Positions 1-32,929 of a stretch of 32,929 bases of DNA are shown piece after piece. The stretch is from Rubellimicrobium aerolatum (GTDB lineage Bacteria; Pseudomonadota; Alphaproteobacteria; Rhodobacterales; Rhodobacteraceae): assembly GCF_017872975.1 (NCBI RefSeq), contig NZ_JAGGJP010000023.1:1-32929 (forward strand). Direction: 5' to 3'. The translations under genes were made by a program, and so were the position numbers. Below the pieces are notes generated by a model. It ran no database searches. It was not told where the DNA came from and worked only from the letters and a program-made list of their open reading frames with translations. The stretch's first letter is position 1. The number at the start of each line of letters is the position of its first letter.

Positions 1-20
1 GCCACCGCGCGCTCCTGGCC

Positions 21-80
21 TTCTTTGGCTCCAAGTATCCCGGGGGGAGGCTCCGCAGGAGACGGGGGGCAGAGCCCCCC
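21..80. terminator. GC-rich intergenic motif with terminator-like hairpin
   Basis: A perfect 7-bp stem (64-70 GGGGGGC, loop AGA, 74-80 GCCCCCC) lies just beyond the stop of the minus-strand TerB-like gene, preceded at 21-50 by a stretch reading 'ctttggctccaagtatcccg'. From memory, similar 'ttggctccaa-tatcccggggg' tracts followed by a G/C stem recur between genes in Rhodobacteraceae, where they probably act as terminators. The hairpin is seen directly; family membership and function are inference. Confidence 0.45.
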
Positions 81-100
81 TCGGCGGTGGACGCGGGGGC

Positions 101-520
101 TCAGACCCGCTGGTAGCGCGCGCGCGCGCCGCGCTCGATGGCGGCGGCGTGGAGGCGGTCGAGGCTCAGCTCCTCGCGGACGGCCTCCAGCATGTCGGCC
201 TCGGGGCCGCTGATGCGGCCGTCGGCGGCGGCCACGTCGCAGGCCAGCGCGTAGGCCGTCTCCCACAGCCGCTCGGGCAGGAAGCGGCGCACCAGCTCGA
301 ACAGGCGGTCGAGGCCGTCGTCGTCGTTCATCAGGCGCAGCATCATCGGCCCCATGGCCTGGAGCTTGGCGCCGTCGTAGTCGGCGAAGGCGGGCAGGTT
401 CTCGATCAGGTTGGAGATCTGCAGCAGCTCGGCCGTCCGCACGTTGCCGTCGGCCACCGAGACCGCGAGCATGATCGCCACCAACGAGTCCTGCGGCGAA
501 AGGATGGTGGTCTCGGGCAT
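101..520 (-). CDS. TerB-like (tellurite resistance B fold) protein
   Basis: 139 aa, soluble, with no signal peptide or membrane segment. The sequence shows the acidic helical pattern of the TerB superfamily: an N-terminal 'AVSVADGNV' block and a second related block near the C-terminus ('DVAAADGRISGPEADML'), which resemble the paired metal-binding helices of TerB. The length fits a stand-alone TerB domain (about 140 aa). Its role in rhodobacters is not established; family links are to metal or tellurite stress and envelope-associated signalling. It is divergently arranged with the lysyl-tRNA synthetase gene, with about 120 bp between the starts that must hold both promoters. The ATG at 520 is preceded on its strand by an AAAGGA ribosome-binding site. 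Family call is fairly secure; function is unknown. Confidence 0.7.
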   Translation of the reverse strand: MPETTILSPQDSLVAIMLAVSVADGNVRTAELLQISNLIENLPAFADYDGAKLQAMGPMMLRLMNDDDGLDRLFELVRRFLPERLWETAYALACDVAAADGRISGPEADMLEAVREELSLDRLHAAAIERGARARYQRV

Positions 521-553
521 GGGGCATCGTCCTTTGGGTCCGGGTCAGGTTTA

Positions 554-582
554 TTGACGCGCGGCCCCCCCGGCAATAGGGA
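554..582 (+). promoter_or_regulatory. candidate sigma70 promoter for the lysyl-tRNA synthetase gene
   Basis: TTGACG (554-559), a 17-base spacer, then TAGGGA (577-582), about 60 bp before the start at 642. The -35 box is a good match to alphaproteobacterial housekeeping promoters and the -10 box is weak. Prediction only. Confidence 0.35.
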
Positions 583-641
583 GGCCCCCGGCCGTCCCCG
601 GCCCCTTCGTTTCCCCCGATCCGATCCAAGGAGCGCGATCC

Positions 642-2219
642 ATGTCCTCTCTCCGCGACGCGGCGATGGTGTCCAGGGCCTGGCCCTTCGAGGAGGCGCG
701 CGCGCTGCTGAAGCGGGTGGAGGCCCGAGGGGGTTCGGCGCCGGCCAAGGACCACGTGCTGTTCGAGACGGGCTACGGGCCGTCGGGGCTGCCGCATATC
801 GGCACCTTCGGCGAGGTGCTGCGGACGACGATGATCCGCCGCGCCTTCGAGGTGATCTCGGACATCCCGACGCGGCTGATCGTGTTCAGCGACGACCTCG
901 ACGGGATGCGGAAGGTGCCGGAGAACGTGCCCAACGCCGAGATGCTGCGGCTGCACCTGCAGCAGCCGCTGACGAGCGTGCCGGACCCATTCGGCACGCA
1001 CGAGAGCTTCGGCCACCACAACAACGCCATGCTGCGGCGGTTCCTGGACACCTTCGGGTTCCAGTACGAGTTCATGTCGGCGACGGAGTTCTACCGCTCG
1101 GGCGCGTTCGACCCGACGCTGCGGCTGGCGGCGGAGCGGTACGACGACATCATGGCGATCATGCTGAAGTCGCTGCGCGAGGAGCGGCAGCAGACCTATT
1201 CGTGCTTCCTGCCGATCCACCCGGAGACGGGGCGGGTGCTTTACGTGCCGCTGAAGGAGGTCAACGCCCGGGAGGGCACCATCACCTTCGACGACGGGTC
1301 CGGGCGGGACTGGACGCTGCCGGTGACGGGCGGTCACGTGAAGCTGCAATGGAAGCCCGATTTCGGCGCGCGCTGGGCGGCGCTGGGCGTGGACTTCGAG
1401 ATGTACGGGAAGGACCACAGCACCAACACGCCGATCTACGACGGCATCTGCGAGGTGCTGGGGGGGCGGGCGCCCAACCACATGGTCTACGAGCTGTTCC
1501 TCGACGAGGAAGGGGGCAAGATCTCCAAGTCGAAGGGGAACGGGCTGACCATCGACGAGTGGCTGGAGTATGCGGCGACCGAGTCGCTGAGCTACTTCAT
1601 GTTCCAGAAGCCGCGCACGGCGAAGCGGCTGCACTGGGACGTGATCCCGCGCAACGTGGACGAGTATCACCAGAGCCTGCGGGGCTATCCCCAGCAGACG
1701 CCGGAGCAGCAGCTCGGGAACGCGGTGTGGCACATCCACGGGGGGAACCCGCCCGCGTCGGACATGGTGGTGCCCTTCGCGATGCTCCTCAACCTCGCCA
1801 GCGTGTCGGGGGCGGAGGAGAAGGCGGTGCTGTGGAACTACCTGCGCCGTTATGCGCCGGACGCGAGCCCCGAGACGCATCCGGGTCTGGACGCCGCCGC
1901 CGGGTATGCCGTGCGGTATTTCCAGAACCACGTGAAGCCCATGCGGACCTTCCGCGCGCCGACCGACAAGGAGAGGGCCGCGATGGTGGACCTTGCGGCG
2001 CGGCTGCGGGGGCACGAGGGGTCGCACGACCCGGAGGAGTTGCAGACCATCGTCTATGCGGTGGGCAACGAGCACGGGTTCCAGCCGCTGCGGGACTGGT
2101 TCAAGGGGCTTTACGAGGTGCTTCTGGGCGCGACGGAGGGGCCGCGGTTCGGCGGCTTCGTGGCGCTCTATGGCGTCGAGGAGACGGTGCGGCTGATCGA
2201 GGAGCGGCTGGCGGCCTGA
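642..2219 (+). CDS. lysK: lysine--tRNA ligase, class I
   Basis: 525 aa. Charges tRNA-Lys with lysine in the cytoplasm using ATP. This is the class I (Rossmann-fold) LysRS found in archaea and many alphaproteobacteria, unrelated to the class II LysS of E. coli. The class I signatures are visible: a HIGH-type motif 'PHIGT' (H52 within '[12 protein letters not shown]') and a KMSKS-type motif 'KISKSKG' starting at K293. The C-terminal third is the helical anticodon-binding region. Length is normal for the family. The ATG at 642 follows an AAGGAG ribosome-binding site with about 8 bases spacing. Its 3' end lies 1 bp from the stop of the convergent CHAD gene, so no independent terminator fits between them. 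Confident call. Confidence 0.93.
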
Positions 2220-2220
2220 G

Positions 2221-3093
2221 CTAGGCGGCGTCGCGCAGCGTCCACCACGTCCCCCAGCGGTCGGTCAGCGCGCGGGCGTCGCCGGCGAGGAGGCGGCGGC
2301 CGAGCGGCAGGGCGCGGGCCATCAGCTCGGCGTGGCGGAGGGTGGCGAGGTCCTTCGCCTCGGACTTGAGGACGGGGGCGAGGTCGGCGGCGTCCAGGCG
2401 GTCGCGGAACACGGCGAGGTCGTTGACGAGGCCCAGCACCTCGCCCAGGTCGTCGGCGGCCTTGATGTGCGGGTCCATCATCGCCGGCCAGATCGGGCGC
2501 AGCAGGCGGGCCTGATACCAGTGGTCCTTCACCCGCTTGCGCCATTCGTGGAGCGCCTCGGGCGAGGGCTCGCGGCGGGCGGCCTTGAGGGCGCGGCGGG
2601 CGGCGGCCCAGGTGGCCTTGAGTCCGGGCTCCAGCGCGTCCCAGCCCTCGCGCCGGAGGCGCCAGCCCTCGGACCGCAGGATCAGGGAGTCCATCACGTC
2701 GGCGAAGGGGGGGAGCAGCTCGGCCTCGGCGCGGGCGTCGTGGTGGGCCGCGGCGGCGCGGAAGGGGGCGAGGAGGGCCTCGCGCCGGTCGGAGGGGATG
2801 GTGGCGGACAGGGACTCGGCGGTGGCGAGCTGCACGGCGGCGTCGCGCAGGCCCGAGAGGCCCTGGCCCGCGTCGCGCAGGACGGCGTTCTCGGCCGACG
2901 CGACGGCGAGGACGGGGCGGGCGAGGCGCAGGAGGCCGCGCAGCTTCTTGACGGTCTTTCGCATCTCGTGGACGCGGGGGGCGAGGTCGCCCGTCGCGCG
3001 CACCATCTCCAGCGCGTGGGCCGCCTCCTCGCGCGCGATGCGGCGGAGCGCGGATTCGACGCTCTCGTCCTCGGGCGTGATGGCGTAGGGCAT
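2221..3093 (-). CDS. CHAD domain-containing protein
   Basis: 290 aa, almost entirely helical, rich in Arg, Ala and conserved His. CHAD domains (conserved histidine alpha-helical domain) bind inorganic polyphosphate through basic surfaces and often accompany CYTH/triphosphatase domains. The hallmarks are here: 'VHEMRKTVKKLRGLL' near residue 40 and the repeat 'LHEWRKRVKDHWYQ' near residue 180, giving the two-fold internal symmetry of the fold. There is no CYTH domain in this protein or beside it. The ATG at 3093 has an AGGAG ribosome-binding site on its strand. It is divergent from the DUF4864 gene (87 bp apart) and convergent with lysK. Domain call is secure; a polyphosphate-related role is inference from the family. 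Confidence 0.85.
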   Translation of the reverse strand: MPYAITPEDESVESALRRIAREEAAHALEMVRATGDLAPRVHEMRKTVKKLRGLLRLARPVLAVASAENAVLRDAGQGLSGLRDAAVQLATAESLSATIPSDRREALLAPFRAAAAHHDARAEAELLPPFADVMDSLILRSEGWRLRREGWDALEPGLKATWAAARRALKAARREPSPEALHEWRKRVKDHWYQARLLRPIWPAMMDPHIKAADDLGEVLGLVNDLAVFRDRLDAADLAPVLKSEAKDLATLRHAELMARALPLGRRLLAGDARALTDRWGTWWTLRDAA

Positions 3094-3180
3094 GGCGGCT
3101 CCTGTCGGTGGCGATGGTGAAACTTATGTGAGGGTGGGAACGTGTCACGCAAGTGACAAGCCCCCGCCGGAGGACCCGCC

Positions 3181-3588
3181 ATGCGCCGCCTGACCATTCT
3201 TGCCGTGATGCTCCTCGCCGGCCCCGCCCTGGCGCAGGACGCGGAGGACCGCGCGGAGATCGCCGAGGTCATCGAAGACCAGTTGTCGGACTTCGTCGCC
3301 CGCGACGTGGCGGGGGCCTGGGACCATGCGAGCCCGACGATCCAGGGGATGTTCGGCACGCCCGAGAGGTTCGCGCGGATGGTCGAGGGGGGCTATCCGA
3401 TGGTCTGGGACAACCGCGACGCCGAGATGGGCGCGCTGCGCGAGGAGGACGGCGCGCTGCGGCAGGCGGTCCGGGTGGAGGACGCCGAGGGGCGGGGGTG
3501 GCTCCTCGACTACGAGATGGTCGAGACGCCGGAGGGATGGCGGATCAACGGCGTCGGCGTGCGGCCCGCGCCGGACCTCGCGGCCTGA
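3181..3588 (+). CDS. secreted DUF4864-type protein
   Basis: 135 aa. The N-terminus is a clear Sec signal peptide (MRR then hydrophobic residues to about 17, with an 'ALAQD' cleavage region). The mature part has the order typical of DUF4864: an acidic helix ('IAEVIEDQLSDFVARD'), a 'HASPTIQGMFGTPERFARMV' segment, and a C-terminal strand ending in 'WRINGVGV'. The fold resembles small SnoaL/NTF2-like proteins. Function is unknown and it is probably periplasmic. GGAGG lies 9 bases before the ATG at 3181. It sits 92 bp upstream of ureD on the same strand, so it could be co-transcribed with the urease operon, though a separate transcript is as likely. Confidence 0.7.
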   Translation: MRRLTILAVMLLAGPALAQDAEDRAEIAEVIEDQLSDFVARDVAGAWDHASPTIQGMFGTPERFARMVEGGYPMVWDNRDAEMGALREEDGALRQAVRVEDAEGRGWLLDYEMVETPEGWRINGVGVRPAPDLAA

Positions 3589-3680
3589 GGCGTGGCGCGG
3601 CCGCCTCGGGCGGCGGAAAATGCTGCGCTGCGGCGAGAGGGCGCTAGGCGGCGGGCCGGAAGGCTGTCAGGGTGGCGCGC

Positions 3681-4508
3681 ATGAACGCCGCCGTCCCCCT
3701 GTCCCGGCCCCAGGTCCCCCGCGCGCAAGGCGAGGTGCGGCTGTCCGCGCGCGCCCAGGGCGGGGTGACGCGGCTGGGGGATCTGCGGGCGCAGGGCTCG
3801 CTCAAGGCGCTGTTCCCGCGCGGGGCGGGGGATGCGCTGGAGGTGGTGACGCTCAACACCGCCGGGGGGCTGACCTCGGGCGACCGGATGCGGCTGGAAG
3901 CGCGGGCCGAGGCCGGGGCGCGGCTGCGGCTGTCCACGCAGGCGGCGGAGCGGGCCTATCGCGCCGGCGAGGCGGAGCCCGCGCGGGTCGAGACGCGACT
4001 TTCGGCGGGGCCGGGCGCGCGGATCGACTGGCTGCCGCAGGAGACGATCCTTTACGACGGGGCGCGGCTGGAGCGGCGGCTGCTCGCGGACCTGGAAGGG
4101 GACGCGACGGCGCTGCTGGTGGAGCCGCTGGTCTTTGGGCGTCTCGCGCATGGGGAGGTGCTGCGCGAGGGACGGCTGCGGGACCGGTGGGAGGTGCGGC
4201 GGGACGGGCGGCTGCGCTTCGCGGACGCCTTCCGCGTCGAGGGCGACATCGCCGCGACGCTGGACCGGGCGGGCGTCGGCGGCGGGGCGCGGGCGATGGC
4301 GACCGTCGTGGTCGCGGGACCGGGGGCCGAGTCGCATCTGGCGGCGGCGCGCGCCCTTTGCGCGGGCACGGGTGGCGCGGGGATGATCGAGGACGGGTTG
4401 CTGTTCGCGCGGCTGCTGGCGGCGGATGGCTTCGCCTTGCGCCAGGCGCTCGTTCCGCTCATCGTCCGGCTGTCGGGCGCGGCCCTTCCGAAAACGTGGA
4501 CCCTTTAG
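3681..4508 (+). CDS. ureD: urease accessory protein UreD
   Basis: 275 aa. UreD (UreH) is the scaffold that binds the apo-urease trimer and, with UreF and UreG, delivers nickel to the active site. Family motifs are present: '[13 protein letters not shown]' near residue 55, '[11 protein letters not shown]' near residue 115 and '[15 protein letters not shown]' near residue 140. Length is typical (about 270 aa). The ATG at 3681 was chosen; a GTG at 3672 would add three residues. Neither has a strong ribosome-binding site. The stop lies 1 base before the start of ureA, and the order ureD-A-B-C-E-F-G is the common alphaproteobacterial one. No nickel or urea transporter gene is visible in the window. 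Confidence 0.92.
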
Positions 4509-4509
4509 A

Positions 4510-4812
4510 ATGCAGCTCACCCCCCGCGAGAAGGACAAGCTTCTCATCTCCATGGCCGCCGAGGTGGCGCGCAGGCGGCTCGCCCGCGGCGTCCGGCTCA
4601 ACCATCCCGAGGCCATCGCGCTGATCACCGACGCCGTGGTGGAGGGCGCGCGCGACGGGCGCAGCGTGGCCGACATGATGGAGGCGGGAGCGAAGGTCGT
4701 GACGCGCGAGCAGGTCATGGAGGGCGTCGCCGAGATGATCCCCGAGGTGCAGGTCGAGGCGACCTTTCCCGACGGCACGAAGCTCGTGACCGTTCACCAG
4801 CCGATCCGCTGA
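4510..4812 (+). CDS. ureA: urease subunit gamma
   Basis: 100 aa, exactly the size expected of the gamma subunit. Together with UreB and UreC it forms the (alpha-beta-gamma)3 urease that hydrolyses urea to ammonia and carbamate in the cytoplasm. The protein begins '[13 protein letters not shown]', contains '[10 protein letters not shown]' and '[21 protein letters not shown]', all diagnostic for UreA. It starts 2 bases after the ureD stop, inside a compact operon, so translation is probably coupled. Confidence 0.96.
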
Positions 4813-4823
4813 AGGAGCCGCGC

Positions 4824-5129
4824 ATGATCCCCGGAGAGATCGTCACCGCCGAGGGCGACATCACGCTGAACGAAGGCCGCGAGGCGATCACGCTGATGGT
4901 CGCCAACACCGGCGACCGGCCGGTGCAGGTGGGCTCGCACTACCACTTCGCCGAGACGAACGCGGCGCTGGACTTCGACCGGGACGCGGCGCGGGGACGC
5001 AGGCTCGACATCGCCGCCGGGACCGCCGTGCGGTTCGAGCCGGGGCAGCGGCGCGAGGTGCGGCTGATCGCCTTTGGCGGCGACCGGGTGGTGCACGGGT
5101 TCAACGGCCGGGTGGGCGGGCCGCTGTGA
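4824..5129 (+). CDS. ureB: urease subunit beta
   Basis: 101 aa, normal for a free-standing beta subunit. Structural subunit that packs on UreC and supports the flap over the active site. Diagnostic stretches are '[19 protein letters not shown]', '[15 protein letters not shown]' and '[24 protein letters not shown]'. A strong AAGGAG ribosome-binding site precedes the ATG at 4824. The stop TGA overlaps the GTG start of the next gene (GTGA at 5126-5129), so the secreted protein that follows is translationally coupled to a urease subunit. Confidence 0.96.
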
Positions 5130-5503
5130 GGGCGCTGGCCGTCCTCCTGGCGCTGGCGGCGGGGCCGGTCGCGGCGCAGGACTGCGGCGCGCGGCCCACG
5201 CAGGCCGAGATGAACGCCTGCGCGGCCGAGGCGTGGCGGGCCGCCGACGCGGAGCTGAACCGGGCCTACGGCCAGGCGCTGGAGGTCGCGCGGCGCATGG
5301 ACGCGCGGGGCGATGGCGCCCCCGAGCGGACCCTGCGCGAGGCGCAGCGGGCCTGGGTGGCGTTCCGCGACCTCGCCTGCGCGGCCGAGGCGCAGCCGTT
5401 CCAGCCCGGAAGCATCACCGGGCTGATCGCGGCGGGTTGCCTCGAACGGCTCACACGCGCGCGGACGGACGATCTGGCCGCCTATGTCGGAGGACTGCAA
5501 TGA
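5126..5503 (+). CDS. LprI/DUF1311-like secreted protein inside the urease operon
   Basis: 125 aa starting at a GTG that overlaps the ureB stop. Residues 1-18 form a signal peptide ending 'GPVAAQD'. The mature part matches the DUF1311 / lysozyme-inhibitor LprI N-terminal pattern: '[27 protein letters not shown]', then '[20 protein letters not shown]', with cysteines placed as in the family (two disulfides likely). Predicted periplasmic. Its stop overlaps the next gene (ATGA at 5500-5503). Position between ureB and ureC is unusual for an exported protein, because urease assembly is cytoplasmic. A related protein lies just beyond ureG on the opposite strand. Function in this setting is unknown. 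Confidence 0.8.
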
Positions 5504-5814
5504 AGCCCTACCAGCCCTGGACCTCGGCCGTGGCCTTCTGGACCATGATGGCCGAGGCGCAGATGGTGATGACGCTGCGGATGATGGGAATGATGGGCGT
5601 GCTGCCCGCCCACAAGCGCGAGAACCACACCATGATGGCCGAGAAGGCCCCCGCCTTCGCCGAGGCCGCGATGGCGGCGGGCGCGGCGATGATGACGGGC
5701 AAGAGCCCGGACGAGATCGCGCAGGCCGCCATCCGCCCGGTCGCGCGGCGCACCCGCGCCAACGTCAAGCGGCTGACCAAGCCGCGCGCGCCCCGGACGC
5801 CCAAGCCCTCCTGA
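5500..5814 (+). CDS. Met-rich small protein inside the urease operon
   Basis: 104 aa, ATG overlapping the previous stop by 4 bases. Two parts are visible: an amphipathic, strongly Met-rich helix at residues 10-35 ('FWTMMAEAQMVMTLRMMGMMG'-type composition), then an Ala-rich stretch ('EKAPAFAEAAMAAGAAMMTGK') and a basic tail rich in Arg, Lys and Pro. The pattern resembles small rhodobacter proteins that databases label, probably wrongly, 'antifreeze protein', and is loosely like phasin or polyhydroxyalkanoate-granule proteins; this is from memory. His and Met content could suggest metal interaction, but no nickel site can be read out. Real gene because of the tight overlap and conserved-looking composition; function unknown. 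Confidence 0.7.
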   Translation: MKPYQPWTSAVAFWTMMAEAQMVMTLRMMGMMGVLPAHKRENHTMMAEKAPAFAEAAMAAGAAMMTGKSPDEIAQAAIRPVARRTRANVKRLTKPRAPRTPKPS

Positions 5815-5896
5815 GCCGGCGGTTCGCGGGGTGCCCGGAAAGCGGGCGTTCCGCATCCGGGCGGGCGCGCGACGGCTGGAATCGCGGCGCGGGGCT

Positions 5897-5925
5897 TTGA
5901 CAAGGCGCGCGGCCCGGGGCCTTGT
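5897..5925 (+). promoter_or_regulatory. candidate internal promoter upstream of ureC
   Basis: TTGACA (5897-5902), 17 bases, then CCTTGT (5920-5925), about 30 bp before the ureC start. It falls in the only sizeable gap (141 bp) within the first part of the urease operon. The -35 box is perfect and the -10 box poor. It could give extra transcripts of ureC-E-F-G. Prediction only. Confidence 0.4.
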
Positions 5926-5955
5926 GGGGCCGCAGATCCCGAGGAGCCCGACCCG

Positions 5956-7665
<1,710 letters not shown>

Positions 7666-7806
7666 GGCGGGTGGTGGCGGGGTCCCGGTCCTCCGAGCCT
7701 GCACGGGCTGCATGGCTGGCCTGTCGAACGGGCGGTGGTGCGCTGCGGTGCGGCATCCCACATAGGGGTCACGGGAGGACAACCCCCAGACCCGAGGACC
7801 GCAACG

Positions 7807-8025
7807 ATGGCCATGATCGCCGACACCCACCACCACGCCCTTTCCCACACGCTCGCCGCGCCGTTCCGGGCGCTGTGGTCGGCCCTGCTGCTGATCGCCG
7901 AGGCGAAGGGCTGCATGGCCGAGGTCGAGCGCCTGAACCGGCTCTCGGACGCGGACCTCGCGGCGCGCGGCACCTCGCGAGAGGAGCAGGTCCGGCGCAT
8001 CTTCGGCGTCCGCGCCGCGATCTGA
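7807..8025 (+). CDS. DUF1127 (YjiS-like) small protein
   Basis: 72 aa. The C-terminal half 'EVERLNRLSDADLAARGTSREEQVRRIFG' matches the DUF1127 consensus (LxxLsDreLaDLGisRxxI), and the N-terminus has a His-rich start ('DTHHHALSHTL'). DUF1127 proteins are tiny, often highly expressed, and in some alphaproteobacteria bind RNA or alter phosphate and small-RNA metabolism. Start ATG 7807 (AGGA upstream); ATG 7813 is an alternative. It sits between ureC and ureE with 13 bp to ureE, and its 141-bp upstream gap carries a GC-rich inverted motif 'ctgcggtgcggcat' near 7741. A role in urease is not known; the N-terminal histidines could be coincidental. Confidence 0.7.
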   Translation: MAMIADTHHHALSHTLAAPFRALWSALLLIAEAKGCMAEVERLNRLSDADLAARGTSREEQVRRIFGVRAAI

Positions 8026-8038
8026 ACGCGGGGCCGCG

Positions 8039-8536
8039 ATGAGCGGCCTTCTCCGCGCCACCGCGCTGCGCCGCGCCCATGCCGGGCGGGCCGACGACCG
8101 CGTGACGCTCGCCTACGAGGATCGGCTGATCCGGCGCAGGCGCATCGTCACGGACGGGGGCCTTGCGGTCCTCGTGGACCTGCCGGGTGCCGTGGGGCTC
8201 GATGACGGCGACGCGCTGGAGCTGGACGACGGGCGGCTGGTGGTCGTCCGCGCGGCCCCGGAGCCGCTCCTGGAGGTGCGGGGCGACCTCGCGCGGCTCG
8301 CCTGGCACATCGGCAACCGCCACGCTCCGGCCCGGATCGAGCCCGACCGCCTGCTGATCCGCCGCGACCGCGTGCTGGCGCGGATGCTGGAGGGGCTGGG
8401 GGCGGCGCTGCGCGAGGTCGAGGGTCCCTTCGTCCCCGAGGGGGGCGCCTATGGCGAGGGGCGCGTGCTGGGGCATTCGCACGGGGCGTCGGACGGGTCG
8501 GGCCTGGGGCATCTCGGGTCGTCCGATGAGCCCTGA
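8039..8536 (+). CDS. ureE: urease accessory protein UreE
   Basis: 165 aa. Nickel metallochaperone that receives Ni and passes it to UreG. The N-terminal peptide-binding domain (residues 1-75) and the metal-binding C-domain are visible, including the conserved 'LAWHIGNRHAPARI' (key His residues for dimer-interface Ni binding) and 'FVPEGGAYGEGRVLGHSHG'. The His tail seen in Klebsiella UreE is reduced to a few residues ('GHSHG', 'GLGH'), so nickel storage capacity is probably low. Its end overlaps ureF by 11 bp. Confidence 0.92.
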   Translation: MSGLLRATALRRAHAGRADDRVTLAYEDRLIRRRRIVTDGGLAVLVDLPGAVGLDDGDALELDDGRLVVVRAAPEPLLEVRGDLARLAWHIGNRHAPARIEPDRLLIRRDRVLARMLEGLGAALREVEGPFVPEGGAYGEGRVLGHSHGASDGSGLGHLGSSDEP

Positions 8537-9188
8537 CGGTGCGGCCGTCCTGTCCTCGGCGCAACTCCTGACGCTGGCGCGCTGGCTGTCGCCGGCCTTC
8601 CCGACGGGGGGCTTCGCCTGGAGCCACGGGCTGGAGCAGGCGGCGCGCGACGGGACGGTGCGGGACGCCGCGACGCTCGGGGACTGGCTCGGGGACGTGC
8701 TGCGGCATGGCGCGGGCCGGACGGACGCCATCCTGATCGGGGCGGCGCATCGGGCGTCCGAGGACGATTTGGCGGAACTGGCGGAACTGGCGACCGCGCT
8801 CGCCCCCTCGCGCGAGAGGCGGGCCGAGGCGGCGGGGCAGGGCGCGGCCTTCGCGCGGACGCTGCGGGCGCTGCACGCTTGGGACCTGCCCGACGCGCCC
8901 TTTCCGGTCGTCTTGGGCCGGGCGGCACGGCTGGGCGGGTTGCCGGCGCGGCCGGTGGCGGAGGTGGCGCTCCAGGGCTTCGTCACCACGCTGGCGCAGG
9001 CGGCGCAACGGCTGATGCCCCTCGGCCAGACGGCGGCGCAGGGGGTGGTGCTGCGGCTCGCCCCTGTCTGCGCCGAGGTGGCGGAGGCGGTGCGGCTGTC
9101 CCCCGACGACATCGGCTCCTGCGCCGTGGCGGTGGACATCGCCTCGCTGCGCCATGAGGGGCTGGAGCCCCGCATCTTCCGGTCCTGA
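8526..9188 (+). CDS. ureF: urease accessory protein UreF
   Basis: 220 aa. UreF binds UreD on apo-urease and controls the GTPase UreG. Recognisable family segments are '[25 protein letters not shown]' at residues 15-40, '[11 protein letters not shown]', and '[15 protein letters not shown]' near residue 175; the all-helical composition is right. The ATG at 8526 lies within the 3' end of ureE, so it is translationally coupled. An in-frame upstream extension exists but adds residues not typical of UreF. Confidence 0.92.
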
Positions 9189-9198
9189 AGGAGCACGC

Positions 9199-9816
9199 AT
9201 GACCGACGCATCCCCCCATGGCCCGCTCAAGGTCGGCATCGGCGGCCCGGTGGGCGCGGGCAAGACCACGCTGACGGCGGCGCTCGCCCGCGCGCTGAAG
9301 GACGAGCTGTCGCTCGCCGTCATCACGAACGACATCTACACGCAGGAGGACGCCGAGGCGCTGATGCGGATGCAGATCCTGCCCGCCGACCGGGTGCTGG
9401 GCGTGGAGACCGGGGGCTGCCCGCACACGGCGATCCGCGAGGACGCGTCCATCAACCTCGCCGCCGTGGCGGAGCTGCGGGCGCGGCATCCGGGGCTGGA
9501 GCTGGTGCTGATCGAATCGGGCGGGGACAACCTCTCGGCCACCTTCTCGCCCGAGCTGGCGGACGTGACGATCTACGTCATCGACGTGGCGGCGGGCGAG
9601 GAGATCCCCCGCAAGGGTGGCCCCGCGATCACGCGGTCGGACCTCCTCGTCATCAACAAGACCGACCTCGCGCGCCATGTCGGGGCTTCGCTGGAGGTGA
9701 TGGAGCGGGACGCCCGGCGGATGCGGGGGGACCGGCCGTTCCTGTTCACGGCGCTGCGGCACGGGCGGGGCGTGGCCGAGGTGGTGGCGCACCTGAAGGC
9801 GATGGGGGGGCTCTAG
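9199..9816 (+). CDS. ureG: urease accessory protein UreG (GTPase)
   Basis: 205 aa, normal for UreG. SIMIBI-class GTPase that couples GTP hydrolysis to nickel insertion. P-loop '[13 protein letters not shown]' at residues 13-25, '[11 protein letters not shown]', the nickel-binding '[15 protein letters not shown]' (CPH motif), 'LIESGGDNL', and the guanine-specificity 'NKTDLA' are all present. AAGGAG lies 8 bases before the ATG. It ends the operon; its stop is 1 bp from the end of the convergent LprI-like gene, leaving no room for a terminator. Confidence 0.96.
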
Positions 9817-9817
9817 C

Positions 9818-10342
9818 CTACCACTCCCGCGAGGCGATCGGGTTCGGGGGCAGGGGCACCTCGGGCGTGGCCGGCGCCTCCGCGCCGTCCGAGGCCGTGA
9901 GCCGCGCGCCGCCCAGCACCTCGTCGAGCGCCTGGGGCGAGGCCCGGGGCGGCTCGGGGGCCGGGCTGGGGGAGGGGTCGGAGGGCGGGGGCGGCGGCGT
10001 GGGCTCCTCCGCGACCGCCGTGGGCTGGCCGCGCTGCTCGAAGACCTCGGTCGAGATCAGGAGCCGCTCCACGATGCAGGCGCGGTCGCCCTCGCAGGCC
10101 TGGCGGCGGGCCAGCAGCGCGTCGGCGATGCGCCGCGCCTCCCGCTGGCCGATGCGGGCGGCGAGGCGGTCGTAGGCGGCGACCGTCCGCCGCTCCAGCG
10201 CGGCGAGGCCGGGGTCGGCGCAGATCGCCGCCTCGGTCCGGGTGGAGGCGTCGCGGCAGTCGAAGGACGGGCCGTCCTGCGCCCGGAGCGCGGCGGGCCA
10301 GAGCAGGAGGCCGGTCAGGAGGAGGGGAATCGCGGGCGTCAT
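9818..10342 (-). CDS. second LprI/DUF1311-like secreted protein with Pro-rich tail
   Basis: 174 aa. Signal peptide at residues 1-22 ('LLLTGLLLWPAALRAQD'). The mature N-terminus shows the DUF1311 pattern: 'SFDCRDASTRTEAAICADPGLAALERRTVAAYDRLAAR', then 'LARRQACEGDRACIVERLL' with four cysteines. After residue 110 follows a low-complexity Pro/Ser/Glu tail ('PTPPPPPSDPSPSPAPEPP') and an acidic end. Predicted periplasmic; function unknown. It converges on ureG. It is a more distant relative, not a close duplicate, of the DUF1311 protein between ureB and ureC. Start ATG at 10342 is the first that gives the signal peptide. Confidence 0.75.
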   Translation of the reverse strand: MTPAIPLLLTGLLLWPAALRAQDGPSFDCRDASTRTEAAICADPGLAALERRTVAAYDRLAARIGQREARRIADALLARRQACEGDRACIVERLLISTEVFEQRGQPTAVAEEPTPPPPPSDPSPSPAPEPPRASPQALDEVLGGARLTASDGAEAPATPEVPLPPNPIASREW

Positions 10343-10400
10343 GCGTGGGTCCGGCAAGGTCGCGGCCCAACGCCTCGGGGGCCCCGGCGTTCCGCGGGCA

Positions 10401-10429
10401 TTGACGCGGGGGGCGGCGGTGGACTTGAG
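10401..10429 (+). promoter_or_regulatory. candidate promoter of the PAS sensor kinase
   Basis: TTGACG (10401-10406), 17-base spacer, CTTGAG (10424-10429), 28 bp before the kinase start. Good -35, poor -10, the same shape as the candidate upstream of ureC. Prediction only. Confidence 0.33.
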
Positions 10430-10456
10430 TGGGGCGAGGGGACCGATGGAGCCGGG

Positions 10457-11887
10457 ATGACGCCGCGCCTGCACCTGAGCGATGCCGGCTGGCCCCGGGG
10501 GATCGAGCCGGGGGCCCGGTCCATCCTGGACGCCCTTCCCTCCATCGTCTTCGTCACCGACGCCGCGGGCGCGACCGTCTACGTCAACGCGGAATACGAG
10601 CGCTACACCGGACGGTCGGCCGAGGCGCTGCTGGGCCACGGCTGGGCCTCGCTGGTCCATCCGGAGGACCGGGCGCCGACCGAAGCCGCCTGGGCCGGGG
10701 CGCTGCGGGCCGGAACGCCGGTCGAGGTGGAGTATCGCCTGCGCGGCGCCGACGGGACGCATCGCTGGTTCAAGGGCCGCGTCGCGCCCCAGCGCGACGC
10801 GGCGGGCGGGCCGGTGCTGCGCTGGGTCGGCACCTGCACCGACATCCACGAGCTCAAGACCGCCGAGGCGCAGTCGCGCGAGGCCGAGGCCTGGCTTCGG
10901 CTGGCGCAGGAGGCCTCGGGCGCGGGAACCTTCGCCTGGACCCCCGCCACCGACGAGATGCGGTGGTCGGCCGAGTGCAAGGCGATCTTCGGCCTGCCGC
11001 CCGACGCGGCGATGACGGACGGGCTGTTCATGTCCCGCGTCCATCCCGACGACCGCGAGGCGGTGCGGGCGGCGGTCGCACGGGCCTTCGACCCCGCGGG
11101 GGACGGGCGCTACGCGCTGGACTACCGCGCGCTCCGGCCGGACGGGACGGTGCGCTGGGTGGACGCGCGGGGCCGCGTCCTGCCCGGCCCCGACGGGGGG
11201 CCGCGCTTCATCGGCACCGTGCTCGACGTGACGGAGGCGCGGCGGACCGCCGAGGCGCTGGCCCTCGCTCTCGAGGGCAAGGAGGCGCTGCTCTACGAGG
11301 TCAACCACCGGGTCAAGAACAACCTCCAGATGGTGACGGGCCTTTTGGCGATGCAGGCCGCGCGCAGCCACAACGCCGAGACGCGGCGCCACCTGCGCGA
11401 GGCGCAGTCGCGGATCGGGGTGATGTCGGCCATCCACCAGAGCCTCTACAGCCTCGATACCCATGGCGAGGTGGACATGGTGCCGTTCCTGCGCCGCCTG
11501 GCCGGGGACACGGTGGCGGCCCAGGGCGAGGGCCGCATCGCGCTGACCGTCGCGGGCGAGGGCGAGGCGGTCATGCCGCTGCGGCGGGCGCTGCCCCTGG
11601 CGCTGATCGTGAGCGAGCTCCTGACCAACGCGCTCAAGTACGCCTTCGCGGCGGGCGCGGCCGGCACCATCCGCCTGCGGGTGGAGCCGCGGGGCGGCAC
11701 GCTCCGGGTCGAGGTCGCGGACGACGGCGCGGGGTTGCCCGAGGGGTTCGAGCCGCGCAGGTCCACCGGCCTCGGGATGCGGATCATCGCCGCCTTGGCC
11801 GCGCAGGTCGGCGGCGAGGTGGCGGTGCTGCCGGCCACGCGGGGCGCCGCCTTCGCCGTCGAGGTGCCGCTGGGCGCCGGGGACTGA
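10457..11887 (+). CDS. PAS-PAS sensor histidine kinase (HisKA_2 type)
   Basis: 476 aa, soluble (no membrane segments). Domains in order: PAS 1 at about residues 22-140 ('ILDALPSIVFVTDAAGATVYVNAEYERYTG'), PAS 2 at about 150-268 ('TFAWTPATDEMRWSAECKAIFG', ending 'GTVLDVTEARR'), HisKA_2 dimerisation helix with phospho-accepting H284 ('NHRVKNNLQMVTGLLAMQ'), and a C-terminal HATPase ('SELLTNALKYAF', 'VADDGAGLP', 'STGLGMRI'). This architecture is common in alphaproteobacterial cytoplasmic kinases of the HisKA_2/HWE group, many acting in general stress or light responses. PAS 1 has no cysteine in a LOV 'NCRFL' motif, so it is not a LOV photoreceptor. No response regulator is adjacent; a single-domain receiver lies 15 kb downstream. 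Signal unknown. Confidence 0.9.
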   Translation: MTPRLHLSDAGWPRGIEPGARSILDALPSIVFVTDAAGATVYVNAEYERYTGRSAEALLGHGWASLVHPEDRAPTEAAWAGALRAGTPVEVEYRLRGADGTHRWFKGRVAPQRDAAGGPVLRWVGTCTDIHELKTAEAQSREAEAWLRLAQEASGAGTFAWTPATDEMRWSAECKAIFGLPPDAAMTDGLFMSRVHPDDREAVRAAVARAFDPAGDGRYALDYRALRPDGTVRWVDARGRVLPGPDGGPRFIGTVLDVTEARRTAEALALALEGKEALLYEVNHRVKNNLQMVTGLLAMQAARSHNAETRRHLREAQSRIGVMSAIHQSLYSLDTHGEVDMVPFLRRLAGDTVAAQGEGRIALTVAGEGEAVMPLRRALPLALIVSELLTNALKYAFAAGAAGTIRLRVEPRGGTLRVEVADDGAGLPEGFEPRRSTGLGMRIIAALAAQVGGEVAVLPATRGAAFAVEVPLGAGD

Positions 11888-11897
11888 CCCGCGCGCC

Positions 11898-12104
11898 TCA
11901 GGCCGCCCCGTCGGCCAGGGCCGGCCCCCGGGGCGGGGCCGCGCGGCGGGCGGGGAAGGGCAGCACGATGGCCGCGCCCCCGGGCGGGGGGCCGCGCCGG
12001 CCCGCGCGGATCTCGGGGCCGAGCAGCACCAGGTTGGAGCGCCCGGTGGCGCCGGTCGCCCGGAACTCCGCGATCAGTCGTTCGAACCAGTCGGACAGTT
12101 CCAT
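11898..12104 (-). CDS. small hypothetical protein
   Basis: 68 aa. Begins 'MELSDWFERLIAEFRATGATGRSNLVLLGPEIRAGRR', then a Pro/Gly-rich stretch and 'AAIVLPFPARR'. The start at 12104 has an excellent ribosome-binding site on the minus strand (GGAGGG, 8 bases spacing), which supports a real gene. No family recognised. It converges with the sensor kinase (10 bp gap). Confidence 0.5.
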   Translation of the reverse strand: MELSDWFERLIAEFRATGATGRSNLVLLGPEIRAGRRGPPPGGAAIVLPFPARRAAPPRGPALADGAA

Positions 12105-12205
12105 GTCCCATCCCTCCGCATCACCCGGGACCAGCAAAGCACGGCCCGGTAAACGGCGTGTCACCAGCGCCGCCGCCGGACGGGAAATCTCTGCGCGTCG
12201 TTAAT

Positions 12206-12222
12206 CGGATCTTAGCGATCCG
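12206..12222. promoter_or_regulatory. perfect inverted repeat in an A+T-richer intergenic patch
   Basis: CGGATC - TTAGC - GATCCG, 6-bp arms around a 5-base centre, in the 261-bp gap between two divergent small genes (starts 12104 and 12366). The patch 'gttaatcggatcttagc' is one of the least GC-rich spots in this region. It could be an operator for a dimeric regulator; nothing identifies the protein. The rest of the gap holds no other feature I can support. Confidence 0.3.
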
Positions 12223-12365
12223 CGCCGCATGAAGGGCCGATGCCACCGGGTCCCGGCGGCGACCGGAGCCCGCGATGCCATGACGCCCGTTCCCCGAGCC
12301 AAGCCTTCCCGATCCCCGGGACCGGCCTCCGGCCCCGTCCTTCCCCCTCACCCCACGGAGCTGCG

Positions 12366-12638
12366 ATGCGCCCTCCCGAATCCGTCCGGCGCGACCGGGA
12401 CGACCTGACCTATCCGGTGCGGGTCCGCTTCCGCGTGCCGTCCCACGACCCCGGCCCCATGCTGGAGCGGGTCCAGTCCTGGCTTCGGGCGGAGCTGGGC
12501 GCGCGCGCCGTGGCCCACCTCGTCACCGGCGGGGACGGCCCCGTGCTGGAGGCGCACTTCCTCGATCTCGGGGAAGCGGCGCAATTCCAGGACGCCTTTC
12601 CAGCGCTGGAACTGTCGGCGGCCCAGCTTGGCGGCTGA
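12366..12638 (+). CDS. small hypothetical protein
   Basis: 90 aa. '[30 protein letters not shown]' followed by '[33 protein letters not shown]': a beta-alpha-beta pattern that suggests a small ferredoxin-like fold. No signal peptide or motif. GGAG lies 6 bases before the ATG at 12366. No family recognised. Followed by the minus-strand tRNA-Ala gene. Confidence 0.6.
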
Positions 12639-12659
12639 GGCGCATCCTGTCGGGAAGGA

Positions 12660-12735
<76 letters not shown>

Positions 12736-12769
12736 ACGGCGGCGTATGTGGACCGGGCGGCCGGCGGTG

Positions 12770-13273
12770 TCAAGCGGCCCCGGGCGGCTCGCCGAGGTCC
12801 CCCGGCGTCAGGCGGAAGGCCTGGCCGAAGCCGCCGTTCAGGAACGCCGACCAGGGCGCGAGGCGCAGCAGGAGGAAATCGGCGAAGTCGTAGTAGAGCG
12901 TCGTCTTGGGATGCGCGGCGAGCCAGCCCTCGCGGTGCGCGGCCTTGTCGGCGGGCTCGGCGCGGGCAAGGAGCGTGAGGCGCGGATGGGTCAGCGGGTC
13001 GCCCTTGGGGCCGGGCTCGCCCACCAGGAGCGAGCAGGCGGGATCGGCCCGGAGGGCGCGCGTGTGCATCGCCAGCGTGGAGACCAGGGCCAGCGCCGCC
13101 GTCCCGTCCCAGCCGACGGCGATCCGGGTCACCGCGGGCGAGCCCGAGTCCGGATCGAGCACCCCGAGCGCGCCGTGCCGGGCCTCGCGCAGGAGGCGGC
13201 GGGCGAGGGCGCGGGCCTGGTCGTCGGTGGGGCGGATCGGATCGGGGCGCGGTTCGGGGCGCGGCTCGGCCAT
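12770..13273 (-). CDS. pyridoxamine 5'-phosphate oxidase-like (HugZ/FMN-binding split barrel) protein
   Basis: 167 aa. The split-barrel pattern is seen: '[26 protein letters not shown]', '[41 protein letters not shown]', then '[21 protein letters not shown]'. These resemble the N-terminal domain of HugZ-type proteins, which bind FMN or degrade heme; the C-terminal DUF2470 domain of full HugZ is absent. Substrate unknown. It follows the 88-aa gene with only 4 bases between stop and start and has its own AAGGAG site, so the two form one operon. Downstream lies tRNA-Ala on the same strand. Confidence 0.8.
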
Positions 13274-13277
13274 GGGG

Positions 13278-13544
13278 TCACTCCTTGGGGGCGAAGGGGG
13301 CGGTGAACTCGGCCCGGCCGGTGGCCTTGTCGTGGACGCAGGCCAGCCGGTCGGTGCCGGCCGGTTGGGTCACGGCGAGGAGGGCCACGCCAGGGCGATT
13401 GGAGCCGAAGGGGTTCACCTCCACGCGCGCCTCGCCGGGGCGGTCGAGCGCCGCGAGCCAGGCGGCGCGGACCTCCTCGCAGGAGGTGGTCCAGACGGCC
13501 TCGCCGTCGGCGAGGGTGGCGGACAGGAGCAGGAACGGTCGCAT
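13278..13544 (-). CDS. hypothetical protein, first gene of the PNPOx-like unit
   Basis: 88 aa. 'MRPFLLLSATLADGEAVWTTSCEEVRAAWLAAL' then 'ARVEVNPFGSNRPGVALLAVTQPAGTDRLACVHDKATGRAEFTAPF'. The N-terminus could be a weak signal peptide, but a cytoplasmic protein is equally possible. The ATG at 13544 follows GGAGG with about 6 bases spacing. Family not recognised. Its close spacing with the flavin-like gene downstream suggests a shared role. It is the last intact gene before the insertion-sequence graveyard. Confidence 0.6.
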   Translation of the reverse strand: MRPFLLLSATLADGEAVWTTSCEEVRAAWLAALDRPGEARVEVNPFGSNRPGVALLAVTQPAGTDRLACVHDKATGRAEFTAPFAPKE

Positions 13545-13862
13545 CGGGGGCCTCCGGGCCGGTCGGGGGGAGAACACCACGTCGGGCGATCCGGGGGAAG
13601 CGGCTCGGCGTCCGGGGGCCCCGGCTCTCGGTCCTGGCGGGCGGGTCGCGACGCGGGGCCGGCAGGGACTCTGCCGCTCGCCGCTGGCGCGGCTCGGGGC
13701 CGTCATGCAGTTCGATCCAGTCTCGAACGGACTGACCTGCAAAACAGGGTCTTACCGAGGGAACTGGCCCCTCTTTCGACCGGACACTCAAGGTTAGCCA
13801 TGGAGGCCCAGGTTCATGCCCGAGCACGTGCTTGGAGACTGCGGCCTCCTGTATGCTTGGGC
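13545..13862. other. gene-free stretch at the edge of the IS graveyard
   Basis: 318 bases without a supported gene. The first part holds the promoter of the 88-aa gene on the minus strand. From about 13690 the base composition drops and the sequence reads like the untranslated end of an insertion sequence ('ctctttcgaccggacactca' near 13772), but no matching inverted end could be found on the far side, so the IS boundaries remain undefined. Confidence 0.4.
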
Positions 13863-14765
13863 GTGAGCAAGTCCGCCCCCGCCCGCCACCGCACGACGAA
13901 CTGGCCTGATTGCGATGCGGCGCTGCGTCGACGGGGCTCCCTGCTGGCGTGGTTGGCCCCGAATCGGGGACGACCTGAGGCGTTCTCGGATGCCGCCATC
14001 CAGTTCTGCCTGTCGATCAAGGTCGTCTTTGGCTTGGCGCCACGGCGGACGATCGGGATGGTGGAACGCCTAGCTCGAAGATGGCAGGGCTGGACTGGCC
14101 GGTGCGGGACCGCTCCACGCTCTGCCGCAGGCAGATGACCGTCGACATCCACATCCTCTTCCGGCGCGGGGACGATCCCCTGGACCTGCTGGTCGACAGC
14201 ACGGCATGAAGATGCGCCGCGATGGCGGGTGGCAGGTGCGCCGACATGGAGCGAGCCGACGAGGGCAGCGGCGCAAGGTCCACCTGGCCATGGACATGGC
14301 CACCGGGACATCCGTGGGGTGGGGTTCGCCTCCAGCCGGGAGGGCGACAGCCCGGTCCTGTCGGACCTGCCGGCGCAGATCCCGGCCGAGCCGAGCATGG
14401 GCGCCATCACGGCGGAGGGTGCCTGCGACACGCCGACCTGCCACTCGGCCATCGCTGGGCGGGGCGGCACCGCGGTCATTCCCAACCGCAGGAACGGCCG
14501 CCACTGGTTCGAGGATGGCCCCGCCGCAAGGGCCAGGAATGAGATCCTGCGAGCCTCGAGGCACTTCGGTCGGGCGTTCTGGTGGGGGCTGACAGGCACC
14601 CACGCCCGAAATCGCATCGAAGCCCCAATGCGCCGCCTCGAAGCTTTCGGCGAGCGGATCGCCGCACGAGACCCCGACCGCCAGACCGCTGGGATCCACA
14701 CCCGTATCGCCCTCTTGAACCGCTTCTCGGCCCTGGCATGGGCCGCGACCACCCGGGTCGTCTGA
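13863..14765 (+). pseudogene. decayed IS5-family-like transposase
   Basis: A DDE transposase can be read only by changing frame at least three times. Pieces in order: 'SKSAPARHRTTNWPDCDAALRRRGS...FSDAAIQFCLSIKVVFGL' (13866-14070), a shifted piece 'LDWPVRDRSTLCRRQMTVDIHI...LDLLVDST' (to about 14205, first catalytic Asp in 'VDST'), then 'MKMRRDGGWQVRRHGASRRGQRRKVHLAMD', then 'SSREGDSPVLSDLPAQIP...ACDTPTCHSAIAGRGG' and 'ARNRIEAPMRRLEAFGERIAARD...LNRFSALA' ending at 14765. The order matches IS5/IS903-group transposases. Numerous frameshifts mean it is inactive. It carries somewhat lower GC than flanking genes, as expected of acquired DNA. Confidence 0.85.
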
Positions 14766-14835
14766 ACTCAAGGGGAGAGGGGAAAACTCGACCTCGGACC
14801 GAGCTACGCAACAACGCCATCGGGAGAGGTAAGCG

Positions 14836-15177
14836 GCGCTGAAGGTCAAGAGACTGACGTGGCAGCATGGCGAACCGGAGGACCTGGTGACGGATGGGCT
14901 CAGGTCTTGCAGGGCAGCCCTGAAGGACATTGGAGCCGAGTTTCGGCAAGTCACCGGGCGATGGGAGAACAACCGGGTCGAGGACTCCCACCTGCCTTTC
15001 CGACGACGCGGGCGCCATGCTGCGGTTCAGGCGCATCCACCCCTTCAGACGGTTGCTGCGGTCCACAGGGCGATGCACCGCCATTTCAGCGCCGAGCGGA
15101 GCCGCACCAGCCGAGATCACGACTAGCAGGCCCGAACTGCCGCTCTCGCCGAGTGGCGGGCGCTCCGCGCCGACTGA
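14836..15177 (+). pseudogene. decayed C-terminal fragment of an IS6-family-like transposase
   Basis: Reads 'LVTDGLRSCRAALKDIGAEFRQVTGRWENNR-VEDSHLPFRRR' from about 14884, the hallmark of IS6/IS26-type transposases around the last catalytic residues. A frame change follows ('AMLRFRRIHP' in another frame), then 'VAAVHRAMHRHFSAERS', an in-frame TAG at 15124-15126, and 'ARTAALAEWRALRAD' up to TGA at 15177. The first two thirds of the gene are missing. The fragment begins about 70 bp after the IS5-like remnant, so two elements accumulated at one site and both decayed. Confidence 0.85.
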
Positions 15178-15645
15178 CGCTCAGCGCGCCCGCCGCAACC
15201 GGGACGAGTTCGCATCCGTCCGACAGCACCGCCAAGCTCGCAGCGCCTCCATGTCCGTCGCTTCACCCCGGACTCTTGCAGGCTCCTGCTCGTGAGGGGA
15301 CGCAACCTCCGCGCGGCGTTTCGCCTTGCTTCACCGACCGCTTGCCAAGGTCCGCATCGGCCCACGACGGCAACCGGTCCGGAGCCGACCCTCGACCGCC
15401 ACGCCGGCGGGCGGGCCCGCGTCGATCCTGCCACGCCCGGCGAACCCGTGACGATCGATGTCCGGCGGGCCGACGCGGGCCGGGTCGCGGGCGCATCCGT
15501 CCGGCGGCGCGGCGAGGCTGGATGCGCCGGTGGCCTTGGGGCTTGAGGCCGGTGGACGAGGGCCTCGACAGAACCTAGACCCTGGAACCCAGGCCGACGA
15601 CGCCAGTCGCGCGTTGCCTGATCCGCGCCAGCATGGACGAGGAAC
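15178..15645. other. gene-free stretch upstream of the GH4 gene
   Basis: 468 bases. No reading frame here looks like a known protein. The distal part must contain the promoter of the GH4 gene. A small inverted repeat CCTGG-AAC-CCAGG lies at 15581-15593, about 55 bp before the start, and may be an operator. The rest may be leftover mobile-element or host DNA too eroded to place. Confidence 0.4.
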
Positions 15646-17010
15646 ATGACCACCATCACCTTCATCGGGGCGGGCTCGACCGTCTTCACCAGGAACATCG
15701 CGGGCGACATCCTGCACCGGGAGGCGCTGCGGGGCGCCACGATCCGCCTGATGGACATCGACCCGAAGCGGCTGGAAGAGTCCGAGGTCGTGGTGGGCAA
15801 GCTCGCCCGGACGCTCGGGGGCCACGCCAGGGTGGAGGCCCACACCGACCAGCGCCGCGCGCTGGAGGGGGCCGATTTCGTGGTGGTGAGCTTCCAGATC
15901 GGCGGCTACGAGCCGGCGACGGTGACGGACTTCGAGGTGCCCAAGCGGTTCGGCCTGCGCCAGACCATCGCCGACACATTGGGGATCGGCGGGATCATGC
16001 GGGGGCTGCGGACGGTGCCGCATCTGTGGTCCATCTGCGCGGACATGATGGAGGTCTGCCCCCAGGCCATCATGCTGCAATACGTGAACCCCATGGCGAT
16101 CAACACCTGGGCGATCGGGGCGAAGCATCCGGCGATCCGGCAAGTGGGGCTCTGCCATTCGGTGCAAGGCACGGCCTGGGAGCTGGCGCGCGACCTCGGG
16201 ATCCCCGTGGAGGAGATCCGCTACCGGGCGGGCGGCATCAACCACATGAGCTTCTTCCTGAACTTCGAGCACCGCCAGCCGGACGGCTCCCACGTGGACC
16301 TTTATCCGGCGCTGCGGCAGGGCTACCGGGAGGGGCGCCTCCCCAAGCCCTCGCACTGGAACGCGCGCTGCCCCAACAAGGTGCGCTACGAGATGCTGAT
16401 GCGGCTGGGCTACTTCGTGACCGAATCGTCGGAGCACTTCGCGGAATACACCCCCTGGTTCATCAAGCGCGACCGGCGCGACCTGATCGAGCGCTTCGGC
16501 ATCCCGCTGGACGAATATCCGAAGCGCTGCGTCGAGCAGATCGCGCGCTGGGAGAAGGAGGCGCGGGAGCATCGGGACGCGGAGGGGATCATGGTGACGC
16601 CCTCGCACGAGTATGCGTCCAGCATCGTCAACTCGGTCGTGACGGGCGAGCCCTCGGTGATCTACGGCAACGTCCTCAACGAGGGGTTCATCCCGCAACT
16701 TCCCCACGGCTGCGCCGTCGAGGTTCCGGTCCTCGTGGACGGCAACGGCCTCCAGCCCACGCCCGTTCGGGACATCCCGCCCCAACTGATCGCGCTGCAA
16801 CGAACCAGCATCAACGTGCAGGAGCTGACGGTCGCGGCGCTCCTGACCGAGAGCCGCGAGCACATCTATCACGCGGCGATGCTCGATCCGCACACGGGGG
16901 CGGAGCTGGACCTCGACCAGATCTGGGCGCTGGTGGACGAGCTGCTGGAGGCGCATGGCGGGCTCATGCCGCAATGGGCCCGGCCGGAGGCGCGGACGAA
17001 GGCGGGATGA
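15646..17010 (+). CDS. glycoside hydrolase family 4, alpha-galactosidase-like (MelA type)
   Basis: 454 aa. GH4 enzymes cleave glycosides through an NAD+-dependent oxidation-elimination mechanism with Mn2+, in the cytoplasm. Seen: N-terminal NAD-binding 'TFIGAGSTVFTRNI', 'MDIDPKRL', 'QYVNPMAINTWA' near residue 147, the metal-binding 'GLCHSVQGT' with C170 and H171, and 'GGINHMSFF' with N199 and H200. The CHS and NHM motifs favour alpha-galactosidase or alpha-glucuronidase over the 6-phospho-glycosidase branch. Length fits. AGGA lies 5 bases before the ATG at 15646. It is convergent with an AraC regulator and near a sugar ABC transporter, so the imported sugar is probably an alpha-linked oligosaccharide. 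Exact substrate cannot be fixed from sequence. Confidence 0.85.
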   Translation: MTTITFIGAGSTVFTRNIAGDILHREALRGATIRLMDIDPKRLEESEVVVGKLARTLGGHARVEAHTDQRRALEGADFVVVSFQIGGYEPATVTDFEVPKRFGLRQTIADTLGIGGIMRGLRTVPHLWSICADMMEVCPQAIMLQYVNPMAINTWAIGAKHPAIRQVGLCHSVQGTAWELARDLGIPVEEIRYRAGGINHMSFFLNFEHRQPDGSHVDLYPALRQGYREGRLPKPSHWNARCPNKVRYEMLMRLGYFVTESSEHFAEYTPWFIKRDRRDLIERFGIPLDEYPKRCVEQIARWEKEAREHRDAEGIMVTPSHEYASSIVNSVVTGEPSVIYGNVLNEGFIPQLPHGCAVEVPVLVDGNGLQPTPVRDIPPQLIALQRTSINVQELTVAALLTESREHIYHAAMLDPHTGAELDLDQIWALVDELLEAHGGLMPQWARPEARTKAG

Positions 17011-17157
17011 CGGATGGGACGGGGCCGGCGCGAGCCATGGCCCGTCCCGAGGTCCATCGACGTTCGGAGCCGATGGCCCGGCGGAAGCCAAGCGGCGGCC
17101 GTTTCGGGCGGGGCGGCGGTCTGGCCCGGCCGAGCCGCCGGCGTCCGTGGCCCCCGC

Positions 17158-18039
17158 TCAGGCCTGGAGGGCCAGGGGCAGGGCGCGGTGCTCGCGCTTG
17201 AACTCCGAGGGGGTCATCCCGGCCTTCTTGCGGAAGCACTTGTTGAAGGCAGAGACCGAGCCGAAGCCGCTGTCCATGGCGACCTGCAGGATGCTCGCGT
17301 CGTCCCTCGTCAGGAGCGCCTGGGCGTAGGACACGCGCATCAGGCTCACGTATTCGCCGAGCGACATGCCCGTGGAGCGCTTGAAGACGGTCATGGCGTA
17401 TTTGGGGTGGATGTCGGCCGAGGCGGCGATGTCCACGCAGTCGATGTCCTCGCGGAAGTTCTCGGCGATGAAGCCGCAGATGCGGCGGATGCCCTGGAAG
17501 CTCGCCTGCTCGGCCTGCGCGCCGGGACTGGGGTCGGCGGCTTCGAGGATCTCGTGCGGCTCCAGGCCGATTCGTTCGAGGCGGAGGAGCAGCTCGTCGA
17601 TCCCGTGGCGCACGAGGCGGGCGTCCTTGGACGTCAGGTAGCGCGCGCGTCGCGTGAAGGCCGGGGCGTCGTCGGGCTGGGGCTCGCTCGCAAGCAGCGT
17701 CGCGCCCCGCATGAGCCGCTGCTGCAACTCGGGCGCCAGGCGCAGCCGGAAGAAGTGGAGGAGCGGCAGGTGGATGGCGTGGAAGTAGGTGTCCGCCCGC
17801 GTGTCCACGACCCGGTGCGGCAGGCCGCCCCAGAAGAGCGCGACGGTTCCGGCCTCGAGCCGGACGCGGTGGCCGTGCATCTCGTATTCGACGCCGCCGC
17901 GAAACACGAAGTTGACCTCGGCCTGGGCGTGCCAGTGGGGCGCGGCCATGATGCCGGGTTGCTCGCAGCTGACGACGATCTCGTTCGGGACCCTCTCGAC
18001 CCGGCTGGCCCTGGGGTCCCAGTAACGCTTTCCGTCCAT
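17158..18039 (-). CDS. AraC-family transcriptional regulator with cupin domain
   Basis: 293 aa. N-terminal cupin ligand-binding domain at about residues 20-110 ('PHWHAQAEVNFVFRGGVEYEMHGHRVRLEAGTVALFWGGLPHRVVD') and a C-terminal double helix-turn-helix at about 190-290 ('VDIAASADIHPKYAMTVFKRSTGMSLGEYVSLMRVSYAQALL' and 'ILQVAMDSGFGSVSAFNKCFRKKAGMTPSEFKREHR'). The ATG at 18039 follows AAAGG. It is divergent from the sugar-binding protein gene (109 bp between starts) and convergent with the GH4 gene, so it most likely activates the transporter operon and perhaps GH4 in response to a sugar. A CTTGG-CC-CCAAG inverted repeat at 18089-18100 is a candidate operator in the shared gap. Confidence 0.9.
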   Translation of the reverse strand: MDGKRYWDPRASRVERVPNEIVVSCEQPGIMAAPHWHAQAEVNFVFRGGVEYEMHGHRVRLEAGTVALFWGGLPHRVVDTRADTYFHAIHLPLLHFFRLRLAPELQQRLMRGATLLASEPQPDDAPAFTRRARYLTSKDARLVRHGIDELLLRLERIGLEPHEILEAADPSPGAQAEQASFQGIRRICGFIAENFREDIDCVDIAASADIHPKYAMTVFKRSTGMSLGEYVSLMRVSYAQALLTRDDASILQVAMDSGFGSVSAFNKCFRKKAGMTPSEFKREHRALPLALQA

Positions 18040-18148
18040 CTTACCTTTCGCGCAGTCTGTCTTTGGATCGGCCGAGACGCGACCCGGCCTTGGCCCCAAG
18101 TTACGGGGAGGCCCCGGAAGCGGGCAACACACAATGGGAGGAACCACC

Positions 18149-19438
18149 ATGCGCGCAGCCACCGCGCCCCTGGCGATCGGCCTGGCATCCGTCGCCGGGC
18201 TCGCCCAGGCCCAGGACCTGTCGGGCGAGGTCTCGATCTGGAGCTGGAACGTCGCCGCCTCCTCGCTCGAGGCCGTGGCCGAGGGCTTCATGGCCCAGAA
18301 CCCCGGCGTGACCGTCACCGTGGAGGATCTCGGCAACGATCAGGTGTTCGACCGGATGCTCGCCTCCTGCGCCGCGGGCGGCGGGGACCTGCCCGACATC
18401 GTCTCGGTCGAGAACCACGAATCCGAGATCTTCTGGGCGCAGTTCCCCGACTGCTTCGCCGACCTGCGCGGCCTGGGCTACGACGAGGAGCTGGCCTCGC
18501 AGTTCCCGGCCTTCAAGCGCGCGGAGCTGGAGCCCGGCGGCGTGGCCTACGCGATGCCCTGGGATTCCGGCCCCGTCGCGATGTTCTATCGGCGCGACTT
18601 CTACGAGGCCGCCGGCGTGGACCCCGAGGCGATCGCGACCTGGGACGACTTCATCGCCGCCGGCCAGAAGGTGCAGGAGGCCAACCCCGACGTCACCATG
18701 ACCCAGGCCGACCTCAACGGCGACACCGAATGGTTCCGGATGATCGCGAACGAGCAGGGCTGCGGCTACTTTTCGGACGACGCGCAGGCGATCACCATCA
18801 ACCAGCCCGGTTGCGTGGCGGCGCTCGACACCGTCAAGAGGATCTACGACGCGGGCCTGATGACGGCCGCCAACTGGGACGAGAAGATCCAGTCGAACAC
18901 CGCCGGAACCGTCGCGACGCAGATGTACGGCGGCTGGTACGAGGGCTCGATCCGATCGACCGCGCCCGAGGACCAGGCGGGCAGGTGGGGGGTCTACCGG
19001 ATGCCGTCCGTGACGGCGGGCGGGCCCCGCGCGGCGAACCTCGGCGGATCTGCGCTCGCCGTCGCGAGCTCCTCGGACGCCAAGGAGGCGGCCTTCGCCT
19101 TCCTCCGCTACGCGCTCGGCACCAACGAGGGCCAGGTCACGATGCTGCGGGAATACGGGCTGGTGCCGTCGCTCCTCACGGCGGTCGATGACCCCTATGC
19201 CGCCGAGCCGCTGGAGTTCTGGGGCGGCCAGCCGGTCTGGCAGGTGATCCTGCCGACGCTGCCCGACATCAGCCCGAGCCGGGGCACGCCGTTCTTCGGC
19301 GACGCCGATTCGGTCCTGCAAACGGTGCAGACCTCCTACCTGAACGGCGGCTACGAGAGCGCGCAGGCGGCGCTCGACGACGCGGCGGGCCAGGTCGAGC
19401 TGGTGACGGGCCTGCCCGTCGCAGCGGCGCAGCAGTAG
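18149..19438 (+). CDS. sugar ABC transporter substrate-binding protein
   Basis: 429 aa. Family 1 extracellular solute-binding protein: captures a sugar in the periplasm and delivers it to the membrane permeases. Signal peptide at residues 1-20 ('APLAIGLASVAGLAQAQD'), followed by 'GEVSIWSWNVAASSLEAVAEGFMAQNPGVTVTVED' and 'YAMPWDSGPVAMFYRRDFYEAAG', both typical. The start at 18149 is preferred over an in-frame ATG at 18134 because it follows GGGAGGA and directly begins the signal peptide. First gene of a six-gene operon (binding protein, two permeases, ATPase, GH2, fusion oxidoreductase). Confidence 0.93.
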   Translation: MRAATAPLAIGLASVAGLAQAQDLSGEVSIWSWNVAASSLEAVAEGFMAQNPGVTVTVEDLGNDQVFDRMLASCAAGGGDLPDIVSVENHESEIFWAQFPDCFADLRGLGYDEELASQFPAFKRAELEPGGVAYAMPWDSGPVAMFYRRDFYEAAGVDPEAIATWDDFIAAGQKVQEANPDVTMTQADLNGDTEWFRMIANEQGCGYFSDDAQAITINQPGCVAALDTVKRIYDAGLMTAANWDEKIQSNTAGTVATQMYGGWYEGSIRSTAPEDQAGRWGVYRMPSVTAGGPRAANLGGSALAVASSSDAKEAAFAFLRYALGTNEGQVTMLREYGLVPSLLTAVDDPYAAEPLEFWGGQPVWQVILPTLPDISPSRGTPFFGDADSVLQTVQTSYLNGGYESAQAALDDAAGQVELVTGLPVAAAQQ

Positions 19439-19450
19439 CCTTCCCGCGAT

Positions 19451-19483
19451 CCCATGGCCCGGCCCGACCGGTCGGGCCATGGG
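19451..19483 (+). terminator. hairpin after the binding-protein gene
   Basis: Perfect 10-bp arms CCCATGGCCC (19451-19460) and GGGCCATGGG (19474-19483) around 13 bases, 12 bases past the binding-protein stop and before the permease genes. Hairpins at this place commonly stabilise the binding-protein mRNA or cause partial termination, so that more binding protein than permease is made. There is no U-tract. The structure is seen; the role is inference. Confidence 0.6.
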
Positions 19484-19534
19484 GGCGATCCGTCGTCCGT
19501 CGTCCTGTCGAACCCCGCACCCGAAAGCCCGCCC

Positions 19535-20395
19535 ATGCGTCGCAGAACCGGCACGGCCTACGGCTTCCTGACGCCTTACCTCCTGATCTTCGCGGTCTTC
19601 TGGATCTGGCCGATCCTTTATTCGTTCTGGCTGTCCTTCCTCGCGACGCGGCAGCTGCCCTGGACGTTCCGGCCGGCGATGACCTGGGGGCGGCTGGCGC
19701 AGGACCCGGCCTTCCTGAACGCGCTGGAGAACACGCTCCTGATCCTGGTCGTGCAGGTGCCGGTCATGATCGCGCTGGCGACCGTGCTGGCGGTGCTCCT
19801 GAACTCCTCGCTGCTGAGGGCGCGCGGGCTCATGCGCTTCGCCTTCTTCGCGCCGGTGGTGGTGGGCGAGGTGGCCTACGCGGCCGTGTTCCGCCTCATG
19901 TTCACCGCCGACCGGGGGATCGTGAACAAGGTCCTGGAAGCGGCGGGCCTGCCGGCGGTGGACTGGTTCTCGGACCCGACGGCGGCGATGGCGCTCATCG
20001 TCATGGCGGTGACCTGGCGCTGGGCCGGCTACAACGCCATCATCATCCTGTCGGGGCTCCAGTCCATCCCCGACGACGTGTACGAGGCGGCGACGCTCGA
20101 CCGCGTCTCGCCGATCCGGCAGTTCCTCTTCATCACGCTGCCGCTGCTGCGGCCGGTGATCCTGTTCTGCGTGGTGCTCTCGGTCATCGGGACAATGCAG
20201 CTCTTCGCCGAGCCCTTCCTCATCACCAACCGGGGCGGCCCCGGCGGCGCGACCGAGACGCTGGGCGTCTTCCTCTACCGGCAGGGCTTCACCGTGCTGA
20301 ACTTCGGCTACGCCTCGGCGGTGGCCTACACCATCGCGGCGATCGCTGTGCTGATCTCGCTCCTCAATCTCTGGCTGGGACGGGAGCGGGCATGA
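19535..20395 (+). CDS. sugar ABC transporter permease (MalF/UgpA type)
   Basis: 286 aa, about six hydrophobic transmembrane helices. Inner-membrane channel subunit of a carbohydrate (CUT1) ABC importer. The EAA loop that contacts the ATPase is seen as 'VYEAATLDRVSPIRQFLFITLPLLRPVI'. Starts 'RRRTGTAYGFLTPYLLIFAVFWIWPILYSFWLS', typical of the first permease. The ATG at 19535 is chosen because it begins at this pattern; an in-frame ATG at 19454 would add 27 residues lying in the hairpin. Overlaps the next gene by 4 bases (ATGA). Confidence 0.9.
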   Translation: MRRRTGTAYGFLTPYLLIFAVFWIWPILYSFWLSFLATRQLPWTFRPAMTWGRLAQDPAFLNALENTLLILVVQVPVMIALATVLAVLLNSSLLRARGLMRFAFFAPVVVGEVAYAAVFRLMFTADRGIVNKVLEAAGLPAVDWFSDPTAAMALIVMAVTWRWAGYNAIIILSGLQSIPDDVYEAATLDRVSPIRQFLFITLPLLRPVILFCVVLSVIGTMQLFAEPFLITNRGGPGGATETLGVFLYRQGFTVLNFGYASAVAYTIAAIAVLISLLNLWLGRERA

Positions 20396-21228
20396 CATCC
20401 AGATCCTCCCGGCGCCTCTGGCGACAGGTGGCGCTCCACGCGGCGCTGGGACCCCTGGCGCTCCTGTGGCTCCTGCCGCTCTGGATGATGCTCGTCTTCT
20501 CGACGATGCCCGAGAACGGCATCTTCTCGCCCGACATCGAGCTCCTGCCGCGCGGGGAGTTCTGGGCCAACTTCCAGGCCCTGCAGGCCGAGACGGGGTT
20601 CCTGCGGACGCTGTTCGTGTCGGTCGTCGTGGCGCTGGTGACGACCGGGCTGTCGATCCTGCTGACCTCGATGGCGGGCTGGGCGCTGGTGCGCTACCGC
20701 TTCCGGGGGCGGTGGCTGGTGACGGCGCTCATCTTCGGGACGCTGACGCTGCCCTACTTCGTCGTGGTGATCCCGCAGTTCATCCTGGTGGCCCGGGACA
20801 TGGGCCTCCAGAACACCTGGTTCGCGCTGATCGTGCCGCCGCTCTTCAACTCGCTGGGCGTGCTGTTCATGCGGCAGGCCTTCTCGATGATGCCGGGGGA
20901 GCTCTTCGACGCGGCGCAGGTCGAGGGCGTGACGGAATGGCGGATCTTCACCCGCGTGGCGCTGCCGATGGCGCGGCCCACGCTCGCGGCGCTGGCGATC
21001 ATCCTGTTCCTGGCAAGCTGGAACAACTACCTCTGGCCGCTGCTGATCGCTTCGGACCCCGCGATGATGACGGCCCCGGTCGCGCTCGGGACGCTGATCG
21101 GGTTCACGCGGGTGTCCTGGGCGTCGATCATGACCGGGGCGGTGCTGCTGACGCTGCCCATGGTCGTGGTCTTCGTCTTCTTCCAGCGATTCTTCATGTC
21201 GGGCATCACGGCGGGCGCGGTGAAATGA
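20392..21228 (+). CDS. sugar ABC transporter permease (MalG/UgpE type)
   Basis: 278 aa, six predicted transmembrane helices. Second channel subunit of the CUT1 importer. The EAA-like loop is '[31 protein letters not shown]' near residue 185, and the C-terminus '[16 protein letters not shown]' is characteristic of MalG-type permeases. The ATG overlaps the stop of the first permease, so the two are made together. Followed 10 bp later by the ATPase gene. Confidence 0.92.
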
Positions 21229-21238
21229 GGGGATCCCC

Positions 21239-22312
<1,074 letters not shown>

Positions 22313-22356
22313 CCCCCTCCCCCCCCAGCGAACCCGACCTCCCCGAAGGACTTCCC

Positions 22357-24594
22357 ATGCGCTCCGAGACGCCCTGCAACGACTCCTGGATCTTCGCGGA
22401 GGGCTTCGACCCCGCCTGGGTCGTGGCCCCCCTGCGGGGCGAGGCCGTCGAGCTGCCCCACACGGCGGTCGAGCTTCCGCTGTCCTACTTCGACGAGACC
22501 GCCTACCAGCGGCCCTTCACCTACCAGCGCGAGATTCCGTGGGAGGACCGCTTCGAGGGGCGCGAGGTCGCGCTGGTCTTCGAGGGGGCGATGGCGGACG
22601 CCCGGGTCTGGGTGAACGGGCAGGAGGTCGCCCGGCACCGCGACGGCTACACCCCGTTCGAGGCGCGGCTCACGGGGCACCTGCGACGGGGCGACAACCT
22701 CGTGACCGTGCGGATCGACGGGTCGGAGAACCCGGTCATCCCGCCCTTCGGCGGGCGGATCGACTACCTGACCTATGCGGGAATCTACCGCGAGGTGGCG
22801 CTGCGGGTGACGGCGCCGGTCTGGATCGCGAACGTCAAAATCGAGACGCCCGAGCCGCTGGCGGCCGAGACGTCCGTGCGCGCGCGGGTATGGCTGGCCG
22901 GCGACGGGCGGGCGGCGCGGATCGCGGCGCGGCTGCTGGACGCGGACGGCCGAGAGGCCGCGCGGGCCGAGGTCGAGGCGAGCGGCGGCGAGGCGCAGGT
23001 GGCGTTCGACGGGCTGAGGGGCCTGCGTCCCTGGCGACCGGAGGACCCGGCGCTCTGCACGCTGGAGCTGACGCTGACCTCGGAGGCGGGAGAGGACCGG
23101 CTGGCCACCCGCTTCGGCCTTCGCGAGGCGCGGTTCACGCCGGAGGGGTTCCTCCTGAACGGCGAGCCCCTGAAGCTTATGGGCCTCAACCGCCACCAGA
23201 GCTTTCCCTATTCGGGCTACGCGCAGGGACGGCGGTCGCAGGAGAGGGACGCGGAGATCCTCAAGTGGGACCTGGGCTGCAACGTCGTGCGGACCTCGCA
23301 TTACCCGCAGTCCAGGCACTTCCTGAACCGCTGCGACGAGATCGGCCTCCTCGTGTTCGAGGAGATCCCCGGCTGGCAGCACATCGGCGGGGCCGAGTGG
23401 AAGGCGGAGTCGGTCCAGAACGTCCGGCGCATGATCGAACGGGACTGGAACCATCCCTCGATCATCCTTTGGGGGGTGCGGATCAACGAAAGCCAGGACG
23501 ACCACGGCTTCTACGCCGAGACGAACCGGGTCGCGCGCGAGCTGGACCCGACGCGGCAGACCGGGGGCGTGCGGTTCATCACCGAGAGCGAGATGCTCGA
23601 GGACGTCTACACGCTGAACGACTTCATCCTGGGCGACTTCGAGAATCCGCAGTCGAACCGGCCCCGGACGGCGCTGCGGTCCCGCCGCGAGACGACGGGC
23701 CTCCCGCACCCCGTCCCCTACCTCATCACCGAATACAACGGGCACATGTTCCCGACCAAGGCCTGGGACCAGGAGCAGCGGCAGGCCGAGCACGCCATCC
23801 GGCACCTGGAGGTGCTGGACGCGGCCTTCGGGGACCCGGCGGTCGCGGGCGCCATCGGCTGGTGCTTCTTCGACTACAACACCCACAAGGACTTCGGCTC
23901 GGGCGACCGCATCTGCCACCACGGGGTCGCGACGATCTTCCGGGAGCCCAAGTTCGCGGCCCATGCCTATGCGAGCCAGCGCGACCCGGCGGAACGGGTG
24001 GTGATGCAGCCCGTCACCTTCTACGCGCGGGGCGAGCGGAACATCGGGGGCATCCTGCCGCTGGTGGTGCTCACCAACTGCGACGCAGTGGAGATCCGCT
24101 ACGGGTCGAGCCTCCGCAAGCGGGTCGGGCCGGACAGGGAGCGGTTCCCGCACCTGCCGCACGCGCCCGTCATCCTCGACCATCGCCACTTCTCCGGGGC
24201 GGAGATGGGCCTCTGGGGGATGAGCTGGGAGGACTGCGAGATCGTGGGGTTCCTCCGGGGCGAGGAGGTGGCGCGGCGCCGCTACGTGGCCGACCCCGTG
24301 CCGACCACGCTGGAAGTCGCGCCGGATGCGACCGTGCTGGACGCGGCGGCGCGGGACGAGGCGCGGGTGATCGTGCGGGCTCTGGACCAGGCGGGAAACG
24401 TGCTGCCGTTCCTTCAGGATGCGGTGCGGATCGAGGTGGACGGGCCCGCCCGGCTGATCGGGCCGGGAACGGCGCACCTGGCGGGCGGGACCACGGGCTT
24501 CTGGCTGCGCGCCACCGGCGGGACGGGGTCGGTGCGGGTGCAGGTGGCGACGGACAGGTTCCCGGCGGCGGTGCTGGACCTTCGGGCGGAGTGA
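22357..24594 (+). CDS. glycoside hydrolase family 2 protein (beta-galactosidase/beta-glucuronidase-like)
   Basis: 745 aa, no signal peptide, so it acts in the cytoplasm on imported oligosaccharide. Domain order is that of GH2: sugar-binding jelly-roll (about residues 30-165, 'GAMADARVWVNGQEVARHRDGYTPFEARLT'), immunoglobulin-like domain (about 165-270), and TIM barrel (about 270-560) with 'LNGEPLKLMGLNRHQSFPYSG', 'VVRTSHYPQS', acid/base E378 in 'RINES' and nucleophile E459 in 'LITEY'. A C-terminal beta-sandwich extension follows. Retaining beta-glycosidase chemistry is expected; galactoside or glucuronide specificity cannot be told apart. GAAGGA precedes the ATG at 22357. It sits between the ATPase and the fusion oxidoreductase in the same operon. 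Confidence 0.9.
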   Translation: MRSETPCNDSWIFAEGFDPAWVVAPLRGEAVELPHTAVELPLSYFDETAYQRPFTYQREIPWEDRFEGREVALVFEGAMADARVWVNGQEVARHRDGYTPFEARLTGHLRRGDNLVTVRIDGSENPVIPPFGGRIDYLTYAGIYREVALRVTAPVWIANVKIETPEPLAAETSVRARVWLAGDGRAARIAARLLDADGREAARAEVEASGGEAQVAFDGLRGLRPWRPEDPALCTLELTLTSEAGEDRLATRFGLREARFTPEGFLLNGEPLKLMGLNRHQSFPYSGYAQGRRSQERDAEILKWDLGCNVVRTSHYPQSRHFLNRCDEIGLLVFEEIPGWQHIGGAEWKAESVQNVRRMIERDWNHPSIILWGVRINESQDDHGFYAETNRVARELDPTRQTGGVRFITESEMLEDVYTLNDFILGDFENPQSNRPRTALRSRRETTGLPHPVPYLITEYNGHMFPTKAWDQEQRQAEHAIRHLEVLDAAFGDPAVAGAIGWCFFDYNTHKDFGSGDRICHHGVATIFREPKFAAHAYASQRDPAERVVMQPVTFYARGERNIGGILPLVVLTNCDAVEIRYGSSLRKRVGPDRERFPHLPHAPVILDHRHFSGAEMGLWGMSWEDCEIVGFLRGEEVARRRYVADPVPTTLEVAPDATVLDAAARDEARVIVRALDQAGNVLPFLQDAVRIEVDGPARLIGPGTAHLAGGTTGFWLRATGGTGSVRVQVATDRFPAAVLDLRAE

Positions 24595-24599
24595 GGATC

Positions 24600-26627
24600 A
24601 TGGAACAGGTCAGGTGGGGCCTCATCGGCCCGGGACGCATCGCGCGCAACTTCGCGGACGGGCTGAAGGAGGCGGCATCGGGCCGCCTCCAGGCCGTCGC
24701 GAGCCGCAGCGAGGCGCGGCGGGCCGAGTTCGGGGACCGATACGGGATCGAGCCCGCCCTGCGGTTCGACTCCTACGAGGCGATGGTCGAGAGCCCCGAC
24801 ATCGACGCGGTCTATGTCGCGACGCCCCATCCCTGGCACGCCGAGCACGCGCTGCTCGCCCTCCGGGCGGGGAAGGCGGCGCTGGTCGAGAAGCCGATGG
24901 GCCTGAACCTCGCCGAGGTGGTGGCGGTGACGGAGGCGGCGCGGCAGGAGGGGGTCTTCCTCATGGAAGGCTTCATGTATCGCTGCCACCCGCAGGTCGC
25001 GCGGCTGGTGGAGCTGATCCGCGCGGGGGCCATCGGCCAGGTGCGCCACGTCCGGGCGAGCTTCGGCTTCGAGGCGAGGTTCGACCCGGCCTCGCGGCTC
25101 TTCGACAGGTCGCTGGCGGGGGGCGGCATCCTCGACGTGGGGGGCTATCCGGTGTCGGCCGTCCGGCTCGTCGCGGGCGCGGCGGTCGGGAGGCCCTTCG
25201 CGGAGCCGGAGACGGTGAAGGGCTCGGGCCTGCTGGGCGCGACGAGGGTGGACGAGGTGGCCTTCGCGCTCCTGACCTTCCCGGGCGGGATCACGGCGGA
25301 GGTGGCCTGCGCGACGCGGCGGGCCATGGAGAACGCGCTGGTGGTCGAGGGGACGGAAGGGACGATCACGCTTCCCGACCCCTGGGTGCCGGGGCGCAAC
25401 GCCGGGCCGTCGGATGCGGTCATCCGCATCGCCCGGGGCGGGGAGACCACGGAGGAGTGGATCAGGGACCCGCGCCACCTCTTCGCCTTCGAGGCCGAGG
25501 CGGCGAGCCGGGCCATCGCGGCGGGTGAGACCGAGGCGCCGTTCCCGGCCATGACCCCCGCCGAGAGCCGGGGCAACGCCGCCGTCCTGGACCGGTGGCG
25601 GCAGGAGATGGGGGCCACGACCTTCGCCGAGGACCCGGGCGTGGTGCGCCGCCTCCCGCGCGCGCTGCCCAGGGGGCTGCCCGGCATCGGCAAGGTCCGT
25701 GTCCCGGGCGTGACGCTCCCCATGAGCCGCCTCGTGATCGGCTGCGACAACCGCGACACCCCGGCCGAGGGGGCGATCGTCTGGGACGCCTGGATGGAGG
25801 CCGGGGGGAACGCCTTCGACACGGCCTTCGTCTACGGCGGCGGCCGGCACGAGGGCGTGCTGGGCCAGTGGATCGCCTCGCGCGGGGTGGCGGACGAGGT
25901 GGTGGTGATCGCCAAGGGGGCGCATTCGCCCTACTGCACGCCACGCGCGATCGGGGCGCAACTGGAGATGTCGCTCGGCCGGCTCGGGCTCGACCGGGTG
26001 CCGATCTACGTCATGCACCGCGACAACCCGGACGTGCCGGTGGGCGAGTTCGTGGACGCGGTGAACCGGCTGATCGACGCCGGAACGGTCGGCATCTGGG
26101 GCGGGTCGAACTGGTCGGTGGAACGGCTGGCCGAGGCGCAGGACCACGCGGCGGCCAGGGGGCTCGTGGGGCCGGCGATCCTCAGCAACAACCTGTCGCT
26201 CGCGGTCATGGAGAAGCCGGTCTGGGCCGGCTGCGTCAGCTCCAACGATCCGGGCACGCTGGCCGTCCTCCAGCAGCGGCAGGCTATCCACCTGAGCTGG
26301 TCGAGCCAGGCGCGCGGCTACTTCCTGCCCGAGGAGCTGCGGGACCGCCTGCCGCCCGACACGCGGCCCGAGACCTGCTTCGGCAGCGACGCCAACGCCG
26401 AGCGCCGCCGCCGCGCGGAGGAGCTGGCGGCCGAGCGGGGGGTGAGCGCGAACGCCGTGGCGCTGGCCTGGGTGCTGGCGCAGCCCTTCCCGTCCCTGGC
26501 CCTGGTCGGGCCCCGGAGCCCCGGGGAGATCGCCTCCTCGCTGCCCGCCCTGGACCTGAACCTGTCGCCGGAGGAGGCCGCGTGGCTCAATCTCGGGACC
26601 GAGCGCCGCGACCGGGGTGCCGCCTGA
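24600..26627 (+). CDS. fusion: Gfo/Idh/MocA dehydrogenase + aldo/keto reductase
   Basis: 675 aa in one uninterrupted frame. Residues 1 to about 345 form a Gfo/Idh/MocA oxidoreductase: NAD-binding 'GLIGPGRIARNFADGL' and the catalytic 'VEKPMGLN' (K98), then an alpha/beta substrate domain including 'GGGILDVGGYPVSAVR'. After a short linker, residues 370-670 form an aldo/keto reductase with the catalytic tetrad D407 ('AFDTAF'), Y412 ('VYGGG'), K439 ('IAKG') and H473 ('MHRDN'). The two families are normally separate, each about 300-350 aa, so the fusion is unusual. Both use NAD(P)(H), suggesting two sequential redox steps on one sugar without releasing the intermediate. It begins 5 bases after the GH2 stop, so the GH2 product is a plausible substrate. 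Confidence 0.9.
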   Translation: MEQVRWGLIGPGRIARNFADGLKEAASGRLQAVASRSEARRAEFGDRYGIEPALRFDSYEAMVESPDIDAVYVATPHPWHAEHALLALRAGKAALVEKPMGLNLAEVVAVTEAARQEGVFLMEGFMYRCHPQVARLVELIRAGAIGQVRHVRASFGFEARFDPASRLFDRSLAGGGILDVGGYPVSAVRLVAGAAVGRPFAEPETVKGSGLLGATRVDEVAFALLTFPGGITAEVACATRRAMENALVVEGTEGTITLPDPWVPGRNAGPSDAVIRIARGGETTEEWIRDPRHLFAFEAEAASRAIAAGETEAPFPAMTPAESRGNAAVLDRWRQEMGATTFAEDPGVVRRLPRALPRGLPGIGKVRVPGVTLPMSRLVIGCDNRDTPAEGAIVWDAWMEAGGNAFDTAFVYGGGRHEGVLGQWIASRGVADEVVVIAKGAHSPYCTPRAIGAQLEMSLGRLGLDRVPIYVMHRDNPDVPVGEFVDAVNRLIDAGTVGIWGGSNWSVERLAEAQDHAAARGLVGPAILSNNLSLAVMEKPVWAGCVSSNDPGTLAVLQQRQAIHLSWSSQARGYFLPEELRDRLPPDTRPETCFGSDANAERRRRAEELAAERGVSANAVALAWVLAQPFPSLALVGPRSPGEIASSLPALDLNLSPEEAAWLNLGTERRDRGAA

Positions 26628-26628
26628 A

Positions 26629-26663
26629 CCGGGGGCCGCAGGATGCCGCGCCATCCTCCCCGG
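26629..26663 (+). terminator. hairpin after the sugar operon
   Basis: Arms CCGGGG (26629-26634) and AGGATG (26640-26645) pair with CATCCT (26652-26657) and CCCCGG (26658-26663), with a five-base bulge. It begins 1 base after the fusion gene's stop. No U-run follows. A terminator role for the six-gene operon is plausible. The remainder of the 270-bp gap (to 26897) shows no gene; it must hold the response-regulator promoter. Confidence 0.4.
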
Positions 26664-26897
26664 CAGGTCCAAGGCGCGGCGCGTCCCGCCGAAGTCCCGG
26701 CGGCGGTCCACGGCGGACCTGCGGGGCAGGAGAGCCTGCGGCCGAAGGCGTGGCTCGCACGGCGACGCTCGGCCAGCCGCGCGGCCGGGGGCGGACGTGC
26801 CGCGAACGGGCGCTACCTGCCGGCGCAGGGCGACGCGGCCCCTCCGCGCGATCGGCCCTCCGGCCGAGCGACCCACCGAAACCGGGAGCACAGGATC

Positions 26898-27260
26898 ATG
26901 GCGACGGTCTCCACCCTTGCCGGACAGCACATCCTCGTCGTGGAGGACGACTACTTCGTCGCGGACGACCTGACCGCGATGCTCGAGGCGGCGGGGGCGA
27001 CGGTGCTGGGCCCGGCCGCCACCCTGGCGGACGCGCGGGGACTCGTGGCGCGGACGGAGCGGCTCGACGGCGCCATCCTCGACATCAACCTCCAGGGCGA
27101 GACGGTCTTCCCGGTGGCGAACCTCCTCCGGGAGCGGGGGATCCCCTTCATCTTCGCGACCGGCTACGACCGGGGCGAGATCCCCGCGCGCTTCGCCGAC
27201 GTGCGGTCCTGCGAGAAGCCCTTCACCGCCGAGCAGATCGCCGGGGCCATGTGGGCGTGA
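26898..27260 (+). CDS. single-domain response regulator
   Basis: 120 aa, receiver domain only, no DNA-binding output. Conserved features: acidic pair in 'LVVEDDYFVADDL', phospho-accepting D62 ('AILDINLQGE'), switch residue T88 ('FATGYD') and K107 ('CEKPF'). Receivers of this 'VEDDYxxA...DINL' subtype usually pair with HisKA_2/HWE kinases in alphaproteobacteria and relay phosphate. No kinase is adjacent; the PAS-PAS kinase at 10.5-11.9 kb is the only one in the window and a link is possible but unproven. The ATG at 26898 is selected because the receiver begins there; a longer in-frame extension upstream has no family match. It converges with the glycosyltransferase gene (10 bp gap). Confidence 0.88.
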   Translation: MATVSTLAGQHILVVEDDYFVADDLTAMLEAAGATVLGPAATLADARGLVARTERLDGAILDINLQGETVFPVANLLRERGIPFIFATGYDRGEIPARFADVRSCEKPFTAEQIAGAMWA

Positions 27261-27270
27261 GCCGCGCCCG

Positions 27271-28227
27271 TCAGTAGCCATCCCACCATCGCGCCCGGTC
27301 GGACCAGGCGGCGCGGCTGGCGGACAGGGTGGCGCTCCGGCGGGCCAGGGACGGGGCGACCCGGGCGACGGCGGCCTTGAAGGCGACGCCGCCCCGGATG
27401 ATGGCGACGGCGAGCCGGCGCTGCCGGGCCGGCAGGTGCCGGCGGGCGAGGCGGATGCGGGCGGCCAGAAGCTGCATCTGGCGGGGTTCGTTGGGCTGCG
27501 ACGCGCCGGTGAGGTGGACGATCGTCGCGGCGGGCGTGAAGGCCGGGCGGGCGCCCAGGGCGCGGGCGCGCAGGCAGAGGTCGGCTTCTTCCCCGTAGAC
27601 GAAGAAGGCCGGGTCGAACCCGCCGAGCCGGTCCCACAGCCCTCGCTCGATCAGGAGGAAGCAGCCGGTGACGATATCGACCTCGCGCTCGTGGTCCCGC
27701 GCGAACCGGGGACAGGCCTCGGGGTTGGCGAGGGCCGAGCGCGGCCAGAGCGCCGCCAGCCCGAAGCCGTTGCAGAACAGGCTCCAGGGCGTGGCCCGGC
27801 GCCACAGCGAGGTCGGGTTGAGCCGTCCGTCGGCATGGACGGTGCGCCCGCCCCAGATCCCGGCCCCGGGCCGCCGGCGCGCGAAGTCGAGCAGGGCCTC
27901 CACCGCCCCCGGCGGCACGAGGGTGTCCGGGTTGAGGAGCAGCAGATAGGGCGCGGAGGACAGCCCGGCCGCGAGGTTGTTGGCCCGGGCGAAGCCGAGG
28001 TTGCGGTCCAGCGCCAGGAGCCTCGCCCGGGGGAACTCCCGCCGGATGCGCTCCGCCGAGCCGTCCCCGGAGGCGTTGTCCACGACCACCAGCTCGTGGG
28101 GGACCGCCGTGCCCGCCTCCAGGCTGGCCAGGGCGGCGCAGGTCAGGTCCGCCGTGTCGTAGCTGACGACCACGACGCAGACCTCCGGCGCGGATGTCTC
28201 GCGGTCCTGTCCCGTCGGTTGCTCCAT
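27271..28227 (-). CDS. GT2-family glycosyltransferase (rhamnosyltransferase-like)
   Basis: 318 aa. Inverting GT-A glycosyltransferase: 'VCVVVVSYDTADLTCAALASL', 'ELVVVDNASGDGSAERI', 'LDRNLGFARANNLA', the metal/nucleotide-sugar-binding 'LLLNPDTLVP', and the acceptor motif 'GGFDPAFFVYGEEADLCLRARALG'. The order fits the WcaE/RfbN-like group that builds O-antigen or exopolysaccharide. No membrane segments, so cytoplasmic. The start at 28227 is supported by GGAG 6 bases upstream on its strand; a longer in-frame start exists at 28290. Divergent from the radical SAM-NOS operon, with about 214 bp between. Confidence 0.9.
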   Translation of the reverse strand: MEQPTGQDRETSAPEVCVVVVSYDTADLTCAALASLEAGTAVPHELVVVDNASGDGSAERIRREFPRARLLALDRNLGFARANNLAAGLSSAPYLLLLNPDTLVPPGAVEALLDFARRRPGAGIWGGRTVHADGRLNPTSLWRRATPWSLFCNGFGLAALWPRSALANPEACPRFARDHEREVDIVTGCFLLIERGLWDRLGGFDPAFFVYGEEADLCLRARALGARPAFTPAATIVHLTGASQPNEPRQMQLLAARIRLARRHLPARQRRLAVAIIRGGVAFKAAVARVAPSLARRSATLSASRAAWSDRARWWDGY

Positions 28228-28306
28228 GGATCGCTCCGGCCCGTGGCGGGGCGGACCGGAACGGCCCGCCCGGGCCCGAGGCAAGCGCAAAGCCCGCCGC
28301 TCCGCA

Positions 28307-28337
28307 AGGGCCGGGGTCCGCCGCCCCCTGCGGCCCT
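28307..28337. promoter_or_regulatory. inverted repeat in the divergent gap before the radical SAM-NOS operon
   Basis: AGGGCCG (28307-28313) and CGGCCCT (28331-28337) are perfect complements, with GGG/CCC able to extend the stem inward. The gap 28228-28441 contains the start regions of both the glycosyltransferase (-) and the radical SAM gene (+); no clear -10/-35 could be found. A leader hairpin or operator is possible. Confidence 0.3.
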
Positions 28338-28441
28338 GACCGGCCGGCCACGGAGCGAGGCGAACCGCTCGGCAAAGGCTTGCCTCCGTCGGGAACCTGC
28401 CGTCTCATGCCCGCCGAACGACAAGTCCACGCCACGGAGGA

Positions 28442-30007
28442 GTGCGGCCCTTGGCTCGAAGCGAGCGCCAGATCAGAGCCTTGCGCCCGGCCCGTCCGGC
28501 CGAGGCCGGGGAGCGTCCCGACGCCGTCGCGCCGGCGCTGCGCCGCCGCGTCCTGATGGTGGACCTGAACAACTTCGCCAGCTTCCCCACCCTGGCCATC
28601 GGCCTGCTGGCCGCGGCCCTTCGGAACCGAAGCCACGAGGTCCAGCTCATCTCGCCGCTCGCGCACGACGTCCCCGCCGCCGCGCGCGAGCGGCGCGAGT
28701 CCTGGCTCGACCACGCGCAGCGCCGCATCCACCTGTCCGACTTCCCTCCCCTGCTGTCGGTCCGCGACGGCCTGCGCTCGCTCCGCCACTGGCGGCAGGA
28801 GCGGCCCCACCCGGTCGTCCTGCGCGAGGTCGCCCGCGCGATCGAATCCCGCCCCGACGCCATCCTGCTGTCGGCCTATCTCCAGCACTTCAACACCGTC
28901 CGCGAGATCGGCCGCCTCGCCGCCGCCAATGGCATCCCCGTCCTGCTGGGCGGCCCGATGTTCAACGTGCCCGAGGTCGCCGAGGCTTGGCGCGGCCTGC
29001 CGGGCCTCGCCGGGGTGGTGGGCGCCGAGGCCGACCGCAGCCTCCCCGACATGGTCGAGGCGCTCTGCGCGGGCGAGGATGTCGGGCGGTTCCCCGGCGT
29101 GACCCGCCCCGACGGCGCGCGCGCGACGCCTGCTCCGCCGCTCCGCGACCTCGACGCCACGCCTTTCGCCGACTTCACCGATTTCCCCTGGGACCGCTAC
29201 CCGGTGCGGATCGTGCCGCTGATGACGGGCCGGGGCTGCCAGTGGGACAAGTGCCTCTTCTGCAGCGACGTGGTGTCGGTCAGCGGCCGCACCTTCCGCA
29301 CCCGGTCGGTCGAGAACGTCCTCCTGGAGATGCAGGAGCAGGCCCGGCGCCACGCGACGACGAACTTCCTGTTCCTCGACCTCAAGCTCAACTCCTACCC
29401 CGACATGATCCGCGGCATCGCCGAGGGGATCGGCGGCTACGTGCGCGGGGCCGAATGGATCGGGACGGTCCACGTGGACCAGCGCCGCGACAACGGCCTG
29501 TCGCGGGCCGACCTGTCGGCGGCGGTGGCCGGCGGGATGCGCCGGATCAGCTTCGGCCTCGAATCCGGCAGCCAGCGCCTCCTCGACCTGATGCGGAAGG
29601 GCTCCTCGGTGGAGCGCAACTCCGAGTTCATCCGCCACGCCCACGAGGCCGGGCTCAGCATCCGCTGCACCATGTTCAAGGGCTTCCCGGGCGAGACCGC
29701 CGAGGACATGGAGGCCACCGCCCGCTTCCTCGACGCCCATTCGCCCTACCTCGACCGCGTGCGCTTCAACGACTTCTCGCTCCAGGCCGACACGCCGATC
29801 TACCGGGCGGTCATGGAGAAGGGCGGGCAGGCCGGGTCGCTGGTCGTCCGCCGGACCGAGGACCGTCGCGCCCGCGCCGAATACCGCAACCCCGCCAACG
29901 CCGACCGCGCCTATCGCCGCGCCAAGGCCCGCGCCCTCGCGGCCGTCCACGGGATCAACCGCCGTCCGCTCCGCGACGCCGCGCGGCAGTTCGACGGGCT
30001 GATGTGA
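28442..30007 (+). CDS. radical SAM protein with N-terminal B12-binding-like domain
   Basis: 521 aa if started at the GTG 28442. That codon is only 1 base after GGAGG, so TTG 28451 (10-base spacing) may be the true start. Residues about 35-170 look like the Rossmann domain found before B12-dependent radical SAM domains ('VLMVDLNNFASFPTLAIGLLAAALR', 'GIPVLLGGPMFN'), but no DxHxxG cobalamin motif is present, so B12 binding is doubtful. The radical SAM core (about 255-450) has C266, C271 and C274 in 'RGCQWDKCLFC', a CX4CX2C spacing where CX3CX2C is usual; then 'LKLNSYPDM', 'ISFGLESGSQRLLDLM' and 'TMFKGFPGETAEDM', as in the Elp3/MiaB-like fold. Its TGA overlaps the ATG of the NOS gene (TGATG), so the two are translationally coupled. 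Substrate unknown. Confidence 0.85.
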   Translation: MRPLARSERQIRALRPARPAEAGERPDAVAPALRRRVLMVDLNNFASFPTLAIGLLAAALRNRSHEVQLISPLAHDVPAAARERRESWLDHAQRRIHLSDFPPLLSVRDGLRSLRHWRQERPHPVVLREVARAIESRPDAILLSAYLQHFNTVREIGRLAAANGIPVLLGGPMFNVPEVAEAWRGLPGLAGVVGAEADRSLPDMVEALCAGEDVGRFPGVTRPDGARATPAPPLRDLDATPFADFTDFPWDRYPVRIVPLMTGRGCQWDKCLFCSDVVSVSGRTFRTRSVENVLLEMQEQARRHATTNFLFLDLKLNSYPDMIRGIAEGIGGYVRGAEWIGTVHVDQRRDNGLSRADLSAAVAGGMRRISFGLESGSQRLLDLMRKGSSVERNSEFIRHAHEAGLSIRCTMFKGFPGETAEDMEATARFLDAHSPYLDRVRFNDFSLQADTPIYRAVMEKGGQAGSLVVRRTEDRRARAEYRNPANADRAYRRAKARALAAVHGINRRPLRDAARQFDGLM

Positions 30008-31290
30008 TGCTGCGGCGACTGGCGCGGATCGGCGTGGCCCGCGAGGACTTCGCCCGGGGCAGCAGCCCGCTGGCGCGGCGGCTGCGGCGGATCTCGGCCC
30101 TGGAGCGGCGCGAGGAGGCGCGGGCCTTCCTTGACGCCTACCACGACGCCACCGGCGCGTCCCGCGACCAGCGGCGGAGGCGCTGGGCCGAGGTCCGTCG
30201 CGGCCTCGCGCGCGAGGGGTTCTACGAGCACAGCCCGGCCGAGCTGGCCTTCGGCGCCCGCCTCGCCTGGCGCAACCACGGCCGCTGCATCGGTCGGCTC
30301 TACTGGGAAAGCCTGGAGGTGGTGGACGCCCGCGCCCTGACCTCGCCCGAGGCGATGGCCGGGCGCATCGCCCGGCACATGGCCGAGGCGCTGGGCGACG
30401 GGCGCATCCGCTCGGTGATCTCGGTTTTCGCCCCCGTGCGGGGCACCGCCCTGCCGGGCTTTGTCGAAAGCCCGCAGATCACCCAGTACGCCGGCCATGT
30501 CCGGCCCGACGGCTCCATCCTCGGCGACCGCCGGAACGTGGAGGCGACGCGCATCGCCCGCTCCTTCGGCTGGGCGGCGCCGGACGAGCCCGGGCGCTTC
30601 GACCTTCTCCCCTACTTCGTCCGCGACGACCGGGACCGGCGGACGATGTTCGCCCTCCCGCCCGGCACGGTGCGCGAGGTGCCCATCGCGCATCCCGCCT
30701 GCCCGGATCTGGCGGCGCTGGGCCTGCGCTGGTATGCCGTCCCCTGCGTGAGCGGGATGATCCTCACCATCGGCGGGATCGACTACCCCTGCGCGCCGTT
30801 CAACGGCTTCTACATGTGCACCGAGATCGCGTCGCGGAACCTCGCGGACCGCGACCGCTACGACCTCCTTCCCGAGATCGCCCGCGCCCTCGGGCTCGAC
30901 CCGGCGGGGCGCGACCCGCTCTGGCGCGACACCGCCCTGACCGAGCTCAACCGCGCCGTGCTGCACTCGTATCGCGCGGCGGGCGTGACCATGCTGGACC
31001 ACCACGCCGCCTCCGACCAGTTCATGGAGTTCCACGGCCGCGAGCAGGCGCAGGGCCGCCAGGTCGCCGGCGACTGGCGGTGGATCGTGCCGCCCCAGGC
31101 GGGTGGCGCCTGCGAGGTGTTCCACCTGAGGATGCGGAACTTCCATCCGGTGCCGAACTACTACACCAGCCGCGCCGACGATGGCCTCCGCCTGATGCCC
31201 TGGTATGGCGACCGCTACCGCCCGCTGCCCCAACGGGCGCTGGACCGGGTCCGCCGGCGCTGGAAGCTCTGGAGCCGCATCGCGTGGTAG
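30007..31290 (+). CDS. nitric oxide synthase oxygenase-domain protein
   Basis: 427 aa; bacterial NOS oxygenases are usually about 340-380 aa, so this has extra N-terminal sequence. NOS oxidises L-arginine to citrulline and NO using heme and a reduced pterin. Signatures are clear: 'WRNHGRCIGR' with heme-ligand C94 and W88, 'PQITQYAGHVRPDGSILGD', 'FDLLPYFV', 'RWYAVPCVSGM', 'FNGFYMCTEIASRNLAD' with arginine-binding E273, 'DHHAASDQFMEFHGRE', and pterin-stacking W359 in 'DWRWIVPP'. There is no flavin reductase domain, as in other bacterial NOS, so electrons must come from a separate partner not seen here. Substitutions from the usual pattern include F for W and C for G in the 'NGWYMGTEI' stretch. 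It starts inside the radical SAM stop and overlaps the next glycosyltransferase by 7 bases. Confident family call; that the product is NO is inference. Confidence 0.93.
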   Translation: MLRRLARIGVAREDFARGSSPLARRLRRISALERREEARAFLDAYHDATGASRDQRRRRWAEVRRGLAREGFYEHSPAELAFGARLAWRNHGRCIGRLYWESLEVVDARALTSPEAMAGRIARHMAEALGDGRIRSVISVFAPVRGTALPGFVESPQITQYAGHVRPDGSILGDRRNVEATRIARSFGWAAPDEPGRFDLLPYFVRDDRDRRTMFALPPGTVREVPIAHPACPDLAALGLRWYAVPCVSGMILTIGGIDYPCAPFNGFYMCTEIASRNLADRDRYDLLPEIARALGLDPAGRDPLWRDTALTELNRAVLHSYRAAGVTMLDHHAASDQFMEFHGREQAQGRQVAGDWRWIVPPQAGGACEVFHLRMRNFHPVPNYYTSRADDGLRLMPWYGDRYRPLPQRALDRVRRRWKLWSRIAW

Positions 31291-32115
31291 GCGGCCCGGC
31301 CTACAGCGTCGTCGTCCCGGTCCGCGACGAGGCGGCGGCGCTGCCCCGAACCGTTCCCGCCCTCATGGCCGCGACCGCCGGCGACTCGGCCGAGATCGTC
31401 TATGTCTGCAACGGCTGCCGCGACCCGAGCGCCGCCGTCATCCGCTCGCTCGCGCGGCCCGGGGTCCGGGTGCTGGAGATCGGCCCGGCGGGCAAGACCG
31501 GGGCCCTGAACGCCGGCGACGCCGCCGTGGCCGCCTTTCCCCGCTTCTACGTGGACGCCGACGCCGTGCTGCCCCCCGGCGGCCTCGCCCGGCTGGCCGG
31601 GGTGCTGGAGGCGGGCGCGGAGATGGTATCGCCCCGGCTGGCCTTCGACCTCGACGGCCGGTCGCGGGTCGCCTGCGATGGCCCGGACCTGGCTGGCGCT
31701 CCCCTACGCGCGCACCGCCGCCTTCCAGGTCGTCATCGGCCTCTCCCGCGAGGGGCGTGCCCGCTGGGGCCGCTTCCCTGCCCTCCTGGGGGACGACATC
31801 TTCATGGCGGCGATGGTCCCGCCCGAAAGCCGGCGCCTCGTCCCCGAGGTGGTCGCCGTCTCGCGCCCGCCCCCGGGCTTCCGGGCCTGGGTCCGCGTGC
31901 GGGCGCGCTGGCGCCGGGGGGAGCGCGAGCTGCTCCGGCTCGGCCTGCCGCGTCCCCGTCCTCCCGGCCAGCACGCCTCGCTCCTGGCCCGCTTCGCGGA
32001 CCCGCGGACCCTGCCGGGCGCCGTCCTCTTCGCCGCCGCCCGCGTCCTGGGCGACCTGCTCGGCCGCCTCCCCGCGCGGGAGCCGGTGTCGTGGACCCCC
32101 GACCGAAGCGGCTGA
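31284..32115 (+). pseudogene. frameshifted GT2 glycosyltransferase
   Basis: Starts at GTG 31284, overlapping the NOS stop. The N-terminal half reads in one frame: 'YSVVVPVRDEAAALPRTVPALMAA', 'IGPAGKTGALNAGD', and the DxD motif 'YVDADAVLPP'. Near 31677 the homology moves to another frame: 'MARTWLALPYARTAAFQVVIGLSREGRARWGRFPALLGDDIFMAAMVPPESRR', which carries the acceptor-side 'GDD' motif, ending at 32115. One extra base (or two missing) around 31671-31677 explains it. Together they would give about 277 aa, a normal GT2 length. It could be a real mutation, a sequence error or, less likely, programmed frameshifting. An ATG at 31678 could also make the second half separately (145 aa). Confidence 0.8.
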
Positions 32116-32167
32116 CCGAAGCGGCTGACCGGAGCGGCTGACCGGAGCGGCTGACCGGAGCGGCTGG
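32103..32167 (+). repeat. 13-bp tandem repeat, five copies
   Basis: Units CCGAAGCGGCTGA (two copies) then CCGGAGCGGCTGA (three copies, the last ending in G), followed by a partial 'cggctgac'. The unit contains TGA and its length is not a multiple of three, so successive copies place a stop in each of the three forward frames. The glycosyltransferase ends in the first copy. Confidence 0.9.
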
Positions 32168-32220
32168 CGGCTGACGGGCATGGCCCCGATCCTCCGCCCC
32201 CGGGATCCCCGAAAGCAGGA

Positions 32221-32250
32221 CGGGGGCGGCCCTCTCGGACCGCCCCCGTT
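32221..32250. terminator. strong GC hairpin between convergent genes
   Basis: Perfect 9-bp stem CGGGGGCGG (32221-32229) / CCGCCCCCG (32240-32248) with a 10-base loop, followed by TT. It lies between the end of the radical SAM-NOS-glycosyltransferase operon and the end of the minus-strand RTX gene, so it may serve both directions. Confidence 0.65.
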
Positions 32251-32287
32251 GCTGCCGGCGCGGGCCCGGCCAAGGCCGGGCAACCGC

Positions 32288-32929
32288 TCAGAGCAGGAAG
32301 TCGCCGCTGTCCAGTTGCGCCCCGTTGGCGATCAGGAGCTGCAGATTGACGATCCCGTCGCCATTGGTGTCGGCCGAGATCATGCCGCCCTCGTAGCGGA
32401 GCTGCCCCGCTTGGCCGGTGAAGTCGTTGTCGCCGATGAAGCCGAATCGCTGGTCGCCGCCCGCCATCGTGTTGGCGTCCACGCCGCTCAGGTCGATCCG
32501 GTCGCCCTGCGCCGACGAGAAGTCCACGATCACGTCGCGGACCGAGCCGCGCCCGGCTTCCAGGGTGGAGGAGAAGGCGAAGGTATCGGCCCCGGCGCCG
32601 CCTGTCAGCCGGTCGGTGCCGATGCCGCCGCGCAACTCGTCCGCGCCGCCGCCGGCGTCGATGATGTCGCGGCCCCGGAGGCCCTGGATCTCCTCGCCCG
32701 CCGAGGTTCCGGTGATCCGGTCGTTGCGGTTGGTGCCGGTAATGACGTCGCCAGTCGAGGCGACGGGGGTCGCGGGCGTGGCCGGCGTCGCAGGCGTGGC
32801 GGGGGTCGTCGGCGTGGCCGGCGTGGCCGGCGTCGCGCCGCTTCCGGCTTCGTAGGCGCCGAGGTCCACGGCGCCTGCGGTGCGGTCATCGCCGTCGAGG
32901 TCGGTTGCGGCCAGTCCGTGGGCGGCGCT
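32288..32929 (-). CDS. C-terminal part of an RTX calcium-binding secreted protein (partial)
   Basis: At least 213 aa; the start lies beyond the right edge. From the edge inward: 'LDGDDRTAGAVDLGAYEAG', which is the typical end of a parallel beta-helix repeat domain; a Thr-Pro-Ala linker; then RTX-type repeats ('DVITGTNRNDRITGTSAGEEIQGLRGRDIIDAGGGADELRGGIGTDRLTGGAGADTFAF') which fold on Ca2+ outside the cell; and a C-terminal domain ending 'NGAQLDSGDFLL', like the secretion signal of type I (ABC-MFP-TolC) substrates. So it is probably an exported or cell-surface protein. Secretion genes are not in the window. What the N-terminal part does cannot be told. Confidence 0.88.
   Translation of the reverse strand, partial: SAAHGLAATDLDGDDRTAGAVDLGAYEAGSGATPATPATPTTPATPATPATPATPVASTGDVITGTNRNDRITGTSAGEEIQGLRGRDIIDAGGGADELRGGIGTDRLTGGAGADTFAFSSTLEAGRGSVRDVIVDFSSAQGDRIDLSGVDANTMAGGDQRFGFIGDNDFTGQAGQLRYEGGMISADTNGDGIVNLQLLIANGAQLDSGDFLL
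32767..32838 (-). repeat. Thr-Pro-Ala coding repeat (linker)
   Basis: About eight imperfect 9-bp units encode tandem 'ATP/TTP' triplets in the RTX protein, a flexible linker joining the beta-helix part to the RTX repeats. Such nine-base units can vary in copy number by slippage without breaking the frame. Confidence 0.85.

What the first reader, a model, noticed from the sequence alone, without database searches (positions are those of the whole stretch)
28442..32115. Operon coupling a radical SAM enzyme to a nitric oxide synthase oxygenase and a glycosyltransferase
Seen: three genes on one strand with start/stop overlaps (TGATG at 30005-30009; GTG 31284 within the NOS end), so they are made together. 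The NOS carries the heme cysteine (C94), arginine-binding E273 and pterin tryptophan (W359). Known: NOS-derived NO feeds nitration in thaxtomin (TxtD with P450 TxtE) and rufomycin biosynthesis, but those use P450 partners. Here the partner is a radical SAM protein and no P450 is present. Inference: this may be an undescribed pathway in which NO or another nitrogen oxide is used together with radical chemistry on a glycosylated product or a surface glycan. NOS in an alphaproteobacterium is itself uncommon to my knowledge.
Basis: partly seen in the sequence, partly recalled or inferred. Interest (0 to 1): 0.88.

Follow-up and report, generated by a model that had tools for sequence, protein, structure and literature searches.

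The report
Radical enzyme paired with NO synthase
A nitric-oxide-synthase-like enzyme and a radical enzyme sit side by side as an inherited pair in scattered bacteria, usually next to sugar-attaching enzymes, which hints at an unexplored way of building nitrogen chemistry into a sugar-containing product.

Summary
Confirmed in outline, with one correction. Window 28442-31290 encodes a radical SAM protein with a B12-binding-type domain and a nitric oxide synthase (NOS) oxygenase with its key residues intact. The glycosyltransferase at 31284-32115 is not one open gene: its halves lie in two frames.

The pairing is not local. I found it at 20 loci, mostly alphaproteobacteria, with some beta and one gamma, two on plasmids. 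In 398 genomes of the phylum, NOS and full-length radical SAM relatives occurred in the same 3, one being the window's own. Twenty coupled NOS rows split from 11 uncoupled at 100/100. Both genes are under purifying selection. A glycosyltransferase lies within about 2.2 kb in 17 of 20 loci.

Best reading: a mobile biosynthetic module in which arginine-derived NO, or another oxidised nitrogen, meets radical chemistry on a glycosylated product. No product is known; the chemistry is inferred. My library searches found no description of the module. Nearest precedent: 8-azaguanine biosynthesis, where a NOS and a HemN-like radical SAM protein share a cluster, so the claim that known NOS pathways use P450 partners is incomplete.

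The parts
28442..30007 (+). Radical SAM protein with an N-terminal B12-binding-type domain; Fe-S motif RGCQWDKCLFCSD (C266, C271, C274: CX4CX2C, one residue longer than the usual CX3CX2C, which is recalled)
30007..31290 (+). Nitric oxide synthase oxygenase; start overlaps the radical SAM stop (TGATG); cationic C-terminal extension after the NOS domain
   Evidence: PF02898 413.5 bits; C94, E273, R277, W357, W359 in all 20 coupled rows. Position 268 is Phe 16, His 3, Tyr 1 in 20 coupled rows, against Trp 8, Phe 2, Ile 1 in 11 uncoupled. Tail.
31284..31694 (+). N-terminal part of a GT2-family glycosyltransferase gene, start overlapping the NOS end (frame broken near 31652-31669)
   Evidence: Pfam Glycos_transf_2 41.9 bits; 51% identical to L004 11275-11628
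31663..32115 (+). C-terminal part of the same glycosyltransferase gene, in another frame
   Evidence: No Pfam hit alone, but 53% identical to the C-terminal half of the intact L004 gene
27271..28227 (-). Second GT2-family glycosyltransferase, divergent from the radical SAM gene (start could be 28290)
   Evidence: Pfam Glycos_transf_2 60.5 bits; homologues at 4 further pair loci: L002, L007, L008, L013

Best explanation
Genes 28442-31290 encode an inherited two-enzyme module: a B12-type radical SAM enzyme and a NOS oxygenase made from overlapping genes. Most likely it serves biosynthesis or decoration of a glycosylated small molecule or glycolipid. The NOS, fed electrons by a general cellular reductase, oxidises L-arginine through N-hydroxyarginine to citrulline and NO. 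The radical SAM enzyme makes a carbon radical, or moves a methyl group, on the shared product or its sugar, and accessory glycosyltransferases (sometimes also a sulfotransferase or hexapeptide acyltransferase) finish it. Shown here: the gene pair, its co-occurrence in the genomes searched, co-divergence, selection, intact catalytic motifs, recurrent glycosyltransferase neighbours. Inferred from family knowledge: NO production and radical chemistry. Inferred only from gene context: that the two enzymes act in one pathway on a glycosylated product.
For: Pair adjacent at 20 loci: window; 13 of 13 loci; L024, L025; plasmids L049, L050; L066, L067. The same 3 of 398 phylum genomes (own included) hold NOS and a full-length (61-100%) radical SAM relative; the other radical SAM hits at E up to 1e-20 are 26-36% identical and partial (that search scored at most 3 candidates a genome). 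20 coupled NOS rows split from 11 uncoupled at 100/100. Distance correlation 0.91 over 16 loci, 0 of 2000 permutations as high; dN/dS about 0.14 for both genes versus L002 (NG86). Fe-S motif in 20 of 20 loci; NOS residues intact in 20 of 20 rows. A glycosyltransferase within about 2.2 kb in 17 of 20 loci, of four sequence groups, against 16 GT2 and 12 GT4 hits elsewhere in the 3.76-Mb genome, about 4% expected by simple density (hand estimate). Three-gene run radical SAM, NOS, GT with 4-base overlaps on a Novosphingobium plasmid. Best structural matches of the radical SAM model include AprD4 (solved with paromamine) and OxsB, which act on sugar-containing substrates (OxsB recalled).
Against: No product is known, and no biosynthetic core gene (PKS, NRPS, precursor peptide) turned up among the neighbours that I scanned; no conserved precursor-like small ORF was recognised in 700 bp on either side. 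Genes that decorate sugars are common, and the rest of each neighbourhood differs. B12 binding is untested: AprD4, the top structural match, is (recalled) B12-independent despite the fold. The NOS lies in two frames in L013. The genome-scale co-occurrence rests on 3 positives, one of them the genome that prompted the question. Co-divergence would also follow from joint inheritance alone.
Confidence: 0.5

Rival explanations
1. Substrate tailoring: the radical SAM enzyme first modifies arginine or an arginine-bearing molecule (for example C-methylation), and the NOS domain oxidises that modified guanidine instead of free L-arginine. NO may be a by-product or not formed.
For: Weak profile similarity of the radical SAM protein to peptide and protein C-methyltransferases (rSAM_ocin_1 95 bits, MJ_0865-type 78 bits, both far below cut-off). 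NOS pocket positions vary: window G250 is G, N, D or S in coupled rows, and position 268 is never Trp in the 20 coupled rows. That these positions line the pocket is recalled.
Against: Glu273 and Gln157 are kept in 20 of 20 coupled rows and Asn278 in 19 (Asp in L012), as expected for plain arginine. G at position 250 and Phe at 268 also occur in some uncoupled NOSs.
Confidence: 0.2
2. Maturation: the radical SAM protein modifies the NOS itself, for example its cationic C-terminal extension, much as MgmA modifies methyl-coenzyme M reductase.
Against: The extension's sequence is not well conserved in the beta-type and sphingomonad rows, and one row (L011) has no Trp; 17-20% identity to MgmA and TsrM does not tell substrate.
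Confidence: 0.13
3. Signalling: the NOS supplies NO as a signal for biofilm or surface polysaccharide, as reported for Silicibacter; the radical SAM gene and glycosyltransferases are surface-polysaccharide genes kept nearby.
For: Silicibacter NOS is linked to biofilm formation (PMC9500659, passages); glycosyltransferases, sulfotransferases and RTX or VWD proteins lie near several loci.
Against: Signalling does not explain why one radical SAM subfamily accompanies this NOS clade and was not found without it; no FNR/DNR-type TTG-N8-CAA box in 300 bp upstream at the 16 of 20 loci examined.
Confidence: 0.12

Closest known systems
8-azaguanine biosynthesis: NOS PtnF/8-AzgA with radical SAM 8-AzgG (Streptomyces; PMC7674941, passages seen)
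   Same: NOS and a radical SAM gene in one cluster; its authors suggest that a radical intermediate made by 8-AzgG may react with NO-derived species
   Different: 8-AzgG is HemN-like with CxxxCxxC; its deletion only lowers the titre, and another group's pathway leaves it out (same passages). Here it is a different, B12-type subfamily, gene-overlapping or adjacent to the NOS, in proteobacteria
Thaxtomin (TxtD/TxtE), rufomycin (RufN/RufO) and lajollamycin NOS clusters (PMC9500659 and PMC10831120, passages seen)
   Same: A dedicated bacterial NOS oxygenase sits in a small-molecule gene cluster
   Different: Those use a P450 to nitrate; no P450 was seen among the neighbours scanned or annotated here, and the partner is a radical SAM enzyme
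Stand-alone bacterial NOS oxygenases (Deinococcus, Nostoc, Natribaculum and other loci compared here)
   Same: Same oxygenase family and catalytic residues
   Different: No radical SAM relative beside the 11 fetched; the coupled NOSs are a separate clade, without Trp at position 268 and with a longer cationic tail
B12-type radical SAM enzymes AprD4, OxsB, MgmA, TsrM (PDB 6fd2, 5ul4, 9ccb, 6wtf)
   Different: 16-20% identity, CX4CX2C spacing, no NCBIfam model above cut-off

Membership tests
Nitric oxide synthase oxygenase (PF02898) | Full-length match to the oxygenase profile | tested here: met
   413.5 bits, profile positions 7-357 of 362
Nitric oxide synthase oxygenase (PF02898) | Heme-ligand Cys, guanidinium-binding Glu, pterin-site Arg/Trp (roles recalled) | tested here: met
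   C94, E273, R277, W357, W359 in 20 of 20 coupled rows
Nitric oxide synthase oxygenase (PF02898) | Converts L-arginine to citrulline and NO | not testable with these tools
   Needs purified enzyme
Radical SAM superfamily (PF04055) | Profile match and three-cysteine [4Fe-4S] motif | tested here: met
   53.8 bits; three Cys in all 20 loci, but spaced CX4CX2C rather than CX3CX2C
B12-dependent radical SAM enzymes | N-terminal B12-binding-type domain | tested here: met
   PF02310 37.7 bits over cut-off 32.1, profile 44-114 of 121; matches to OxsB and TsrM spanning the N-terminal domain
B12-dependent radical SAM enzymes | Actual cobalamin binding and use | not testable with these tools
   The fold can be present without B12 use (AprD4, recalled)
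RiPP maturation C-methyltransferase rSAM_ocin_1 (TIGR03975) | Score above NCBIfam cut-off | tested here: not met
   95.2 bits against cut-off 281.85
RiPP maturation C-methyltransferase rSAM_ocin_1 (TIGR03975) | Precursor peptide gene beside it | tested here: inconclusive
   No precursor-like small ORF recognised in 700 bp upstream (16 loci) or downstream (17 loci); one upstream L049-L050 match (44% over 59 aa, E 3e-7) was not followed up
NOS-P450 nitration clusters (thaxtomin type) | P450 gene beside the NOS | tested here: inconclusive
   No P450 among the neighbours that were scanned or annotated, but not every neighbour gene was scanned

The most novel reading that the evidence does not exclude
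The radical SAM enzyme forms a carbon-nitrogen bond with NOS-made NO: it makes a carbon radical on a sugar or lipid-linked glycoside, which is captured by NO, perhaps delivered as nitrosyl-cobalamin in place of the usual methyl-cobalamin, giving a nitroso, oxime or nitro sugar. That would be a P450-free enzymatic nitrosation or nitration route.
Probability: 0.12. Interest if true: 0.95.

Novelty: new variant of a known kind. Interest (0 to 1): 0.75.

Why it matters
In the papers that I saw, dedicated NOS genes in small-molecule clusters are tied to P450 nitration or to triazole formation. A conserved, apparently mobile pair of a B12-type radical SAM enzyme and a NOS, spread over distant proteobacteria and usually beside glycosyltransferases, suggests a different use of biological NO or of arginine oxidation. 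It gives a small, testable system (two or three genes, one copy on a 21-kb plasmid) for asking whether enzymes join NO to carbon by radical chemistry.

Tried and rejected
RiPP reading: no precursor-like small ORF recognised beside the pair (one L049-L050 match left unexplained) and radical SAM scores far under family cut-offs. NO-responsive promoter: no TTG-N8-CAA box at 16 of 20 loci, 4 not examined. Loss of arginine binding: considered from G250 and F268, set aside because Glu273, Gln157 and (19 of 20) Asn278 are kept. Membrane-binding tail: amphipathicity beyond shuffles (p < 0.05) in only 5 of 18 rows, so not claimed. The small membrane-type protein (A3) has no Pfam match (two members scanned) and no convincing PDB relative (one hit at E 0.79); it was not found in 61 family genomes including the window's own (a search without a positive control). 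W003's 170-aa gene in a similar position is unrelated to it by tblastn. The Foldseek 'pdb' search never ran; only the VIA-align second look did. My first gene caller missed genes in these GC-rich loci and was replaced. Two weak NOS hits (G279, G056; E 6e-5 and 8e-4, partial) were not counted. L013 and G275 share the same locus and are counted once. Other paper searches gave nothing further on the module by their listings.

What the 20-locus count holds: L013 counts as a pair locus although its NOS is in two frames, and it is not in the NOS tree; L014 gives two NOS rows; L007 has only the end of the radical SAM gene (contig end); L008 comes from a MAG labelled Kiritimatiellae, though its NOS groups with Rhodobacteraceae rows; the gamma class rests on one MAG (L012). 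Of 14 plasmid NOS records, 12 were fetched (2 coupled, 10 not); Natribaculum longum and Staphylococcus aureus were not, but the whole-collection radical SAM search (E 1e-20) gave no hit in them. A second NOS place in the Nonomuraea record was not examined.
Full report
WHAT IS THERE. The window is contig 23, bases 1-32929, of a 3.76-Mb genome. Its nearest named relative at this locus is Rubellimicrobium arenae (83% identity for both proteins). Gene 28442-30007 encodes a 521-aa radical SAM protein and gene 30007-31290 a 427-aa NOS oxygenase. The third gene is not as described: the glycosyltransferase halves lie in two frames, while a relative in Cereibacter (L004) is one intact 279-aa gene matching both halves. 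A second, divergent GT2 gene lies at 27271-28227. Eight genes scanned between 15646 and 26627 look like a sugar-uptake and glycoside-hydrolysis set (GH4, AraC-type regulator, ABC transporter, GH2, oxidoreductases) and are probably unrelated.

IS THE PAIR REAL? A close-relative search for the NOS gave 13 loci, and all 13 have the radical SAM relative directly upstream (60-83% identity; L007 only its end, at the contig end). That search favours close relatives, so I repeated it with the family profile. PF02898 was found in 1 of 385 genomes of the class, the window's own, and in 3 of 398 of the phylum: the window's own, G817 and G963. Both new ones have the radical SAM gene beside the NOS. Turned round, the radical SAM protein searched in 398 phylum genomes gave full-length relatives (61-100%) in the same three only; the other hits at E up to 1e-20 (20 further genomes) were 26-36% identical and partial (at most 3 candidates a genome were scored). 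In 9 genomes of pair loci the best other radical SAM relative was at most 31% identical. In 295 genomes of the window's family the NOS was found in the window's own and in G275, plus two weak partial hits that I did not count. Among 72,556 plasmid records 14 hold a NOS, and 2 of these the radical SAM relative: Jannaschia sp. W003, on a complete 21.5-kb plasmid, and Novosphingobium sp. ES2-1, on a conjugative plasmid. In 249 genomes of the G963 family three have the NOS, G963 included; the two new ones, G1096 and G1067, carry the pair. Total: 20 pair loci, namely the window, L002-L014, L024, L025, L049, L050, L066, L067. By record titles most are alphaproteobacteria; L009, L010 and L014 are of the beta group, L012 a gamma MAG, and L008 a MAG labelled Kiritimatiellae whose NOS groups with Rhodobacteraceae. 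In 199 genomes of the G817 family two have a NOS; the new one, G1385, has it in a longer open frame and no radical SAM relative in 13 kb.

CONTROLS. Eleven NOS loci fetched outside the clade (Rhizobium rhizoryzae, Deinococcus, Nostoc, Micromonospora, two Embleya, Nonomuraea, two Natribaculum, Rhodococcus, G1385) have no match to the radical SAM protein in the 9-13 kb held. In a tree of 31 rows, 20 coupled NOS rows separate from the 11 uncoupled at 100/100 (18 against 10 at 100/99). Jannaschia seosinensis groups with beta-proteobacterial rows, and Jannaschia W003 with L006-L008; with the plasmid copies this suggests horizontal movement. Pairwise distances of the two proteins over 16 loci correlate at 0.91, with 0 of 2000 permutations as high; joint inheritance alone would also give this. 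NG86 dN and dS versus L002 are 0.118 and 0.813 for radical SAM and 0.105 and 0.737 for NOS, so both are under purifying selection. The YN00 method failed in that script.

THE NOS. C94, Q157, E273, R277, W357 and W359 are kept in 20 of 20 coupled rows and N278 in 19. Residue 268, the Trp of the usual N-G-W-Y motif (Trp587 of neuronal NOS, recalled), is Phe 16, His 3, Tyr 1 in the coupled rows, and Trp 8, Phe 2, Ile 1 in the uncoupled: always changed in the clade, but not unique to it. A cationic tail follows the domain: 37-45 residues past position 388 and charge +4 to +10 in the last 20, in 18 of 18 rows that reach their natural end, against 1-27 residues and -5 to +3 in 7 uncoupled full-length NOSs. 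AlphaFold gives it a low-confidence helix at 407-423.

THE NEIGHBOURS. A glycosyltransferase lies within about 2.2 kb of the pair in 17 of 20 loci. Groups differ: one GT2 group in window, L004-L008 and L014; another GT2 group in window, L002, L007, L008 and L013; GT4 in L002, L009, L010, L011 and L049; another GT2 type in L025, L050, L066 and L067. In L050 the genes run radical SAM, NOS, GT with 4-base overlaps. The genome holds 16 GT2 and 12 GT4 profile hits outside this locus, so by simple density a GT so near is expected about 4% of the time (hand estimate; GT genes cluster, so this is rough). An uncharacterised membrane-type protein (alignment A3) lies near 8 of 20 pairs: L002, L005-L008, L014, L066, L067. 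Sulfotransferases are at L007, L012 and L013, hexapeptide acyltransferases at L005, L014 and L066, and a nitroreductase and a Crp/Fnr regulator at L049.

MECHANISM. The best reading is a biosynthetic module (confidence 0.5): NOS oxidises arginine, the radical SAM enzyme acts on a shared glycosylated product, and glycosyltransferases complete it. The step in which the two chemistries meet is inferred. Rivals are modified-arginine oxidation (0.2), NOS maturation (0.13) and NO signalling with surface-glycan neighbours (0.12).

KNOWN OR NEW. The library holds no paper with all of 'nitric oxide synthase', 'radical SAM', 'gene cluster' and 'proteobacteria'. Of the 23 papers holding the first two (listing seen), the only one whose listing concerned a shared biosynthetic cluster was the 8-azaguanine paper, of which I saw passages. 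'Cobalamin-dependent radical SAM' with 'nitric oxide' gave none, nor did 'nitric oxide synthase oxygenase' with 'alphaproteobacteria'. The NOS genome-mining paper PMC10831120 has no occurrence of 'radical SAM' or 'proteobacteria'. Most subscription papers are not in that library, so this is no proof of absence. I call it a new variant of a known kind: a NOS-containing locus of biosynthetic type with a new partner.

Noticed in passing
L014:5763-8274: Limnohabitans MAG carries a second, divergent radical SAM-NOS pair in tandem; its radical SAM-like gene (5763-6833) is shortened and lacks the three-cysteine motif, so it may be a dead or repurposed partner.
   Followed up: partly
L068:5079-7424: An uncoupled alphaproteobacterial NOS (G1385) lies at the end of a 781-aa open frame whose first part reads like a [2Fe-2S] plus ferredoxin-reductase-type electron chain (by eye, not searched), possibly a self-sufficient NOS.
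   Followed up: partly
L066:3364-3825 and L067:4100-4564; also L002, L005-L008, L014: Uncharacterised membrane-type protein family (alignment A3) without Pfam match in the two members scanned, near 8 of 20 pairs.
   Followed up: partly
window:32288-32929: RTX (HemolysinCabind) protein beside the locus; RTX, cadherin-like or VWD proteins also lie near the pair in L003, L024 and L049.
   Followed up: partly
L049:5795-7906: Crp/Fnr regulator and nitroreductase upstream of the glycosyltransferase, radical SAM and NOS genes on a 21-kb Jannaschia plasmid, possibly a self-contained pathway.
   Followed up: partly
L013:10001-11240: In Rhodobacteraceae bacterium QY30 the NOS gene is split over two frames; in L007 the NOS tail seems to leave the frame after 2076.
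   Followed up: no
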